Origin: Serratia quinivorans
Lineage (GTDB): Bacteria > Pseudomonadota > Gammaproteobacteria > Enterobacterales > Enterobacteriaceae
Assembly (NCBI GenBank): GCA_900457075.1
Contig: UGYN01000002.1
Span: 744,001-808,000, forward strand
DNA length: 64,000 nt
Direction of reading: 5' to 3'
Of this stretch, positions 1 through 64,000 are shown piece by piece. The notes under the pieces were generated by a model. The model did no database searches, was not told where the DNA came from, and worked only from the letters and a program-made list of their open reading frames with translations. Made by a program: the position numbers and the translations under genes. Each line of letters begins with the position of its first letter. Position 1 is the first letter of the stretch.

Positions 1-208
1 CCGCCAGATAGTCGGCGACCAGATTAAGCACGTTGGTGCTGATTTTTTGCGGATTATTGCCGTTATCGGTCAGCCCCTGCAGGTCCGCCACCAGCACCGT
101 TTGCTGATGGTGTTGTTGCAGCTCAACGCGCTGGCGCAGTGACCCGACGTAGTGACCTAAATGCAGGGAGCCGGTGGGACGATCGCCGGTCAGAATGGTA
201 TAGCTCAT
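1..208 (-). CDS. trpS: Tryptophanyl-tRNA synthetase (partial, N-terminal end)
   Basis: Charges tRNA-Trp with tryptophan in the cytoplasm. Only the first 69 residues are inside the window; the gene runs off the left edge. The N-terminus reads [20 protein letters not shown], with the class I signature HLGH (the HIGH motif) at residues 16-19 after the typical TGDRPTG lead-in. The start is supported by AGGAG eight bases upstream. Directly upstream lies a Trp-codon leader peptide and an attenuator hairpin, so expression should rise when charged tRNA-Trp is scarce. The usual enterobacterial trpS sits elsewhere (near dam/gph), so this may be a second copy; that is inference. Confidence 0.9.
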
Positions 209-248
209 TGCCTTGCTCCTGAAAGTAAATACACCACCGGATCAACGC

Positions 249-278
249 AATAAAAATGCCGCCAGAACCGGCGGCATT
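249..278 (-). terminator. Attenuator terminator hairpin of the trpS leader
   Basis: On the minus strand a perfect 9-bp stem (AATGCCGCC paired with GGCGGCATT, loop of six) is followed at once by a T-rich run. It lies between the leader peptide and the trpS ribosome binding site, so it would stop transcription before trpS. Its left arm (270-276) is also exactly complementary to 300-306, giving the mutually exclusive antiterminator expected of attenuation. Confidence 0.85.
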
Positions 279-299
279 GAAAAGAGGTGTGAATACCCG

Positions 300-306
300 T
301 GCCGCC
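300..306 (-). promoter_or_regulatory. Antiterminator arm (region 2) of the trpS attenuator
   Basis: The minus-strand sequence GGCGGCA here is the perfect complement of TGCCGCC at 270-276, the 5' arm of the terminator. It also overlaps a 5-bp pairing (CGCCT with AGGCG) with the end of the leader-peptide coding region. A ribosome stalled on the Trp codons would block that early pairing and free this arm to form the antiterminator. Confidence 0.7.
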
Positions 307-307
307 T

Positions 308-361
308 TTAGAAGAGGCGCCACCAGGACTGATTGAGTGTGGATTGCATCGGTATATTCAT
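308..361 (-). CDS. Trp-rich leader peptide of the trpS attenuator
   Basis: A 17-codon minus-strand ORF reads MNIPMQSTLNQSWWRLF then TAA. Two tandem TGG codons at 320-325 (residues 13-14) lie just before the pairing region, the hallmark of Trp attenuation. A sigma70-like promoter (TTGACA, 17 bp, TACCTT) lies immediately upstream. It puts the transcript start close to the first ATG, so translation may be nearly leaderless or begin at the in-frame second ATG (Met5); no good Shine-Dalgarno is seen. It is too short for ordinary gene callers. Confidence 0.7.
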   Translation of the reverse strand: MNIPMQSTLNQSWWRLF

Positions 362-367
362 GCTTTT

Positions 368-396
368 AAGGTATCCCCCAGTATGGGCGTTGTCAA
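368..396 (-). promoter_or_regulatory. Putative sigma70 promoter of the trpS leader
   Basis: Minus strand: TTGACA at 391-396, 17-bp spacer, TACCTT at 368-373. The -35 overlaps the lysR stop codon. It drives the leader peptide and then trpS. Confidence 0.6.
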
Positions 397-1301
397 TCAC
401 CGCAGGTTGCCAAATTCAGCGCCTGTTCAGCGGCAATACGACAAAAAGCGTCAGTCAGCGGTGAAGCCGTGCGCCACGCCAGCGCCAGCGTATAGGCTAC
501 CGGGCTGCCTGTGCCGCTCAGTTCACGGAACACCACGCCGGGGGATTGCAGTCTTGCAAACAGGGCCGGCATCAACGCGATCCCCACACCGCCCGCCACC
601 AGCCCGCCGATAGTCTGCATCTGCCGTGCCTCCTGCACGATACGCGGACTGAATCCCGCCACCGCACAGGCCTGCAGGATCGCCGTGTGCATACCGGGGC
701 CGTAATGCGCCGGAAACAGCACCCAGGGTTGATCGGCCAGGCTGCTCAACGTCACTTGCTGCTGCGTCGCCAGCGGGTGGTTTTCCGGCAATGCCAACAC
801 CATGCGATCGAACAGGAAAGGCAAGATCTGCAAGCCCTCTTGCGGCGTCACCGGCAGCACCACCATGCCCATGTCGGCGCGGTCATCGCGCAGTGCGATC
901 AATTGCTCGGCGGTCGTCGCCTCCTGCAAATGAAACTCCGCCTGCGGATGCGCCTGACGAAACTGCCGCAGGATGCCCGGCAATAGAGCGTTTACCGTGC
1001 TGTCGACGAAGGTCAGGCGCAGCGATTCGGTCAAACCGCGTGCCGCACGGCGGGTATTGCCGAGGGTGCGTTCAAACTGCGCCAACGTTCGCCGCGCCTC
1101 AATCAGAAACACTTGCCCTGCTTCGGTGATCCTGGTGACGCGGTTGCCGCGCTCCAGCAACAGCACGCCCAGCTCCTGCTCAATCTTTCGGATAGCGGCA
1201 GTCAGCGGGGGTTGTGCCATATGCAAGCGCTCGGCGGCGCGGTGAAAGCTCATTTCTTCCGCGACGGCAATAAATTGCCGCAGTTGGCGTAGTTCAATCA
1301 C
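393..1301 (-). CDS. LysR-family transcriptional regulator
   Basis: A 302-residue LTTR of normal family length. Residues 1-60 form the winged helix-turn-helix (FIAVAEEMSFHRAAERLHMAQ), and residues ~90-295 the periplasmic-binding-protein-like effector domain. The N-terminal pattern resembles the CatM/BenM/AlsR branch, which answers small metabolites, but the ligand cannot be read. It is divergent from the short-chain dehydrogenase at 1429, separated by 127 bp holding LTTR-type palindromes, so it probably regulates that gene and itself. Confidence 0.88.
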   Translation of the reverse strand: MIELRQLRQFIAVAEEMSFHRAAERLHMAQPPLTAAIRKIEQELGVLLLERGNRVTRITEAGQVFLIEARRTLAQFERTLGNTRRAARGLTESLRLTFVDSTVNALLPGILRQFRQAHPQAEFHLQEATTAEQLIALRDDRADMGMVVLPVTPQEGLQILPFLFDRMVLALPENHPLATQQQVTLSSLADQPWVLFPAHYGPGMHTAILQACAVAGFSPRIVQEARQMQTIGGLVAGGVGIALMPALFARLQSPGVVFRELSGTGSPVAYTLALAWRTASPLTDAFCRIAAEQALNLATCGD

Positions 1302-1336
1302 GCAATACCTTTTTCGTATTTTGAAAGCATAAATAG

Positions 1337-1370
1337 AGTATTGGATGTATCAATAGCAAAAGCCAATACT
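1337..1370. promoter_or_regulatory. Putative LysR operator between the LTTR and SDR genes
   Basis: An 8-bp inverted repeat AGTATTGG (1337-1344) and CCAATACT (1363-1370) is separated by 18 bp. Inside it, ATTG-N7-CAAT at 1340-1354 fits the T-N11-A LTTR box. The placement between two divergent starts is the usual one for an LTTR recognition site. Confidence 0.55.
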
Positions 1371-1428
1371 TTCCCGACCGCACAGTGCTGCGCCATTCCG
1401 GTGCACCCGGCGAGAAAGGAGAGCAGTT

Positions 1429-2175
1429 ATGACGCAACGTACAGCGATTGTTACCGGCGGTTCCAGCGGTATTGGGCTGGCCATCGCTCAACAACTGGCG
1501 CAACAGGATTACCGCATCGCCATCGTGGCGCGCGACCCGCAACGCCTGCAGCAGGCGGCGCAGCAAATTGGCCCCGCTACCCGCTACTATTCGGCGGACC
1601 TGAGCCGCCGTGGGCCGGTGGAAGACGTCGTCGCCCAGTTGGCAGCCGATCTCGGCACGGTGGATGTCCTGATTAACAACGCCGGATTTACCCGGGTGAT
1701 TGCCGCCGATACGCCGTTGGCGCAGGCCGAACAAGAATGGGACGCGGTGATAGAAGGGAACCTGAAAAGTACCTTCCTGTTTACCCTGGCGATGTTGCCA
1801 CACCTGAGCAAACCGGGCGGCCGCATCATTAATCTGAGCTCAATTGCCGCCCAATGCGGCAGCGGCAGCGCGGGTGCATTAGGTTATTCCGCCGCCAAAG
1901 CCGGGGTGCAGGGTTTTACCCTCAGTCTGGCACGCGAACTTGGCGAGTTGGGGATTACCGTCAACGCCATTGCGCCAGGGTTTATCGCCGATACTCGCTT
2001 CTTCGGCGCCGGGCTACCGCAGGATCGCATTGACGCCATTGCCGCTGAAACGCCGATGGGCCGCACCGGCCGGATGGAAGACATCGCCAGCGCCGCACTG
2101 TGGCTGGCGTCAAAAGAAGCCTCGTTCGTCACCGGAACCATCACCTCGATTAACGGCGGTGCGCGGGTCGGTTAA
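1429..2175 (+). CDS. SDR-family oxidoreductase (FabG-like)
   Basis: A 248-residue classical short-chain dehydrogenase/reductase. The cofactor-binding motif TGGSSGIG is at residues ~9-16, the structural NNAG motif is near residue 83, and the catalytic Ser/Tyr/Lys centre is visible as LSSIA and YSAAK around 138-158. The length and C-terminal ITSINGGARVG match 3-oxoacyl-ACP reductase-like enzymes. The substrate is unknown; being paired with a LysR gene rather than a fatty-acid cluster argues against housekeeping FabG. The start follows GAGAAAGGAGAGC, a strong ribosome binding site. Confidence 0.88.
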   Translation: MTQRTAIVTGGSSGIGLAIAQQLAQQDYRIAIVARDPQRLQQAAQQIGPATRYYSADLSRRGPVEDVVAQLAADLGTVDVLINNAGFTRVIAADTPLAQAEQEWDAVIEGNLKSTFLFTLAMLPHLSKPGGRIINLSSIAAQCGSGSAGALGYSAAKAGVQGFTLSLARELGELGITVNAIAPGFIADTRFFGAGLPQDRIDAIAAETPMGRTGRMEDIASAALWLASKEASFVTGTITSINGGARVG

Positions 2176-2230
2176 GAAAACAGAGCTGGCCAAAGTGGCA
2201 GCACGCAGAGCGGGATTGAAATAACGTTAG

Positions 2231-2262
2231 CGGGCCCAACGCATATATCGGGCCCGTTTTTT
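2231..2262 (+). terminator. Rho-independent terminator after the SDR gene
   Basis: Stem CGGGCCC/GGGCCCG followed by six T residues, 55 bp past the SDR stop codon. Confidence 0.8.
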
Positions 2263-2271
2263 ATCTGGCGA

Positions 2272-2799
2272 TCAGAAGTGAATTTCCGCCGTCGGCAGCG
2301 CGTTGATCAACACGCCGTAGCTTTCAATATTCGATAGTGTGGCGTTGTGATGGGCGCGGATCTGCAAGCCAGTCGCGTGGGCTTTGTCATGACTGGTATG
2401 GGCATCGGCGGCCAGCGTCACCGGATAGCCTAACCCGGCGGCACGACGAGTGGTGGTGTCGACGCAAAACTCGCTGGAGTAGCCACAAACCACCAGGTGC
2501 GAAACACCGTTAGCCACCAGCAACGGCCCCAGTCCGGTCCGCAGGAAGGAGTCCGGCGTGGTTTTCTCCACCCGATGATCGCCGTCTTTAACTTGCAAAC
2601 GGCCGTCAATCTGCCAGGCATCGCTGCCGTGCGCCAGCTCATCGTCCGGAGTCTGGTGCTGGATAAAAATCACCGGTACTCCAGCCCGACGGGCAGCAGT
2701 GCTCAAACTGTTAATGCGATCAATCGTCGCTTCGGCGTCGGCCGGCGGCGGCGTAAATAACCCTTGCTGCACATCAATAATTAACAGAGCGGACGTCAT
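2272..2799 (-). CDS. Cysteine hydrolase, isochorismatase family
   Basis: A 175-residue single-domain hydrolase of the isochorismatase/nicotinamidase superfamily. The LLIIDVQQG opening carries the first catalytic residue Asp9, Lys79 lies in the VEKTTPDSF segment, and the nucleophile is Cys112 in GYSSEFCVDTT, so the Asp-Lys-Cys triad is complete. Members hydrolyse isochorismate, nicotinamide or related amides; the substrate here cannot be read. It is convergent with the SDR gene and the last gene of a minus-strand run below the SUFU-domain gene. Confidence 0.88.
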   Translation of the reverse strand: MTSALLIIDVQQGLFTPPPADAEATIDRINSLSTAARRAGVPVIFIQHQTPDDELAHGSDAWQIDGRLQVKDGDHRVEKTTPDSFLRTGLGPLLVANGVSHLVVCGYSSEFCVDTTTRRAAGLGYPVTLAADAHTSHDKAHATGLQIRAHHNATLSNIESYGVLINALPTAEIHF

Positions 2800-2826
2800 G
2801 ATAACTCCCGTGAATTTAATCGGCGA

Positions 2827-3930
2827 TCAGCATAGCGGTTGGCGCGGACGGAAGATATGGTCAACGCCCTGCTCACGCAGTTTATTCACCAGATCGTGAC
2901 CACCATTCGGTGTCGCGTGCGCCAGCAGGCGCTCGGCCTCAAATACCGGGCTGGCCCAGAAGATATTCACCGGGTCGCCATACTGTTTCGGCAGGTTCAG
3001 GTGCTCGCTATACGGGTAAAACGACGAGGAAAGCACGTAGCCCTCATAACCCTGCGGAGCCACCTCAGATTCCAGAGTATGACCTTCGCCAAACCAGGTA
3101 ATCTTAGCCCATGGCGCATGGGCGAACCCGGCCAGTGCGCTGGCCATCTGCACCGCGTTCTCTTCGGTCATGTACTGCCCGTCGATGGCGATGCCCATTT
3201 CCATGCGGCGGTAACGGGAAGCGTCGTCATTAAACAGGATCTCTACCCACGGCATTGGGCGGATACTGACGCCCATGGTGAGAAAATAGTAGATGCCGTC
3301 GCGCTCATGTTGGGTGATGGCCATTGGTGGCCACTTGCCCTGATCGATCGCGTAGTATTTCACCGAAGGGCCAAAATGCTGATCGTAAATCGCCTGATAG
3401 TCGTTCTGCATTTTTGGCCATGGGTTACCCTCTTCCCGCTGCCAACTGCGCCAGAACTGGCGGGTGTTTTCCGCCAGCGCATACTGGGTATTGGTAGAGG
3501 CGGATCCCAGCGGATAAGCCAATGGACTTTCCTTGATGCAACTGGCGGAATAGCACACCGAGTGGTCGATATACAGGCTCCAGCCGGGGATCACCGCCAG
3601 CAGTTGGCCGTAATACCACAGCGCCGCACCGTCGTCACTTTCCGTCCAGACTACCATCAGCCCTTCCGGGTTCAGTGGCGCTTCCCCCTCCAGATTGCGG
3701 CAAAACTCGGCGGCCAGCATCGGTGGCAGTCCCAGTGCCAATGCCGCGCTGTCTTCCTGCTGCGGCGCGGCCGCCAGGTTACGCAGCCAGCAAGCACGTA
3801 CCTGAAAACGTTCGCTATTTTCTTCTGAAGGATAAATATAAAAATAGGCAGCCCGACTATCTTGCTGAACCACCGCCACCAGCGTCTGGTTCTCATTACT
3901 GACTTCAGCAAGTACGTGTGACTCGTTCAT
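2827..3930 (-). CDS. Suppressor-of-fused (SUFU) domain protein
   Basis: A 367-residue soluble protein with no signal peptide or membrane segment. The C-terminal part (~residues 195-360) has features of bacterial SUFU-like domains: a WPPMAITQHE strand, a long segment ending in WVEILF, and FWASPVFEAER near the end. Bacterial SUFU-like proteins are of unknown function and are sometimes linked to polymorphic-toxin immunity. No toxin gene is adjacent, so that role is not supported. GAGG precedes the chosen ATG. It lies 27 bp upstream of the cysteine hydrolase gene, so the two may be co-transcribed. Confidence 0.65.
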   Translation of the reverse strand: MNESHVLAEVSNENQTLVAVVQQDSRAAYFYIYPSEENSERFQVRACWLRNLAAAPQQEDSAALALGLPPMLAAEFCRNLEGEAPLNPEGLMVVWTESDDGAALWYYGQLLAVIPGWSLYIDHSVCYSASCIKESPLAYPLGSASTNTQYALAENTRQFWRSWQREEGNPWPKMQNDYQAIYDQHFGPSVKYYAIDQGKWPPMAITQHERDGIYYFLTMGVSIRPMPWVEILFNDDASRYRRMEMGIAIDGQYMTEENAVQMASALAGFAHAPWAKITWFGEGHTLESEVAPQGYEGYVLSSSFYPYSEHLNLPKQYGDPVNIFWASPVFEAERLLAHATPNGGHDLVNKLREQGVDHIFRPRQPLC

Positions 3931-4094
3931 ATAACCTCAAATAGGGTCAAGGCGCAGAATAACGCTGCACGCTAAATAAAATGGAAATTGGCTTTTGCCC
4001 AGTGTAAAGCGCATTAGCGGTCGGATCACCCGTAAAAGTCTCAAAAGTGTCCCTAAACATTGGGTTATTGGTAAGAATTATAGCGTGCGCGGAT

Positions 4095-4967
4095 TCAGAC
4101 TGGTCGGCCAATTCGCCGTAGTGCACGTTGATAGGAGCCGTTGCGCATCGAGGCTCGCAACACTTTACCTACGCCACCGACACCGGCGCGCACCAGTTTT
4201 TGCCGCAGGACGCCGGGAGAAAAACCAAACTGCTGCTGCGCCCACTCCGGTAGCAGATCTATGCCCGCCTGCATCACCAATATGCCAAAAGGTCGTGCCA
4301 GCACGCTCGGTGCCGGGGCCGCCAACAGAATACGAGCCACTTCCTGCGTGCGCTCATCGCACACCAACTGCGACCGCATGCGCTGCAGGTAATCCTCGAC
4401 CGCCGCACAAGAGATAGGGATATCGCGTGCCCCCAGTGCAGCGGCGACTCGCGCCGTCTCACGGTAATAGCCGTCCTGCTGTTCGCGGGAAAGATGCGGA
4501 TTGCGGTAGCGTAAATGGCTGGCTAAAAAGCAGCTGCTTTCCACCACGTGCACCCAGGTGAGCAAGTCAGGATCGCTGGCGGCATAAGGCCTGCCGTCGT
4601 TGCTGACGCCGTTGACCCGCAGGTGAATGGCTTTGACTTTGGCGATCAGCCGTTCGGCCTCGGCGGTGGGGCCAAAGGTGGTGACGGAGACAAACTGGCT
4701 GGTGCGGCGCAGGCGGCCGAGCATATCGTCGCGGAAATTGGAATGATCCCAGACGCCAGCCAGCGCCAACGGGTGCAGCATCTGCAGCAGTAAGGCACTG
4801 ACGCCCCCGCACAGCATGGTGGTGAAATCACTGTGTACCTGCCAAATGACCGACTGCGGCCCATACAGGCCCGGATCGCCCGGCGGGTTTTCAAAATCAA
4901 CATCGCCAAGCGCCAGCCCGGTCAGGCCGATCACCTGTTTTTCTATCGCCGCACGTATCACTTCCAT
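4095..4967 (-). CDS. Oxygenase MpaB family protein (DUF2236)
   Basis: A 290-residue protein of the DUF2236 / rubber-oxygenase (Lcp)-MpaB fold, a haem-binding family that includes latex-clearing protein. The diagnostic block is LHPLALAGVWDHSNF at ~64-78, followed by RLRRTSQFVSVTTFG and the conserved DLLTWVHVVE near 134-143, where family His and Asp residues lie. No signal peptide is seen, so it is probably cytoplasmic. Substrate and reaction are unknown. It stands alone, with 164 bp to the upstream SUFU gene and 58 bp from the quinone reductase gene. Confidence 0.75.
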   Translation of the reverse strand: MEVIRAAIEKQVIGLTGLALGDVDFENPPGDPGLYGPQSVIWQVHSDFTTMLCGGVSALLLQMLHPLALAGVWDHSNFRDDMLGRLRRTSQFVSVTTFGPTAEAERLIAKVKAIHLRVNGVSNDGRPYAASDPDLLTWVHVVESSCFLASHLRYRNPHLSREQQDGYYRETARVAAALGARDIPISCAAVEDYLQRMRSQLVCDERTQEVARILLAAPAPSVLARPFGILVMQAGIDLLPEWAQQQFGFSPGVLRQKLVRAGVGGVGKVLRASMRNGSYQRALRRIGRPV

Positions 4968-5025
4968 CCTGACTGCCCCCCATTATCGCCTGGCGGCCAG
5001 TGTAACATGCAGCGGAAGGCCGCTT

Positions 5026-6006
5026 TTAACTCTGCGGGTCGCGATCGCCCAGCAGCACAATCTTGCCGGCAAAGCTGCGATCCTCCAGCCGGCGGTGAGC
5101 GGCCGCCCCTTCACTGAGCGGGAAGGTTTCGATATGGGGCACGGCAAACTCGCCGTTCTGCCAACTGCTGAACAGACGCTCGGCCCTTTCTCGCCTTGCC
5201 CCGGCGCTATTAAGGTAGGTCCAGAGGTCGCCACCGACCACGCCTTTGGAATCCATCATCAGGTCGTAGGCGGAAATAGCGGGTGTCTCGCCACCTGCCA
5301 TGCCGAAAGTGACCACCCGACCGCCGGGACGCAGCGCGTCGATGCTCTGTTGCAGCGTGATGCCCACCGAGTCAAAACCGTACTCAACGCCACCGTCGGT
5401 CAGGGCGGCAATTTGCGCGACCCAATCCTGCTGATAAGTGAAGGCTGCCGCTGCGCCGTTGTTCAGTGCGATCTGCTGTTTGTGCGCCGAAGACACCACG
5501 GCGTAAACCTGTGCGCCACGCGCCACCAGCATACGCGTCAGAATTTGTCCGACACCGCCCGCCGCTGCATGCACTAAAGCGCGATCGCCCGCTTTCACCT
5601 GCACGCTGTCATTAATCAGGTACTGCGCCGTCAGCCCCTGCAACAAAATTGAAGCGGCTTCGACGTCGCTCAGTGCCTGTGGCAGCCGCAGTGCATGCTC
5701 CACCGGCACGTTGATTCGCGTGGCGTGGCAGAATGGGACATCAGCGAAACCAATTCGCTCCCCCAACTGCCAGCCATCGACCCCTTCGCCCACGGCGATA
5801 ATGGTTCCCACGCCTTCGTAACCGCCGATATGTGGCGGATTGCCGTGCAGCACGTAATTGCCCTTGCGGCGGTAGATATCAGCGAAATTCAGCCCGGCGG
5901 CCCCCATACGCACCTGCACCGCACCCGCCGGTACCGCTGGCGTCGGCAGCTCAAGATATTCGAGCACGTCCGGCCCGCCAAAATGTTTAAACGCTAATGC
6001 GTGCAT
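5026..6006 (-). CDS. Zinc-independent NAD(P)H:quinone oxidoreductase (MDR family)
   Basis: A 326-residue medium-chain dehydrogenase/reductase of the quinone oxidoreductase (QOR) type. The N-terminal GroES-like domain has GYEGVGTI, and the Rossmann motif AAAGGVGQ lies near the centre. The structural-zinc cysteines of alcohol dehydrogenases are absent. An upstream extension is open, but the start at 6006 (MHALAFKHFGG) has GGAG eight bases before it and matches the family N-terminus. It is divergent from the LysR gene at 6127, which probably controls it in response to quinones or electrophiles (inference). Confidence 0.87.
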   Translation of the reverse strand: MHALAFKHFGGPDVLEYLELPTPAVPAGAVQVRMGAAGLNFADIYRRKGNYVLHGNPPHIGGYEGVGTIIAVGEGVDGWQLGERIGFADVPFCHATRINVPVEHALRLPQALSDVEAASILLQGLTAQYLINDSVQVKAGDRALVHAAAGGVGQILTRMLVARGAQVYAVVSSAHKQQIALNNGAAAAFTYQQDWVAQIAALTDGGVEYGFDSVGITLQQSIDALRPGGRVVTFGMAGGETPAISAYDLMMDSKGVVGGDLWTYLNSAGARRERAERLFSSWQNGEFAVPHIETFPLSEGAAAHRRLEDRSFAGKIVLLGDRDPQS

Positions 6007-6048
6007 GTTGTTGCTCCGAAAAGTTTCCGCCAATAACACACTGACGGT

Positions 6049-6065
6049 CGATAGAATGATTATCG
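6049..6065. promoter_or_regulatory. Putative LysR operator between quinone reductase and LysR genes
   Basis: Perfect CGATA-N7-TATCG inverted repeat, centred between the two divergent starts; size and symmetry fit an LTTR recognition site. Confidence 0.5.
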
Positions 6066-6126
6066 CAAAGCGCTATAATCAGGAGAAGTGGCCCACAGAG
6101 CATTCAGAAAACACCAGGGGTTTATA

Positions 6127-7017
6127 ATGGACCGATTAACCAGCATGGCGGTGTTTGTGCGGGTAGTGGAAAAAGGCAGCTTCGTTGCCGCCGCCGAGGA
6201 GATGGCAATCTCCCCGACCATGGTCGGCAAACACATCCGCTACCTGGAGCAACGGCTGAATGCGCCGCTGCTGAACCGTACTACCCGCAGACAGGGGCTG
6301 ACCGAGACCGGCCGGGTATTCTACGAACGTTGCCGCCGTCTGTTGGCCGACGCCGATGCCGCCGAAGCCAGTGCCCGGGCGCTATTGAGCTCCCCCAGCG
6401 GCCTGCTGCGCATCAGTGCCCCCGTCACTTTCGGCAACCGCGTACTGACGCCGATCCTCACCGAGTTCCTGCAGCGGCACCCGGAGGTAGAAGCGGAAGT
6501 GGTGCTGTCGGACCGCAAGGTAGACTTGATTGAAGAAGGCTACGAGGCGGCGTTTCGCATCGGGCCGGTGGCAGACGATGGCCTGGTGGCCCGCGCCCTG
6601 CCCGATTACCGCATGACGCTGGCCGCCTCACCGGACTATCTGGCCCAGCAGGGTGTGCCAACCCAGCCGGAGCAACTCAGCGCACACAGCTGCTTTGGTT
6701 TTAGTCAGTGGGACGGCAACCATTTCTGGCGCTTGCAGGGACCAACGGGGGAAATCAGCGTGCCGGTCAGGCCGCGGCTGCGGATGGACTCTGGCGAAGG
6801 GGTACGTCGGGCGGCGCTGGCCGGTTTCGGTATCGCGCTGCACGCCTGCATGCTGCTGGATGAAGATATTGCCAGCGGCCGATTGGTCCGGGTGCTGCCG
6901 GATTATTCACCGCTATCGCGGCCAATGCATCTGGTCTATCTGCCCGAACGACGGCAGTCCCCCAAGCTGGAAGCTTTTATCGCCCTGACCGTCGCCAGAC
7001 TCTGGGGTCGCGTTTAA
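6127..7017 (+). CDS. LysR-family transcriptional regulator
   Basis: A 296-residue LTTR. The helix-turn-helix is in residues 1-60 (VVEKGSFVAAAEEMAISPTMVGKHI) and the effector domain follows. It belongs to the large DsbC/AaeR-like group with the LTSMAVFVRV N-terminus. The listed open frame extends 13 codons further upstream, but the chosen ATG matches the family start. It probably autoregulates and controls the divergent quinone reductase through the palindrome at 6049-6065. Confidence 0.87.
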   Translation: MDRLTSMAVFVRVVEKGSFVAAAEEMAISPTMVGKHIRYLEQRLNAPLLNRTTRRQGLTETGRVFYERCRRLLADADAAEASARALLSSPSGLLRISAPVTFGNRVLTPILTEFLQRHPEVEAEVVLSDRKVDLIEEGYEAAFRIGPVADDGLVARALPDYRMTLAASPDYLAQQGVPTQPEQLSAHSCFGFSQWDGNHFWRLQGPTGEISVPVRPRLRMDSGEGVRRAALAGFGIALHACMLLDEDIASGRLVRVLPDYSPLSRPMHLVYLPERRQSPKLEAFIALTVARLWGRV

Positions 7018-7044
7018 AATAAGTAAATCAACACAGGAGTTTCC

Positions 7045-7488
7045 ATGATCACTATCCGAGCACGCGCAGCACAAGACAATGCGCAACTGGCGGAGATTTG
7101 GCAGCGTTCGGTACGCGCCACCCACCATTTTCTCACCGAAGAGAATATCGCCCAACTCTACCCGTTGGTGCTTAACGACTATTTGCCGGCGGTTGACGTT
7201 TGGGTTGCGGAAGACCGGCCCGGTCATCCCTGCGGTTTTATCGGGCTAAGCGGCAATAAGGTAGAAATGCTGTTTATCGATGCGGAGCAGCGTGGAAAAG
7301 GCGTCGGCAGAGCGCTGCTGGCCCACGCCGAAACGCTGCATGATGAGTTGCAGCTGGATGTTAATGAACAGAACCCGCAGGCCAGCGGTTTTTACCGCCA
7401 CTACGGTTTTGAAATTACCGGCCGTTCGGCACTCGACGGTCAGGGCAATCCTTTCCCGCTGCTGCACATGAAGCTCGACAAGCGTTAA
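7045..7488 (+). CDS. yjaB: GNAT acetyltransferase, YjaB-like
   Basis: A 147-residue GNAT-fold enzyme transferring an acetyl group from acetyl-CoA. The CoA pyrophosphate-binding motif is EQRGKGVGRAL (~residues 83-93), followed by the VNEQNPQASGFYRHYGF strand-helix typical of motif B. The pattern FIDAEQRGKGVGR and the ending GRSALDGQGNPFPLLHM closely resemble E. coli YjaB, a lysine acetyltransferase. CACAGGAG precedes the start. It is 27 bp after the LysR gene on the same strand, so read-through is possible. Confidence 0.78.
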   Translation: MITIRARAAQDNAQLAEIWQRSVRATHHFLTEENIAQLYPLVLNDYLPAVDVWVAEDRPGHPCGFIGLSGNKVEMLFIDAEQRGKGVGRALLAHAETLHDELQLDVNEQNPQASGFYRHYGFEITGRSALDGQGNPFPLLHMKLDKR

Positions 7489-7497
7489 ATGCAATAA

Positions 7498-7528
7498 AGC
7501 GGCTAAAGCCCCGTTGGCCGCGGTTTCA
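7498..7528 (+). terminator. Possible terminator after yjaB
   Basis: GCGGC/GCCGC stem followed by GGTTT, just past the stop codon. The T tract is short, so the call is weak. Confidence 0.4.
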
Positions 7529-7564
7529 CCATCACCTCTGCTCATCACTTTATATATCAAATAA

Positions 7565-7590
7565 GAATATCTAATAGAATCTATATTCTT
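7565..7590. promoter_or_regulatory. AT-rich inverted repeat upstream of metN
   Basis: AGAATAT-N12-ATATTCT lies about 150 bp before metN. It does not look like a MetJ box (AGACGTCT repeats). It may be an operator or only AT-rich promoter sequence. No other feature was recognised in the 249 bp before metN. Confidence 0.3.
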
Positions 7591-7737
7591 CCTGTCACTA
7601 TAAACCCCCGGTAGGATTGCCCTGTATTCACCAGCAACAGATATCCCGCCTGCCCTTATTCCAGGAAGCCGAACACTGCCTGGCGTTACGCACCCTGGGC
7701 GGAATTCTGTGACGTATTAATAAGGATCAACTTCGCT

Positions 7738-8763
7738 ATGATCGTTCTTTCGAACGTTTGCAAAACTTTTGACAGTGCACAGGGCCGCGTCGTCGCGGTG
7801 GATGATGTCAGTCTGGCCGTTGAAGCCGGGCAAATCTACGGCATTATCGGCTACAGCGGAGCGGGTAAAAGCACCCTGATCCGTTTGCTTAACGGGCTGG
7901 AGGCACCTACCAGCGGCAACATTCAGGTCGAGGGGTTCAATATCGCCGGAGCCAGGGGCGACCAGTTACGCCAGGCACGCCTGAAAATCAGCATGGTGTT
8001 TCAGCATTTCAACCTGCTGTGGTCACGCACCGTCAGCCAGAATATTGCCTTCTCGATGCAAATAGCCGGCGTACCCAAAGCGCAGATCAACCCACGCGTG
8101 GCAGAGCTTATCGCACTGGTTGGCCTGCAGGGGCGTGAGGATGCTTATCCGTCGCAGCTCAGCGGCGGACAGAAACAGCGCGTCGGCATCGCCCGCGCCC
8201 TGGCCAATAACCCTGGGGTATTACTGTGTGATGAGGCCACCTCGGCGCTCGATCCCAAGACCACCGACTCGATTTTGGATCTGCTGCTGGATATCAACCG
8301 CAAACTAAACCTGACCATCGTGCTGATCACCCACGAGATGCACGTAGTGCGCAAAATTTGCCACCGCGTGGCGGTGATGGAAAACGGCCGCATCGTCGAA
8401 GAAGGCCCGGTGATCGATGTTTTCACCCGGCCGCAGCAGCCGATTACCCAGCAGTTCGTTAAACAGGTTTCGCAATATCAGGAAACCGAGGAAAACTTTA
8501 ACCCTTTACTGGCTCAGCATCTGCCGGGCGCAATTTTCAAGCTGACCTTTGTCGGTGTGCAAACCCATCAGGCGGTGATTTCCGACGTGATCCTGCGCTA
8601 CAAGGTGTGCATTAACATTCTGCACGGCAAAATCAGCCAGACGCTGAACGGCTCCTTTGGCGAGCTGTATATCCACGTCGAAGGCAACGACCTGCAAATC
8701 GACAGCATGCTGAAATTATTGAGAGAACAACAAATCGCCGTTGAGGTGATTAAACATGATTGA
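7738..8763 (+). CDS. metN: Methionine-type ABC importer ATPase MetN
   Basis: A 341-residue ATPase of the MetN family. The Walker A motif GYSGAGKST is near residues 38-46, the signature LSGGQKQR near 140, and Walker B LLCDEATSALDP follows. The C-terminal ~90 residues form the NIL regulatory domain that in MetN senses intracellular methionine. It powers uptake of methionine or a related amino acid. It overlaps metI by 8 bp, and metQ follows, the classic NIQ order. The start is preceded by AAGGATC. No MetJ operator was recognised. Confidence 0.9.
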   Translation: MIVLSNVCKTFDSAQGRVVAVDDVSLAVEAGQIYGIIGYSGAGKSTLIRLLNGLEAPTSGNIQVEGFNIAGARGDQLRQARLKISMVFQHFNLLWSRTVSQNIAFSMQIAGVPKAQINPRVAELIALVGLQGREDAYPSQLSGGQKQRVGIARALANNPGVLLCDEATSALDPKTTDSILDLLLDINRKLNLTIVLITHEMHVVRKICHRVAVMENGRIVEEGPVIDVFTRPQQPITQQFVKQVSQYQETEENFNPLLAQHLPGAIFKLTFVGVQTHQAVISDVILRYKVCINILHGKISQTLNGSFGELYIHVEGNDLQIDSMLKLLREQQIAVEVIKHD

Positions 8764-9426
8764 GTCATGGTTCCCTCATCTGCGTATTGACCAGTTGCTG
8801 AACGCCACCTGGGAAACCCTGTACATGACCGGCATCGCCGGGTTGGCCACGCTGGTGCTTGGCATCGTACTGGGCGTACTGCTATTTCTGACCTCTCGCG
8901 GCCAACTGTTGCAAAACCGCGCCGTCTATTCGCTGATTTCAGTGCTGGTCAACGTATTCCGCTCCATCCCCCTTCATTATTCTGATCGTGCTGCTGATCC
9001 CGTTCACCAAGACGCTGATCGGCACCATTTTGGGGGCCGATGCCGCGCTGCCGGCGCTGATTGTCGGCGCCGCGCCCTTCTACGCCCGGCTGGTTGAAAT
9101 TGGCCTGCGCGAGGTGGACAAGGGAGTCATAGAGGCAGCACGTTCCATGGGAGCCAAAACCAGCACCATTATTTTCCGCGTGCTGCTGCCGGAGTCTTCC
9201 CCGGCGCTGGTTTCCGGAATTACCGTCACCCCTGATAGCACTGGTGAGCTACACCGCCATGGCCGGAGTGATCGGCGCTGGCGGGCTGGGCAATCTGGCC
9301 TATCTGGAAGGTTTTCAACGCAATCACGGTGACGTGACGCTGGTGGCGACGCTGACGATCCTGCTGATCGTTTTCGTTATCCAGTTCATCGGCGACACCA
9401 TTACAACAACGCTCGATAAACGATAA
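8756..9426 (+). pseudogene. metI: MetI-type ABC permease, broken by two frameshifts
   Basis: The inner-membrane permease of the methionine-type importer. Conserved blocks occur in successive frames: the N-terminus up to VNVFRSIP, then IPFTKTLIGTILGADAALPALIVGAAPFYARLVEIG (two blocks) to GITVT, then SYTAMAGVIGAGGLGNLAYLEG to the end. Removing one C from the run at 8968-8972 and one from 9229-9232 restores a single frame of 222 codons, close to normal MetI length. Both faults are extra bases in C runs, so sequencing error is as likely as true decay. The EAA-type loop (EAARSMGAK) is intact. Confidence 0.85.
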
Positions 9427-9440
9427 ATAACCAGGGAATA

Positions 9441-10266
9441 ATGATGATGAAAAAGCAAATAATGATGCTGGCTTTCGCCTCACTGACCGCGTTGAGCTCC
9501 TTTGGCGCCGCCGCGGAAACCAGGCTGGTGGTGGGCGCGTCCAACGTGCCGCACGCGGAGATCCTCGAGCAGGCCAAGCCGATTCTGGCGAAGGAAGGCA
9601 TCGATCTGGTGATCAAACCTTTCCAGGACTACATCCTGCCGAACACCGCGCTGGCCAGCCACGATATTGACGCCAACTATTTCCAGCACGTGCCCTACCT
9701 GAATTCGGTGCTGAAGGACCATGCCGGCGATAAGAGTTACGACTTTGTCAGCGCCGGGGCTATCCATATCGAGCCGATCGGCATTTACTCCAAGAAATAT
9801 AAAAGCCTGAAAGATCTGCCGGACAACGGCAAAATCATCATGCGTGATGCAGTGGCGGAAGAAGGACGCATTCTGTCTATCTTTGAAAAGGAAGGCGTGA
9901 TTAAGCTGAAACCGGGCGTGAGCAAGGTCGATGCTCGCATTTCTGACGTGGTGGAAAACCCGAAACACCTGAAGTTCCTGGCGAACGTGGAAGGCGCGCT
10001 ACTGCCGCAGATGTAACAACAACGATGAGGGCGATGCGGTGGTGATTAACGCCAACTACGCCATCGATGCCGGACTGAACCCGACCAAAGACCCGATCGC
10101 GGTCGAAAGCGGTGAAAACAACCCGTATGCCAACATTATCACCGTGCATAAGGCCGACGTGAACAAGCCGGAAATCGTAGCGCTGGTGAAAGTGCTGCAC
10201 TCCAAGGCGATTCAGGACTTCATCCGCCAAAAATACCAGGGCGCGGTGATCCCGGTTAACCAGTAA
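9441..10266 (+). pseudogene. metQ: MetQ-type ABC substrate-binding protein, one frameshift
   Basis: The periplasmic methionine-type binding protein. It has a Sec signal peptide (hydrophobic to ~residue 25, ending FGAAAE) with no lipobox, unlike lipoprotein MetQ/NlpA. The MetQ blocks SNVPHAEILE, DANYFQHVPYL and GRILSIF are clear. The first frame stops at 10016 after LLPQM; the next frame resumes with EGDAVVINANYAIDAG and runs to 10266. Removing one base near 10014-10016 gives a 274-residue protein of normal length. The downstream hairpin terminator suggests it ends the operon. Confidence 0.85.
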
Positions 10267-10274
10267 TGCCCACT

Positions 10275-10302
10275 CAGGCCGCAGCAATGCGGCCTGATTT
10301 CC
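10275..10302 (+). terminator. Terminator after metQ
   Basis: 8-bp stem CAGGCCGC/GCGGCCTG with a six-base loop, then ATTT. It lies 9 bp past the metQ stop and between convergent genes. Confidence 0.65.
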
Positions 10303-10318
10303 TGCCGAGTGCCCTGCC

Positions 10319-10963
10319 CTAGACTTTATTGCCCACCTGACTCAGCCGCGGCCAAACCAGCATCAATGCATCGAGCAAGCGATATAAATCCTCGCGGCTG
10401 GCCCCTTCACGCGCCTGAACCGACATCCCTTCAATGGTACAGACGATATATTTCGCCAACAACGCGGTATCGGTTTTCGCCAATAACTCCCCCTGCTGTA
10501 CCTTGCGGTCAAAACAGGCTCGCAGGCTGGCTTCATTCGAATGATGTTTTTTACGCAGCATCTCGGCCACTTCATCGGAAGACGAAGACAGCGCAGCAGA
10601 GGCGCAGACCATAAAGCAGCCGGACGGCGTATCCGGATCGGTAAACACCTCCGCTGAAGAGCGAACGTAGGCCTCAACGATTTCCGCTATCGGCAAATCC
10701 CGCTCCAACAATTGATTGGTGCAGGTGGTGTATTTTTGCAGATATCGCTCCACCGCCGCGCGGAACAGCCCTTCCTTGTTACCGAACTCGGCGTACAGCG
10801 TTGGTGCTTTGGCACCGGTGACCTCTACCAGATCGGCCAGCGACGTAGAGTCATAACCGTGCCGCCAGAACAGATCGAGCGCGCTGTCCAGCGCACGGTC
10901 GCGATCAAACTGCTTCGGTCTGCCACGCGTTTTTTTGGCGCAGACTTCTTCATTGATACTCAT
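10319..10963 (-). CDS. TetR-family transcriptional regulator
   Basis: A 214-residue TetR repressor. The N-terminal DNA-binding domain (~10-60) contains LADLVEVTGAKAPTLYAEFGNKEGLF, the canonical TetR helix-turn-helix; the C-terminal ligand domain resembles the AcrR/YxaF-like groups. The start at 10963 has GAGAGGG before it; an earlier in-frame start 13 codons upstream lacks one. A TTAACGATCATTAT site in its own promoter and two related sites before the divergent DUF1471 genes suggest it represses all three promoters. Confidence 0.88.
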   Translation of the reverse strand: MSINEEVCAKKTRGRPKQFDRDRALDSALDLFWRHGYDSTSLADLVEVTGAKAPTLYAEFGNKEGLFRAAVERYLQKYTTCTNQLLERDLPIAEIVEAYVRSSAEVFTDPDTPSGCFMVCASAALSSSSDEVAEMLRKKHHSNEASLRACFDRKVQQGELLAKTDTALLAKYIVCTIEGMSVQAREGASREDLYRLLDALMLVWPRLSQVGNKV

Positions 10964-11007
10964 AGACCCTCTCTTATCCCGCTCCGCAGCAGGGCTTGGC
11001 AATTAAA

Positions 11008-11021
11008 TTAACGATCATTAT
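11008..11021. promoter_or_regulatory. Putative TetR operator, copy 1 (tetR promoter)
   Basis: TTAACGATCATTAT, read on the other strand, resembles the TTATCGATCGTTAA sites at 11065 and 11529. Its position 45 bp upstream of the TetR start fits autorepression. Confidence 0.55.
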
Positions 11022-11031
11022 AAAAAAAATA

Positions 11032-11060
11032 TTGCGCTGCCGTCGAGAAGCGATTAACAT
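11032..11060 (+). promoter_or_regulatory. Promoter of the first DUF1471 gene
   Basis: TTGCGC at 11032-11037, exactly 17 bp, TAACAT at 11055-11060. The operator-like palindrome begins 4 bp after the -10 box, over the expected start of transcription. Confidence 0.65.
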
Positions 11061-11064
11061 TTAG

Positions 11065-11078
11065 TTATCGATCGTTAA
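11065..11078. promoter_or_regulatory. Putative TetR operator, copy 2
   Basis: TTATCGATCGTTAA, a near-perfect palindrome centred on CGATCG, immediately downstream of the -10 box of the first DUF1471 gene. Confidence 0.6.
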
Positions 11079-11139
11079 GTAATTATGACGACAAAGATTA
11101 ACCAACCCAATTTACGCTTCTGATATAGGAATTAACATC

Positions 11140-11397
11140 ATGAAAAACTTAAAAATTACTCTTGCAGCTATCGCACTGGCCTCTGCTTCTTTCGGTAGCT
11201 TCGCCGCTGACCTGGTTCACAACCAACCGGCAGATCAGCAAAAACTCGGCGTGATCACCGTCAGCGGTGCTTCCGATATCAGCTCGCTGGAAGCCGATTT
11301 GGCAGCCAAAGCAGATGCAGCCGGTGCAAAATCATTCCGCATCATTGGTGCCGGTGGCAACAATCAACTGCATGGCACCGCGGTAATCTATCAATAA
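11140..11397 (+). CDS. DUF1471 (YhcN/BhsA/McbA-like) periplasmic protein, copy 1
   Basis: An 85-residue exported protein. A Sec signal peptide ends at SFGSFA-AD (about residue 22), followed by a ~60-residue DUF1471 domain with VGVITVSGA-like and KADAAGAKSFRII segments. Proteins of this family (BhsA, McbA, YhcN, YdgH repeats) are small periplasmic or surface stress and biofilm factors of uncertain mechanism. A near-identical paralogue follows 204 bp downstream with a duplicated promoter. Both are likely repressed by the divergent TetR regulator. Confidence 0.85.
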   Translation: MKNLKITLAAIALASASFGSFAADLVHNQPADQQKLGVITVSGASDISSLEADLAAKADAAGAKSFRIIGAGGNNQLHGTAVIYQ

Positions 11398-11495
11398 CAA
11401 TAAGTTAATCGTCAATTACCCGGCTGGTAGTGAACGTTACTCCTCCGGTTAACGACTAGAACAAAAAAATTAATTAACGAACACTAAAAAAATAG

Positions 11496-11524
11496 TTGCA
11501 AAGCGCCGAAGTGGCGTCTAACAT
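11496..11524 (+). promoter_or_regulatory. Promoter of the second DUF1471 gene
   Basis: TTGCAA at 11496-11501, exactly 17 bp, TAACAT at 11519-11524: the same architecture as the promoter of the first copy. Confidence 0.65.
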
Positions 11525-11528
11525 TAAA

Positions 11529-11542
11529 TTATCGATCGTTAA
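11529..11542. promoter_or_regulatory. Putative TetR operator, copy 3
   Basis: TTATCGATCGTTAA, identical to copy 2 at 11065 and at the same offset from the -10 box. Confidence 0.6.
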
Positions 11543-11601
11543 TTAATTTAACGACCCCAATAAAAAACATTGTACAGAATACCAAGATAGGAAATAAGAC
11601 T

Positions 11602-11859
11602 ATGAAAAACCTGAAAATCACCATCGCCGCCATCGCACTGGCTTCTGCATCATTTGGTAGTTTCGCCGCCGATCTGGTTAACACCCAGCCGGCCAATCTG
11701 CAAAAAGTCGGTGTGGTTACCGTTAGCGGGGCTTCCGACCTGACCAGCCTGGAAAATCATCTGGCTGCCAAAGCGGACGCCGCAGGTGCCAAATCATTCC
11801 AGATCATCTCAACTACCGGTGACAACAAGCTGCACGGTACTGCGATCATCTACAATTAA
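11602..11859 (+). CDS. DUF1471 (YhcN/BhsA/McbA-like) periplasmic protein, copy 2
   Basis: An 85-residue paralogue of the protein at 11140, equal in length and alike from the first to the last residue (MKNLKIT start, KADAAGAKSF core, IIYN end). The signal peptide ends at SFGSFA-AD. The unit promoter-operator-gene repeats with a period of about 460 bp, showing a tandem duplication that has since diverged mainly in the mature part. Periplasmic location is inferred; function is unknown beyond the stress-response associations of the family. Confidence 0.85.
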   Translation: MKNLKITIAAIALASASFGSFAADLVNTQPANLQKVGVVTVSGASDLTSLENHLAAKADAAGAKSFQIISTTGDNKLHGTAIIYN

Positions 11860-11884
11860 TTGCTGAATCAGCAATTGTGCAAAG

Positions 11885-11912
11885 AGGCGGCCCTGGCCGC
11901 CTTTTGTTTTAT
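11885..11912 (+). terminator. Terminator after the DUF1471 pair
   Basis: GC-rich stem AGGCGG/CCGCCT followed by TTTTGTTTT. Confidence 0.75.
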
Positions 11913-11949
11913 TGCCCCGCCGAAAATCGTTCTGCTCCACAAGTAATAT

Positions 11950-12873
11950 TCAGTCGTTTTGCAAATCTTTCAGCATATAGATATCGCAGCCGTGGTGGCC
12001 GGTATTGCCACGCTTTTCCGTCAGCAAAGTGAAACCCAGCGCATGATATAACCCCAGCGCTTCTTTGAGTTGCTCGGTGGTTTCCAGATAGCAGTAACGG
12101 AACCCCGCCGCACGTGCTGCTTTCAGCGCCTGCACTACCATATAGCGCGCCATTCCCAACCCCCGTACACAGGGTTTAAAAAACAGTTTTTGCAATTCAC
12201 AGTATCCGGCATCTCCCCCCTTCAGAGGTGCAATGCCTACGCCCCCCACCACCTCCCCATGTTGTTCCAGTACCCAATACTTACCGCCGTTATCCTGGTA
12301 AACACCGGTCAGGCGATCCAGATCGGGATCATGCAGACTGACGCCTTCCATTTTATCCATAGCGTACTCGCGAAATACGCTACAAATAATGCCGGCCATC
12401 GCGGCGTCATCACTCTGGGTTATCGGGCGTACCAGCAAAGCGGCATCGCGCTGCTTGCGTGCGCTGCGTAATGCCGCAGTCATCTTTTTCATTGCCGCTG
12501 TCGTTGCGGCCAATTCATCGTCGTCCAGCTGCGCCAACGCGTCTTGCATAAAACCGTCGGCGTTGGCTTCAATTGCCGCCAGCGTTTTGCGTCCCAACTT
12601 GGTCAGTTGATTCAGGTTATGCCGTTTGTCATGCGGATAATCCACCGCTTCAACCATGCCTGCGGCAACCAGGCTGCGTACCGCCCGACTGGCGCTGGCC
12701 TTATCGATGCACAGTCGGGCCGCCAGTTCGGTAATGCCCAGCGGCAATCCATTGACCTCAATCAGAATGTGGATCTGCAACGGCGAAAAACGGGTCCCGT
12801 TACTTTGTTTATTCAACATGCCTAGTTCTCTGACCAGGTTGCGCGACAATGCTCTGAAATCTCTGATGTTCAC
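11950..12873 (-). CDS. MarR-type regulator fused to GNAT acetyltransferase
   Basis: A 307-residue two-domain protein. Residues ~1-140 are a MarR winged-helix domain (ITELAARLCIDKASASRAVRSLVAAGMV, then the DKRHNLNQLTKLG wing). Residues ~145-305 are a GNAT domain with the acetyl-CoA loop RGLGMARYMV and the motif-B segment LGLYHALGFTLL. Such fusions are widespread but their substrates are mostly unknown; the DNA-binding half may sense the acyl state of its ligand. The start is GTG at 12873, preceded by GGGGA. It has no close partner gene. Confidence 0.88.
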   Translation of the reverse strand: MNIRDFRALSRNLVRELGMLNKQSNGTRFSPLQIHILIEVNGLPLGITELAARLCIDKASASRAVRSLVAAGMVEAVDYPHDKRHNLNQLTKLGRKTLAAIEANADGFMQDALAQLDDDELAATTAAMKKMTAALRSARKQRDAALLVRPITQSDDAAMAGIICSVFREYAMDKMEGVSLHDPDLDRLTGVYQDNGGKYWVLEQHGEVVGGVGIAPLKGGDAGYCELQKLFFKPCVRGLGMARYMVVQALKAARAAGFRYCYLETTEQLKEALGLYHALGFTLLTEKRGNTGHHGCDIYMLKDLQND

Positions 12874-13338
12874 AATCGATGTCCCCGTTGGTACCAGCGC
12901 TGAAACACATCACTTAGTTGATAGTGTTACCTAATATTCATTACCATAACGGATTTTTAAGCGGCGTGAAATCTCAACCTGACGAGACACCTGCAGCAAT
13001 CTGTCGCCTCACGCAGAATTACATTCTTTGCCGACTTAAATTTAAAAAATAAAAAACCATAAAATATATACTTTACAAATAATAAACCCATCAAAAAACG
13101 GATAATTCAGCAAACCAGATAAAATACGAATGATATCCTTACACAATCCATTGTATTTGAATGAGTTATTTAATCCCCAATAGCGCCAATTATGTCGATA
13201 TTCAGTTGTATTTTGTTACATATCCATGGCAGGATTGCCCCGTTTAAATAGCACCTATTATTTCCCCTGCTGTTTAAATTCCTGGCGCAAAACGGTCTGT
13301 CTTGCGCGCTTTTATAATCATGGAGAGATTGTATTCCG
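12874..13338. other. AT-rich intergenic region before the lipoprotein operon
   Basis: 465 bp without a gene. The middle (about 13030-13170) is markedly AT-rich compared with its surroundings, as in silenced or H-NS-bound promoters. A TATAAT at 13313-13318 is a plausible -10 for the csgG-like gene, with no good -35. Nothing else was recognised. Confidence 0.5.
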
Positions 13339-14010
13339 ATGAAAAAATCACTCGTTGTCTGCTCAGTCGCCCTTTCTGTCAGCATGCTGGCGGGCTGTGC
13401 CACCGAATCCTCACGTTCTCTGGAAGTGCCTAAAGTAGCGTCCTACAACACCAATTACCAAGGCCAGCGCAGCCCTATCTCCGTCGGCAAGTTCGATAAC
13501 CGCTCCAGCTATATGAACGGCATCTTCTCCGATGGCGTCGATCGCCTGGGTAACCAGTCCAAAACCATCCTGATCACCCATCTGCAGCAAACCGGCCGCT
13601 TCAACGTGCTGGATCGCGCCAATATGGATGAGTTGAAAACCGAAGCCGGCATTAAAGGCAAAACCCAGACGCTGAAAGGTGCCAACTATGTGATCACCGG
13701 TGATGTTACCGAGTTCGGTCGTAAAGAAGTGGGTGATCACCAGCTGTGGGGCATTCTGGGACGCGGTAAAACGCAGGTGGCCTATGCCAAGGTCAATTTG
13801 AATGTGGTCAACGTACAGACCTCAGAAGTGGTTTACTCCACCCAAGGTGCCGGCGAGTACCAACTCTCCAACCGTGAAATCATCGGCTTCGGCGGCACCG
13901 CCAGCTACGATTCCACCCTCAACGGCAAAGTGTTGGATCTGGCCGTACGCGAAGCGGTCAATAACCTGGTTGCCGGTATCGAAAGTGGCGCATGGCGCCC
14001 TGCTAACTAA
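13339..14010 (+). CDS. CsgG/HfaB-family outer-membrane lipoprotein
   Basis: A 223-residue lipoprotein: signal peptide with lipobox LAGC (Cys20), then a CsgG-like domain (SVGKFDNRSSY, TILITHLQQTGRFNVLDRANMDEL, GANYVITGDVTEF, and a late ALKVLDLAVREAVNNLV-like helix). CsgG forms the curli secretion pore; other family members act in holdfast or unknown envelope functions. No curli subunit genes are adjacent. It is the first gene of an operon with DUF4810 and DUF799 lipoproteins, 18 bp upstream of the second gene. The trio is conserved in other proteobacteria and its role is not well established. Confidence 0.85.
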   Translation: MKKSLVVCSVALSVSMLAGCATESSRSLEVPKVASYNTNYQGQRSPISVGKFDNRSSYMNGIFSDGVDRLGNQSKTILITHLQQTGRFNVLDRANMDELKTEAGIKGKTQTLKGANYVITGDVTEFGRKEVGDHQLWGILGRGKTQVAYAKVNLNVVNVQTSEVVYSTQGAGEYQLSNREIIGFGGTASYDSTLNGKVLDLAVREAVNNLVAGIESGAWRPAN

Positions 14011-14028
14011 CGGAATAGAAGCAGCAAT

Positions 14029-14385
14029 ATGATAACTAAAAAAATGGGTGGGGCGCTGTTCGCAGCGACCCTGCTGGCCGGCTGCGCCGCGCCAAAAACG
14101 ATCTACAACTGGGATGGCTACCAAACCTCGATTTACCAATATTACCAACAGGATGGTCAAAGCCCTGAACAACAGATTTTGACGCTAAAAGAAATTGCCG
14201 AAAAATCTCGCGCCAAGAATAAAGCCGTGCCGCCGGGCCTGCATGCACAACTGGGGTTGCTGTACAGCAAAACCGGCAATACCGGCCAGGCAATGACCAA
14301 GTTCAATACAGAGAAAACGCTGTTCCCGGAATCAGCGCCGTTTATGAATTTCCTGATGGCCAAGGATAAAGGGAGTTTTAAATGA
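14029..14385 (+). CDS. DUF4810 lipoprotein
   Basis: A 118-residue small lipoprotein with lipobox LAGC (Cys19). After it comes a YNWDGYQTSIYQYY segment characteristic of DUF4810, then a helical hairpin (ILTLKEIAEKS and LHAQLGLLYSKTGNTGQAM) resembling a TPR repeat. It probably sits in the outer-membrane inner leaflet and bridges partners. It is the middle gene of the CsgG-like/DUF4810/DUF799 operon; its last 4 bp overlap the next start (ATGA), indicating coupled translation. Confidence 0.82.
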   Translation: MITKKMGGALFAATLLAGCAAPKTIYNWDGYQTSIYQYYQQDGQSPEQQILTLKEIAEKSRAKNKAVPPGLHAQLGLLYSKTGNTGQAMTKFNTEKTLFPESAPFMNFLMAKDKGSFK

Positions 14386-15041
14386 AGCGTGCATTAGCTT
14401 TCTTCAGTATTGCTGTCACCCTGCTGCTGAGCGGTTGCGCCAAACAAACTGCTTACGATTATGCGGCGTTCCACGAGAGCAAACCGAAATCAATCCTGGT
14501 GCTGCCACCGGTCAATCAATCGCCGGATGTCAAAGCCAGCCACAGCGTCCTTGCCAGCACCACGCTACCGCTGGCTGAAGCTGGCTACTATGTGCTGCCG
14601 GTCGCCGTGGTTGAGGAAACATTCCGGCAAAACGGTTTGACCAATGCCAATGACATCCGCGCCGTCAGCATCCAAAAGTTGCATAAGATCTTCGGCGCTG
14701 ACGCAGTACTGTATCTGGACGTCACGCAATATGGCACCAGCTATATAGTGATTAACAGCGAAACGCGCGTCACCGTAAAAGCCAGGTTGGTCGATCTGCG
14801 CAACGGCAAGCAACTTTGGGCCGGTAGCGCCACGGCATCCAGCAACGAAAATAACAACAACTCCGGCGGCGGTCTGCTGAGTATGGTGATCAGCGCCGCT
14901 ATCGCGCAAATCGCCGATACCATCAGCGACAAGGGCTTCGATGTCGGCGCTATCGCCAATACCCGCCTGTTATCGGCAAACGGTCAGAACGGCGCCATTT
15001 TGTATGGCCCGCGCTCGCCGCATTACGCCAGTCAGCGTTAA
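14382..15041 (+). CDS. DUF799 (GNA1162-like) lipoprotein
   Basis: A 219-residue lipoprotein with lipobox LSGC (Cys19) and a DUF799 domain (SILVLPPVNQSPDVKASHSV near 34-54, GADAVLYLDVTQYGT near 106-120). The family includes the Neisseria protein GNA1162, whose fold resembles the periplasmic part of TolB/CsgG-type lipoproteins. A Gly/Asn-rich linker (NENNNNSGGG) precedes a hydrophobic helix. Translation is coupled to the DUF4810 gene by a 4-bp overlap. Together the three may form an outer-membrane assembly or export complex (inference). Confidence 0.83.
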   Translation: MKRALAFFSIAVTLLLSGCAKQTAYDYAAFHESKPKSILVLPPVNQSPDVKASHSVLASTTLPLAEAGYYVLPVAVVEETFRQNGLTNANDIRAVSIQKLHKIFGADAVLYLDVTQYGTSYIVINSETRVTVKARLVDLRNGKQLWAGSATASSNENNNNSGGGLLSMVISAAIAQIADTISDKGFDVGAIANTRLLSANGQNGAILYGPRSPHYASQR

Positions 15042-15049
15042 TCCTCCAG

Positions 15050-15069
15050 GGCGGCACATGCGCCGCCCA
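15050..15069 (+). terminator. Possible terminator after the lipoprotein operon
   Basis: Hairpin GGGCGGC/GCCGCCC just past the stop codon; no immediate T tract. Confidence 0.4.
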
Positions 15070-15169
15070 AACCGAGTTTCCCTTTTGTCAAAACTAGCCC
15101 ATGCTGTAACAGGATGGATGAGCCACGGCTCATTTCGCACCTCTTTCTGGCAAATAGGGCGGCTTGCTC

Positions 15170-16661
15170 ATGACGAAAAAAACTACCTTGCTGCAGTTTT
15201 TCCATTGGTATTACCCGGATGGCGGTCAGTTATGGCCAGAGGCAGCCGAACGCGCCACGCAAATTGCGCAGTTGGGCATCACCGATCTGTGGCTGCCCCC
15301 CGCCTATAAGGGGGCTTCCGGCGGCTATTCGGTGGGTTACGACAGTTATGATCTGTTCGATCTGGGCGAGTTCGACCAAAAAGGCAGCCGCGCCACCAAA
15401 TACGGCGACAAAGAAGCTTTGGCAAACGCCGTGACTACGCTACGCGACAACGGCGTGCGGGTGATTTATGACGTGGTTTTCAACCATAAACTTGGTGCCG
15501 ACGAAAAAGAACAGGTTCACGTCTATAAGGCGGATGCCAACAACCGCAACGATATCAACGGCCAGGGCTTCGACGCCCTGGCCTACACCCGCTTCACTTT
15601 CCCCGGCCGACAAGGCACCTATTCCAAATTCATTTGGGATTACAAATGCTTTGGCGGGGTTGATTACGTTGAGCAGCCCGATGAAAAAGGCGTGTTCAAA
15701 ATCGCCAATGACTACGGTGACGACGGCTGGAACGATCAGGTCGGTGATGAGAAAGGCAACTACGATTATCTGATGGGGGCCGACGTCGAATTCCGCAACC
15801 CGGCGGTGGTGGAAGAGCTGAAATACTGGGCGCGCTGGCTGCTGGAAACCCTGCCCTGCGATGGCTTCCGGTTGGATGCCGCCAAACACATTCCGGCCTG
15901 GTTCTTTAAAGAGTGGGCTGACCACGTGCGTGACAGCGCACAGCGCGATCTGTTTATTGTCGCCGAATACTGGTCGCACGATTTGGCCGCGTTGCAACAG
16001 TATATTGACCTGGTCGAGGGCAAAGTGATGCTGTTCGACGTAGCCTTGCACCTGAAGTTTCATCAGGCATCGAAACAGGGAGACGGGTTCGACATGGCGC
16101 AGATTTTCACCGATACCCTGACCGCGGCCGATCCGGCCCATTCGGTCACGCTAGTCGCCAACCACGACACGCAGCCGTTACAATCGCTGGAAGCACCGGT
16201 CGAACCCTGGTTCAAGCCGCTGGCCTACGCCCTTATCCTGTTGCGCGAACAAGGCGTGCCCTGCGTGTTCTATCCTGACCTGTACGGTGCCAGCTATAAA
16301 GATAAAGGCAGCGACGGCCAGGAATACCAGATTGATATGCCGGTCATCCCTGAGCTGGAAAAGTTGATTCAGGCGCGACAACGTTTTGCCAACGGCGTGC
16401 AAACCGATTATTTTGATGATAAAAACTGCGTGGCCTTCAGCCGCAGCGGTACCGCCGACGCCCCTGGTTGCGTAGTGGTGCTCACCAACGGGGGCTGAAA
16501 GTGGCAAAGCGGTTTCGCTGGGCACTGAACTGGCACATAAAAACTGGCGCGACCTGCTCGGTAACCGTCAGGATGAGGTCACCACCGACGAACAGGGGAA
16601 TGCCACTTTCCCGGTTAACGGCGGCAGCGTCAGCGTTTGGGTACTGGCAGAAACCCTGTAG
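15170..16661 (+). pseudogene. amyA: Cytoplasmic alpha-amylase AmyA, frameshifted near the C-terminus
   Basis: A GH13 cytoplasmic alpha-amylase that hydrolyses internal alpha-1,4-glucans. The first frame covers the whole catalytic barrel: [10 protein letters not shown] (region I), [11 protein letters not shown] with nucleophile Asp (II), IVAEYWSH with acid Glu (III), LVANHDTQP (IV). It stops at 16498 after LTNGG. The next frame continues as ESGKAVSLG and then NWRDLLGNRQ to GGSVSVWVLAETL, the AmyA C-terminus. Dropping one base at the G run 16490-16494 gives 496 residues, the normal AmyA length (~495). The catalytic part is intact, so even if the frameshift is real only the C-terminal domain is lost. 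Confidence 0.88.
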
Positions 16662-16784
16662 CGGGTGCGCCGTTACGATCATGTATCGCAGCGGCGGCAA
16701 ACTAAATTTTGCCTTTCGGGTCTAAATTGAGGTAACACCTTAGCAAACCATTCACACCGGAGCCTAAATAGGGTACAAGGCTGC

Positions 16785-17633
16785 ATGAAAATTCCAAAAC
16801 GACTCCAGCCATTGGTAGATGATGGTTTAATCGACGACGTCATTCGCCGTTTGAAAAGTGGCAAAGAAGCCGACGTCTTTATCGTGCGCTGCGGCGAAGA
16901 GATCCGCTGCGCCAAAGTTTACAAAGAAGCAGACAAGCGTAACTTCAAGCAGGCAGTGAACTATCAGGAAGGCCGCAAGGTGCGTAACAGCCGCGATGCG
17001 CGTGCCATGAGCAAAGGGTCGAAATTCGGTCGCCAGCAGCAGGAAGAAGCCTGGCAGAACACCGAGGTCGACGCGCTGTACCTGCTCGCCAAAGCGGGCG
17101 TGCGTGTGCCGCAACCGGATATCTGTCTCGATGGCGTGCTGCTGATGGAACTGATCACCGACGAAGAAGGCCTGGTAGCACCACGTCTGAGCGATGTTAC
17201 CCTTACGCCGGAACAGGCACGGGCCGATCACGCACTGATGATGAATTACGCAGTGCGCATGCTGTGTGCCGGTCTGGTACATGGTGACTTGTCGGAGTTC
17301 AACGTGTTGATGGACAAAGATGGGCCGGTGATTATCGATCTGCCACAGGTGGTGGATGCCGCAGCCAACAACCACGCCAAAAGCATGTTCGAACGTGATA
17401 TCAACAACATGTCGCATTTTTACGGCCAGTACGCGCCGGAACTGCTGGGCAGCAAATACGCCAAAGAGATTTGGGCGCTGTATCAGGAAGGTAACCTGAC
17501 GCCGGCCAGCGTGTTGACCGGCCAGTTTGTCGAAAGCAACAAACACGCCGATGTCGGTTCAGTGCTGGAGGAAATCCAGGCGGCCAGCGAAGAACATCAA
17601 CGCCAGTTGATGGCCCGCAACGAAGAAGATTAA
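16785..17633 (+). CDS. RIO1-type serine protein kinase (PA4780-like)
   Basis: A 282-residue atypical kinase of the bacterial RIO1 group. The phosphate-binding loop is GKEADVF (26-32), the ATP-lysine Lys44 is in RCAKVYK, the catalytic loop is HGDLSEFN (166-173), and the metal-binding Asp185 is in IIDLPQVV. Residues 55-95 form the flexible loop typical of RIO kinases. RIO kinases act in ribosome maturation in archaea and eukaryotes; the bacterial substrate is unknown. It is a single gene with a weak hairpin downstream. Confidence 0.88.
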   Translation: MKIPKRLQPLVDDGLIDDVIRRLKSGKEADVFIVRCGEEIRCAKVYKEADKRNFKQAVNYQEGRKVRNSRDARAMSKGSKFGRQQQEEAWQNTEVDALYLLAKAGVRVPQPDICLDGVLLMELITDEEGLVAPRLSDVTLTPEQARADHALMMNYAVRMLCAGLVHGDLSEFNVLMDKDGPVIIDLPQVVDAAANNHAKSMFERDINNMSHFYGQYAPELLGSKYAKEIWALYQEGNLTPASVLTGQFVESNKHADVGSVLEEIQAASEEHQRQLMARNEED

Positions 17634-17635
17634 AA

Positions 17636-17667
17636 GCCCCCCGGTCATCTCTACGTGGCCGGGGCTT
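17636..17667 (+). terminator. Possible terminator after the RIO kinase gene
   Basis: Imperfect stem AAGCCCC/GGGGCTT with a long loop, followed by ATT; only weakly T-rich. Confidence 0.45.
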
Positions 17668-17776
17668 ATTCAATCCTGAAGACAGCCAAACACATTAAAA
17701 ATCATCATCCGCATTCCCTCCCACGCTCATTTTACGCTATAACAAGCTAGCCCTGTCGTCTCTGAAAGGAAAGCTC

Positions 17777-18595
17777 ATGACCGCTACCGCGCCGCAATTC
17801 TGGCGTGATCCGCAGCTCCCTTTTGTGGAAGCTCGCGCCATTGAAGATGGCCGCAAAGTTTGTTACGCCCTGCATAGCCATGAAATTTTCTCCATCGGTG
17901 CTATCACCGGCGGTACCAGCATTTATATTAACGGCCACCAACAGCGACAGGTCAGTACCGGCGACGTGGTGATCATTAACCCGCAGCAGGCCCACGCCTG
18001 CAACCCCATCGGCGACCAGCGCTGGTCATACATCATGTTTTATATTGATGCCACCTGGCTGGGTAATCTGCAGCAAGAGATCGTCGGTGGCGACGGTGGT
18101 TTTATCCCATTTGATCAGGTCATCAGCCGTGCCCCTGCCCTGTTCAATGGCCTGAACCGGCTTTATTCCCTTTTGATCGACCCGCAGCACTGCCAGTTGG
18201 AAAAACAAATCGCCCTGGTGGAATACTTCACCGAGCTACAAATCTGTCAGGGCGATGTTCGCCTGCCTGCCGCCGAAGCCGAGCATCCGAGACTCAAGGC
18301 GGCGGCGACCTTTATCAGCCAACATTGCACTCAACCACTGACGCTGGAAGCCATCTGCCAGGCGGCAGCACTCTCACCCTCCTACTTGATTCGCGCCTTT
18401 AAGCGACGTTACGGCATGACGCCGCACGCCTACCTGGTCAATCAGCGCATTCAGTTCGGCCATCGTCTGCTGAAACGAGGCTATCCGATCGCCGCGGCTG
18501 CCAGCGAAAGCGGCTTTGCCGATCAGGCGCACTTTCAACGCACCTTCAAACTGCTACTGGCTGCCACCCCCGGCCAGTACCAAAACCCGCGCTAA
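17777..18595 (+). CDS. AraC-family transcriptional regulator
   Basis: A 272-residue regulator. An N-terminal cupin ligand domain (IFSIGAITGGTSIYINGH, then GDVVIINPQQAHACNP) is followed by a C-terminal double helix-turn-helix (~175-272): LTLEAICQAAALSPSYLIRAFKRRYGMTPHAYLVNQRI (several blocks) and ESGFADQAHFQRTFK. The type is common next to LysE exporters. Here the convergent LysE gene overlaps its last 4 bp, so the two may be functionally linked though not co-transcribed. The inducer is unknown. Confidence 0.88.
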   Translation: MTATAPQFWRDPQLPFVEARAIEDGRKVCYALHSHEIFSIGAITGGTSIYINGHQQRQVSTGDVVIINPQQAHACNPIGDQRWSYIMFYIDATWLGNLQQEIVGGDGGFIPFDQVISRAPALFNGLNRLYSLLIDPQHCQLEKQIALVEYFTELQICQGDVRLPAAEAEHPRLKAAATFISQHCTQPLTLEAICQAAALSPSYLIRAFKRRYGMTPHAYLVNQRIQFGHRLLKRGYPIAAAASESGFADQAHFQRTFKLLLAATPGQYQNPR

Positions 18596-19185
18596 ACGCC
18601 GTCGGCCAGCAGATAGCAGGCACTGGCCGCCAACAGCAACGCCATCAAACGATTAAAACGCTGCACATTGCGAGCCTGTTGCAATACCCCGCTCAGCATC
18701 GCGCCGGTGTAGGCCCAGCAGGCCACCGAGGCATAGCAGATGACAAAATAAATCACCGCGAACTGCCATAACAGCAAGCGGTCACCGTCGGCGACAAACG
18801 CCCCCAGACTGGCCACCGATGCCAACCAGGCTTTAGGGTTCAGCCACTGCAACAAGGCGCCATACCAGAACGAAGGCGCTTGCGACTGGCTGCCATTGCC
18901 CAGCCGTCCGTCGTCAAAGGCCAGTTGATAAGCCAAAAACAGTAAAAACGCGATACCTGCCCACTGGATCACCTGAGTCAGCACCGGCCACAGCGTCAGT
19001 AACTTGTGCAGCCCCAGCCCAATCAGAATCAATAGCAGGGTAAAACCCAGCGTGGCGCCAAAAACATGCCGCAGGGTGGCGTTAAAACCAAATTGCGCCC
19101 CGGCGCTCAGCGCCACGATATTGACCGGGCCGGGGGTGATGGAGGAGGCCAGCGCAAAAGCGGCCATCGAAAGATAAATATTCAT
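18592..19185 (-). CDS. LysE-family amino-acid exporter
   Basis: A 197-residue inner-membrane protein with about six hydrophobic segments. The LysE/RhtB signature SSITPGPVNIVALSAG lies at the N-terminus and LLQWLNPKAWLASVAS near the middle. Such proteins export amino acids or related metabolites by proton antiport. The ATG at 19185 has an AGGTG-like site; an ATG three codons upstream is also possible. It ends inside the AraC gene's 3' end (4-bp overlap, convergent). Confidence 0.87.
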   Translation of the reverse strand: MNIYLSMAAFALASSITPGPVNIVALSAGAQFGFNATLRHVFGATLGFTLLLILIGLGLHKLLTLWPVLTQVIQWAGIAFLLFLAYQLAFDDGRLGNGSQSQAPSFWYGALLQWLNPKAWLASVASLGAFVADGDRLLLWQFAVIYFVICYASVACWAYTGAMLSGVLQQARNVQRFNRLMALLLAASACYLLADGV

Positions 19186-19272
19186 TACGAGCACCTGAGA
19201 AAGAGTTCACAGATGCCAGACTGACGGCCAGAGTAAGCAATGTATTGAATAAAATTACCCTGGCGTACTGGC

Positions 19273-19569
19273 CTAACCCGGCATCAGGCCGATAAAGCTG
19301 GTTTTCTTGCGCGGCCCGGTCATCAACGCCTCCAGTTTTTCCACGCATTGCAGATAGTGCGGCGTCTTTTTGTGGGCGGCGACGGCCTGCTCGTCCCGGT
19401 AGGCTTCATAGATATAAAAACGCGTCGGGATGGTTTCATCCTGCAACACGTCAAAACGCAGATTGCCCGGCTCTTCGATCGCGCCCAGATGATTGGCGCG
19501 GAAGACCTCAATAAACTCGTCGATTTTGTCCTGTTTAACGTTAATTTCTACCAGAGTGACGTGCATGGT
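19273..19569 (-). CDS. lsrG: Phospho-AI-2 isomerase LsrG (ABM-fold)
   Basis: A 98-residue protein of the antibiotic-biosynthesis-monooxygenase fold. Its sequence follows LsrG closely: [20 protein letters not shown], then [48 protein letters not shown]. LsrG isomerises phosphorylated AI-2 (P-DPD) to P-HPD, which LsrF then cleaves. It is divergent from lsrK 190 bp away, so the kinase and isomerase for AI-2 lie together while lsrACDBF and lsrR are not in this window. GGAGCC precedes the ATG at 19569. Confidence 0.85.
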
Positions 19570-19594
19570 GGCTCCTTGTTTCACCTTGAAGGTC

Positions 19595-19616
19595 TATACC
19601 CTATAGCTTTCCAACC
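19595..19616. repeat. Solo arm of the ATACCC palindromic repeat
   Basis: TATACCCTATAGCTTTCC matches the left arm of the element at 37576-37700. Only one arm is present here, in the lsrG-lsrK gap. Confidence 0.5.
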
Positions 19617-19759
19617 ATAGGTTTATTCCCGCTGATTTACCCCCCGCAACGGCAATTTTGCAGCACAGTTCACAAATCCTGCCGGCCTCGCCATTTCCCT
19701 CATCGGTACAAAGTACAGGCCATCTATAGTTAAGATCCCAACCCCAGAGAGTGTGAGCT

Positions 19760-21325
19760 ATGGATAACTATTTGATGGCGCTGGACGCAGGTACCGGTAG
19801 CATTCGCGCGGTCATCTTCGATCTAGCAGGCAATCAGATCGCTCAGGGCCAGGCGGAATGGCGACATCTGGCGGTGCCGGGGGTGCCCGGCTCGATGGAG
19901 TTTGACCTGGCCCATAACTGGCAACTGACCTGCCAGTGCATTCGCCAGGCGCTGCAAAACGCCGGTATTTCCGGCCAGGCGATCCGTTCCATCGCCTGTT
20001 GCTCAATGCGCGAGGGCATAGTGCTTTACGATCGCGACGGCACGCCGATCTGGGCCTGCGCCAACGTTGACGCGCGCGCCAGCGAGGAGGTCAGCGAGCT
20101 GAAAGAGCTGCATAACCATAATTTCGAACGTGAGGTTTACCAATATTCAGGCCAAACGTTGGCGTTAAGCGCCATGCCGCGCCTGTTGTGGCTGGCGCAT
20201 CACCGGCCGGATATTTACCGTCAGGCCGCGACGCTGACCATGATCAGTGACTGGCTGGCGAACATGCTGAGCGGTGAACTGGCGGTCGATCCTTCCAACG
20301 CCGGGACTACCGGCATGCTGGATTTGGTCAGCCGTGACTGGCGACCAGCGTTGCTCGACATGGCCGGGCTACGCGCCGATATGCTGTCACCGGTGAAAGA
20401 AACCGGCACTGTACTGGGGCACGTCACCGAACAGGCGGCCCAACAAAGTGGCCTGCTGCGCGGTACGCCGGTAGTGATGGGTGGCGGCGATGTGCAACTG
20501 GGTAGCCTTGGGTTGGGGGTGGTGCATGCCGGGCAAACTGCGGTATTGGGGGGGACCTTCTGGCAACAAATCGTCAATCTGCCGGAGCCGGCCACCGATC
20601 CGGAGATGAACATCCGTATCAATCCGCATGTGATCCCGGGTATGGCGCAAGCAGAGTCGATCAGCTTCTTCACCGGATTGACCATGCGCTGGTTCCGCGA
20701 TGCCTTCTGCGCCGAAGAAAAACTGATGGCAGAACGACTGGGCGTGGATGCCTACAGCCTGATGGAAGAGATGGCTGCACGTGTCCCCCCGGGGGCCTAC
20801 GGAGTGATGCCAATCTTCTCCGATGCCATGCACTTCAAGACCTGGTACCACGCTGCGCCTTCGTTTATCAATCTGTCGCTCGACCCGGAACGCTGCAACA
20901 AACAAACGCTGTTTCGTGCCCTGGAAGAGAACGCCGCGATTGTTTCGGCTTGCAATCTGGAGCAGATCGCCCGTTTTTCCGGCGTACAGGCACGTTCACT
21001 GGTGTTCGCCGGCGGTGGGTCGAAGGGCAAGCTGTGGAGCCAAATTCTCAGCGACGTGACTGGCCTGACGGTGCGCGTGCCGGTGGTGAAAGAAGCCACT
21101 GCGCTGGGCTGTGCGATTGCTGCCGGCGTGGGAGCCGGGCTGTATGAGTCGCTGGCACAAACCGGCGAGCAATTGGTGCGCTGGGAGCTTGAGTATCAGC
21201 CGGATATGGCCAATCATCAGCTGTACCAACGACAAAAAGAAACCTGGCAGCAGGTCTATGCCGACCAGCTAACTCTGGTAGACCATGGCCTGACCACTTC
21301 GATGTGGAAGGCGCCGGGATTGTGA
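19760..21325 (+). CDS. lsrK: Autoinducer-2 kinase LsrK
   Basis: A 521-residue FGGY-family kinase, of the length expected for LsrK. The N-terminal ATPase lobe opens with [17 protein letters not shown]; substrate residues lie in [11 protein letters not shown] and CANVDARA. The C-terminal lobe has the adenosine motif [20 protein letters not shown] and [13 protein letters not shown]. It phosphorylates the quorum signal AI-2 after import, trapping it and making P-AI-2, the LsrR inducer. It is divergent from lsrG. Confidence 0.92.
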
Positions 21326-21560
21326 ATCTGGTTTGGGCACAGCCTGCTGCGCCCATCACATAAGCTTATGCCAATTAAGCATTTTACCGGCCGATTGGCT
21401 GCCAACCGCCGCTATGCTTGCCTCGCGTGATTATTCCCCCACAGAAACAGTGTAACTACCGCAAACGGATTTATCCGCCGCCAATGCCTGCGTAAATTGT
21501 GATCTCTGTCACTCCGCGCCCTGAGCGCGGTTTACACCTTGAACTGGGACGAGCGGTATT

Positions 21561-22745
21561 ATGCTGAATAATAATGATAAACCTGCACCATCAGCCTGGC
21601 TGGCGATTTTCTCACTGACGGTCGCCTGCTTTGTGATGGTCACCACCGAGTTTCTACCGATCGGCCTGCTAACCAACATCGCGCCGTCGCTGGATGTCAG
21701 CACCGGCAGAGCCGGCCTGATGGTGACCGTGCCCGGCATTATCGCGGCGATCGCCGCACCGGCACTGAGCCTGGCAGCCGGTCGGCTCGATCGTCGCCTG
21801 CTGATGCTGGCGCTGAGCGTACTGCTGGCCATCTCCAATCTGGTTTCCGCCCTGGCGGTTAACTTCCCCATGATGCTGCTGGGCCGCGTGTTACTGGGTA
21901 TCTGCGTCGGCGGCTTTTGGGCTTTCGCCGCCAACTATGGCCGCCATCTGGTGCCGGAAGCCAGCCAGGGACGCGCCACCGCGCTGATCCTCAGCGGTAT
22001 TTCGGTGGGTGCCGTATGCGGCGTCCCCGCCGGGGCCTTGATTGGTGACCTGTTCGGCTGGCGTGCCGCCTTCTTTGGCAGCGCGGTGCTGGCCGTCGGG
22101 GTATTGCTGGCGCAACTGCGCCTTTTGACCTCGGTCCCCCCTACTCGCCCGGTCACCGCACGCGATCTGCTGTTACCGCTGCGCCTGCCGATGGCACGTA
22201 CCGGGCTGATTGCCATCGTGCTGTTGTTTATCGGCCATTTTGCCGCCTATACCTACCTGAAACCGCTGCTGCAACAGGTGTTTGTCCTCAGCCCGTCGGC
22301 GATATCACTGCAACTGCTGGCCTACGGTGCCATTGGCCTGCTGGGCACCTTCCTCGGCGAACGACTGGCTGAACGCAGCCTGCGTGCCACCTTTATCCTG
22401 ATCACCGCCATGTTGGCGGCTATCCTGATTGTCTCGCCGTTCCTTAGCGGTATCGCCGGTGCCACGCTGATGGTGATGGTGTGGGGGTTGGCGTTTGGCG
22501 CCGTGCCGGTCTGCGCCACCAACTGGATGTTCGCCGCCGTGCCACAGGCACCGGAAGCCGGTCAGGCACTGCTGGTCTGCGTGATCCAGATTGCGCTGGC
22601 CTCCGGTGCGCTACTGGGTGGTGAAGTGGTCGACTGGCAGGGCGTCAGCAGCGCCATGCTATTTGGCGGCGCGCTCACGCTGTCCGCCGCGCTGGTTTTC
22701 GGCCTGACCTTGCGTTCCGGCATGATTGGCGCTAAACAGTCATAA
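21561..22745 (+). CDS. MFS transporter, DHA1 efflux type
   Basis: A 394-residue permease with about 12 hydrophobic segments. The opening FVMVTTEFLPIGLLTNIAPSL and the motif GRLDRRLLM (motif A) followed by ALILSGISVGAVCGVPAGALIGDLFGWRAAF (motif C region) place it with the AraJ/YdhP/NepI drug-sugar-nucleoside efflux group. The substrate is not known. A LysR gene follows 60 bp downstream beyond a terminator, on the same strand. Confidence 0.87.
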   Translation: MLNNNDKPAPSAWLAIFSLTVACFVMVTTEFLPIGLLTNIAPSLDVSTGRAGLMVTVPGIIAAIAAPALSLAAGRLDRRLLMLALSVLLAISNLVSALAVNFPMMLLGRVLLGICVGGFWAFAANYGRHLVPEASQGRATALILSGISVGAVCGVPAGALIGDLFGWRAAFFGSAVLAVGVLLAQLRLLTSVPPTRPVTARDLLLPLRLPMARTGLIAIVLLFIGHFAAYTYLKPLLQQVFVLSPSAISLQLLAYGAIGLLGTFLGERLAERSLRATFILITAMLAAILIVSPFLSGIAGATLMVMVWGLAFGAVPVCATNWMFAAVPQAPEAGQALLVCVIQIALASGALLGGEVVDWQGVSSAMLFGGALTLSAALVFGLTLRSGMIGAKQS

Positions 22746-22769
22746 TCATTATTTATCTACAGAAACACA

Positions 22770-22791
22770 CCCCGGCCTCTGCCGGGGTTTT
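22770..22791 (+). terminator. Terminator after the MFS gene
   Basis: 7-bp stem CCCCGGC/GCCGGGG, four-base loop, then TTTT. Confidence 0.8.
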
Positions 22792-22805
22792 GCACTGAGA
22801 GCGCT

Positions 22806-23699
22806 ATGGATCATCATTTACTCGCTATCCGGGTGTTTAACCGCGTGGTGGAAACCGGCGGCTTCACCCGCGCCGCAGATTCACTGCGGATGCCCAAGGC
22901 CACCGTCACCAAGCTTATCCAGAGTTTGGAAGATCATCTGCAAACCAAGCTGTTTCAGCGCACCACCCGCAGCGTGTCGGTCACCGCCGAGGGCGAATGC
23001 TATTACCAGCGGACGGTAAAGTGGCTGGCGGAGCTGGAACAGATGGAAGGCAGCATGACCGAGTCGCAGAGTGCGCCACAGGGCGTGCTGCGTATTGATG
23101 TCGGCGGATCCACCGCACGCCAACTGCTGCTGCCGGCGCTGCCGGACTTTATTGCGCGCTATCCGCAAATCCAAATTGATCTGGGCGTAGGCGACCGACT
23201 CATCGACCTGATTAACGACAGCGCCGACTGCGTGATCCGCAGCGGCCCTCTGGCCGATTCCAGCCTGATTGCCCGCCGGCTGTTCGAACTTGAATGGGTC
23301 ACCTGCGCCACCCCAGCCTATCTGGCGCGCCACGGCACGCCGCAACACCCGTGCGATCTGGAACAGGGCTATCCGCTGGCGCACTACCGCCATGCGCTGA
23401 ACGATCGCATCCAGCCGCTGCACTTTGTCGATCGGGGCAAGGAGATTGATATCCAGCACCGCTACCACGTCAGCGTCAACGAGAGCAATGCGCTGCTGGC
23501 GGCGGCATTGGCCGGGCTGGGTATGATCCAGACCTTCCGCTTTATGGCGCAGCCACATCTGGACAACGGCGAACTGGTCAGCCTGCTGCACGACTGGCAG
23601 CCCCCCTCGGAACAGATGTACGTGGTCTATCCCTCCAACCGCCATCTTAGCGCCAAGATGCGCGTGTTTATCGATTGGGCGATCGAGACCTTCAAGTAA
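22806..23699 (+). CDS. LysR-family transcriptional regulator
   Basis: A 297-residue LTTR. The helix-turn-helix region is VVETGGFTRAADSLRMPKATVTKLI (residues ~13-37), with the effector domain following from ~90. It lies tandem to the MFS exporter gene rather than divergent, separated by a terminator, so control of that exporter is uncertain. Effector unknown. Confidence 0.87.
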   Translation: MDHHLLAIRVFNRVVETGGFTRAADSLRMPKATVTKLIQSLEDHLQTKLFQRTTRSVSVTAEGECYYQRTVKWLAELEQMEGSMTESQSAPQGVLRIDVGGSTARQLLLPALPDFIARYPQIQIDLGVGDRLIDLINDSADCVIRSGPLADSSLIARRLFELEWVTCATPAYLARHGTPQHPCDLEQGYPLAHYRHALNDRIQPLHFVDRGKEIDIQHRYHVSVNESNALLAAALAGLGMIQTFRFMAQPHLDNGELVSLLHDWQPPSEQMYVVYPSNRHLSAKMRVFIDWAIETFK

Positions 23700-23751
23700 G
23701 CGAAAACTGCCGCTATAGTTGGCTGTCATTGGGCAAAAAACGAACCGAATC

Positions 23752-24213
23752 ATGCATATTGAACAACTTTCTGCGTATCGCCAGCGCATTGATGAACTGG
23801 CTGCATTACTGCATCAGGAGTGGCAGGATTTTCCCCCGTGGAGCTGCCGCGAAAAAATCAGCCGGCGTCTTGAACAGCGTTGCGAACCGCAGCACCCTGG
23901 CATGACGCTGTTGGCTCTGTCGCCGCAACAAGAGATCCTCGGCACTGCCAGCCTGATCGTTTACGAATTGGCGGATAAACCGGAGCGAAAGTTCTGGCTG
24001 GGTGAAGTCTTTACTTCCCCCCAGCACCGCGGTCAGGGGGTGGCTCGCCGCCTGATCGATCACTGCGTCGCCCACTGCCGCCAGCAACAAATCGCCGAAT
24101 TGTATCTCTACACTCCCGATCAACAGTTGCTGTATCAAAAACTGGGCTGGCAACCGGTTGAGTTGCGGGAGGTTTGTGGCGAAGACGTGACGGTGATGTG
24201 CCGCACGCTGTAA
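23752..24213 (+). CDS. GNAT-family acetyltransferase
   Basis: A 153-residue GNAT domain protein. The acetyl-CoA motif is SPQHRGQGVARRLIDH near 87-102, preceded by the beta-strand FWLGEVFT and followed by LYLYTPDQQLLYQKLGW. Substrate unknown. The ATG at 23752 was preferred over one 11 codons upstream because the conserved fold begins there; its ribosome binding site is weak. It lies 52 bp after the LysR gene. Confidence 0.82.
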   Translation: MHIEQLSAYRQRIDELAALLHQEWQDFPPWSCREKISRRLEQRCEPQHPGMTLLALSPQQEILGTASLIVYELADKPERKFWLGEVFTSPQHRGQGVARRLIDHCVAHCRQQQIAELYLYTPDQQLLYQKLGWQPVELREVCGEDVTVMCRTL

Positions 24214-24271
24214 CCCGGCACGTTGTGGTATTATTTAGCGTATTATTGTTATCACCCGACGGGCAAACACC

Positions 24272-24613
24272 ATGGCATATATCCCAAAAAACTACGCGAG
24301 GCTGGAGACCGGCTACCGCGAAAAAGCATTGAAAATCTTCCCCTGGGTCTGCGGGCGTTGCTCGCGCGAGTTTGTTTACTCCAACCTGCGCGAACTGACG
24401 GTCCACCATATCGATCACGACCACAGCAACAACCCGGAAGACGGCAGTAACTGGGAAATGCTGTGCCTGTATTGCCACGACCATGAGCACTCCAAATACA
24501 CCGAAGCCGATCAGTACGGCTCCACGGTGATTGCCGGTGAAGACGCGCAAAAAGACGTCGGGGTAGCCACCCATAACCCGTTCGCCAATCTGAAGTCGAT
24601 GTTGAAAAAGTAA
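24272..24613 (+). CDS. yajD: YajD, HNH-nuclease-type protein
   Basis: A 113-residue protein matching E. coli YajD along its length. It carries a zinc-binding HNH fold: CGRCSREF (first CxxC), LTVHHIDHDHSNNPEDGSNW with the catalytic His, and MLCLYCHDHEH (second CxxC with the final His). The biological role is unknown; the fold suggests DNA binding or nicking. Immediately downstream begins the repeat-rich region of the ParA cassette. Confidence 0.92.
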   Translation: MAYIPKNYARLETGYREKALKIFPWVCGRCSREFVYSNLRELTVHHIDHDHSNNPEDGSNWEMLCLYCHDHEHSKYTEADQYGSTVIAGEDAQKDVGVATHNPFANLKSMLKK

Positions 24614-24633
24614 CCTTTTCCGCTCAGTCATCA

Positions 24634-24664
24634 TTAGCAGCTTAATAACTTATTAAGCTGCTAA
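24634..24664. repeat. Perfect AT-rich palindrome after yajD (partition-site-like repeat)
   Basis: Two 14-bp perfect arms TTAGCAGCTTAATA and TATTAAGCTGCTAA flank a 3-bp centre. The same AGCTTAATAA-type words recur at 24716-24757 and 24831-24879 before parA. It is followed by A-rich sequence rather than T-rich, so it is not a good terminator for yajD. Confidence 0.7.
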
Positions 24665-24715
24665 ATTAAAAAAACTCTCTCCTCGCAGCCACTTCCCAGA
24701 GCATTCCTACTTACC

Positions 24716-24757
24716 CAGCTACTAAGTTAGCAGCAAAATAAGCTGTAAAGTTAACCG
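24716..24757. repeat. Iteron-like AT-rich repeats upstream of parA
   Basis: AGCTACTAAGTTAGCAGC is followed by AATAAGCTGTAAAGTTAAC. These variants of the TAAGCT / AAGTTA words also appear in the palindrome at 24634 and the block at 24831. Confidence 0.6.
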
Positions 24758-24830
24758 CATACTGGCTTGGCAAGCCGCCGTCGTTGGTGCATATTGTTCA
24801 AGCGTTGTTATTGTTAACCTGTTTAATTAC

Positions 24831-24879
24831 CAACCCAATAAGTTGTTAACTTAATAAGCTATCAACTTAATAACTTGAG
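24831..24879. repeat. Iteron-like repeats overlapping the parA promoter region
   Basis: A run of AATAAGTTGTTAACTTAATA, AGCTATCAACTTAATAACTT contains at least three copies of the AACTTAATAA word in both orientations, ending 10 bp before the parA ATG. The position suits both a centromere-like partition site and an operator for the RHH partner. Confidence 0.65.
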
Positions 24880-24889
24880 AGATGGCAGC

Positions 24890-25525
24890 ATGATTGTTTT
24901 GATTGGCTCGCAAAAAGGTGGCGTAGGGAAATCGACCAAGGCGGTCAATATCGCCGGATATCTGATCCTCAAACAGGGCAAAACTGCCATCATCGTTGAT
25001 GCTGACGATCAGAAATCAATCATGACCTGGTACAACGACCGTCAGAATGCCGAAGGCCTGCCGCATATCCCGGTGGTGGCTGCCTCGGGCAAAATCAAAG
25101 AGACGCTGTTGGAGCTGGATCGCCATTACGATTACGTGATTGTCGATACCGCCGGCCGTGACAGCGCCGAGCTGCGTTCCGGTCTGCTGGCCGCCGATCT
25201 GTTCCTCTCCCCCCTGCGCCCATCACAGATGGATCTGGACACCGTCGGTTATCTGTCGGAAATGTTTGCCACCGCGCAGGAATATAACGAGAAAGTGAAA
25301 GGCTTCATTGTGCTGAACATGTGCCCGACCAATATCTTTATTAATGAAGCTAACGAAGCGGCGCAGGTGTTGAGCGAATATCCGGAGTTGCAGCTGGTCA
25401 GTAACCGTCTGTGCGACCGCAAGATTTACCGCGATGCCTGGGGCGAAGCCATCACCGTGCATGAGGCGAATAACCTAAAAGCGCAGGCGGAAATCGAAAG
25501 CCTGGTGAAGGAGGTGATCCTGTGA
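24890..25525 (+). CDS. parA: ParA-family partition ATPase (type Ib-like)
   Basis: A 211-residue deviant-Walker ATPase. The Walker A motif KGGVGKST is at residues 9-16 with the signature lysine Lys9, the A' motif DADDQ at 37-41, and the Walker B region YDYVIVDTAGRDS near 84-96. It has no N-terminal helix-turn-helix, as in small type Ib plasmid ParA/ParF proteins. TTG at 24875 is an alternative in-frame start; the ATG is preferred because GAGAG lies before it. It overlaps the next gene by 4 bp. It would position DNA or another cargo together with the downstream RHH protein and the flanking repeats. Confidence 0.88.
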   Translation: MIVLIGSQKGGVGKSTKAVNIAGYLILKQGKTAIIVDADDQKSIMTWYNDRQNAEGLPHIPVVAASGKIKETLLELDRHYDYVIVDTAGRDSAELRSGLLAADLFLSPLRPSQMDLDTVGYLSEMFATAQEYNEKVKGFIVLNMCPTNIFINEANEAAQVLSEYPELQLVSNRLCDRKIYRDAWGEAITVHEANNLKAQAEIESLVKEVIL

Positions 25526-25818
25526 AAAAACGCACCCCAAGCCAGCGTATGTCGGAAGACGAATTCATCAACAGCGCCACTTCCCACACCTTGCTGGCCC
25601 CCGCCCCGGAAGCCAAGCCGCAGGGCCGCAAACGCACTTATAAAGCTATTTCGGTCAGCCTGACCGATAACCACGTCGACGCCATTGATGAAATCATTGT
25701 GCAGGCAGCACGAAACGGCGTGGTGCGCATTACCCGCTCCGACATTATCAAGCTGGCGATCGACGGCCTGGCCGAGAAGAGCGAAGACCACCTGCTGCAA
25801 CTGCTGAAAAAACTGTAA
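25522..25818 (+). CDS. Small ribbon-helix-helix partner of ParA
   Basis: A 98-residue basic protein. The N-terminal ~40 residues look disordered and polar (MKKRTPSQRMSEDEF...); such tails in ParG/ParC-type partners stimulate the ParA ATPase. Residues ~42-98 begin YKAISVSLTDNHVDAIDEI and contain ITRSDIIKLAIDGL, the strand-helix-helix pattern of a ribbon-helix-helix domain. Its start overlaps the parA stop (ATGA-type), so the two are translationally coupled. It probably binds the AT-rich repeats. Confidence 0.75.
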   Translation: MKKRTPSQRMSEDEFINSATSHTLLAPAPEAKPQGRKRTYKAISVSLTDNHVDAIDEIIVQAARNGVVRITRSDIIKLAIDGLAEKSEDHLLQLLKKL

Positions 25819-25828
25819 TAGCCTCACA

Positions 25829-25869
25829 ACCTGCCAACTTGATAAGCTACTAACCTATTCTGTTGGCAG
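25829..25869. repeat. Repeat word inside a 9-bp inverted repeat, end of the par cassette
   Basis: CCTGCCAAC and GTTGGCAGG enclose TTGATAAGCTACTAACC, another copy of the partition-type word. The right arm lies within the 3' end of the convergent modA-like gene. Confidence 0.55.
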
Positions 25870-26581
25870 GTAAAAAGCCCTGTTCCCTCAGTATCCCCTG
25901 CCCCTGCTCCGCCAGAATAAATTCGGCCAAGGGCTGCGCTCGCGCATCCAGCAGGCACAGGCCATAGTCCGCTTCTATCGCCAGTGGCGTGGGTAACTGG
26001 CGCACCAACAATTCGGGATAGCCCCCCAACGCTGCACCATAGCTGGCGTAACCGAGGAAAATATCCGCCTGTCCGCTATTGAGCAGGTACTCTGCCGCCA
26101 GTCGATGCGGCGGCAGCGGCGCGGAGTCGGGCCCGCCTACCAACGCCAAAGCCCGCTGCTGCAAAGCGACGCCCTGCCCCGGTGCCAACAGCTCAATACG
26201 CTCGAACAGTTGCTGCGCATAGTCGCCGGAAGGGTCAGCGCCCGGCGTTGATGTCGCCACCCGCCAACGCGAGTCCAGTAAGACCTCCAGCAATGGCGGT
26301 TCGGTTAAGCCGGCAATATTACGCACCGTGGCGCACAGCCGGTTGCGAGCAAAAGGCTCAACTCGTGACGACAGTTGCAGACTCACCAATCGCTGCGGAT
26401 GCGCCAGATTGGCCGAAGCGAAAATATGCGGTCGCTCCCCGGTTTCGATTCGCTGGCGCAACAGGCCCGCCGGGCCAAATACCGTCTCCACCGCTGCACC
26501 GGTTTGCACCTGAAACGCAGCCAGCAACGGACCCCATGCCCCGCGCAAGCTACCGGCGGCAAACAGCAGAATATTACTCAT
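25850..26581 (-). CDS. ModA-like substrate-binding protein lacking a signal peptide
   Basis: A 243-residue type II periplasmic-binding fold of the ModA/molybdate family: it opens NILLFAAGSLRGAWGPLLAAF, then VFGPAGLLRQRIETGE and PHIFASANLAHPQRL. It is the last gene of the mol operon; its start overlaps the ATPase gene by 8 bp and GGGAGCG precedes it. A longer frame exists upstream but adds no signal peptide, so the protein appears cytoplasmic, unlike ModA. It could be an intracellular oxyanion binder; the Haemophilus mol locus has a similarly placed ModA-like gene (from memory). Confidence 0.75.
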   Translation of the reverse strand: MSNILLFAAGSLRGAWGPLLAAFQVQTGAAVETVFGPAGLLRQRIETGERPHIFASANLAHPQRLVSLQLSSRVEPFARNRLCATVRNIAGLTEPPLLEVLLDSRWRVATSTPGADPSGDYAQQLFERIELLAPGQGVALQQRALALVGGPDSAPLPPHRLAAEYLLNSGQADIFLGYASYGAALGGYPELLVRQLPTPLAIEADYGLCLLDARAQPLAEFILAEQGQGILREQGFLPANRIG

Positions 26582-27353
26582 TTTCACGCTCCCGTTGGCT
26601 GCGATACACCGGCACCAGGGTTTCGAACTGCCGACCGTCAATTTGCAATGCTACCCGCTCAATCGTTAAATCGAACAGCGGCGACAGGCTTTCGGCCGTC
26701 AGCACCCTGGCGCAAGGCCCAATCTGATGCTGTCCTGCGGCCCCTAACAACAGGGCGCGATCGGCCACCGCATGCGCATGATTGGGCTGATGAGTAGAGA
26801 ACATCACCGCCATCTGCCGCTCCCGTGCCAGCTGCGAAATCAGGCTCAACACCCGGTCCTGATGATGTAAATCCAATGCCGAGGTCGGCTCGTCCAGCAT
26901 CAACACTTCGCAACTCATCGCCAGTGCGCGAGCTATTAATACCAATTGCCGCTGCCCGCCGGACAGGCTGCCAAATTCGCGATCGGCAAAGCCCAGCATA
27001 TCCAGCGAATGCAGCGCCTCTTTCGCCAGTCGGTGATCCTCCGCCGACGGGGTACGGAACAGACCCACGTAACGTGCCCGCCCCATCAGCACAATATCCA
27101 GCACCCGATAAGCAAAGGGAGCGCTGAAATGCTGTGGCACAAAGCCGATGCCGCTACCACGCTCAACCGCCCCCTGCTGCAGGGGTAAGGGGCCGAGCAG
27201 CAACTGCATCAAAGTGCTCTTGCCACGCCCGTTGGGGCCAAGCACCGCCAGCACCTCACCGCGCTGTAACTGCAGATCCAACCGGTTAAACAACGGGGCC
27301 TGACCGGGCCAGCCAAAGCTCAAATCCCTGACCGTCAATAGCGTCTCAGCCAT
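26574..27353 (-). CDS. molC: Molybdate-type ABC importer ATPase (MolC-like)
   Basis: A 259-residue ATPase of type II (FecCD-associated) importers. Walker A GPNGRGKST is near residues 38-46, the signature SLSGGQRQL at ~136-144, and Walker B VLMLDEPTSALD at ~155-166. It overlaps the permease gene by 8 bp upstream and the ModA-like gene downstream. It energises import of molybdate or tungstate with the MolB-like permease; substrate inferred from the MolA-like binding protein and the ModE-like operator. Confidence 0.85.
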   Translation of the reverse strand: MAETLLTVRDLSFGWPGQAPLFNRLDLQLQRGEVLAVLGPNGRGKSTLMQLLLGPLPLQQGAVERGSGIGFVPQHFSAPFAYRVLDIVLMGRARYVGLFRTPSAEDHRLAKEALHSLDMLGFADREFGSLSGGQRQLVLIARALAMSCEVLMLDEPTSALDLHHQDRVLSLISQLARERQMAVMFSTHQPNHAHAVADRALLLGAAGQHQIGPCARVLTAESLSPLFDLTIERVALQIDGRQFETLVPVYRSQRERENE

Positions 27354-28344
27354 GCCAACCTCTCAGTTGCGCCCGGCGCAACAGCAACGCAAACAGCGGC
27401 GCACCAATCAGCGCAGTCAGGATCCCCAATGGGATTTCGCTGCTGCTCAGGGTACGCGCCAAATCGTCTATCAACACCATATACAGCGCCCCAAGGCACA
27501 TAGAGGCAGGCAGCAGGCGACGATGATCCGGGCCGACCAGCAACCGGGCAACATGCGGTATCACCAACCCGACCCAGCCTATGCTGCCACTGACCGCCAC
27601 CTGTGCCGCGACAATGGCGGCACACAGCGTCAAAATCAGCCAGCGGGTTCGTTCGACATTGATGCCCAATCCTGCGGCGTCCTCATCCCCCAGCGACAAC
27701 AAATTAATACGCCAGCGCAACGCCATCAGTAACCCACCGGCCAGCAGCAACGGCAGGAACAGCATCAACAGTTTGTTATCGTCGGCGGTCGCGAAGCTGC
27801 CCAGCAACCAGAACACGATGCTCGGCAGTTTCTCTTCGGTATCGGCCAGATATTGCAGCAGGCTGACGCAGGCGGAGAAAAAGCCACTGAGGATCACGCC
27901 GGCCAGCACCAGCGACAGAATATTGCGCCGGGCAATGGCGCTGGTAATGGCAAAAATCAGCAGCAGGGCCGCCATGCCGAACACGAAAGCAGACAGCAAC
28001 AGCGCCACCATCGGCAGGCTGAGTAATATCGCCAGCGTGCCGCCAAATGCCGCACCGGAGGAGACGCCGATAATATGCGGATCCACCAATGGGTTGCGAA
28101 ACACGCCCTGCAGCGCCGCGCCGCACAGGGCCAATGCCGCCCCGACGCCCATCGCCAACAGCACCCTGGGCACGCGCACCCCGAGGATCACCTGACGTTG
28201 TACCTCATCAATGCCACCGTGCGGACCGGTCAGCGGCTCCAGCAGGATCATCACGCTGTGAGTCGCCGATACCGGGTAGCGACCAATGCCCAATGACAGC
28301 AATGCGCAGAGCAACGTCAGCAGGATAAGCCAGCCCAGCCTCAT
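27346..28344 (-). CDS. molB: FecCD-type ABC permease (MolB-like)
   Basis: A 332-residue inner-membrane permease with about ten hydrophobic segments. FecCD/BtuC family blocks include LPRVLLAMGVGAALALCGAALQGVFRNPL near 55-83, PHIIGVSSGAAFGGTLAI, and SGSIGWVGLVIPHVARLLVG. This family normally moves siderophores or cobalamin. In the Haemophilus MolBC importer it moves molybdate and tungstate, and the adjacent binding protein is MolA-like. It overlaps molA by 4 bp. Confidence 0.87.
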   Translation of the reverse strand: MRLGWLILLTLLCALLSLGIGRYPVSATHSVMILLEPLTGPHGGIDEVQRQVILGVRVPRVLLAMGVGAALALCGAALQGVFRNPLVDPHIIGVSSGAAFGGTLAILLSLPMVALLLSAFVFGMAALLLIFAITSAIARRNILSLVLAGVILSGFFSACVSLLQYLADTEEKLPSIVFWLLGSFATADDNKLLMLFLPLLLAGGLLMALRWRINLLSLGDEDAAGLGINVERTRWLILTLCAAIVAAQVAVSGSIGWVGLVIPHVARLLVGPDHRRLLPASMCLGALYMVLIDDLARTLSSSEIPLGILTALIGAPLFALLLRRAQLRGWHG

Positions 28345-29390
28345 GGCTCACTCTGGCAGCAGCTACTGCGGTAATACTGCCGGTAGTATGCATCCACCCG
28401 CTGTTGTAAATTAACGTCGCTGAACCGCTGCGAATAAAGCTTTTTCGCCATCCATAATTCGCCCAGCGCCAGCGCTTCCGGCATCGGGTAACCCCAGGCC
28501 TTGGCGTATTCCGGCATCAGATAGACGCGCTTATTTTTCACCGCATCAATCCCCTGCCACTGCGGTGAATTGAGGATTTGCTTTACCACCTCGGGGTAGC
28601 GCTCCTGTACGAAAATCACCGCCGGGTTCCACTTCAGCACGTCCTCAATCGACACCTGCTTAAAACCTTTAATCTCCTTCGCCGCCACGTTGAGCGCCCC
28701 GGCATGCTGCATCATCAGCCCGGTGTATTTACCCGACCCGTAGGTGGTTAAGTCAGGGTTAGCCATATAGACCCGCACCCGCTGATCCTCCGGCAGGTCG
28801 CGCAGCCGGTCCGTCACCAGCGCCCGCTGCTGGAACACGTCCTGGATCAGCGCCTCGGCCTGTGGCTGGTGGCCCATTACGCTGGCGATCAGGCGAATGC
28901 CATCCTGTAAGCCCAGGTTATAAGCCTGATCTTCATCTTTCAGCACCGGGTTCATTTTCCCCGCCTGATCCGCCGCCTCGCGGCGCAGTGAAATGGCCAC
29001 CACCGGGATACCGGCCCTTTCAATCTGGGCAATCATTTCCGGCGGCGCATAGTTGGCGACAAACACCACCTGTGGATGCAGGCTAAGCAAACTTTCGATA
29101 TTTACCGAGGTAAGATCGCCCGGCATCGGCATGTTCGCCAGCCCAGGTGCCAGGCGCAGATAATTCGGGCCCAGTTGCTTCTTCCAACTGCTGAGCACGC
29201 CAATCACCTGCGGCAGAGCGTCGAGCTGCACCAGCAGGTTCAGCGTCTGGTGTTGCAACACCACCGCGCGGGTGATGGTATCGGGCAGCGTGACCTGTCG
29301 GTTGAGTTGGTCGGTCACCTGACGATCCGCCTGCGCGGCACAAGAGAAAAGGACAAAAAGCAGCAACAGCCGTGGGAAGCGTTTCAACAT
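28341..29390 (-). CDS. molA: Molybdate/tungstate-binding periplasmic protein (MolA-like)
   Basis: A 349-residue type III (cluster A) binding protein with a Sec signal peptide (LLLLFVLFSCAAQA-D). It matches the MolA group in its blocks VVLQHQTLN, VLSSWKKQLGPNYLRLAP, MPMPGDLTSVNIESLL, YGSGKYTGLMMQHAGALNVAA and MPEYAKAWGYPMPEALALGE. The start at 29390 follows GGAAATC; a longer frame upstream is disregarded because the signal peptide begins here. It is the first gene of molA-molB-molC-modA-like. It captures oxyanion in the periplasm and delivers it to MolBC. Confidence 0.85.
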   Translation of the reverse strand: MLKRFPRLLLLFVLFSCAAQADRQVTDQLNRQVTLPDTITRAVVLQHQTLNLLVQLDALPQVIGVLSSWKKQLGPNYLRLAPGLANMPMPGDLTSVNIESLLSLHPQVVFVANYAPPEMIAQIERAGIPVVAISLRREAADQAGKMNPVLKDEDQAYNLGLQDGIRLIASVMGHQPQAEALIQDVFQQRALVTDRLRDLPEDQRVRVYMANPDLTTYGSGKYTGLMMQHAGALNVAAKEIKGFKQVSIEDVLKWNPAVIFVQERYPEVVKQILNSPQWQGIDAVKNKRVYLMPEYAKAWGYPMPEALALGELWMAKKLYSQRFSDVNLQQRVDAYYRQYYRSSCCQSEP

Positions 29391-29408
29391 GGGGATTTCC
29401 GGTGAGTT

Positions 29409-29436
29409 ATCGTTATATACAAAATAATATAGCGAT
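29409..29436. promoter_or_regulatory. ModE-like operator over the molA promoter
   Basis: ATCGTTATAT (29409-29418) and ATATAGCGAT (29427-29436), with an 8-bp spacer, form an inverted repeat with one mismatch. This fits the remembered ModE consensus (CGNTATAT arms with TATA-rich spacing). It covers the -10 box of the molA promoter, as expected for molybdate-dependent repression. Confidence 0.75.
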
Positions 29437-29452
29437 AGCCATGGCGAAACAA
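29424..29452 (-). promoter_or_regulatory. Promoter of the mol operon
   Basis: Minus strand: TTGTTT at 29447-29452, 17-bp spacer, TATTAT at 29424-29429. The -10 lies inside the ModE-like operator. Confidence 0.6.
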
Positions 29453-29514
29453 TCAGCGGGATCAACGATTGAGGAAATGAGGGGAGATAAACAAGAAGTG
29501 TTGGCCTTGCACGC

Positions 29515-29549
29515 CAACAAAACCCTCCCCCGCGGTAGCGAGAGAGGGT
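29515..29549 (-). terminator. Terminator after bglX
   Basis: Minus-strand stem ACCCTC/GAGGGT followed by TTTTGTT, just past the bglX stop codon. Confidence 0.6.
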
Positions 29550-29558
29550 CATCAGATA

Positions 29559-31856
29559 TTACTTCAGCGTAAAGCTCTGCGCCTGTACGTCGTCGGAATC
29601 CAGGCCGACAAACACATTAAACTTGCCCGGTTCCGCGCCCCATTTCAGGCTGGCGTTATAGAACTTGAGATCCTCTTCGGTAATAGGCAACTCCACCTTC
29701 TGCGCCTGCCCCGCTTTCAGCATCACCTTTTTAAAGTTACGCAGCTCTTTCACCGGGCGGCTGACCGAAGCGGTCACGTCCTGCAGATACAACTGCACCA
29801 CGGTGGCACCATCATATTTACCGGTGTTCTTGAGCGTGACGCTGGCGGTGACCTTGCCGTTGCGCGCCATCGTCGGGCTGGAGAGTTTCAGATCCGAGAG
29901 GCTAAAGCTGGTGTAGCTCAGGCCATAACCAAACGGATACAGCGGGCCGTTCGGTGAGTCGAAGTAGCGGGAGGTATATTTACCCGGGTTTTCCTTGCCG
30001 AACGGACGGCCGGTATTCAGGTGGTTGTAGTACATCGGGATCTGCCCGACCGAACGCGGGAAGGTCATCGGCAGCTTGCCCGACGGGTTGTAGTCGCCAA
30101 ACAGTACGTCGGCCACCGCATTGCCGCCCTCGGTGCCGCTGTACCAGGTTTCCAGCATCGCATCCGCCTGCTGACTTTCCCAGCTCAGCGCCAACGGTCG
30201 GCCATTCATCAGCACCAGCACCAGCGGTTTGCCGGTTGCTTTCAGCGCGGCGATCAGATCACGTTGGCTTTGTGGAATGGTAATGTCGGCGCGGCTGGAA
30301 GCCTCGTGTGCCATGCCCTGCGATTCCCCCACCACCGCCACCACTACGTCGGCTTTCTTCGCCGCCTGCACCGCTTCGTCAATCATCTGCTGTGGCGAGC
30401 GGGTATCAAACACTACCGCCGGCTCATATTCATTCAGATAGTTGATAATGCTCTTGTCCTGAGTGACGTTGGCGCCCTTGGCGTAGAGGATTTTAGCCTT
30501 GTCGCCCACCGCACGTTCCAGCCCTTCGCGCAGGGTGACCGACTGTTTAATCACCCCGGCCGCCGACCAACTGCCCATCACATCACGCTGGCTGTCGGCC
30601 ATCGGCCCGACCAGCGCAATGGTCGCCTGCTTGCTGAGCGGCAGCGTCTGCTTGTCATTCTTCAACAGCACCATGGTTTTACGCGCAACTACGCGCGCTT
30701 CAGCACGATGCAAACGGCTTTCGGCGTTAGTGTCCTGCGGATCGGAACCGACCGGCCCAAAGTGGGTGTAAGGGTCTTTAAACAGGCCCATATCATATTT
30801 GGTATTCAGCACGTCGCGACAGGCACGGTCGATGTCACTTTCCGATACCAGCCCGTCCTTCACCAGCCCCGGCAGGTATTGGTCGTAATATTCGTCGCTC
30901 ATGCTCATATCGACACCGGAGGTGATCGCCAGGCGTACCGCATCGCGCGCGTCTGCGGCCACGCCGTGTTTGATCAACTCTTTAATCGCACCGTGGTCAC
31001 TGATGGTGATGCCCTTGAAGCCCCACTGGTCGCGCAGCAAATCTTTCAGCAACCAGGAGTTAGCGGTAGCCGGAATGCCGTTTATCGAATTGAGCGAGAC
31101 CATCACCCCACCGCTGCCGGCGTCAACCGCGGCCTTATAAGGCGGCAGGTAGTCCTGGTACATTCTCAGTGGACTCATATCGACGGTATTGTAATCGCGA
31201 CCGCCCTCGGTGGCACCGTACAGCGCGAAGTGCTTCACGCTGGCCATGATTGAGCCGGGCTTGGACGGATCGCCATTCTGGTAGGCATCCACCATCACTT
31301 TGGCAATTTTGGATACCAGCCAGGTATCTTCGCCGAAGCCTTCCGAAACCCGGCCCCAGCGAGGGTCGCGGGTGATATCGACCATCGGCGAGAAGGTCAT
31401 GTTCAGGCCGTCATCGCTGGCTTCCTGCGCAGAAACCCGGCCACTGAGAGCGATGGCTTCGAGATCAAAACTGGCCGCCAGCCCAAGGCTGATCGGGAAC
31501 ACGGTGCGTTGGCCGTGCACCACGTCGTAGGCAAAGAACAACGGAATTTTCAGGCGGCTGAGCTGCATCGCCTGATCCTGCATGGCGCGAATATCCGGCC
31601 GGGTGACGGTATTGAAGATGGCGCCAATCTGCCCCTTGCTGATGCCGTCGCGGATCGCCTCTTTCGGATTATCCGGTCCGACGCTGATTAACCGCAGCTG
31701 GCCGATTTTTTCTTCCAGCGTCATCTGTTTCATCAGGTTGCTGACAAAGGCGTCGCGCTGCTGGGCATTAACGCCCTGGATCACGGCGCTTTCCTGCGCA
31801 AAAACCGGGCTGATGGCCAGACCGGACAACATACTCACCACACAAAGCCATTTCAT
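29559..31856 (-). CDS. bglX: Periplasmic beta-glucosidase BglX (GH3)
   Basis: A 765-residue glycoside hydrolase family 3 enzyme, the same length as E. coli BglX. It has a signal peptide (to ~residue 20, VFAQ), the N-terminal barrel domain with SVKHFALYGATEGGRDY and the catalytic nucleophile Asp in GITISDHGAIKEL, the alpha/beta sandwich domain (~390-600), and a C-terminal fibronectin-like domain with YPFGYGLSYTSF. It hydrolyses beta-glucosides in the periplasm. In E. coli it neighbours dld; here dld lies about 6 kb away with other genes between. Confidence 0.95.
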   Translation of the reverse strand: MKWLCVVSMLSGLAISPVFAQESAVIQGVNAQQRDAFVSNLMKQMTLEEKIGQLRLISVGPDNPKEAIRDGISKGQIGAIFNTVTRPDIRAMQDQAMQLSRLKIPLFFAYDVVHGQRTVFPISLGLAASFDLEAIALSGRVSAQEASDDGLNMTFSPMVDITRDPRWGRVSEGFGEDTWLVSKIAKVMVDAYQNGDPSKPGSIMASVKHFALYGATEGGRDYNTVDMSPLRMYQDYLPPYKAAVDAGSGGVMVSLNSINGIPATANSWLLKDLLRDQWGFKGITISDHGAIKELIKHGVAADARDAVRLAITSGVDMSMSDEYYDQYLPGLVKDGLVSESDIDRACRDVLNTKYDMGLFKDPYTHFGPVGSDPQDTNAESRLHRAEARVVARKTMVLLKNDKQTLPLSKQATIALVGPMADSQRDVMGSWSAAGVIKQSVTLREGLERAVGDKAKILYAKGANVTQDKSIINYLNEYEPAVVFDTRSPQQMIDEAVQAAKKADVVVAVVGESQGMAHEASSRADITIPQSQRDLIAALKATGKPLVLVLMNGRPLALSWESQQADAMLETWYSGTEGGNAVADVLFGDYNPSGKLPMTFPRSVGQIPMYYNHLNTGRPFGKENPGKYTSRYFDSPNGPLYPFGYGLSYTSFSLSDLKLSSPTMARNGKVTASVTLKNTGKYDGATVVQLYLQDVTASVSRPVKELRNFKKVMLKAGQAQKVELPITEEDLKFYNASLKWGAEPGKFNVFVGLDSDDVQAQSFTLK

Positions 31857-31972
31857 ATTTTTTAATCTCAGGCATGTTCCCGCCGCAGGCGGCGACGGAG
31901 ATGATTTATCAATGTGAAAAGGCAGTGTGCCATACTCCTTTTCGGCGCAGAAATAATTTGTAATGTTAAAAG

Positions 31973-32902
31973 TTACAAGCTGTTAGCGGAGGCTGCTCGA
32001 TAATTTTGCAGCCGGCTACGGCTTTGCGCCGCTTCATCGCTGAGGAAATTGACCAGTTCGGTTAATGCCTGCGGCACCACCGCCCGTTCAGGATAGACCA
32101 AATAATAGGCTGCGCCGCTGGCCACGCTGAGCGGGAACGGCGTGACGATACGCTGCGCCTGGATATCTTCCTCCAGCAGACACAGGTCGCCGATGGCGAT
32201 GCCAAAGCCTTGCAGCGCGGCACTCATCGCCAGATCCAGCGTATCGAAATGCTGCGCCTTGCCGGATGGCAACGCCTCCTGCCCCACCGCCTTCAACCAC
32301 AACAACCAGTCGCGGCGATCGCGCGTGGGGTGCAGCAGGGTTTTATCCGCCAAATCGGCCGGCGTGGGTGGACGTGACAAGTCGGGCAGGTAAGACGGCG
32401 TGCAGACCGGCGTAAGAATTTCATCGAACAGGTGATGCACCCGCAATTTTTTGCCCTGTGGCTGACCGAATACCACCGCGGCATCAAAATGTTCGGCGCC
32501 AAAATCCAGCCCGTGCGACACCGAGGCGGTCAGCTCAATATGCATTTCCGGCCGTTCATTTTGCAGCCGGATAATGCGCGGCAGCACCCAACGCATGGCG
32601 CAGGTCGGGCACTTGATGCGCAGAGTGCCCGGTTGCGCCCCAACCCGAGCCAGTGCCTCGTCCAGTTGCCCCAGCGCCTGCTGTACCGGCACCAGCAGCA
32701 TCGTGCCCTGCGGGGTGAGCGTCAGGCCGCGCGCCCGTCGGCTGAACAACGGGTAACCCAGTTGCTGTTCCAGCCCGAGGATCTGCCGACTGACGGCGCC
32801 CTGCGTCAGATGCAGACTCTGGGCGGCATGGGTGAAATTAAGCCGCTGGGCCACCACCACAAAGGTTTTCAACACGTCGAGCGAAGGTAAGGATAACGAC
32901 AT
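31973..32902 (-). CDS. LysR-family transcriptional regulator (GcvA-like)
   Basis: A 309-residue LTTR of the GcvA-like branch. The helix-turn-helix is VVAQRLNFTHAAQSLHLTQGAVSRQI (~16-41), then the effector domain with CPTCAMRWVLPRI. It is divergent from ybdL with about 220 bp between, which contain a REP-like repeat. Control of ybdL is plausible but unproven. Confidence 0.87.
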   Translation of the reverse strand: MSLSLPSLDVLKTFVVVAQRLNFTHAAQSLHLTQGAVSRQILGLEQQLGYPLFSRRARGLTLTPQGTMLLVPVQQALGQLDEALARVGAQPGTLRIKCPTCAMRWVLPRIIRLQNERPEMHIELTASVSHGLDFGAEHFDAAVVFGQPQGKKLRVHHLFDEILTPVCTPSYLPDLSRPPTPADLADKTLLHPTRDRRDWLLWLKAVGQEALPSGKAQHFDTLDLAMSAALQGFGIAIGDLCLLEEDIQAQRIVTPFPLSVASGAAYYLVYPERAVVPQALTELVNFLSDEAAQSRSRLQNYRAASANSL

Positions 32903-32932
32903 AGTTAGCTCCTTTAGATGCCAGAAAATGGT

Positions 32933-32995
32933 CGGGACGAATATATGCGTCCCCTACGGCGATCCCGCATGGTAGGGGCGCTGCATGCTGCGCCC
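32933..32995. repeat. REP-like inverted repeats between lysR and ybdL
   Basis: Two adjacent hairpin-forming units: GGGACG-N8-CGTCCC at 32934-32953, and GGGGCG-CTGCATGCTG-CGCCC near 32975-32995. They look like dispersed enterobacterial intergenic palindromes. Their copy number in the genome cannot be judged from one window. Confidence 0.5.
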
Positions 32996-33122
32996 GTGGC
33001 GATGAGCAGAAGATAACAGCCATGATCTCTGTGCATGGCGAGTATGACAAACTTTCCCTTGTTGGCCCACCCTCCGTGATGCTTAATCAAGCGATATCTC
33101 CCCCATTTCCCTGGAGCCACTC

Positions 33123-34277
33123 ATGCAGAGCGCCTGCTCACACCGCTCGAAGTTGCCGGACGTCGGCACCACTATTTTCACCGTTATCGGCCAGCTTAGC
33201 GCCGAACATCAGGCGTTGAACCTGTCGCAGGGCGCACCGAACTTCGCCTGTGAACCGCAGTTGGTTGAAGCGGTGGCGCAAGCCATGCGCAACGGTCATA
33301 ACCAGTACGCACCGATGAGCGGCGTGGCGGCATTACGCACTGCACTGGCGGATAAAGTTGAACGTTTGTATGGCGCACGCTATGACGCCGACGAAGAAAT
33401 CACGGTGATTGCCAGTGCCAGTGAAGGATTGTATTCCGCCATCAGCGCGCTGGTGCATCCGGGCGATGAGGTGATTTATTTCGAACCGGCGTTCGACAGC
33501 TATGCGCCGATTGTACGTCTGCAGGGGGCAACGCCGGTCGCCATCAAACTGTCGCTGCAGGATCTGCATATTGACTGGGACGAAGTCGCCGCCGCCATCA
33601 ACAGCAAAACGCGGATGATCATCGTCAACAGTCCGCACAACCCGACCGGCAGCGTGTTTGGCGAGCATGACATCGAACGGCTGACCGCCCTGACGCGCAA
33701 CACCGATATCGTCATCCTGTCCGACGAGGTTTATGAACACGTGGTGTTCGACGGCGATATCCACCACAGCATGGCGCGCCACCCACAGTTGGCAGAACGC
33801 AGCGTGATTGTGTCGTCGTTTGGCAAAACCTATCACGTGACCGGCTGGCGTGTCGGCTACTGCATGGCGCCGGCAGCGTTGATGGACGAGATCCGCAAGG
33901 TGCATCAGTTTATGGTGTTCTCCGCCGATACGCCGATGCAGTACGCCTTCGCCGAGGCGCTGGGCAATCCGCAAAGTTATCTGGGTCTGGCAGACTTCTA
34001 TCAACAAAAGCGTGATTTACTGGCGAGCGCGCTGCAGGATTCGCGCTTTGAATTACTGCCCAGCCGTGGCAGTTTCTTTATGCTGGCCCGCTTTAGCGGT
34101 TTCAGTAACGAAAGCGACAACGATTTTGCGGTGCGCCTGATCCGCGAAGCCAAAGTTGCGACGATCCCGCTGTCGGCGTTTTACAGCGACGGCACCAACA
34201 CCGGCATCATTCGACTGAGTTTTGCAAAAGACAATGAGACCCTGCTGGAAGGCGCACGCCGTCTGTGTCAGGTATAA
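33123..34277 (+). CDS. ybdL: Methionine aminotransferase YbdL-like (PLP-dependent)
   Basis: A 384-residue class I/II aminotransferase. The PLP lysine sits in SSFGKTYHVTGWRVGYC, the cofactor-binding NSPHNPTGSVF motif lies ~70 residues earlier, and SDEVYEHVVFD carries the Asp and Tyr. The sequence pattern (SKLPDVGTTIFT, LSQGAPNFACEP, NQYAPMSGVAALR) resembles E. coli YbdL, which prefers Met, His and Phe. It is cytoplasmic. It is followed 42 bp downstream by a polar amino-acid binding protein gene, hinting at a shared amino-acid role. Confidence 0.83.
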   Translation: MQSACSHRSKLPDVGTTIFTVIGQLSAEHQALNLSQGAPNFACEPQLVEAVAQAMRNGHNQYAPMSGVAALRTALADKVERLYGARYDADEEITVIASASEGLYSAISALVHPGDEVIYFEPAFDSYAPIVRLQGATPVAIKLSLQDLHIDWDEVAAAINSKTRMIIVNSPHNPTGSVFGEHDIERLTALTRNTDIVILSDEVYEHVVFDGDIHHSMARHPQLAERSVIVSSFGKTYHVTGWRVGYCMAPAALMDEIRKVHQFMVFSADTPMQYAFAEALGNPQSYLGLADFYQQKRDLLASALQDSRFELLPSRGSFFMLARFSGFSNESDNDFAVRLIREAKVATIPLSAFYSDGTNTGIIRLSFAKDNETLLEGARRLCQV

Positions 34278-34319
34278 GAAATTTATTTTTGCTTTGACCA
34301 TGGGAAAAGGGCTCCAACT

Positions 34320-35099
34320 ATGAAATCACTGAAAACGTTGATCGCCGCAGGCTGCCTGCTGGCCGCCGGTTCCACGCTGGCGGCGGAAAACACCTTGCGC
34401 TTCGGGCTGGAAGCGCTGTACCCACCGTTCGAATCCAAATCGGCCAGCGGCAAGCTGGAAGGTTTTGATATCGATCTGGGCAACGCGGTGTGTGCCGCCG
34501 CCCAGTTAAAATGCAGTTGGGTCGAGACCTCGTTCGACAGCCTGATCCCGGCGCTGAAGGCGCGCAAGTTCGACGCCATCAATTCGGCGATGAACGTCAC
34601 CGACCAGCGTCGTCAGGCAATAGACTTTACCGATTCAATCTATCAGGTACCAAATCGCCTGATCGCCAAGGCCGACAGCGGTCTGCTGCCAAACGCCACC
34701 TCGCTGGCGGGCAAGCATGTCGGCGTGCTGCAAGGCTCGATTCAGGAAACCTACGCCAAGGCCCACTGGGCGCCGCAGGGTGTGGACGTGGTGTCCTATC
34801 AGGATCAGAACCAGGCTTATCTTGACCTGACCGCCGGGCGGCTCGACGCAACGCTGGTCATGGCACCGTCGGGCCAAAGCGGTTTCCTGGCGCACCCGGA
34901 CGGTAAGGGTTTCGCCTTTGTCGGCGATGCGGTCAGCGACGACAAAATTCTCGGTGAGGGCATTGCCTTCGGCCTGCGTAAGGGTGATGACGCGCTGAAG
35001 AAAAAACTGAATGAGGCGATCGTCAAAGTGAAGCAGCAAGGCACCGTGAGCGAGCTGGCGAAGAAGTATTTTGGCGATATTGACGTGACGGTGAAGTAA
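34320..35099 (+). CDS. Periplasmic polar amino-acid binding protein (orphan)
   Basis: A 259-residue SBP_bac_3 protein with a signal peptide (AAGSTLAA-EN). Family blocks are LRFGLEALYPPFESKSASGKLEGFDIDLG (two blocks), FDSLIPALKARKFDAINSAMNVTDQRR, and VTVSELAKKYFG-like end. It is closest in style to ArtJ/HisJ/LysT-type proteins for basic amino acids. No permease or ATPase gene is adjacent, so it must share a transporter encoded elsewhere. It may form an operon with ybdL. Confidence 0.86.
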   Translation: MKSLKTLIAAGCLLAAGSTLAAENTLRFGLEALYPPFESKSASGKLEGFDIDLGNAVCAAAQLKCSWVETSFDSLIPALKARKFDAINSAMNVTDQRRQAIDFTDSIYQVPNRLIAKADSGLLPNATSLAGKHVGVLQGSIQETYAKAHWAPQGVDVVSYQDQNQAYLDLTAGRLDATLVMAPSGQSGFLAHPDGKGFAFVGDAVSDDKILGEGIAFGLRKGDDALKKKLNEAIVKVKQQGTVSELAKKYFGDIDVTVK

Positions 35100-35144
35100 G
35101 AAACCAGCTTCAATCGCCATTGACTATAAAACAGACTGAGCGGT

Positions 35145-35173
35145 TTGTAATCAAACAAAACACCGGGTACACT
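35145..35173 (+). promoter_or_regulatory. Putative promoter of a short intergenic transcript
   Basis: TTGTAA at 35145-35150, exactly 17 bp, TACACT at 35168-35173. The next element is a terminator only ~60 bp downstream, implying a transcript of about 80 nt. Confidence 0.5.
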
Positions 35174-35179
35174 GAAAAA

Positions 35180-35260
35180 AGGATGACAAGTATGTGCGAC
35201 ACAGCTCTCTTTTAGAGCCGATAATAGAAGAACCAGGCCACCAACCTGGTTCTTTTTTTA
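35180..35260 (+). ncRNA. Candidate ~80-nt small RNA with a possible 7-10 codon ORF
   Basis: A promoter and a strong intrinsic terminator enclose ~80 nt with no known gene. The interval holds a small ORF (MTSMCDTALF, 35183-35215; or from the second ATG at 35192 with AAGGA upstream). It could be a small RNA, a small-protein gene, or a terminated leader; I do not recognise it. The terminator also lies between ddlA and the binding-protein gene, so it could simply serve the latter. Confidence 0.4.
35229..35260 (+). terminator. Strong intrinsic terminator
   Basis: 9-bp stem AGAACCAGG/CCTGGTTCT with a 7-base loop and a run of T residues. Confidence 0.85.
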
Positions 35261-35267
35261 TGCCCGC

Positions 35268-36371
35268 TTACCGGTCAAACACCGAGCTGTTCAAAGCGCG
35301 ATCCTGCTGATGGCGTTCCATCGCCAGCTCAATCAGGCGAGTGATCAATTGGCTGTAGCTGACACCGCTGGCGGCCCACAGTTTGGGATACATGCTGATA
35401 TTGGTAAAGCCTGGCAGCGTGTTGATTTCGTTGATCACCACGTTGTTGTCCGGCGTCAGAAATACATCGACGCGCGCCAGCCCGAAACACTCCAGCGCCC
35501 GAAAGGCTTTTAGCGCCACGTCACGGATTTTATCGCTCACCTCCGGCTCAATCGCCGCCGGCACTATCACCTGAGCGCCCTGCTCATTGATGTATTTGGT
35601 GTCGTAGGAATAGAAGGCGTCACTCAGCACGATTTCGCCACACAGGCTGGCCTGGGGTTCGTCGTTGCCCAATACCGCGCATTCAATCTCACGGCCGACA
35701 ATCGCCGACTCCACCAGCACCTTATGATCGAAGCTGAACGCCAGCGCCACCGCAGCCTCAAAACCGGCGCGGTCCTGTACCTTGCTGACGCCTACCGAAG
35801 AGCCCTGGTTGGCCGGTTTAACAAACAGCGGCAGCCCCAGACGTTCGCTAAGCTGCTCAAAATCGAATTTGGCGCGATTGCTGCGGGTCAGCGTCACAAA
35901 CGGCGCTATCGCCAGCCCGGCATCACGCAGCAGGCGTTTGGTCACGTCTTTATCCATGCTGACCGCCGAACCCAACACGCCGGCACCGACGAACGGCAGA
36001 TTAGCCATTCGCAACAGCCCCTGCAGCGAACCGTCCTCACCCAATGTGCCGTGTACGATCGGGAATATCACATCCAACTGGCCCAGTGCGCCCTGGCTGC
36101 CCGACTCGATCAGCTGCTGTTTCTCCTGACCGGGGATCAGCGCCACATTTTTATTTGAGCGGTTCAGCGCGATCAGCGCCGGGTTTTCCGCATTCAGCAG
36201 GTAATTGGACGCATCGTTAATGTGCCATTGCCCCTGCTTGTCGATCCCCAGCAGCGTGACGTCAAACTTCTCTTTGTCGATTGCATCCACAATATTTTTT
36301 GCCGACTGCAGCGAAACTTCATGCTCCGCCGATTTACCGCCAAAGATCACCCCAACACGTAATTTGCTCAC
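35268..36371 (-). CDS. ddlA: D-alanine--D-alanine ligase A
   Basis: A 367-residue ATP-grasp ligase that makes the D-Ala-D-Ala dipeptide of peptidoglycan, the target site of vancomycin and D-cycloserine action. It opens [21 protein letters not shown]. The ATP-binding segments include [18 protein letters not shown], and the metal-binding end is [24 protein letters not shown]. The length fits DdlA rather than the shorter DdlB of the mur cluster. Single gene. Confidence 0.95.
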
Positions 36372-36502
36372 GCCCTAAATCCTTCTGAAAAATCAGTGCA
36401 AAAAAGTCGTTTATCACAATAAACGCATTGCCGGGCGGCGACAATCATTGTGACCAAGAATATTCCCATGCCACAGAAAGCAAAATTTGCAGCATCCAAA
36501 CC

Positions 36503-36519
36503 ATATACACTCTGTATAT
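36503..36519. promoter_or_regulatory. Palindromic operator before the ParD-like gene
   Basis: Perfect ATATACA-CTC-TGTATAT inverted repeat 22 bp upstream of the ParD-like start. RHH antitoxins usually bind such short AT-rich palindromes over their own promoter. Confidence 0.55.
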
Positions 36520-36540
36520 AAATCACTAATGGAACAGACG

Positions 36541-36744
36541 ATGGGCATTGTGAAAATTTCTGACGCGCTGCATGACGATCTGCGCCTCGCCAGCCTGACG
36601 ATGACGCGTTCGATCAACGCGCAGGCGGAATACTGGATCAAGATTGGTATGTTGGCGGAGTTCCATCCGGAACTGACCTATCCCCAACTGGTAAAAAAAA
36701 TGATGAAAGATAACGCGCTGACGTTGAAGGAGATTGTCGGGTGA
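36541..36744 (+). CDS. ParD-like antitoxin-family protein
   Basis: A 67-residue protein of the ParD-like family (PF11903-type). MGIVKISDALHDDLRLASLTMTRSINAQAEYWIKIG is an RHH-like strand-helix-helix, followed by a C-terminal LTYPQLVKKMM tail. It has no ParE/RelE toxin partner; its stop codon overlaps the GTG of a methionine aminopeptidase gene by 4 bp. The start at 36541 has GGAA ten bases upstream; an in-frame ATG at 36529 is possible. It probably represses its own operon through the palindrome at 36503. Confidence 0.75.
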   Translation: MGIVKISDALHDDLRLASLTMTRSINAQAEYWIKIGMLAEFHPELTYPQLVKKMMKDNALTLKEIVG

Positions 36745-37535
36745 AAGAGATTGTGATCAAAACGCCGGAACAGATTGCCAAAATGCGTCACTCTGGCGCC
36801 CTGCTGGCGCAGGTGTTTGCTATGCTCGATCAGGTGATTGTCGAGGGCATCTCCACTATGGAGATCAACGACCGCGCCGAGGCCTTTATTGTCAATGAGC
36901 TGAAATCGCGCCCGGCCAGCAAAGGGCAGTACGATTTTCCTTATGTGCTCAATACGTCGATCGACGACGTTATCTGCCACGGCATTCCGTCGGTCAGCAA
37001 AATCTTGCGTTCCGGCATGATTGTTAACGTCGATATTACGCTGGAAAACGACGGCTACATTGCCGACTCCAGCAAGATGTACTGCATCGGCCAGACCACG
37101 CCGGTCGCCAAACGCCTGGTGAACAACGTGTATGAGTCGTTGTGGCAAGGCATCCGGGCAGTAAAACCGGGGGCGACGCTGGGTGATATCGGCCATGCAA
37201 TTCAGCAGCACGCCGAACAGGCCGGCTACAGTATTGTGCGTGAGTACTGCGGTCACGGTATCGGCCGGGATATGCACGAAGAGCCGGCGGTGCTGCACTT
37301 TGGCCAACCGGGAACCGGTATGGTGTTGCAGGAAGGCATGGTGTTTACCATCGAACCGATGATTAACCAGGGCGACCACCGGATTAAACAGAAGAAAGAC
37401 GGTTGGACGGTGGTAACGCGCGACAAGAAACTTTCGGCCCAATGGGAACACACCGTGGCAGTCACCGCCGACGGCGTGGAGATCCTGACGCTGCGGGACG
37501 AAGAACGCCAGGCCGGTTTTGCAGAGCGTTATTAA
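36741..37535 (+). CDS. map: Type I methionine aminopeptidase, ParD-linked copy
   Basis: A 264-residue MetAP type Ia. It removes the initiator Met from nascent proteins. The metal ligands are visible: Asp in NVDITLENDGY, Asp in IADSSKM, His in CGHGIGRDMHEEP, Glu in MVFTIEPM and Glu in QWEHTVAVT. The GTG start is preceded by AAGGAG and is coupled to the ParD-like gene. The housekeeping map normally lies next to rpsB/tsf, so this is probably a second, accessory enzyme. Confidence 0.9.
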   Translation: MKEIVIKTPEQIAKMRHSGALLAQVFAMLDQVIVEGISTMEINDRAEAFIVNELKSRPASKGQYDFPYVLNTSIDDVICHGIPSVSKILRSGMIVNVDITLENDGYIADSSKMYCIGQTTPVAKRLVNNVYESLWQGIRAVKPGATLGDIGHAIQQHAEQAGYSIVREYCGHGIGRDMHEEPAVLHFGQPGTGMVLQEGMVFTIEPMINQGDHRIKQKKDGWTVVTRDKKLSAQWEHTVAVTADGVEILTLRDEERQAGFAERY

Positions 37536-37543
37536 GCCACCAG

Positions 37544-37567
37544 GCTAGCAACCTAATAAGTTAGTAA
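37544..37567. repeat. Partition-type repeat word after map
   Basis: GCTAGCAACCTAATAAGTTA resembles the words around the parA cassette 12 kb away (24718-24757 and 25833-25857). It may be a dispersed copy or chance AT-rich similarity. Confidence 0.35.
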
Positions 37568-37575
37568 TTCAATTC

Positions 37576-37700
37576 ATACCCTATAGCTTTCAAGTTGTAG
37601 CTAGGCGGCCAACTCGCTCATCCCCAGGCGCTTACTCGAGTAAGTAACTGGGGTGAGCGAGTGCAGATAACAACGCTGCAGCTTGAAAGATGACGGGTAT
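37576..37700. repeat. 125-bp palindromic intergenic repeat (MITE-like)
   Basis: The ends ATACCCTATAGCTTTCAAG and CTTGAAAGATGACGGGTAT form an imperfect inverted repeat. Inside, AACTCGCTCATCCCCA pairs with TGGGGTGAGCGAGT around an apex palindrome CTTACTCGAGTAAG, so the whole unit can fold as one long hairpin. Similar ATACCC...CTTTCAAG palindromes are a recognised class of dispersed repeats in Yersinia and Serratia genomes (from memory). One arm recurs at 19595. Confidence 0.65.
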
Positions 37701-37718
37701 ATTCGAAGGGAGATCGGC

Positions 37719-39419
37719 ATGACGCAGTCCAACCAAGCATTTCTCAATCAGTTGAAAAGCATCGTCGGCGGCCCACAGTTGCTGACCGGCGAACGCAGCA
37801 CCGAACGCTACCGCAAAGGCTTCCGCTCCGGCGTTGGCCAGGCACTGGCGGTGGTGTTTCCGACCAGCCTGTTGCAGCTCTGGCAACTGCTGGAGGCCTG
37901 CGTCGCTGCTGACAAAATTGTCATCATGCAGGCGGCCAACACCGGCCTGACCGAAGGCTCAACCCCCAGCGGCAACGACTATGACCGCGATGTCGTCATT
38001 ATCAGCACCCTGCGCCTCAACCACGTGCAGGTGCTGGATAACGGTAAACAGGTGGTCGGTTTCCCCGGCAGCACCCTCAATCAGCTGGAAAAATTGCTCA
38101 AACCTTATGGCCGCGAGCCGCATTCGGTAATCGGTTCCTCCTGTATCGGTGCGTCGGTGATCGGTGGCGTGTGTAATAACTCCGGCGGTTCGCTGGTCAA
38201 GCGCGGCCCGGCCTACACCGAGATGGCACTGTACGCCCAGTTGGGGGAAGACGGCCAACTGCGGCTGGTAAACCATTTGGGGATTAACCTCGGCGATACA
38301 CCGGAGGAGATCCTCACTCGCTTAGAGAAAGGCGATTACCGGCCGGAGGATGTCGAGCACGGCGAACTGCGTGCTTCCGATAACGAATATGCCAGCCGGG
38401 TGCGCGACGTCGATGCCGATACGCCTTCCCGGTTTAATGCCGACAAGCGCCGCCTGTACGAGGCCTCCGGCTGTGCCGGCAAGCTGGCGGTGTTTGCGGT
38501 ACGGTTGGACACCTTCGAGAAAGAAGGCAAGGAACAGGTATTTTATATCGGTACCAACGATACCGCCGTGTTGACCGAACTGCGCCGCCATATGCTGAGC
38601 CAGTTCGACAACCTGCCGGTGGCCGGCGAGTATATGCACCGGGATATTTTTGATATTGCCGAAGTGTACGGCAAAGATACCTTTATGATGATCGACAAGC
38701 TCGGCACCGACCAGATGCCAAGCTTCTTCACCCTGAAAGGCCGTATGGATGCCAGCCTTAACAAACTGCCATTACTGCCGCACAACCTGACCGACCGGCT
38801 GATGCAAGGCCTGAGCCATCTGGCCCCCAGCCACCTGCCGAAACGGATGAAAGACTACCGCGAACGCTTTGAACATCACCTGCTGCTGAAAATGGCCGGT
38901 CAGGGCGTTGAAGAAGCGCAGCAGTACCTGAAACAGTACTTTGCCCAAGCCGATGGCGAGTTCTTCACCTGCACCCCGGACGAGGGCAAGAAAGCCTTCC
39001 TGCACCGCTTTGCCGCCGCCGGTGCCGCCGTGCGTTACCATGCGGTGCATGCCGACAAGGTAGAAGATATTCTGGCGCTGGATATCGCGTTGCGCCGTAA
39101 CGACACCGACTGGTTCGAAACCCTGCCGCCGGAAATCGACAGCCAACTGGTGCACAAGCTGTATTACGGCCACTTTATGTGCCACGTATTCCATCAGGAT
39201 TATGTGGTGAAAAAAGGCGTCGACAGCCACGCATTGAAAGAGAAAATGCTGGCGATCCTCGACCAGCGCGGCGCGGAGTACCCGGCGGAACATAACGTCG
39301 GCCACCTGTACCCGGCCAAGCCCGATCTGCAGGCGTTCTACCGCAGCGCCGACCCGACCAACAGCTTTAATCCGGGCCTGGGCAAAACCAGCAAGCGGAA
39401 AAACTGGGCCGACAATTAA
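37719..39419 (+). CDS. dld: Quinone-dependent D-lactate dehydrogenase
   Basis: A 566-residue FAD enzyme, close to the 571 of E. coli Dld. It oxidises D-lactate to pyruvate and passes electrons to membrane quinones. The FAD-binding segment has MQAANTGLTEGSTPSGNDYDRDVVII (two blocks), VVGFPGSTLNQLEKLL, and SSCIGASVIGGVCNNSGGSLVKRGP. The C-terminal part includes the membrane-associated capping region and ends NSFNPGLGKTSKRKNW. GGGAG precedes the start. It is a neighbour of yohC, as in E. coli. Confidence 0.95.
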   Translation: MTQSNQAFLNQLKSIVGGPQLLTGERSTERYRKGFRSGVGQALAVVFPTSLLQLWQLLEACVAADKIVIMQAANTGLTEGSTPSGNDYDRDVVIISTLRLNHVQVLDNGKQVVGFPGSTLNQLEKLLKPYGREPHSVIGSSCIGASVIGGVCNNSGGSLVKRGPAYTEMALYAQLGEDGQLRLVNHLGINLGDTPEEILTRLEKGDYRPEDVEHGELRASDNEYASRVRDVDADTPSRFNADKRRLYEASGCAGKLAVFAVRLDTFEKEGKEQVFYIGTNDTAVLTELRRHMLSQFDNLPVAGEYMHRDIFDIAEVYGKDTFMMIDKLGTDQMPSFFTLKGRMDASLNKLPLLPHNLTDRLMQGLSHLAPSHLPKRMKDYRERFEHHLLLKMAGQGVEEAQQYLKQYFAQADGEFFTCTPDEGKKAFLHRFAAAGAAVRYHAVHADKVEDILALDIALRRNDTDWFETLPPEIDSQLVHKLYYGHFMCHVFHQDYVVKKGVDSHALKEKMLAILDQRGAEYPAEHNVGHLYPAKPDLQAFYRSADPTNSFNPGLGKTSKRKNWADN

Positions 39420-39432
39420 CTTCGTCAGGCCT

Positions 39433-39472
39433 AAAAAGCAAAAGCCCCCCACGCCAGAGCGGCGTGAGGGGC
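39433..39472 (-). terminator. Terminator between dld and yohC
   Basis: GC-rich hairpin GCCCC-CACGCC/GGCGTG-GGGGC. On the minus strand it is followed by TTTTGCTTTTT, so it best serves yohC; the hairpin may also act on dld transcripts. Confidence 0.7.
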
Positions 39473-39488
39473 AATATCAAAACAGAGT

Positions 39489-40079
39489 TTAGAATAACCA
39501 GGAACCATACCCCCACAGCAATACCGTTACCCCCAGCAGCAGCTCAAGCAGCAAGATGCCAATGGCAAAGGTAGAGCTGGAGAAGATAAACCCTTCTTTA
39601 CTGTCGATATTCAGGAAGTGCGGGATACCCAGATTCAGCAGATAGCCCGAATAGCACAGGCCAATCACGCCGACAAACAGGCACAGCCACACGACGGGAT
39701 ACAGCGCCACGATACCGCTAAGGAACATTGGGGTAGCAATATAGCCGGCAAACACCATGCAGCGATGCAGACTCGGACGCACTTCATAACGCCGTGCCAT
39801 CCAGTGGATCACTTTCCCCATGATCGCCACACCCGCCAACATCAGCAGGTAGAAAGCCACCGCGGTATAAGATGCGGTGAACATGTCGAGCCGGATAGCC
39901 TGTCCTTCGCCGGAGAGCCAGCCCAGTTGGGTGGTACCGATAAAGGCGCAGACAACCGGTATCAACGCCAGCAGCAGTACATGATGGGTGTAAAGGTGCG
40001 AGACGCTTTCATTCTCGCTTTTGATCTGTTCGAACTCGGTGCTTGGATGCGCCAGAAGTCCCCAAACATGACTAACCAT
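39489..40079 (-). CDS. yohC: YohC, YIP1-family inner-membrane protein
   Basis: A 196-residue membrane protein with five hydrophobic segments, matching E. coli YohC (SHVWGLLAHPSTEFEQIK start; YIATPMFLSGIVALYPVVW in the middle). The Yip1-type fold is known from membrane-traffic proteins in eukaryotes; the bacterial role is unknown. GGAGGTGTC gives it a strong ribosome binding site. A structured leader of ~110 nt lies upstream. Confidence 0.9.
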   Translation of the reverse strand: MVSHVWGLLAHPSTEFEQIKSENESVSHLYTHHVLLLALIPVVCAFIGTTQLGWLSGEGQAIRLDMFTASYTAVAFYLLMLAGVAIMGKVIHWMARRYEVRPSLHRCMVFAGYIATPMFLSGIVALYPVVWLCLFVGVIGLCYSGYLLNLGIPHFLNIDSKEGFIFSSSTFAIGILLLELLLGVTVLLWGYGSWLF

Positions 40080-40194
40080 GAGACACCTCCTCCATCGCCG
40101 TAGGTCGCGCTCGGCGAACGAATTTACCCCTCTGACGGATTGCTACCCGTACGAGGATTGCGGCCACGGGGCTCTCTCCCCTGTACTAATTATA
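40080..40194 (-). promoter_or_regulatory. Structured 5' leader of yohC
   Basis: On the minus strand a TATAAT (40189-40194) is followed by ~110 nt able to form three hairpins: GGGGAGAGAGCCCC; a longer stem CCTC..ACGG/CCGT..GAGG; and CGCCG/CGGCG just before the GGAGG site. This may be a translational control leader. It does not match a riboswitch I can name with confidence. Confidence 0.35.
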
Positions 40195-40283
40195 GTCTTT
40201 CGCTGAAAAAACGTTCGGAAAGCACAGACGTGGCGACGGTTTGTTTTATAATTCCCCCCTGCGTCACCGCCGTGAGGAATGTC

Positions 40284-40754
40284 ATGTCATCCGCCATTCG
40301 TGTTCTTCAGGCCGGTATTGTCGATGTCGATGCCGGTCAAAATGTCACCCTGGTCCAGCCCTGCAATCTGTATGGCTGCCGACTCGGCGATGGGGTGTTC
40401 GTCGGGCCCTTTGTCGAGATCCAAAAAAACGTCAGCATTGGCGCCCGCAGCAAAATTCAGTCACACAGTTTTATCTGTGAATATGTCACTATTGGCGCGG
40501 ACTGCTTTATCGGCCACAACGTCACCTTTGCCAACGATCTGTTTAAAGATGGCGCGCCCAATGCCGATGCCAGCAGTTGGGGCCGCACGCAAATTGGCGA
40601 TGGTGTTTCCATCGGCTCCGGCGCCACGGTGCTGGCGGTGGAAATTTGCAGCGGTGCGGTGATCGGTGCCGGTTCGGTGGTCACCAAAAATATCACCCGT
40701 AAAGGGATCTATGCCGGTAACCCGGCGCGTTTGCTGAGGGAGCTTGCACCATGA
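40284..40754 (+). CDS. Left-handed beta-helix acetyltransferase (WxcM/FdtC-like)
   Basis: A 156-residue hexapeptide-repeat acyltransferase. Repeats run from ~20 to 145 (VTLVQPCNLYGCRLGDGVFVG, IGARSKIQSHSFICEYVTIGADCFIGHNVTFANDLF, then ATVLAVEICSGAVIGAGSVVTKNI) and it ends GIYAGNPARLLREL. The family O- or N-acetylates nucleotide sugars. No sugar-nucleotide genes are adjacent. The start at 40284 follows GAGGAATGTC. It is coupled by a 4-bp overlap to the next acetyltransferase gene. Confidence 0.82.
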   Translation: MSSAIRVLQAGIVDVDAGQNVTLVQPCNLYGCRLGDGVFVGPFVEIQKNVSIGARSKIQSHSFICEYVTIGADCFIGHNVTFANDLFKDGAPNADASSWGRTQIGDGVSIGSGATVLAVEICSGAVIGAGSVVTKNITRKGIYAGNPARLLRELAP

Positions 40755-41293
40755 GCCAGGCGATCCAAATTGCCCCGGTCAGCCGTTTACCCGACGGCTA
40801 CCTGACCAGTTGCGACTTTAGCTTTCACATCGCCCACTACGCCCAGCCGGTTTTTGATGCGCCGGTCGACAGTTGGCCATTGCTGCCGGTTACCCCCTTT
40901 CGCAAGAACTACCCGCTGGCCCCGTTCGTCAACGATGAAAGCGACACCTTTCTGGCCCGTTATCGCGGCGAGCCGGTCGGCCATATCACACTAAGCAATA
41001 ACTGGAACGGCTATGCGCTGATTGAAGAAATCGTGGTCAGCGCCCACGTGCGCCGCCTGGGGGTTGCCAGCGCATTGCTGGAAACCGCCCGGCACTGGGC
41101 GCAACGCCACGAAACCGCCGGGCTGATGCTGGAAACGCAAAACACCAATCTGCCCGCCTGCCACTGTTATCAGCACTTTGGTTTTATCCTTGGCGGCATC
41201 GACCACCTGCTGTATCGCGCCCAACCGGACATCGCCGATCACGAAATCGCCCTGTTCTGGTACCTGCCGTTCAACAGTGAAATCGGTTATTAA
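40751..41293 (+). CDS. GNAT acetyltransferase, streptothricin-acetyltransferase-like
   Basis: A 180-residue GNAT protein. The CoA motif is IEEIVVSAHVRRLGVASALLE; then come LMLETQNTNLPACHCYQHFGFILGGIDHLLY and the ending DHEIALFWYL. The combination MLETQN...ACxxYxxxGF...GGxDxLLY and EIALFWY is characteristic of streptothricin/nourseothricin acetyltransferases. Whether this copy gives resistance is untested; it may act on a native amine. It starts within the preceding acyltransferase gene's stop region. Confidence 0.78.
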   Translation: MSQAIQIAPVSRLPDGYLTSCDFSFHIAHYAQPVFDAPVDSWPLLPVTPFRKNYPLAPFVNDESDTFLARYRGEPVGHITLSNNWNGYALIEEIVVSAHVRRLGVASALLETARHWAQRHETAGLMLETQNTNLPACHCYQHFGFILGGIDHLLYRAQPDIADHEIALFWYLPFNSEIGY

Positions 41294-41398
41294 GTGTTAA
41301 CCGAACGTTGAGGCTATGTTTAAGCATTGCCCCTCCAGGCGATAGTGAGAGCTGTTATCATTTTCGCCACCACGTGCCAAAACCATCGGGAGGGGAAA

Positions 41399-42237
41399 AT
41401 GTACAAGGTTGTTTCATTGATATTGGCTATTGCGCTCAGCGGCTGTGCAGATAAAATTCCCGTTGGGCAAACGCCTGAAGCCATTATTACCCCACCCGCA
41501 GATCTCAAGGCCAGCATGGATAACCAGACGTTAAACAAACTCAATCAACTTCTCGCCCTGCGTGCCGCCGCGCCAACAGAGCAGCAGCAGGATAGCGGCC
41601 AGATGATCGATCTGCTGTCCCGCCCCTTCCTCGGTACGCCTTATGTGGCCAACATGCTGATTGGCTCGCAGAATACACCGGAAAAACTGGTGATCGACTT
41701 CCGTGGTTTGGACTGTTTTACCTATATCGATTACGTCGATGCCCTGCGCCAGGCGAGCAGCCAGGCAGATTTTGTCCAGCGGCTGACCCATATCCGTTAT
41801 GCCAGTGGCGAAATCAGCTTCCTGCAACGCAAGCATTTCTTTAGCGATTGGTCACACCAGGCCAAAACCAACGTCACGGATATCACCGCCACACTCAGCC
41901 CGCATACCGTAACGCTGGTGAAAAACCTGAACCAAAAGTCAGACGGCAGCAGCTATCTGCCGGGGGCTGAAAAAACGTTCAGCGCAGTATCACCTACCTG
42001 CCCAGCGATTTTATTGACGACAAGGTGCTGGCCCAGTTGCACACCGGCGATTACATCGGCATTTATACCCATTTGGCCGGGCTGGACGTCACCCATACCG
42101 GCATCTATATCATGACCGAAAACGGCCCGGTGCTGCGTAACGCTTCTTCACGCAAAGAAAATATGCAGGTGGTGGACTCGCCCTTTATGGATTACGTGCT
42201 GGCCACGCCGGGCATCGTGGTATTTCGCGCCAAATAA
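41399..42237 (+). pseudogene. DUF1460 lipoprotein (amidase-like), one frameshift
   Basis: An exported lipoprotein (lipobox LSGC, Cys16) of the DUF1460 family, which has an NlpC/P60-like cysteine hydrolase fold and is thought to act on cell-wall peptides. The putative catalytic Cys lies in FRGLDCFTYIDYVDALR and the His region in GLDVTHTGIYIM. The first frame is conserved to YLPGAEK, and then the frame changes: VQRSITYLPSDFIDDKVLAQ continues in another frame to 42237. Adding one A to the run at 41970-41975 restores 279 residues. Homopolymer sequencing error is likely. Confidence 0.8.
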
Positions 42238-42371
42238 TAAGGGTGCGCTAAAACTTCCTGTTATTAGTTAGAAGCCTTTGTGCTGAGCAGGGGTTTGACT
42301 TCCCCACGGGTTCAGGCTTAGCTAGCAGCACAAAACCAACTGATTTCATTGTTTTTTTCAGGGAGAAGTCG

Positions 42372-43184
42372 ATGTCCAAAAACTGGCGTTATACCCCACT
42401 GCTGGCGGCCTTCGCCGCCGTACTGGCGCTACAAGGCTGCGACCAAAAAACCGATCAGAATCATATCAAGGTCGGGGTCATCAATGGTGCAGAGCAAGAC
42501 GTGGCGGAGGTGGCCAAACAGGTGGCCAAAGAGAAGTACGGTCTGGAGGTTGAACTGGTCGGTTTCAGCGGTTCGCTGCTGCCCAACGACGCCACCGACA
42601 AAGGCGAACTGGACGCCAACGTCTTCCAGCACCGGCCGTTCCTCGAACAGCAGAATAAAGATCACGGCTACAAGCTGGTGGCCGTGGGCAATACCTTCGT
42701 ATTCCCGATGGCCGGCTATTCGAAAAAAATCAAATCACTGAAAGAACTGCAGGACGGTGCGGTGATTGCCATCCCGCTGGATCCCACCAACCTCGGCCGC
42801 GCACTGCTGCTGCTGGAGAAAACCGGCCTGATCACGCTGAAACCGGGCAAAGGGCTGCTGCCAACCTCGCTGGATATCAGCGCCAACCCGCATAACTACA
42901 AGATTATGGAACTGGAGGGCGCACAGCTGCCGCAGGTGCTCGATGACCCTAAAGTCACCATCGCCGTCATCAGCACCACTTACATCAACCAGACCGGTCT
43001 GACGCCAACCAAAGACGGCATCTTTATCGAAGACAAGAATTCGCCGTACACCAACATCATCGTGACGCGTGAAGACAACAAGGATGCGCCGAACGTGCAA
43101 AACTTCATCAAGGCCTACGAGTCGGATGAAGTGGCCAAGGCCGCCGAGAAAATCTTTAATGGCGGCGCGGTAAAAGGCTGGTAA
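42372..43184 (+). CDS. nlpA: MetQ/NlpA-family lipoprotein
   Basis: A 270-residue lipoprotein (lipobox LQGC, Cys23) with the NlpA/MetQ binding fold. Blocks HIKVGVINGAEQDVAEVAKQVAKEKYGL (two blocks), DANVFQHRPFLEQ and EKIFNGGAVKGW match NlpA over the whole length. It binds methionine-like ligands at the inner membrane and can supply MetNI. It stands alone, well away from the metNIQ-like operon at 7.7 kb, which carries a differently processed binding protein. Confidence 0.9.
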   Translation: MSKNWRYTPLLAAFAAVLALQGCDQKTDQNHIKVGVINGAEQDVAEVAKQVAKEKYGLEVELVGFSGSLLPNDATDKGELDANVFQHRPFLEQQNKDHGYKLVAVGNTFVFPMAGYSKKIKSLKELQDGAVIAIPLDPTNLGRALLLLEKTGLITLKPGKGLLPTSLDISANPHNYKIMELEGAQLPQVLDDPKVTIAVISTTYINQTGLTPTKDGIFIEDKNSPYTNIIVTREDNKDAPNVQNFIKAYESDEVAKAAEKIFNGGAVKGW

Positions 43185-43256
43185 TCAATCCATTGATTTC
43201 AATTGCGGGTTCTATTAATGGAGCCCGTAACTTTCCCCGAAAATATCCTCCCCCTA

Positions 43257-43287
43257 TTGACCCTCACGCCACGTCAGGCTTTAGTAT
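43257..43287 (+). promoter_or_regulatory. MerR-type promoter with 19-bp spacer and internal palindrome
   Basis: TTGACC (43257-43262), 19 bp, TAGTAT (43282-43287). The spacer holds CCTCACG-CCA-CGTCAGG (43262-43278), a palindrome with one mismatch. An over-long spacer with a central dyad is the defining layout of MerR-activated promoters; here it lies ~30 bp before the merR gene itself. Confidence 0.75.
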
Positions 43288-43317
43288 TCCTGCACGCACA
43301 AGGGAGGAGTACACCAC

Positions 43318-44346
43318 ATGTTATTGAAAGTTGGCGAACTGGCCCGCCGTTCCGGCATCACCGTCAGGACGCTGCATTATTACGACAGCATTGGTTTGCT
43401 GGTTCCTTCTGCGCGTTCCGATGCCGGGTATCGCTTATATAATCGGGCTGATATTAGCCGCTTGCACCATATTCAGGCGCTGCGCCGAATGGGGATCCCG
43501 CTGGCGGAAGTCGGGGCAATTCTGGCACGTTCGGGGATGACGCTAACGACGGTGATTGAGCAGCAAATTGCCATGCTGGAGCAGCAACTGGCCCAGACAG
43601 CCGCACTGCGCGATCGTTTACAACAGATGCATGCACAACTCACCGCCGGAGATGAGCCGGAACTGAACGACTGGCTGACGACATTGGAGTTAATGACCAT
43701 GTACGACAAATATTTTACCGCAGACGAACTGGCGCAATTGCCTTTCTATCAGGCCGATCCCATGCGTAATCAGCAATGGGGCGATCTGGTCGCTAGCATG
43801 CGCCAGTTGATCGACAGCGGCGTCACGCCGCAAGCATTGGAGGCGCAGACTCTGGCACGGCGCTGGATGCAGATGCTGGAACGCGATACCGCTGGCAACC
43901 CGGCGTTTCTCACCCGGCTTAACGCCATGCATGCCGACGAACCCTCCATGCGTGAACAAACCGGCATCACCCCGGCGATGACCGACTACGTGACCCGGGC
44001 CTTTGCCGAAACCAAGTTATCAATTTATCAAAAATACCTGTCGGAGGAGGAATACGCCCATGTGCGCCAACACTATTTTACCCGCTTGCAGGAATGGCCG
44101 GCGCTGATCGCCCGGTTCCATCAGGCGCTGAATGACGGCGTACCGCCGGAGTCAGGGCAAGCGAAACAGCTGGCGGCGCAATGGCTTGAGCTGTTCCAGT
44201 CCTATGCCGGTACCGATCCTGCAACCCAGATGAAAATTCGCCAGGCGATGGAACGGGAACCCACGCTGACCGAGGGCACCTGGCTGACCCCGCCACTGTT
44301 AAGCTATCTGCAGCAGGCGGTGGCGCATTTGATGCGCGGTGCATGA
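43318..44346 (+). CDS. MerR-family regulator with TipAS antibiotic-binding domain
   Basis: A 342-residue regulator. Residues 1-70 are the MerR winged helix (VGELARRSGITVRTLHYYDSIGLLVPSARSDAGYRLY, several blocks), 75-110 a dimerisation coiled coil, and ~125-340 two TipAS-like helical modules (MYDKYFTADELAQLPFY, KYLSEEEYAHVRQHYF). TipAL of Streptomyces binds thiopeptides through TipAS and activates its own promoter. The promoter here has the same MerR geometry, so autoactivation by an antibiotic-like ligand is plausible (inference). Confidence 0.85.
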   Translation: MLLKVGELARRSGITVRTLHYYDSIGLLVPSARSDAGYRLYNRADISRLHHIQALRRMGIPLAEVGAILARSGMTLTTVIEQQIAMLEQQLAQTAALRDRLQQMHAQLTAGDEPELNDWLTTLELMTMYDKYFTADELAQLPFYQADPMRNQQWGDLVASMRQLIDSGVTPQALEAQTLARRWMQMLERDTAGNPAFLTRLNAMHADEPSMREQTGITPAMTDYVTRAFAETKLSIYQKYLSEEEYAHVRQHYFTRLQEWPALIARFHQALNDGVPPESGQAKQLAAQWLELFQSYAGTDPATQMKIRQAMEREPTLTEGTWLTPPLLSYLQQAVAHLMRGA

Positions 44347-44471
44347 CAAACCCAGATGGCAAGACCATAGGTTTTTCTTATATTCAGCATAAGAAAGCCC
44401 AATTTACCTTGTCGACGGGCGCGGCGCATAATGTGCTTATCTTCTGATTTTCAAGGTAAACAGGAACCGTT

Positions 44472-45017
44472 ATGACCCTTTCCGCCCCGTTAATGCTCAC
44501 CGATGCCACGGCAGACGACATGGCCGCCGTGCAACAGATTTACACCCATCATGTGTTGTACGGCGCGGCGTCGTTTGAAGAAACGCCACCGACGTTGGAA
44601 GAAATGCAGCAGCGTCTCAGCAAGGTACAGGAAGCGGGTTTACCCTGGCTGGTCGCCAAGCAAGCCGATCTCGTGGTGGGCTATTGCTATGCCACGCCTT
44701 ATCGACCGCGCCCGGCCTACCGGTTTACTGTGGAAAACTCTGTCTATATCGCCGAGGGTCAGCAAGGGAAAGGTATCGGTAAAGCGTTGTTGTCCGCACT
44801 GATCGCACGCTGCGAACTTGGCCCTTGGCGTCAAATGCTGGCTACCGTTGGCAATGCCAAAGAGAATCAGGGTTCGCTGGCCTTGCATAAGAAACTGGGG
44901 TTTAGCAGCGTAGGCACGCTCAGGGCGGTGGGTTTTAAATTGGGCGAGTGGCGCGACACCCACATAATGCAACGCACCCTGGGCGAAGGTAGTGATGGGC
45001 TGCCGCACAATGGATAA
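44472..45017 (+). CDS. GNAT acetyltransferase, phosphinothricin-acetyltransferase-like
   Basis: A 181-residue GNAT enzyme of the PAT/MddA group: FEETPPTLEEMQQRL, then GYCYATPYRPRPAYRFTVENSVYI, the CoA motif GQQGKGIGKALL, and LHKKLGFSSVGTLRAVGFKLGEWRDT. Homologues acetylate phosphinothricin, methionine sulfone or related amino-acid analogues. It is a single gene after the MerR gene; the native substrate is unknown. Confidence 0.86.
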   Translation: MTLSAPLMLTDATADDMAAVQQIYTHHVLYGAASFEETPPTLEEMQQRLSKVQEAGLPWLVAKQADLVVGYCYATPYRPRPAYRFTVENSVYIAEGQQGKGIGKALLSALIARCELGPWRQMLATVGNAKENQGSLALHKKLGFSSVGTLRAVGFKLGEWRDTHIMQRTLGEGSDGLPHNG

Positions 45018-45049
45018 ACCGGGTGCAGAAGATGCACCCGGTGAAATTA

Positions 45050-45970
45050 TCAGGCTTTTAAACGGCCACGAATGGCACCGAGAGCCGAAACCACCAGCAG
45101 CACCACGCCGCCGGCAATCAGGCCAAACACCACGTTGAGCAAAGCAGGAATAACCCCCTGCAAGATCTGGCCGAAGGTCGGCACCACGGTGGCATAGGAC
45201 GCCCAGTCCTCAAACAGATGATGCACCGGCGGCAGCCCGTGGGTCAGGATACCGCCACCGACCATAAACATGGCGATGGTACCGACCACCGACAGGGTCT
45301 TCATCAGGTAAGGCGCGGCGCTGACGATGCCGCTGCCGACAGAACGGGCTAACGCGCTGCTTTTACGGCTCAGATACAGCCCCAGATCGTCGAGTTTGAC
45401 GATGCCGGCCACAATGCCGTAAACCCCCACCGTCATCACCAGCGCGATGCCGCACAGCACGATCACCTGCTGGCTGAAGGTCGCTCCCGCCACGGTGCCC
45501 AGCGTAATGGCAATAATCTCGGCGGACAGCACAAAGTCGGTGCGGATAGCGCCCTTCACTTTGCGTTGTTCGTAGGCCGCTACGTCTTCATTGGCGTCCA
45601 GCGCCTCTGGGTTATCCTCCCCGGCCTGCTTTTTGTGAGTGAGGCTATGAAACACCTTCTCAAAGCCTTCGTAGCACAGATAGGCGCCGCCCACCATCAA
45701 CAGCGGCGTAATTGCCCAAGGGGCGAATGCACTGATCAGTAACGCCAGCGGCACCAGGATCGCCTTGTTGATAAACGACCCTTTGGCCACGCTCCACACC
45801 ACCGGCAGCTCGCGATCGGCCTTTACCCCGGAAACCTGTTGCGCATTCAGCGCCAGATCGTCCCCCAGTACCCCGGCGGTTTTTTTCGCCGCCATTTTGG
45901 TCATCAGCGAGACATCGTCCAGCAGTGAGGCGATATCGTCGATTAACGTCAGTAAGCTACTTCCGGCCAA
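45050..45970 (-). CDS. yedI: YedI, DUF808 inner-membrane protein
   Basis: A 306-residue protein with about six hydrophobic segments after a soluble N-terminal part. It matches E. coli YedI throughout: [56 protein letters not shown], and [17 protein letters not shown]808 proteins are of unknown function. Single gene convergent with the acetyltransferase gene. Confidence 0.9.
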
Positions 45971-46227
45971 AGCGGTTCATCCTTTTCATATTCATCGGTT
46001 GTCACCTGTTTAGCATAGCGGCAACTGTGCCCAAATATCCATTCTGATGGTCAGGCAGAGGCATTTTATTAGGATCCACAGTCCAAAATCGGACCTCATT
46101 CTCGGTGAAGCCTGGCCTCGTTGCTGTTTCAATAGAGGCAGACAAATTACCTGCCCCCTCGTCTGCAGTCAGAACAACACGCCAGACACGATGGGGAAAA
46201 TTGACTCAGCCCAAAAGAGGAAGACTT

Positions 46228-46452
46228 ATGTTCTGTAAAACAACGATCCGAACGCTGACCCTGATCATTGGCTTGTTGAGCGTTATTGCCACCGCGGCAA
46301 TGGGATTTGGTTCCGCCGTCGAAACCTATGGCTGGGCGTTCAACCAAGGATACAACCCGGTTCACCTTGAACATTGCCCGATGATTGCCGGCACGGCACT
46401 GCTGTTGGCCACTTTCGCGTTCACCCTGTTCAATAGCCGAAGAATGCAATGA
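46228..46452 (+). CDS. Small membrane protein of unknown function
   Basis: A 74-residue protein with two hydrophobic segments (TLTLIIGLLSVIATAAMGF and MIAGTALLLATFAFTLF) joined by a short loop with HLEHCP. The start at 46228 was chosen over a longer open frame because GAGGAAG precedes it and the hydrophobic helix begins there. I do not recognise a family. The ~190 bp upstream hold no clear gene. Confidence 0.55.
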   Translation: MFCKTTIRTLTLIIGLLSVIATAAMGFGSAVETYGWAFNQGYNPVHLEHCPMIAGTALLLATFAFTLFNSRRMQ

Positions 46453-46520
46453 TCGCGTGGCGAAAACAAAAAAGGTGGGCTATAGATAAACCACCCTAAT
46501 GAACCAGAATTCAAGGATGT

Positions 46521-47051
46521 ATGATGATAAAAAGAATAGTTTTAATCACTGTCTCGACATTGTTATTTTCATGCCATGTTTTTGCTCAGGACAATGTTAT
46601 TCCCGGAGTTGAAAAACAATTCATTAATGTCGTGAACAGTGCAGCGACCAAAGCGAACACAACTCATAATAATGTGTATCGCGCTAATACAAAATTAGCT
46701 CGTGATAATTCAATCTGCCAAACGCTGAACGGCCAACCCATTAAACAGTGGGTCGGTCAGGTGGAAAGCAGCCAAATTAATGGCCATGAAGATGATTTCA
46801 TACGGATAAAACTCGCCGACCACATAACCGTTCAATCGGCCAAAATACCGACATCATCAGGTAAGCTGGAGAATACGCTACCGCAAAACATTGCAGCCGA
46901 AAAACTTAAAATAGGTGACAAAGTGACCTTTTCCGGAAAATTTTCCCCGGGAACCAATGCCTGTATCTGGGAAACCAGCGTCACTTTGGATGGCGGCTTG
47001 TTTAACCCTAACTTTGCCTTCAAGTTCGACAATATTTCCGCAATGCCATAA
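46521..47051 (+). CDS. Secreted protein of unknown function
   Basis: A 176-residue protein with a clear signal peptide (ending FSCHVFAQ-D near residue 23). The mature part has beta-rich segments IKQWVGQVESSQ, FIRIKLADHITVQSA and GDKVTFSGKFSPGTNACIWETSVTLDGG, suggesting a small OB-like barrel. Its base composition is clearly more AT-rich than that of its neighbours and its codons differ, which hints at transfer. Two cysteines (in SICQTL and NACIW) could form a disulphide. It has its own terminator. Confidence 0.65.
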   Translation: MMIKRIVLITVSTLLFSCHVFAQDNVIPGVEKQFINVVNSAATKANTTHNNVYRANTKLARDNSICQTLNGQPIKQWVGQVESSQINGHEDDFIRIKLADHITVQSAKIPTSSGKLENTLPQNIAAEKLKIGDKVTFSGKFSPGTNACIWETSVTLDGGLFNPNFAFKFDNISAMP

Positions 47052-47064
47052 ACACCAACAATAT

Positions 47065-47119
47065 GCCTCGGGTTAATATTGATTTAATTTTTAAATTAAT
47101 AATAAACCCCGAGGCTTTT
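47065..47119 (+). terminator. Terminator after the secreted protein gene
   Basis: Stem GCCTCGGGTT paired with AACCCCGAGGC (one bulge) around a large AT loop, then TTTTA. Confidence 0.6.
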
Positions 47120-47126
47120 ATCCTGA

Positions 47127-47537
47127 TCAAACCACATCCCCTGCCGGTACATTAAGCTGCCAGGACAAACCGAATCGATCGTTTAGCCAACCGAAGCGCG
47201 CGCTGAAGCCATAATCATCAATCGGCATCAGCACCTTGCCGCCTTCTGCCAGACGGGTGAAAACCCGCTCAAGTTCGGCTTCATTGGCCAGATTAACAAA
47301 CAGGGATATTGCCGGGGTGAAGCTGAAATCATGGCTGATTGGGCTATCGGTAAATACCAGACTCTGCCGATCAAAGTCGATGAACGCCTGCCTGATCCGC
47401 AGTGGCCCATCATTACTGTCATCATAATGTTGCACCTGCTGAACCTTGAAACCGGCGAACAACTCACTATAAAGATCAATAGCCTGTTGGGCATGGGCAT
47501 TACCCTGGAACATGACAAAAGTGGAAACCTTGCTCAT
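47127..47537 (-). CDS. VOC-family protein, PhnB-like
   Basis: A 136-residue vicinal-oxygen-chelate fold protein. It begins STFVMFQGNAHAQQAIDLYSELF and ends GFSARFGWLNDRFGLSWQLNV, the pattern of PhnB-like / 3-demethylubiquinone-methyltransferase-like members. Enzymatic activity is generally undemonstrated for this group. Single gene between the secreted-protein gene and pbpG. Confidence 0.82.
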   Translation of the reverse strand: MSKVSTFVMFQGNAHAQQAIDLYSELFAGFKVQQVQHYDDSNDGPLRIRQAFIDFDRQSLVFTDSPISHDFSFTPAISLFVNLANEAELERVFTRLAEGGKVLMPIDDYGFSARFGWLNDRFGLSWQLNVPAGDVV

Positions 47538-47661
47538 GGGATGCTGTCCTCACGACGATAGAGTATTCATTAATGATAGCGGATGGATTAGCACCGCGGC
47601 TCTACCCAAGGTAATTGGAGATGTTGCTGACGGCAAGGACAAGGCGGCTTTAGGGAGAGAC

Positions 47662-47690
47662 GCGGCCTGCAGAAAAACTCCGCAGGCCGC
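47662..47690. terminator. Hairpin after pbpG
   Basis: 9-bp inverted repeat GCGGCCTGC/GCAGGCCGC immediately downstream of pbpG, without a T tract. It may protect or end the transcript. Confidence 0.4.
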
Positions 47691-47699
47691 AGAACGGGT

Positions 47700-48629
47700 T
47701 TATTCGGTTTCGTTCTTCGCCAAACGGGCATCTTTCTGACGGCGGTAATCACGGGCCGCCGCGGGGATCGGCGTCACCTTACCGGTTTCGATCCAGGTGC
47801 GCAGGCGGTTGGCATCGGCGAAATGGGTGTACTTGCCAAAGGCGTCCAGCACCACCAGCGAGACCGAACGGCTACCGATCATGGTACGCATCGCCAGGCA
47901 GTGTCCCGCTTCGTTGGTAAAACCGGTCTTGGTCAACTGGATATTCCATTTCTGGTTATATACCAGATGGTTGGTGTTGCGGAACGGCAGCGTGTAGTTC
48001 GGATCCTTAAAACTCGCCATGCGTTCGGTAGTGGTGCTGAGCTGGCCAATCAGCGGATATTGCTTGGTGGCAATCAACAGCTTGGTCAGGTCGCGCGCGG
48101 TCGAAACGTTATGAATCGACAGCCCGGTCGGCTCCACGTAACGCGTGTTGGTCATCCCCAGCGATTTGGCTTTGGCATTCATCGCTTTGATAAAGGCGCC
48201 GTAACCGCCCGGATAATGATGCGCCAGACTGGCGGCCGCACGGTTTTCCGACGACATCAATGCCAATAGCAGCATATCTTTACGGCTGATTTCACTGTTC
48301 AGACGAACGCGCGAGTAGACCCCTTTCATCTCCGGCGTCTGATGTATGTCCACCGACAACATTTCATCCAGCGGCAGATGGGCGTCCAACGTGACCATCG
48401 CGGTCATCAGCTTGGTGATCGAAGCAATCGGCACCACTTCATCCGGGTTACGCGCATACATCACCTTGTGGGTCTGCATATCCACCACCATGGCACTGCC
48501 GGAAGCCAGTTCAGGCTCGGCGGCACGGGTTATCGCGTTATTTTCGCTGGCTAGCGCGCGCGGCGCGATGCCTGCTCCTGCCTGCAAAGCGAGCAGGGTT
48601 AGTACCAAAACACGTATTTTCACATGCAT
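47700..48629 (-). CDS. pbpG: D-alanyl-D-alanine endopeptidase PBP7
   Basis: A 309-residue low-molecular-mass penicillin-binding protein (S11 family) that cleaves DD cross-links in peptidoglycan in the periplasm. It has a signal peptide (to ~residue 28). The motifs are complete: SITK with Ser70, SEN at 127-129, and KTG at 234-236. The length fits PBP7 of E. coli. In E. coli it lies next to dld and yohC; here several accessory genes intervene. Confidence 0.93.
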
Positions 48630-48790
48630 TACTCTGTGACGAAGAAGATGAAGGTCTTATTTGGCCGAATTATATGTGAGGGATCTGAAGTTGGCACTGG
48701 GATTGTGCAAGCCGATTTGTGACAAATTCTGTCGAACAGAAAATTGCGCAAACCGCGAGCGCTCTGGGATAAGCGCCCGCGAGAGAAAAG

Positions 48791-49894
48791 TTACAGCGCC
48801 GGCTGCCAGGCCGACTGCGGCAACAGATATAAACCGGGCTGCTGCCGGGCACCGTCACCGACAATATGACCAATGCCCGCCGCCATCACCGCCAGCGTCA
48901 CGTCAAAGGCATTCAGGCTGTCGCCGTAGCCCGCCGTCAGGTTGAACATCGAGCCGTTGGCCAGTAAATACAGGGTTTTATCTTCCAGTTGGTAGGCGTT
49001 TACAAACGGCATAGGCTCGCTGTGCGGCAGGTTTTGCAGGAAGCCAACGTCAATTTCCGCCGTCACATGGCCCACATTGAGAATAAACACCCCGTCCTTC
49101 GCCTGCTGCAGATGCCGCGCCGACAGCACGTTTTTTGCCCCGGTGGCGGTAGCAATCACATCGGCCTGGCTCACCGCACTGGCAAGACTGACCACTGCCC
49201 AGCCGTCATAGCGTGCCTGCAGCGCCCGCGCCGGATCGATTTCCGCCACGATCACCTGCCCGCCGTAGGCTTTCGCCGCCGCCGCGACGCCCTGCCCAAC
49301 CAAACCATAACCGATCACCAGCACGCATTTTTCATGCAGCGTCAAATGGGTGGTCTGGAAGAAAGTGTGCCAGGCGGTCAGGCCGACCATATGGCGGTTA
49401 TGCAGCCCTTCTTTTACCGGCAGGTCATCCCAGTTGAAGATCGGATAGCGCGGCGCCATGCCGTTTAACCTACTGATGCCGGAACCGGTGGCCTCCAGCC
49501 CGGCGATAATTTGCGGGCCATCGACTGACTGATGCAGGCGGGTGGTCAAATCCGCCCCCATTTCGCACAGGTGGGTCGGCCCCCAGGCCAATGCGCGGTC
49601 GAACGATGCCGACCAGTCGGCGTCGCTCATATCACGCCAGGCGTGAGCCTGTGCTCCGCGGCGTTCCAGCCAGGCCACCACGTCATCCTGCACCGTAGTT
49701 GGGTTGCAGGTGGTCAGATAAATCGCCGCGCCCTTGTCCAGCAGGCCAGCCACCAGCGGTGCCATTTTCAGATCCAGATGCATATTGCACGCCAGCCGCA
49801 CGCCACTTAAATCCGGCAACGCTGCTACCGCCGCCCGGGTGCGTGGCATATGGCGCATCGCCCAGTCCAGTTCGCTCTCAAAATCCTGATACAT
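48791..49894 (-). CDS. S-adenosylhomocysteine hydrolase homologue (short form)
   Basis: A 367-residue protein of the SAH-hydrolase family, shorter than typical AhcY (~430-470). Recognisable parts are TTCNPTTVQDDVVAWL, TTRLHQSVDG, the NAD-binding VIGYGLVGQGVAAAAKAYG, and NLTAGYGDSLNAFDVTLAVMA. The usual C-terminal KPDHYRY tail is missing, and several catalytic blocks are altered. Enterobacteria generally recycle SAH through Pfs/LuxS, so this is unexpected. It may hydrolyse another adenosyl thioether. The start at 49894 follows GAGGAG; it is divergent from yohD. Confidence 0.75.
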   Translation of the reverse strand: MYQDFESELDWAMRHMPRTRAAVAALPDLSGVRLACNMHLDLKMAPLVAGLLDKGAAIYLTTCNPTTVQDDVVAWLERRGAQAHAWRDMSDADWSASFDRALAWGPTHLCEMGADLTTRLHQSVDGPQIIAGLEATGSGISRLNGMAPRYPIFNWDDLPVKEGLHNRHMVGLTAWHTFFQTTHLTLHEKCVLVIGYGLVGQGVAAAAKAYGGQVIVAEIDPARALQARYDGWAVVSLASAVSQADVIATATGAKNVLSARHLQQAKDGVFILNVGHVTAEIDVGFLQNLPHSEPMPFVNAYQLEDKTLYLLANGSMFNLTAGYGDSLNAFDVTLAVMAAGIGHIVGDGARQQPGLYLLPQSAWQPAL

Positions 49895-49989
49895 CTGTTG
49901 CTCCTCTAAGGCTGCGTCGCGCCGACAGGGCGCGGCTGACTGACAGAGAGTATACTGACCCTTATGTATTAAAGACATAGGGGATCAGG

Positions 49990-50553
49990 ATGGCGGATTT
50001 GGCCCACTACATTACGGATTACGGCTACTGGGCGCTGTTTATCGGCTGCCTGGCCGAAGGCGAAACCATCACTCTGCTGGGGGGGATTGCGGCGCACCAG
50101 GGGTTACTGCATCTGCCCTGGGTGATTGCGGTGGTGGCATTGGGGGGCACATTAGGGGATCAGATCCTGTATTTCCTCGGTCGGCGCTTCGGCGGAAAGG
50201 TGATTTCACGCATGAAGAGCCAGGAAAAGCGCATTGAACGCGCCAGGAAGCTGATTGCCCGCCACCCGATGCTGTTCGTGATTGGCGTGCGGTTTATGTA
50301 TGGTTTTCGCATAATTGGCCCGGTGTTAATCGGTGCCAGCAAACTGCCGCCGTCGCGCTTTGTCCCGTTGAATATTCTGGGCGCCATCCTGTGGGCAACA
50401 ATCTTTGTGTTGCTGGGCTATTTCGGCGGTGAAGCTATCGCCCGGTTTATCTCGGGCTTCGACAAACGGCTGACCAGCGTGCTGTTCTGCGCACTGGTGA
50501 TCGCCGTTATCTTGCTGCTGCGATTTTGGTGGCGCCGCCGCCATGCCGACTAG
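49990..50553 (+). CDS. yohD: YohD, DedA-family inner-membrane protein
   Basis: A 187-residue membrane protein with about four hydrophobic segments. It carries the DedA blocks CLAEGETITLLGGIAAHQG, GDQILYFLGRRFGG and FMYGFRIIGPVLIGASKLP, and matches E. coli YohD. DedA proteins support membrane homeostasis, and some are lipid flippases. Divergent from the SAH-hydrolase homologue with 95 bp between. Confidence 0.9.
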   Translation: MADLAHYITDYGYWALFIGCLAEGETITLLGGIAAHQGLLHLPWVIAVVALGGTLGDQILYFLGRRFGGKVISRMKSQEKRIERARKLIARHPMLFVIGVRFMYGFRIIGPVLIGASKLPPSRFVPLNILGAILWATIFVLLGYFGGEAIARFISGFDKRLTSVLFCALVIAVILLLRFWWRRRHAD

Positions 50554-50555
50554 GA

Positions 50556-51182
50556 TTATCGGTTTAACATCAATTTCAGGCCGAGCAAGGCCAGCACTCC
50601 GCCGCCCAACCGATCAAACCAGGCTTTAAACCGCAGATAGGTGCGGCGCGGGCGCGGTGACGACAGCACAAAGGCCACAAAGGCGTACCACAGCACATCG
50701 ATAGTCAGCGCGATCAGCGGCAACACAAGGTACATCACCGGTGATATTTTGTGGCTGAGCAACGCGGCAAACACGCTGCCGAACACAATGGCAGTGTTGG
50801 GGTTGCCCAGTTGAGTCAACAGGCCGGTGGTAAACGCCTTGCGAAAGCCCAGATGCTGCTCACCGACCGCTTCCACATTCAGCGGCTGAGTGGCCCCGCG
50901 CAGCATTTTGCAAGCCAGATAGACAAGATAAGCGCCTCCCAGCATTTTTAACGTGGTGTAAAGCCACGGCAGCGCCAGCAGCAAAGATTGCAGCCCCAAC
51001 AGGGCAATGAGCGCAAAGATAAAGCAGCCGACGCCCATACCCAACGCAACCGCCATACCGTCGCGACGCGAAGAGGCCACCGCGGTACGCGCCACCAGAA
51101 TAAAGCTTTGCCCTGGACTCATTGCCCCCAGCGTAATCGCCCCGCTAATGCTCAGTACCGATAATGCCGTCTCGCTTAACAT
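50556..51182 (-). CDS. LysE-family exporter
   Basis: A ~208-residue inner-membrane exporter with six hydrophobic segments. The family signature is GAMSPGQSFILVARTAV near the start and LLTQLGNPNTAIVFGSVFA in the middle. It probably exports an amino acid or derivative. Start choice is uncertain: ATG at 51182 (used here), ATG at 51197, or TTG at 51215 are in frame without a strong ribosome binding site. It is convergent with yohD, 2 bp apart. Confidence 0.84.
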   Translation of the reverse strand: MLSETALSVLSISGAITLGAMSPGQSFILVARTAVASSRRDGMAVALGMGVGCFIFALIALLGLQSLLLALPWLYTTLKMLGGAYLVYLACKMLRGATQPLNVEAVGEQHLGFRKAFTTGLLTQLGNPNTAIVFGSVFAALLSHKISPVMYLVLPLIALTIDVLWYAFVAFVLSSPRPRRTYLRFKAWFDRLGGGVLALLGLKLMLNR

Positions 51183-51257
51183 GCTAGCTGCCCCCATAGT
51201 GATCCCATCACTCAAAGTAGCTCAGCGAAGAAAATAAAAGCAATGCAATAGCGGGGA

Positions 51258-52151
51258 TTATTCCGCTTGCGGCCTGTCCCGCATTAACGCCACCAGTTCA
51301 TGGGCGGCCTTCTCCAGCGGCCTGTTTTTCAGCCAGATCAGGTGCATCGGCAGGCGCAGTTCGTTTTTGGTGTTTTTGAATTTCAACCTGACCAGCCGTT
51401 GCTGCGCCAACAAGGGCGCGGTCAACGACAGCGGGAAATTCCCCCAGCCCAAACCGGCCTCCACCATGCTCAGCGCCATCGGCAGGCTGTCGGTACGCCA
51501 ATAGGACTCCGCCACCTGCGGCCGCAAATCGGTAATCGGCAAATCGCGGCTGGCCACCATAATCTGCCGTACGTTAACCAGATCTTCGAGAAACAGCTCG
51601 TCTGCCACCCCGTTCAGCGCCGGGTGTGAAGGTGAGAGAGTAGCAACCAGTGATTCAGCGCCGACAAAGTGGAACTGCTCCTGGCTGTTGATATTGAGCC
51701 CACCGAACGCCAGAGCAACGCCAATCCTGCCCTGATGCAGCATATGCAACACGTCGTCCTGCGGGGCGGTCAGCACTTCGATATTCAGCAACGGGTAGCG
51801 TTCCGCCAGCGTTTTGACCGCAGCCAACAGGCCGCTGCTGTTGATGTCCGAGGCGACACCGACCGACAGAGTGCTTTCCAGCCCCTGGGATAATTCGATG
51901 GCGTGGTTCTGTAGTTGTTTTAGCTGATCGGCGATCAGCCGCGCATGCGGCGCCAGTGCCAACGCCAGCGGAGTGGGCAGCGGTTCCCGGTGTGAGCGAT
52001 CAAACAACTGAAACCCCAGTTCCGCCTCCATGTTGGCGATCCCCATGCTGACCGCCGAAGGGACACGCCGCAGCGAGCGGGCAGCAGCGGAAAACGACCC
52101 GCGATCCAGTACCGCCAGAAACAGCTCAATGTTATCGCTGGAAAAGTTCAT
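51258..52151 (-). CDS. LysR-family regulator beside a PACE exporter
   Basis: A 297-residue LTTR. The helix-turn-helix is VLDRGSFSAAARSLRRVPSAVSMGI (~12-36) and the effector domain begins near 88. It is divergent from the PACE exporter gene, an arrangement also seen for AceR/AceI of Acinetobacter, where the LysR activates the pump in response to biguanides or polyamines. Two LTTR-type palindromes lie between the genes. The start at 52151 was chosen over an ATG six codons upstream because it fits the family N-terminus. Confidence 0.87.
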   Translation of the reverse strand: MNFSSDNIELFLAVLDRGSFSAAARSLRRVPSAVSMGIANMEAELGFQLFDRSHREPLPTPLALALAPHARLIADQLKQLQNHAIELSQGLESTLSVGVASDINSSGLLAAVKTLAERYPLLNIEVLTAPQDDVLHMLHQGRIGVALAFGGLNINSQEQFHFVGAESLVATLSPSHPALNGVADELFLEDLVNVRQIMVASRDLPITDLRPQVAESYWRTDSLPMALSMVEAGLGWGNFPLSLTAPLLAQQRLVRLKFKNTKNELRLPMHLIWLKNRPLEKAAHELVALMRDRPQAE

Positions 52152-52159
52152 TGCATCAC

Positions 52160-52178
52160 CTGTCAGCAAAACTGACAG
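52160..52178. promoter_or_regulatory. LTTR-type palindrome 1 in the lysR-PACE gap
   Basis: CTGTCAG-CAAAA-CTGACAG, a perfect 7-bp inverted repeat containing a T-N11-A pair, close to the lysR start. Confidence 0.6.
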
Positions 52179-52194
52179 CTCCTGACTTTTTCTA

Positions 52195-52207
52195 TCAATA
52201 TGATTGA
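52195..52207. promoter_or_regulatory. LTTR-type palindrome 2 in the lysR-PACE gap
   Basis: TCAAT-ATG-ATTGA, a perfect inverted repeat fitting T-N11-A, about 70 bp before the exporter start. Confidence 0.55.
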
Positions 52208-52277
52208 CGGTATCTTACTCGTCAGACGGCAAAAGGTCACCCGACCACCAAGCCAAAAATCAGTCAGGAGATGAGTA

Positions 52278-52715
52278 ATGCAAGGCGTTAAACGCAAACT
52301 GGTGTATGTCACCGCCTATGAAATTATCGGTATGGCGATCTCCGCACTCGGGCTGGCATTGCTTTCCGGCACCGCCCCCAGCAGTACCGGGCCGCTGGCG
52401 GTGATCATCACCACCATCGCAGTCAGCTGGAACTTCATCTATAACTCACTGTTTGAGCTGTGGGAAAGCCGCCAGGCAACGCGTGGCCGTACGCTCAAGC
52501 GTCGTATTTTGCATGCCATAGGCTTTCAGCTGACGCTGGTGATGTACCTGATCCCGCTGATCGCCTGGTGGATGGGAATTACGCTGTGGCAGGCGCTGCT
52601 GCTGGATATGGCGCTGATCGTCATTATCCCGTGCTACACCTTTGTGTTTAACTGGGCGTTCGACAAAATATTCGGTTTGCCTGCGTCGGCCCTGCCGGTC
52701 GGGGAATCAGCCTAA
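52278..52715 (+). CDS. PACE-family multidrug/biguanide efflux pump
   Basis: A 145-residue membrane protein with four hydrophobic helices in two tandem BTP (bacterial transmembrane pair) domains. The first has TAYEIIGMAISALGLALL and SWNFIYNSLFELWE; the second has IGFQLTLVMYLIPLIAWWMG and YTFVFNWAFDKIF. The WNxxYNxxFE and paired repeat are diagnostic of AceI-like PACE pumps, which export chlorhexidine and short-chain diamines such as cadaverine. AGGAG precedes the start. Divergent from a LysR gene. Confidence 0.88.
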   Translation: MQGVKRKLVYVTAYEIIGMAISALGLALLSGTAPSSTGPLAVIITTIAVSWNFIYNSLFELWESRQATRGRTLKRRILHAIGFQLTLVMYLIPLIAWWMGITLWQALLLDMALIVIIPCYTFVFNWAFDKIFGLPASALPVGESA

Positions 52716-52738
52716 AATCGCCCCCTTCCCATGATGTT

Positions 52739-52781
52739 CTTCGCCTGTGGCAATATCGCCGCAGGCGAAGTGAAGTTTATT
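52739..52781 (+). terminator. Terminator-like hairpin after the PACE gene
   Basis: 9-bp stem CTTCGCCTG/CAGGCGAAG followed by a moderately T-rich stretch. Confidence 0.5.
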
Positions 52782-53203
52782 ACCCCCACCTTTTTTCTCA
52801 TCGCGAATAAATAAGCAAAATCCCCTGTAGTTTGCACGGTAATTATTATTCTGTGATTTTCATCACCTTTTATTACTCGTTATTTCCGTCTTGATAAAAT
52901 CAATCATCTTATTGAATAATATGTTCTTTTGTATATGGAACAAAAAATAAACACACTTGTTCACGATTTATACGCAGGATTTTTTGCCACATTTCCAGAG
53001 AAAAGGTAGCATGCCTCGCCGTTATTTAACGGCAGCTGTTCATATAATATACGCTATGAATTTCATTGCTGAAGATCGAAACACGACGGGTATAAACAAC
53101 AGAATGATGCCATGACCTCATTCTCATCACGGTTGGAAGTAGCAATCGTTTGCTCCGAAACTGGGGCAGGATAATTTTACAGACGGGTAAAACAGGACGA
53201 ACG
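52782..53203. other. AT-rich region upstream of ansP
   Basis: About 420 bp with no gene seen. It is AT-rich and holds a CRP-like site at 52852 and a near-FNR sequence at 52891 with the wrong spacing. It probably carries a complex ansP promoter; no clear -10/-35 pair was fixed. Confidence 0.5.
52852..52867. promoter_or_regulatory. CRP-like site upstream of ansP
   Basis: TGTGA-N6-TCACC differs from the CRP core TGTGA-N6-TCACA by one base. It lies about 340 bp before the ansP start, so a long leader or a second promoter would be needed. Confidence 0.5.
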
Positions 53204-54667
53204 ATGCAATCACAAAAAAAATCGGCGCATGAGCAACATGCAGCCAGAAGACGATGGTTAGACTCCCACGAATCCGGTTATCACAAAAGTATGGGCAACC
53301 GGCAGATTCAAATGATCGCCATCGGCGGTTCAATAGGTACCGGCCTGTTCCTCGGCACCGGCGGCCGGCTGGAACTGGCAGGGCCGGCGCTGGCGCTGGT
53401 GTATCTGGTCTGCGGTATCTTCTCTTTCTTCATTCTGCGGGCATTGGGCGAACTGGTTTTACACCGCCCTACCAGCGGCAGCTTTGTTTCTTACGCCCGC
53501 GAGTTCCTCGGTGAAAAAGCCTCTTACGTCGCCGGCTGGATGTATTTCCTGAACTGGGCGATGACCGGTATCGTCGATATCACGGCGGTAGCGCTGTATA
53601 TGCACTATTGGGGTACCTTTGCCGATGTGCCGCAGTGGTTGTTTGCCCTCTGCGCCCTCGGGGTGGTCGCCACCATGAACATGATCGGCGTGAAGTGGTT
53701 CGCCGAAATGGAGTTCTGGTTCGCCCTGATCAAAGTGGTCGCCATCGCGCTGTTCCTGGTGGTCGGCGTGGTGTTACTCGGCACCGGCACCCCAGTGGCG
53801 GGCAACACCACCGGCCTGCACCTGATTACCGAAAACGGCGGCATGTTCCCGCATGGCCTGCTGCCTGCGTTGGTGCTGGTACAAGGGGTGATCTTCGCCT
53901 TTGCCGGGATTGAGCTGATCGGCACCGCCGCCGGCGAGTGCAAGGATCCGGCCAAAATGCTGCCGAAGGCTATCAACAGCGTTATTTGGCGCATCGGCCT
54001 GTTCTACGTTGGTTCGGTGGTGCTGCTGGTGTTGCTGCTGCCGTGGAACGCCTACCAGGCGGGCCAAAGCCCGTTCGTCACCTTCTTCAGCAAGCTGGGT
54101 GTGCCCTATATCGGCACCATCATGAACATCGTGGTGTTAACTGCCGCGCTCTCCAGCCTGAACTCGGGCCTGTACTCCACCGGCCGTATTCTGCGTTCGC
54201 TGTCGATGGGTGGCTCGGCGCCGAAATTTATGGCCAAAATGAGCGGCCAGCAGGTGCCTTACGCCGGGATCCTGGTGACCTGCGGTATCTACGTGATCGG
54301 GGTGGTATTGAACTATCTGGTGCCTTCACAGGTGTTTGAGATCGTGTTGAACATCGCTTCGCTGGGCATTATCAGCTCCTGGGCATTTATCATCGTCTGC
54401 CAGATGCGTCTGCGTAAGGCGGTGCGTGAAGGCCGTGCCAAGCCGGTCACCTTCAAGATGCCTGGCGCGCCGGTCACCTCCTGGCTGACGTTGGCGTTCC
54501 TGCTGGCGGTGGTGGTCATGATGGCGTTTGACTACCCGAACGGCACCTGGACCATCGCAACCATTCCTGTGCTGGTCGTGCTGCTGGTGCTGGGCTGGTT
54601 TGGCCTGCGCAAGCGCGCGCAGGAAGTGAAACTGGAACAGCAGGCGCACGAAGAAGCCCATCACTGA
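53204..54667 (+). CDS. ansP: L-asparagine permease AnsP
   Basis: A 487-residue amino-acid/proton symporter of the AAT family with about 12 membrane helices. It matches AnsP across its length: EQHAARRRWLDSHESGYHK, MGNRQIQMIAIGGSIGTGLF, WMYFLNWAMTGIVDITAVALYMHYWG, GECKDPAKMLPKAINSVIWR, RILRSLSMGGSAP. The start at 53204 is preferred to an upstream in-frame ATG because the family N-terminus begins here. It imports asparagine across the inner membrane. Confidence 0.92.
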   Translation: MQSQKKSAHEQHAARRRWLDSHESGYHKSMGNRQIQMIAIGGSIGTGLFLGTGGRLELAGPALALVYLVCGIFSFFILRALGELVLHRPTSGSFVSYAREFLGEKASYVAGWMYFLNWAMTGIVDITAVALYMHYWGTFADVPQWLFALCALGVVATMNMIGVKWFAEMEFWFALIKVVAIALFLVVGVVLLGTGTPVAGNTTGLHLITENGGMFPHGLLPALVLVQGVIFAFAGIELIGTAAGECKDPAKMLPKAINSVIWRIGLFYVGSVVLLVLLLPWNAYQAGQSPFVTFFSKLGVPYIGTIMNIVVLTAALSSLNSGLYSTGRILRSLSMGGSAPKFMAKMSGQQVPYAGILVTCGIYVIGVVLNYLVPSQVFEIVLNIASLGIISSWAFIIVCQMRLRKAVREGRAKPVTFKMPGAPVTSWLTLAFLLAVVVMMAFDYPNGTWTIATIPVLVVLLVLGWFGLRKRAQEVKLEQQAHEEAHH

Positions 54668-54673
54668 GTTTTT

Positions 54674-54886
54674 AAACTGCCCCAACCGGGGTAATGCTTG
54701 TAAGTTAAGGTGATATGGTTCCCTCTCCTTTGGGAGAGGGTTAGGGTGAGGGGATACATACCAACGCGAAAGCCCCTCACCCCGGCCCTCTCCCTCGGGA
54801 GAGGGGGTCGCCCACTTAAACAACGTCGTACATTCTTATTCAGAACTTTGCTTAACTGATCGGCATTCCCCCAACCGGGGCAGTTT
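54674..54886. repeat. Nested inverted-repeat element after ansP
   Basis: The outer ends, AAACTGCCCCAACCGGGG (from 54674) and CCCCAACCGGGGCAGTTT (to 54886), mirror each other over about 20 bp. Inside lies a REP-like double hairpin: CCCTCTCC-TTTG-GGAGAGGG, GGGTGAGGGG, spacer, CCCCTCACCC, then CCCTCTCC-CTC-GGGAGAGGG (54721-54805). The outer left arm may also terminate ansP. The layout suggests a small mobile, non-coding element. Confidence 0.65.
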
Positions 54887-54894
54887 TATTCTCC

Positions 54895-55674
54895 TTACAC
54901 CCGGCCGTAAAAGGTCATTCTGGCGCTTTCCGACAGCGCGATATCCGGTTGTGCATTATAAGCCAGCACCACCAGCATGCGGGTGATGTCACCTTCGGTC
55001 GGCGTGACCCGATGCATGGCGTTGCGGCCACGGAACAGCACCAAATCCCCCTCTTCCATCGCCAACGGCTTTACCGCTCGTTCACCGTCCAGCACCTGAG
55101 AAACCCCGGCGTAATTCATCTCGCCGCGGTCGGCATCGCGCAGGTTTTCCACATATTCAAAGCGTCCACCGGCCTGCGGTTTCTGGATCAACAGCGTGAT
55201 GGCGAACGACGAGTTGTCGAAATGCCAACCCAGTTCCTGCCCGCGATGGGCATAGTGCAGATTGATCGACGACAGGCGATCGGCGTAGGGATACAGACAC
55301 TGTTCTTCCAGCACCGCGCAGAGAAAATCGCGGAACGGCTGCGCGTCATACAGTGTGCGCAGCGGTGATTGCGGTGGGATCTCCTCATCGGTAATGCAGC
55401 CCTTGGACGAGACCACCAGCCGGTTGCGTGCATGATCGGCCGGCAGCGTTTCATCCTGCGGCCTGAGGTAGACGTTATGCTTGCTGGCGGCATAAAACGC
55501 CGCATGGCTGTGCTCCGCCCCTTCCAGACGGATAGTCGCCAGCGCCGCCGCCGTCAGAAAGCCCGGCAGCACCAGCGCGCCCGCCGTATCCAGCGTAGTT
55601 TTGCATTGCACCCGAAAGGCCGGATCACCAATCGGGTTGGCGGTTAAATCAACGATATGAGCAAGTGGCTGCAT
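54895..55674 (-). CDS. Fe(II)/2-oxoglutarate oxygenase, HalD/ArpA-like
   Basis: A 259-residue jelly-roll oxygenase of the HalD/BesD/ArpA-like family. The iron ligands are His151 and Asp153 in GWHFDNSSF and His221 in AMHRVTP, with Arg232 ten residues on to bind 2-oxoglutarate. Radical halogenases of this family have Gly in place of Asp153. Having Asp, this enzyme should hydroxylate rather than halogenate. The substrate is probably a small amino acid or derivative (inference). AAGGAG precedes the ATG at 55674. It is divergent from a LysR gene. Confidence 0.78.
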   Translation of the reverse strand: MQPLAHIVDLTANPIGDPAFRVQCKTTLDTAGALVLPGFLTAAALATIRLEGAEHSHAAFYAASKHNVYLRPQDETLPADHARNRLVVSSKGCITDEEIPPQSPLRTLYDAQPFRDFLCAVLEEQCLYPYADRLSSINLHYAHRGQELGWHFDNSSFAITLLIQKPQAGGRFEYVENLRDADRGEMNYAGVSQVLDGERAVKPLAMEEGDLVLFRGRNAMHRVTPTEGDITRMLVVLAYNAQPDIALSESARMTFYGRV

Positions 55675-55758
55675 CAGAGACTCCTTAGGCATAGCGGCCG
55701 GATAACCCACTGTAGCGAATGCCGGATTGCCGTAATAACAAAAATACGTTAAGGATGA

Positions 55759-55775
55759 GCTAACCATTTCTTAGC
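55759..55775. promoter_or_regulatory. Putative LysR operator in the oxygenase-LysR gap
   Basis: GCTAA-N7-TTAGC perfect inverted repeat with a T-N11-A pair, 11 bp before the LysR start codon. Confidence 0.5.
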
Positions 55776-55785
55776 GATAAGCGCC

Positions 55786-56688
55786 ATGAGCCCAACTTCC
55801 CGTCCCCGGCTGCCCAAACTGAACGCCATTCTGGCGTTTGAAACCGCCGCCCGCACCGGCAGCCTGGCCAAAGCGGCAGACCAGCTGGCATTGACCGCCG
55901 CCGCCGTCAGCCAACAGATCCGCCAGCTTGAGCAGCAGCTGGGTATTGTGCTGTTTATCCGCGCTAAAAGCGGCGTGACGCTGACCGAGCAGGGAGCGGA
56001 CTACCTGGCCTACGTGCAACAGGCCTTCGAAACGTTGCGCGTGGCACAACAGCATGTCGATCGCCAGCGGGGCAAGGAAACGCTGACGGTATTCGCCTTG
56101 CCGGCATTGGCGTCAAAATGGCTGAATCCGGCGATCGGCGATTGGCTGGCCCGGCATCCACAGGTGGATATCCGCCTGCATGCCACCCATGCCGAAGTCG
56201 ATTTCGCCGGGTCGGCGGCGGACTTTGCCCTGTGTTTTGGCGATCAGGACTACCCGCTGTTGGAAAAAGTGCGGCTGTTTCAGGACTGCGTGCAGCCAGT
56301 TTGCAGCCCGCAATTGCAGGCCGGCGGCGACTGGACCCAACGGCCGCTGATCCATGTGGATTGGGGCAAGGAAAGTCAGTTCCTGCCGGGCTGGCATGAC
56401 TGGTTCAGCGCCGCCGGGTTGCCGCCGCCACAGCGGCGTGGCCTGACCTATAACCTGACCTCACTGGCGATTGACGCCGCAGTCGAGGGCCACGGCATTT
56501 TGCTCGGCCAGCAGCGGTTGATCCAGCGCGAACTGGCCAGGGGGACGCTGGTGCCGCTGGCAGAACCGGCACTGCCGCTCAGCAAGCCCTACTACCTGGT
56601 TTATCCGCAACGCACGCTGGACAAACCCAAAGCGGCGGAGTTTCTAAGATGGTTGCAAAGCATCGCGCCAGTGGACAGTGACCGCTAA
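55786..56688 (+). CDS. LysR-family regulator (GcvA-like)
   Basis: A 300-residue LTTR of the GcvA-like branch (LPKLNAILAFETAARTGSLAKAADQLALTAAAVSQQIRQLE, several blocks). The effector domain starts near 93. It is divergent from the Fe/2OG oxygenase, with a palindrome close to its own start, so it likely controls both. Confidence 0.87.
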   Translation: MSPTSRPRLPKLNAILAFETAARTGSLAKAADQLALTAAAVSQQIRQLEQQLGIVLFIRAKSGVTLTEQGADYLAYVQQAFETLRVAQQHVDRQRGKETLTVFALPALASKWLNPAIGDWLARHPQVDIRLHATHAEVDFAGSAADFALCFGDQDYPLLEKVRLFQDCVQPVCSPQLQAGGDWTQRPLIHVDWGKESQFLPGWHDWFSAAGLPPPQRRGLTYNLTSLAIDAAVEGHGILLGQQRLIQRELARGTLVPLAEPALPLSKPYYLVYPQRTLDKPKAAEFLRWLQSIAPVDSDR

Positions 56689-56703
56689 AGGCTGCAACAA
56701 CCA

Positions 56704-57558
56704 CTACCCGGCTTTGGACATCATCTCGCCCAGCAGCAGGTTGGTCGCACGCGGCAGGTAAACCTCGTTGCCCGCGCCGGGGGTCAGCGTCAGTTCACCA
56801 ATGTAGATTTGCTCGCGGGTGAGATAGAAGTCGACGCGGCAATAGTCCAAATCTGCCGCAACGGCTTTCGCCACCCGGATCATTTCATCCCAGAACGCCG
56901 GTTTTTCATACAGTGTATTGACCTGCGGGATATCCGCCTGGGTAAAGAAACAGTGATGCGCATGCTCGTCCAAAAACTCCAGTGAGGTCGGCTCAGGCCC
57001 GCCACGTAACAGCTCTACGAATAAATAAGCGTGCCGGCCGTTAAAAACATGCACCTTGTAGTCAATCAGCTCACCTGCAGTTTCTATATCCAATAGCTGT
57101 TCGACGATAATTTTCTGCGGGATACTGTCGTAGTGTTTTTCGCGAAACCTTTTCCAATAGGTTATTTCAGACCATTCATTAAGAATCTTCGCAATATCGG
57201 AGAAAGTAACTTCGTTTTTATCTTTGACTATCTTTACCTGTTGCGATGCATTATTGGTTTTGATAACAAACGATTGAGGCAATGAAAGGTAATCTTGTTC
57301 GGTAAAATTATCACTGATCATAATGATGGGGGTTAGGTACTTTTCCGATACCCGCTGTGAAATATAGTCTCTGACTGCCACCTTATCCGCTAACATACTG
57401 AAATCACGGTATGGATAGCGCATGCGCCGATAAATTTTCTCTGAAAATGTCTTGGGGGATTTGAAGTTAACCCAGGCGCCATGGGCAAGATAGTGGCTGA
57501 CTTGATAATAGATAAAATCGGGCGCGGCCCGATAGAGTCGTTTTGCGAGTTTTCTCAT
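56704..57558 (-). CDS. TupA-like ATP-grasp protein
   Basis: A 284-residue protein of the TupA-like ATP-grasp family found in polysaccharide and teichuronopeptide loci. Marks are SPKTFSEKIYRRMRYPYRDFSMLADKVAVRDYI (blocks), LPQSFVIKTNNASQQVKIVKDK (ATP-binding strand), KIIVEQLLD, DYKVHVFNG and DFYLTREQIYIGELTLTPGAGNEVYLP (metal-binding end). The family probably links amino acids to sugar polymers. It is divergent from a Wzx-like flippase gene; no glycosyltransferase genes are adjacent. The middle is AT-richer than its surroundings. Confidence 0.78.
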   Translation of the reverse strand: MRKLAKRLYRAAPDFIYYQVSHYLAHGAWVNFKSPKTFSEKIYRRMRYPYRDFSMLADKVAVRDYISQRVSEKYLTPIIMISDNFTEQDYLSLPQSFVIKTNNASQQVKIVKDKNEVTFSDIAKILNEWSEITYWKRFREKHYDSIPQKIIVEQLLDIETAGELIDYKVHVFNGRHAYLFVELLRGGPEPTSLEFLDEHAHHCFFTQADIPQVNTLYEKPAFWDEMIRVAKAVAADLDYCRVDFYLTREQIYIGELTLTPGAGNEVYLPRATNLLLGEMMSKAG

Positions 57559-57712
57559 TCTTCTCTTTCTTCCATGAATCTAGCATAGGGATAAATGCTG
57601 CTGACATTCCGATTATTGCATCTTAATTATAAAACCCTGTGGGTCATTCCTTACAGAGGGTAAGGAAATAATCGGATGATTCCTATTATAAGATGCGACA
57701 GGGAAAGTCCCC

Positions 57713-59011
57713 ATGAAATTAAAATTCATAGATATCAATATCGTGAGAAATGCGTTTTGGATGATATCCGAAAAAATGGTGTCTATCCTTGGCGTTATTT
57801 TTATCACCGCCTATATGGCGAGATATATCGGCCCGGAAAGCTTTGGCAAAATCACCTTTGCCACCGCGATTTTCGCCATTACTCAAACGCTGGCGCTGCT
57901 GGGCTCTGATACCGTACTGTTCAAGCGGATTAGCCGCAACCCAGCCTCGGGAACGGCATTGATGTTTTCCACCAACCGGCTGCGTCAGGGCTGCTTTGTG
58001 CTGTTCTCTGCGGCAATATTGATTTACACCGGGCTACGGGAAGATTTCATTACCTTCTACTTTTGCGCCGCCACCTTTGTCGCCAGCTTCTTCTCACTCA
58101 GGGACGTCTTCACCATTTATCATGATGCCCGGCTGGAATCGCGCTTCAATACGCTGGCCAACGTCAGCGGACTGGGCAGTGCGCTGCTGGTGCGTTATCT
58201 GATCGTTTATTTTGACCTGCACCTGTATTACCTGGCGATCCCGATCGTGATGGTTTATTTGATCCCCTACCTGATCCGCCACCATATCTATCACCGCCGT
58301 AATCCGCGCTTTGTCGCACCAGGGCGCGTTCGCCGCAAATACGTGCGCTATCTGCTCGCCAGCGGCCTGCCCCTGGCGGTTTCCAATGTCTCCATCGCCA
58401 TCTACACCCGGCTGGCACAGTTGTTCCTGATGTGGTTCGTCTCCGCCGAAGCGCTGGGAATTTACTCCGTTGCCATTACGCTGGCCACCGCCTGGATGTT
58501 TGTCACCGATGCGGTGATCACCTCGTTTTTCGCTAAAATATTCGCTTATCAACGTGATGACGCCATGCGCACCGCCGCCAAACTCAATGGGCTGGTGCTG
58601 GCGATTGCCGCCGCGATCGTCGCCGGCATCTTTTTGCTCGGCAAACCGGTGATTGTGCTGCTGTACGGCGAGCAGTATTTAGCGGCTTACCCGGCGATGG
58701 GGGTGTTGGCGGTTGCCACCCTGCTTTCCGCCCTGGGCACCCTGGCCTACAAATACATTGTGATTTTCTCCGGCTACGGCTTCTTGTCGAAGAAGATGTT
58801 CCTGGTATTTATCATCAATATTCCGCTGTCGTACTGCCTGATCCGCCAATACGGCATGATGGGCGCGGCCTACAGCACCCTGCTGACCGAATTGTTGTCG
58901 CTGACCCTCCTCAACTACTTCTTCCGCCGTGGCACCGTATTGCAGATGCACCTGCGCTCGCTCAATCCTTTGACCTATATCCGGCGACCGGTTAGTCACA
59001 TCAACGGCTAG
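57713..59011 (+). CDS. Wzx-like polysaccharide flippase
   Basis: A 432-residue membrane protein with 12-14 hydrophobic segments of the MVF/PST family: MISEKMVSILGVIFITAYMARYIGPESFGKITFATAIF (blocks) is the typical start, and ASGLPLAVSNVSIAIYTRLAQLFL marks the second half. It would flip lipid-linked oligosaccharide across the inner membrane. Its partner polymerase and transferases are not here. It is divergent from the TupA-like gene and overlaps the next gene's end by 4 bp (convergent). Confidence 0.85.
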   Translation: MKLKFIDINIVRNAFWMISEKMVSILGVIFITAYMARYIGPESFGKITFATAIFAITQTLALLGSDTVLFKRISRNPASGTALMFSTNRLRQGCFVLFSAAILIYTGLREDFITFYFCAATFVASFFSLRDVFTIYHDARLESRFNTLANVSGLGSALLVRYLIVYFDLHLYYLAIPIVMVYLIPYLIRHHIYHRRNPRFVAPGRVRRKYVRYLLASGLPLAVSNVSIAIYTRLAQLFLMWFVSAEALGIYSVAITLATAWMFVTDAVITSFFAKIFAYQRDDAMRTAAKLNGLVLAIAAAIVAGIFLLGKPVIVLLYGEQYLAAYPAMGVLAVATLLSALGTLAYKYIVIFSGYGFLSKKMFLVFIINIPLSYCLIRQYGMMGAAYSTLLTELLSLTLLNYFFRRGTVLQMHLRSLNPLTYIRRPVSHING

Positions 59012-59589
59012 CTCTCCAGCTCGACCACCCTTACGTACAGGGCCGCAAGTAGCGACAGGTCAATCAACATGGCAAAAGCGTAGGGAAAACCCGTTATTCC
59101 GCTAAAACTCGATTGGATCAGCAGGACAGCCGCAACCGCGAGGATACTCCCTGCAATCAGCAGCGCGCGTCGGCGCAGTCCATGGCCGTCGTTGTGGGTG
59201 CCTCGACGTATCGCGGCGCTGTAAACCATCCCCTGACCCAAGCCGCAAATAGCCATTGCCGAAAACAGCTGCAGGTCGTTTGGCAGACCATGCAATACCA
59301 GGATCAGCAGCAAGGTGCCGACGGCACTGATGACAAACCCATGGCGTACCAGGCTGAGGCGACTTTTGCTCTGGAACACTTTCAGCTGCATTAAAAATAC
59401 GGCCAAAACAAAGGCAATACTCAAGCAGGCCAGCAAAGCGATCAGCAGCAGCGGGTTCTCCAGCGCATAGAGTTTCAGTAACAGTGCAACTTGCGCTACC
59501 AGCCCACTGACTAAAAGAATACCGGCATTGGTTTGCGCCTGCTGTTGCGCAGACGCGGCAAAAGGGACGGATAAAGGAGACGTGCTCAT
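59008..59589 (-). CDS. Membrane protein of unknown function (MFS-like fragment length)
   Basis: A 193-residue protein with about six hydrophobic segments. It reads like the C-terminal half of an MFS transporter (ALENPLLLIALLACLSIAFVLAVFLMQLKVF, FSAMAICGLGQGMVYSAAIRRG), but a full-length frame is not present. It has its own start with GAGGATC, so it may be a half-size transporter or the remnant of one. Convergent with the flippase gene and divergent from a LysR gene. Confidence 0.65.
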   Translation of the reverse strand: MSTSPLSVPFAASAQQQAQTNAGILLVSGLVAQVALLLKLYALENPLLLIALLACLSIAFVLAVFLMQLKVFQSKSRLSLVRHGFVISAVGTLLLILVLHGLPNDLQLFSAMAICGLGQGMVYSAAIRRGTHNDGHGLRRRALLIAGSILAVAAVLLIQSSFSGITGFPYAFAMLIDLSLLAALYVRVVELES

Positions 59590-59721
59590 AATGATCCTCA
59601 CTATATAAAAGCGGCGATAGAAAATTTATTTCATCCTTACAAGGAGGTATGTTGAGCCTATCGCATATATAATCAGGCAATCAAAGTCAGAGTTTTCACC
59701 CATGGATGAAAATAACTCATC

Positions 59722-60621
59722 ATGAAATCTTCCCGTTTACCGCCGCTGGGTGCACTGCGCGCCTTCCATGCGGTTGCCGATTGCCTTAGCTTCAAGCAGG
59801 CTGCCGGGCAACTGAATGTCAGCGCCACCGCTGTCAGCCATCAAATCCGTTTGATTGAATCCATGCTGGAATGCCGCGTGTTCGAACGCAACGCGCAGGG
59901 GGTGAAACTGACCGAGGCCGGACACTTGCTGTATACGGGCACGCAATCTGCCTTTACCGCCCTGGAAGAGTCGGTAAAAAAAATAGATCAGGCCAGACAA
60001 CCTCCGGCGCTGACCATCACCACCACCTCGAACTTTTTGACCAATTGGCTGGTGCTGCGCCTTGAAAGCTTTAAGGCGCAATTTCCCGAGATTGATTTAC
60101 ACCTGCATACCAGCGTGCAAAGCGTCGACTTAACGCAGCGTACCGTCGACGTAGCCATACGTTATCGTGAAACCGCTGAAATAGGCCTTCACAGTACCTT
60201 GCTGTATGAGGATCGGTTTATCGTGGTTGCCAGCCCGGCACTGGCCTTGAATACCCTGAGCGACCTGCACCGCACGACGCTGTTTCACGTCGAGAACAGG
60301 CATGTTCCTGCCGAAAACCCTGACTGGAAACACTGGCAGCAAGGTTACGGGCCGGAGAACCTGAATATTTCAAGAGGCCTGTATTTCAGCGATGAAACCC
60401 ATGCGCTGCAAGCCGCCGTGGCAGGGCAAGGGGTGGTTATTGCCAGTAAGTTGCTGGCAGAGGATTTAATAAAACGCAAAATGCTGGTGGCACCGTTCGA
60501 TCTGTCTTTACCCGGCGCGAATTATTATCTGGTGACGCTGGAGGACACTGCCGATCGCCCCGACGTCGTGTCATTACGCAACTGGATGCAGAAAAATATG
60601 CACCCCGGCACGTTGGAGTAA
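59722..60621 (+). CDS. LysR-family regulator (GcvA-like)
   Basis: A 299-residue LTTR (LPPLGALRAFHAVADCLSFKQAAGQLNVSATAVSHQIRLIE, blocks), with the effector domain after ~90. It is divergent from the half-size membrane protein gene and convergent with the EamA exporter gene. Probable target is the divergent gene; effector unknown. Confidence 0.87.
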   Translation: MKSSRLPPLGALRAFHAVADCLSFKQAAGQLNVSATAVSHQIRLIESMLECRVFERNAQGVKLTEAGHLLYTGTQSAFTALEESVKKIDQARQPPALTITTTSNFLTNWLVLRLESFKAQFPEIDLHLHTSVQSVDLTQRTVDVAIRYRETAEIGLHSTLLYEDRFIVVASPALALNTLSDLHRTTLFHVENRHVPAENPDWKHWQQGYGPENLNISRGLYFSDETHALQAAVAGQGVVIASKLLAEDLIKRKMLVAPFDLSLPGANYYLVTLEDTADRPDVVSLRNWMQKNMHPGTLE

Positions 60622-60645
60622 GGACTTATTGACTGAGCCTGGAGC

Positions 60646-61500
60646 TTAATGCCAATGCAGCACCACGGCACCGGCCAATACCGTTAACACGCCCAGCCAC
60701 TGTAGGGCGGCAAGGCGCTCACGTAGCAGCAAAGCGCCCAGCAGCGCGGCAATACCGCCAGACAGGGTGCTAAGCACCGTTACCACCGCCACCGATCCGC
60801 CACCGGCCCCTACGGCAAAGGCGCTGAAGCCCCCCAGGTTGAGCAAACTGGCGGCCAGCAGTAGCCCGCCCTGCCGCCAGCCTGGGCGTGCCACCAACGC
60901 ACGCCGGTTAGCGCTCAGCGCCAGCAGAGCCGTCAGCCCCAGCGTATAGCCGAGCCACAGGCTGACACTCGGCCCCAGCACCGGCAGCGTGTATTTCCCC
61001 TGCAGCCAAAAACCGGTGCCATAACAGCATGCGGCGATCAGCGCGCAGGCTATCGCCGGTAAGGTCGACGAAGAGTTTTCCGGCTGCCGCGCAGGGCTGA
61101 CCGCGGTCAGCATCACCCCCAGCACACAAATAATCAGCCCCGTCAGGGTAAGCCCCGCCAAAGGTTCGCCACTTAGCCACGACAACAGCGTGGTAACCGC
61201 ACCATAGCTGGTGACCAGAGGGGCCACCATCGCCGCCTTGCCAATAGCGAAGGCCTGTGACAGCGCCAGTGAACCACCTACGATCAGGGCAGCGGCCAGC
61301 AATGCCAGCCCCCAAACCACGCCGGAAGTCGCAAAGACAGGAACCACCGTTGCCGGTAATAAGGCAGTAAAAATCACAAAGCCAATCGCCTGCGAAAAAA
61401 ATACCGCCCTGCGCACCCCCACCGATCGGGCGTTGATACCGACCAAAAAATCCGTGCCGCCCCAGCACAGTGCGGCAGCCAGCCCCATCACAATGTCCAC
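60646..61500 (-). CDS. EamA/DMT-superfamily transporter
   Basis: A 284-residue inner-membrane protein with about ten helices in two EamA repeats. The first begins MGLAAALCWGGTDFLVG; the second is around LIAACCYGTGFWLQGKY. It ends LLRERLAALQWLGVLTVLAGAVVLHWH, typical of the family. The start is taken as GTG at 61500 because GGGAG lies six bases before it; ATG at 61488 is the alternative. It probably exports a metabolite. Divergent from the LysR gene at 61582. Confidence 0.85.
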   Translation of the reverse strand: MDIVMGLAAALCWGGTDFLVGINARSVGVRRAVFFSQAIGFVIFTALLPATVVPVFATSGVVWGLALLAAALIVGGSLALSQAFAIGKAAMVAPLVTSYGAVTTLLSWLSGEPLAGLTLTGLIICVLGVMLTAVSPARQPENSSSTLPAIACALIAACCYGTGFWLQGKYTLPVLGPSVSLWLGYTLGLTALLALSANRRALVARPGWRQGGLLLAASLLNLGGFSAFAVGAGGGSVAVVTVLSTLSGGIAALLGALLLRERLAALQWLGVLTVLAGAVVLHWH

Positions 61501-61581
61501 ACGATACTCCCGTCGAATATTTGCCCTAAAAGTAAGCAAAAAATCACTTGTGGAACATCGATAGATTGGCAATATGGTTGA

Positions 61582-62520
61582 ATGAAACTCAAGCTGAACG
61601 CTCAACCTCGCCTGCCCTCCCTGAAAGCCTTGCACACTTTCGAGGTGGCGGCGCGCTGCGCCAGTTTTACCGAGGCAGCGGAGGAGTTGAACGTCACGCT
61701 GGGGGCGGTCAGCCGCCAGATACGTCATTTGGAAAATGAGCTGGGCGTCGAGCTGTTTCACCGCAAGGGGAACGCGGTGGCGCTAAACGACACCGGCAAA
61801 CAACTGGCCATCGACGTGACCCGCGCACTGACGTTGCTGCAAAAAGCCAGCGATCGCGTCCGGCCAGAGCAACAGCAAACGCTGAAGCTGACCTGCACGC
61901 TGGGCATTGCCAGCCATTGGCTGGCGGCACGACTACCGGCACTGCGCCGTGCCGATCCTGATGTTTCACTGGTGCTGGACGCCAACGAAAGCCTGCGCGA
62001 TCTGGCCAGCGGTGAAGCAGACATCGCCATCCGTTACAGCCCCACCGCCAATCCGCCGCCGCACTCCCGCGAACTGCTCGCCGATGCCTTCGCGCCGTTA
62101 GCCAGCCCGGCCTTTCTTGCCGCGCACCCTCGTCACATTACGGTCACCGATTTGGCGCTGTCGCAGTTGATCCACTCGCCGTGGAAGGATGGACAGAAGA
62201 TGGGTGTCGCCGGCTGGCAAGACTGGTTCGCCGCCTTTGGCGAAGGCACCCCGGCACCGCGCGGTATTCTCACCTTTAACAGCGTCGGCCATGCCCTGCA
62301 GGAAGCGATAGAAGGTAACGGCATCGTACTCGGCAGCCTGGCAGTCGCGCAGGATGCCCTGGCCACCGGTAAGCTGGTTCGGGTGTTAGGCGACGACCGA
62401 CAACTGCCCGCCGCCTACCACTACCGCCTGTGCTGGGCGGACAGCGCGTTCGTTAGCGCCACCACCCGCCGCTGGGTGAATCTGCTGCTGCAGGCGGCAG
62501 ACCAACCCCCAGCGTTCTGA
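61582..62520 (+). CDS. LysR-family regulator (GcvA-like)
   Basis: A 312-residue LTTR: LPSLKALHTFEVAARCASFTEAAEELNVTLGAVSRQIRHLE (blocks) carries the helix-turn-helix, and the effector domain runs from ~95. It lies 81 bp from the divergent EamA exporter gene, its probable target, and just upstream of nhoA. Confidence 0.87.
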   Translation: MKLKLNAQPRLPSLKALHTFEVAARCASFTEAAEELNVTLGAVSRQIRHLENELGVELFHRKGNAVALNDTGKQLAIDVTRALTLLQKASDRVRPEQQQTLKLTCTLGIASHWLAARLPALRRADPDVSLVLDANESLRDLASGEADIAIRYSPTANPPPHSRELLADAFAPLASPAFLAAHPRHITVTDLALSQLIHSPWKDGQKMGVAGWQDWFAAFGEGTPAPRGILTFNSVGHALQEAIEGNGIVLGSLAVAQDALATGKLVRVLGDDRQLPAAYHYRLCWADSAFVSATTRRWVNLLLQAADQPPAF

Positions 62521-62595
62521 CGCAGCACGTATTGCGCCCACAGCAGTGAAAAATCCAACTATTTTATAATCAATTTTTTTGCTGCGAGACACACC

Positions 62596-63357
62596 GTGGA
62601 CAGACAACGCTACCTGCAACATATTGGATTCGCAGGCATCCCCAAGCCCGACCTCCTGACGCTGCAACAGTTACACCGCTGCCATATGCTGAGCGTACCC
62701 TTTGAGAACCTGAGCATTATTTATCGCCAGGGGATTCATCTGGAGGAACCGGCGCTGTTCAATAAAATTGTCGAACGCAACCGCGGCGGCTTTTGCTATG
62801 AGCTGAACCGGCTGTTTGCCGCGCTGTTGAAGGACATCGGCTTTAACGTGCAGTTTATTTCCGGCGAAATCCGCGCGCGCGACGGCAGCTTCGGCGCGCC
62901 CTTCGACCATATGGCGCTGATGGTGGAGCTGGATCAGCCGTATCTGGTGGACGTGGGGTTTGGCGATTCGTTCCTGACGCCGCTGAAGATCACCACCACA
63001 GAGCAGCAACCGCAGACCAGCGGCACCTTCCATTTAGAGCAGGAGGGCGAGACTTATTACCTGGAACGCAGAAACGGCGATAATCGCTCGCATGCCAAAA
63101 CCCTGTACCGTTTCACTCTGCAGCCCCGCGAGCCGAGTGAGTTCGACGGCATGTGCCACTACCACAGCACCTCGCCGCAGTCGCATTTTACCCAGCGGCT
63201 GGTGTGTTCGCGGCCAACGGAAAATGGTCGGGTGACTATCAGCGAGAACAAACTGATTATCACCGAAGATCACCAACGCCATGAATCGACGCTGCATTCC
63301 GAAGACGAACGGCGTGCTGCGCTGATGCGGTATTTTGGTATTGATCTGGAAAGTTGA
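62596..63357 (+). CDS. nhoA: Arylamine N-acetyltransferase
   Basis: A 253-residue NAT enzyme moving acetyl from acetyl-CoA to arylamines and N-hydroxyarylamines. The catalytic triad is complete: Cys67 in RNRGGFCYELN, His105 in APFDHMALM, Asp119 in YLVDVGFGD. The N-terminus (GTG start, MDRQRYLQHIGF) and the SVPFENLSI block are typical. It detoxifies or activates aromatic amines in the cytoplasm. It is preceded by a LysR gene on the same strand, 75 bp away. Confidence 0.9.
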   Translation: MDRQRYLQHIGFAGIPKPDLLTLQQLHRCHMLSVPFENLSIIYRQGIHLEEPALFNKIVERNRGGFCYELNRLFAALLKDIGFNVQFISGEIRARDGSFGAPFDHMALMVELDQPYLVDVGFGDSFLTPLKITTTEQQPQTSGTFHLEQEGETYYLERRNGDNRSHAKTLYRFTLQPREPSEFDGMCHYHSTSPQSHFTQRLVCSRPTENGRVTISENKLIITEDHQRHESTLHSEDERRAALMRYFGIDLES

Positions 63358-63672
63358 GAATATCACCGTGGCGGATGAAGCGCTTCATCCGCTAAATAGC
63401 AGCGCCTAATAGTGCTACAGATGAAGAGTGTTCAGGTTATGCGCCAGGCTTTCCATTCTGTTCAGCTAGTAAAATGCGCGCAAACACGTTTTCCATTTCA
63501 CTCACTTTTTTTATAAATTCTTCCGGTGAATACACTACCCCGGCGTGTGCAATATAGTGCAGCGCCATTTCACGAGATTATTGCGTCACCCATTGATTTC
63601 TTAACATACTCATATCCTTAAATAATAAAATTCGATCCGCCGCCATTCAGACAGCAGACTTTCGGTATAAAA
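63358..63672. other. Sparse region between nhoA and the LuxR-type gene
   Basis: About 315 bp holding only the interrupted small ORF at 63437-63613. Nothing else was recognised. Confidence 0.5.
63437..63613 (-). pseudogene. Small ORF with in-frame stop
   Basis: Minus strand: MSMLRNQWVTQ, then TAA, then SREMALHYIAHAGVVYSPEEF and on to ILLAEQNGKPGA and a stop. Both parts are in one frame and AAGGATATG stands before the first Met. Without the TAA it would be a 58-residue polar protein. It may be a broken gene, or a real ~43-residue ORF starting at the internal ATG. No family recognised. Confidence 0.4.
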
Positions 63673-64000
63673 TTAATTAAATAACTTAGACAGCTTAACC
63701 AAAGAATAGGGCGTATTATCTAAACCCAACTTCTTCAGCGCGTTGATTTTTTGGCTGCTGATGGTTTTTATGCTCTTGCTTGTTCTGCAGGCAATTGCCG
63801 TTGGACTCAAGCCTGACAAGGTAAGTTTCAGAACGTTATATTCTATAAAAGATAAAATCTCGCGTTTCCCTTCAATGCCAGAAAACGCCTCTCCCTCTAT
63901 GACTTCGCGCTCAAACACCTCAACGCCGGCCTCTTCCTCAATAAACCTAAGCGTTTTCATGGATAAATATTCCATAATTGCGATAACCCGCTTTTGCGCA
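63673..64000 (-). CDS. LuxR/RcsB-like regulator (partial, C-terminal part)
   Basis: The frame is open to the right edge, so this is the 3' part of a longer gene. The C-terminal helix-turn-helix reads LTLSGLSPTAIACRTSKSIKTISSQKINALKKLGLDN, close to the RcsB-type LuxR domain (IAxxxxxSIKTISSQK). It therefore probably binds DNA as an RcsB-like or orphan response regulator. A Met at 63975 could be an internal residue, not the start. Its base composition is more AT-rich than most of the window. Confidence 0.75.
   Translation of the reverse strand, partial: AQKRVIAIMEYLSMKTLRFIEEEAGVEVFEREVIEGEAFSGIEGKREILSFIEYNVLKLTLSGLSPTAIACRTSKSIKTISSQKINALKKLGLDNTPYSLVKLSKLFN

Follow-up and report, generated by a model that had tools for sequence, protein, structure and literature searches.

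A Trp-codon attenuator, probably reaching the Shine-Dalgarno sequence, before the auxiliary tryptophanyl-tRNA synthetase genes of Proteobacteria

In the stretch of Serratia quinivorans DNA analysed here (64,000 nucleotides, hereafter the window), a gene for a second, auxiliary tryptophanyl-tRNA synthetase (TrpRS), trpS2, is preceded on the minus strand by a leader that we read as a ribosome-mediated Trp-codon attenuator dedicated to this gene and supplemented by a translational layer, a reading to which we assign a probability of about 80% as a whole. The attenuator itself is very likely; that its switch also governs access to the trpS2 ribosome-binding site is probable, and is held with much more modest assurance. 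The sequence and its comparison with relatives supply the parts, their conservation, the partner-specific pairing of the helices 1:2, 2:3, 3:4, 5:6 and apex:5, and the tie of the leader to trpS2 and to a second TrpRS. We infer that ribosomes stall, that termination takes place, that the leader ORF starts at the mRNA 5' end, and in what order the final step proceeds.

Architecture of the trpS2 leader

The components of the leader are collected in Table 1. A sequence-only reading of the window had placed a promoter, a 17-residue ORF with tandem TGG codons, a 7-bp antiterminator and a 9-bp terminator with a T run, in that order, before trpS. The order holds on the minus strand, and the leader ORF, ending in Trp-Trp-Arg-Leu-Phe, and the antiterminator (GGCGGCA at 306-300 with TGCCGCC at 276-270, 7 pairs) were recovered as described, whereas the terminator hairpin (278-255, -15.7 kcal/mol), with its T run in place, has a stem of ten pairs rather than nine. 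Likewise, the -35/-10 pair exists with a spacer of 17 nt between TTGACA and TACCTT, but the -10 hexamer is the weaker half, agreeing with the consensus at only three of six positions, which is why the promoter scan tool did not list it. A LysR-type ORF upstream, also on the minus strand, has its stop codon (393-395) within the -35 hexamer. The gene downstream does encode a TrpRS, scoring 230.1 bits with the NCBIfam family TIGR00233 against a curated cut-off of 176.75, but it is the auxiliary copy and not the housekeeping gene.

Table 1. Features of the trpS2 leader in the window.
Feature	Position	Strand	Basis or remark
-35 hexamer TTGACA	391-396	-	read in sequence; overlaps stop codon of LysR-type ORF
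-10-like hexamer TACCTT	368-373	-	6 nt before leader ATG
Leader ORF, 17 codons, MNIPMQSTLNQSWWRLF	308-361	-	predicted +1 at or near 361
Tandem Trp codons TGG TGG	320-325	-	read in sequence; found again in relatives
Segment 1	315-323	-	pairs with segment 2; 1:2 hairpin overlaps Trp codons
Segment 2	299-307	-	306-300 is the antiterminator arm, with 276-270
Segment 3, terminator 5' arm	269-278	-	folding and comparison
Segment 4, terminator 3' arm	255-264	-	loop 265-268
U-run of intrinsic terminator, UUUUUAUU	249-256	-	sequence
Segment 5	233-249	-	candidate partners: Shine-Dalgarno region (209-226) or terminator apex (233-247 with 260-275)
Segment 6, trpS2 ribosome-binding region	209-226	-	Shine-Dalgarno AGGAG at 216-220
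trpS2, 5' end	1-208	-	start at 208; continues beyond the window, complete in L002

The window contains the sequence features of a ribosome-mediated amino-acid attenuator, namely a short leader ORF with tandem cognate codons, mutually exclusive antiterminator and terminator helices supported by comparison, and an intrinsic terminator preceding the gene. The element is not ended by this terminator; positions 209-249 belong to it as well. Short ORFs and hairpins are common, and folding of the whole leader against shuffled sequences gave a z-score of -2.24, with 3 of 200 shuffles as good. Conservation is the stronger evidence against chance. That a short ORF came to stand beside two hairpins by accident is already contradicted by conservation and covariation across many genera, and is vanishingly improbable.

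According to the proposed mechanism, plentiful Trp-tRNA would allow the leader peptide to be completed, upon which 1:2 and then 3:4 would form and transcription would stop at 249-256; in a transcript that reads through under such Trp-replete conditions, segment 5 would cover the Shine-Dalgarno sequence of trpS2 (5:6). When charging fails, by Trp starvation or inhibition of the housekeeping TrpRS, the ribosome would stall at 320-325 and mask segment 1, with the result that 2:3 would form, block 3:4 and let RNA polymerase continue. Segment 5, emerging before the Shine-Dalgarno sequence, would then capture the freed apex of the terminator (the 3' half of segment 3, the loop and the start of segment 4), and the Shine-Dalgarno sequence would be left open.

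For comparative tests, 122 leaders were clustered into 65 groups, and removal of three false ones gave 62 non-redundant leaders; L132, L135 and L149, with Trp-Trp inside longer ORFs, and far matches in L138 and L152 had been left out before counting. The leader ORF is probably read from a leaderless mRNA, judging from the spacing of its upstream signals. In 35 of the 62 leaders the motif TAnnnT precedes the leader ATG by exactly 6 nt (mean of 1.5 and maximum of 7 in 200 shuffle sets), a -10-like hexamer ends 6-8 nt before the ATG in 49, and 39 of these 49 have TTG 16-18 nt farther upstream. Since the hexamer stands 6-8 nt from the ATG, transcription is predicted to start at or beside that codon. 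A Shine-Dalgarno-like motif before the leader ATG was found in only 4 of the 62. The trpLE(G) leader of Sinorhizobium meliloti, whose RNA 5' end is described as the trpL ATG (PMC7298713), offers a precedent by analogy for such a start; it differs in controlling trpE(G) and not a synthetase.

Association of the leader with a second TrpRS

Among 394 genomes of the order, 65, including the source genome, encode a synthetase of the TrpS2 type at E 1e-80 or better, and in 58 of these loci a Trp-Trp leader ORF ends about 100 nt before trpS2. Uncorrected for relatedness, the leader occurs in 58 of 59 genomes with two TrpRS genes and in none of the six in which TrpS2 is the sole TrpRS. The sequence-only reading had held that trpS homologues devoid of the TGG codons would speak against it, and such homologues do exist. 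The seven in the order comprise six single-TrpRS genomes, one of them (G285) only 79% complete, and L051, which has different upstream DNA and lies near a contig end. In one sole-TrpRS genome (G186, L058:1385-1500) a terminator-like hairpin is kept and the leader ORF is missing; it may be a decayed leader. A class-wide sample of 369 genomes returned two matches at E 1e-90, the source genome and L068, the latter lacking the leader.

Named genomes hold at least 80 trpS2 loci, and of the 80 listed, 57 have the leader and 23 do not. The latter comprise 16 from single-TrpRS genomes and seven from genomes with more (L088, L098, L131, L137, L142, L143 and L146, L098 and L051 representing one genome). 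TrpRS genes were counted in the genomes of 61 of the 80 loci: the leader is there in 38 of 45 with two or more TrpRS genes and in 0 of 16 with a single one. These counts are again uncorrected for relatedness, and Firmicutes make up many of the single-copy rows; L132, L135 and L149, which belong to the 16, have the Trp-Trp in a longer ORF, not counted as a leader. We read these patterns as the leader going with the auxiliary status of TrpS2, rather than as a refutation.

All of the listed leader-bearing loci are labelled proteobacterial except one metagenome-assembled genome labelled Gemmatimonadaceae. They include Aeromonas, Vibrio, Photobacterium, Moritella, Shewanella, Pseudoalteromonas, Hafnia, Klebsiella, Kluyvera, Enterobacter, Citrobacter, Lelliottia, Edwardsiella, Burkholderia, Paraburkholderia, Massilia and others, so that the Trp-Trp leader also precedes trpS2 in Betaproteobacteria, and it occurs on plasmids too, with all four plasmid-collection records examined carrying it. 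On the Klebsiella plasmid pB18083_2 (L069:1776-7467), IS1 transposase genes flank on either side a tryptophan permease gene (mtr) and trpS2 with its Trp-Trp leader, and an identical gene is present on one E. coli plasmid. Matches occur in two of 5,426 E. coli genomes, each time on a plasmid, with 100% and 78% identity. A linear Salmonella record of 8.1 kb that is listed as a plasmid (L070:162-1300) also has trpS2 with the leader.

A covariance model built from 23 leaders and searched against 247 genomes found one match in each of 27, all just upstream of TrpS2 as judged by eye; the matches do not include the putative Aeromonas genus, whose leaders are absent from the model. Applied to twelve chosen loci (ten leader-less TrpS2 loci, the housekeeping trpS and the trp operon leader), the model matched only L058 (E 0.065) and L057 (E 0.6), both of them weakly.

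Pairing partners and the Shine-Dalgarno switch

Covariation of the alternative stems, named beforehand as the check to make, bears out the alternative pairings. Pairing partners were permuted among species 20,000 times over all 62 leaders, with a length limit on the search for the 3:4 hairpin, as without it the apex:5 helix was picked in many rows. None of the 20,000 permutations reached the native pairing for 1:2, 2:3 or 3:4, and the alternative helices are thus partner-specific across the 62 leaders. The same test gave 0 of 20,000 for both 5:6 and apex:5. Relay of the signal through arm 4 alone (4:5) was rejected: native partners were no better than swapped ones by a composition-corrected score (13,989 of 20,000 permutations as good), and 5,324 of 20,000 were as good by raw energy. 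By these comparisons the partner of segment 5 is the terminator apex with the 3' half of segment 3, not arm 4 alone.

In an alignment of 36 sequences, RNAalifold predicted the 2:3 antiterminator as the sole helix. This alignment was not used for the apex:5 counts, its gaps near segment 5 looking misplaced in one group; instead, 23 of the 36 rows were picked by eye for a consistent segment 5 and realigned from sequence alone, with structure strings drawn from a single row (L097), and the counts hold for those rows only. Compensated changes are present there in both 2:3 and 3:4. The antiterminator 2:3 has 92.8% of cells paired and double changes at two of six pairs, which is not above shuffles (179 of 500 as high), and the off-state helices have 90.5% of cells paired and double changes at 8 of 18 pairs. 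For apex:5 the corresponding values are 95.1% and five of eight pairs (0 of 500 shuffles), and it has the highest covariation score and paired-cell share among the structures counted in the 23 rows; its count of further pair types in this alignment is not above shuffles.

Taken leader by leader, 55 of the 62 have an apex:5 helix better than shuffles (p 0.05 or less), and only 31 have a 5:6 helix better than dinucleotide shuffles at that level. In all 62 leaders the apex and the Shine-Dalgarno sequence are rivals for one and the same part of segment 5, which supplies one mark of a translational attenuator of the sequestering type, conserved competing pairings of an anti-Shine-Dalgarno strand, with 5:6 taken alone reaching the 31 leaders just given. 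In the window, 5:6 can cover the AGGAG at 220-216 with -13.0 kcal/mol (p 0.01), and segment 5 with the apex reaches -18.7 kcal/mol (p 0.02).

Equilibrium folding with 2:3 forced did not open the Shine-Dalgarno sequence, median accessibility being 0.20 in both states over the 62 leaders; accessibility rose by more than 0.2 in four and fell in four, and in the window it was 0.43 with and without 2:3 forced. When the Shine-Dalgarno strand is absent, as in nascent RNA, apex:5 exceeds 2:3 in stability in 46 of 62 leaders and falls below it in 3; set against 3:4, it is the more stable in only 23 and the less stable in 32. In the full-length RNA, 3:4 with 5:6 is more stable than apex:5 in 45 leaders and less so in 13, and 2:3 with 5:6 is more stable in 24 and less so in 31. 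Because the full-length energies favour 3:4 with 5:6 in 45 of 62 leaders, the translational step would have to be kinetic, and such a kinetic exchange by segment 5 is possible on these modelled energies.

A plain transcription attenuator of four segments, like that of the trp operon, with segments 5 and 6 as incidental structure between terminator and gene, would accommodate the complete set of classical segments in the window, the failure of 2:3 to free the Shine-Dalgarno sequence at equilibrium and the weak match to the Rfam Trp_leader (26.1 bits against a cut-off of 41). It does not account for the partner specificity of apex:5 and 5:6 or for the leading place of apex:5 in covariation over the 23 rows, and inspection by eye of this genome's own trp operon leader showed no comparable stretch between terminator and trpE. 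Nor does it fit the distribution of terminators. A U-run, by a liberal rule of five in eight, is absent from 24 of the 62 leaders, the hairpin with a U-rich tail being present in 38, and for this reason intrinsic termination is not universal among trpS2 leaders. In eleven leaders the U-run is missing and the 3:4 hairpin is weaker than -12 kcal/mol as well, and ten of these eleven keep apex:5 at p 0.05 or less. The plain arrangement is hence unlikely.

The persistence of apex:5 in those terminator-poor leaders suggests that the common core of the family is pairing of the Shine-Dalgarno sequence and not termination. Taken to its end, this would make the element foremost a translational attenuator, whose Shine-Dalgarno switch is conserved and whose terminator is a lineage-specific addition, in keeping with the 24 leaders without a U-run and with the overlap of apex:5 and the Shine-Dalgarno-pairing part of segment 5 in every leader. 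However, the terminator of the window is a good one, a hairpin with a U-rich tail is found in the majority already mentioned, and the switch is not seen in equilibrium folding, so we regard a translation-first element as somewhat unlikely.

A further alternative is that the leader responds to a signal other than uncharged tRNA-Trp, for instance in a TnaC-like manner, with the nascent peptide acted on by free tryptophan or by an antibiotic. A few residues after Trp-Trp do recur within groups (RSN, LPS, CCS), but the rest of the peptide varies widely, and what is kept is Trp-Trp and its distance to the stop codon, with 15-24 nt between the start of the first Trp codon and the end of the stop in 59 of 62 leaders. 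Sensing of this kind is very improbable. The preferred reading is accordingly the Trp-codon attenuator with its added translational layer. In its most complete form, it would be a six-segment dual-level attenuator on proteobacterial auxiliary TrpRS genes, in which a leaderless Trp-Trp ORF is followed by an apex that captures the anti-Shine-Dalgarno strand, a single stall permits both transcription and translation of an inhibitor-tolerant spare TrpRS, and loss of the terminator in some lineages leaves the translational switch alone; we give this complete form an even chance.

The spare synthetase and its relation to known systems

The genome of S. quinivorans holds two TrpRS genes, and the product of trpS2 (335 aa) is 29% identical to the housekeeping TrpRS, which scores 387.9 bits with the TrpRS family. 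The housekeeping trpS stands behind putative rpe and gph genes, and its start overlaps the end of gph, leaving no room for such a leader. The closest solved relatives of TrpS2 are the TrpRS II structures 2a4m and 1yi8 (about 413 bits; next-best chain 212), which we take to be from Deinococcus radiodurans. Changes at the equivalent of His43 reportedly confer indolmycin resistance, and TrpS2 carries Gln at that position, equated by eye, in agreement with that report. The Deinococcus enzyme differs in its control, being described as induced by radiation damage (PMC9437257).

Pseudoalteromonas luteoviolacea HI1 has three TrpRS genes, two of them of the TrpS2 type (L161:5117-8493 and L162), of which one keeps the Trp-Trp leader. 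The other has none and starts 36 nt after an aminotransferase ORF, itself part of a row read from the ORFs as methyltransferase, small glyoxalase-like protein and aminotransferase. With the published indolmycin cluster described as methyltransferase, aldoketomutase, aromatic aminotransferase and Trp-tRNA ligase (PMC5069768), the HI1 row looks like that cluster, matched by predicted function and not by sequence, the published strains being different ones. In P. luteoviolacea IPB1 (L164:4519-8706), trpS2 and its leader lie beside ORFs resembling vioE, vioD and vioC of violacein synthesis, as judged by eye. TrpS2 is most likely an inducible spare TrpRS and may plausibly tolerate inhibitors of TrpRS such as indolmycin. 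We infer that enzymes of this type are useful when the main synthetase is inhibited.

Among known RNA families, Rfam RF00513 (Trp_leader) is close to the trpS2 leader; both have a short ORF with tandem UGG codons toward its end, the helices 1:2, 2:3 and 3:4 and an intrinsic terminator. The trpS2 leader differs in controlling a synthetase, in its apparently leaderless ORF and in the extra segments 5 and 6 that extend to the Shine-Dalgarno sequence. Its RF00513 score, given above with the gathering cut-off that it does not reach, ranks fourth of 51 matches in the genome, the trp operon leader of the same genome scoring 76.9 bits; the Rfam scan of the window yielded no family at its cut-off. The attenuator of pheST uses Phe codons and serves a housekeeping enzyme, and in both respects it differs from the trpS2 leader. 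What the two share is control of a synthetase, pheST being an attenuated synthetase operon of gammaproteobacteria (PMC1262725).

Attenuation of a TrpRS gene had been called much less familiar than that of the trp operon and pheST, but a precedent exists in Streptomyces. Vecchione and Sello are said to have reported in 2010 the action of an attenuator on the indolmycin-resistant TrpRS of Streptomyces. Trp-codon attenuators before a second trpS were predicted for Streptomyces in 2005 (PMC1262725), and Streptomyces TrpRS1 is described as indolmycin resistant (PMC9437257). The likeness to trpS2 lies in a Trp-codon attenuator before a second TrpRS gene; the differences are that Streptomyces belongs to another phylum and that the consulted part of PMC1262725 mentions no Shine-Dalgarno switch. 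In the open-access literature searched, judged from titles and abstracts, no description of the proteobacterial trpS2 leader was recognized, and the main text of PMC2965389 does not contain "trpS". Within the scope of these searches, what is new is a family of such leaders in Proteobacteria, its link with the presence of a second TrpRS, the probable leaderless start of the ORF and the proposed exchange between apex and anti-Shine-Dalgarno strand.

Taken together, the trpS2 leader would give many Proteobacteria a self-contained, so far unannotated sensor that deploys a second TrpRS only upon failure of the first, a clean natural case of inducible target duplication, and it travels with trpS2, plasmids included. 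The anti-Shine-Dalgarno exchange, if true, would extend the textbook four-segment attenuator to translation, and since the leader is missing from genomes that have TrpS2 as their sole TrpRS, the logic of the system can be put to the test.
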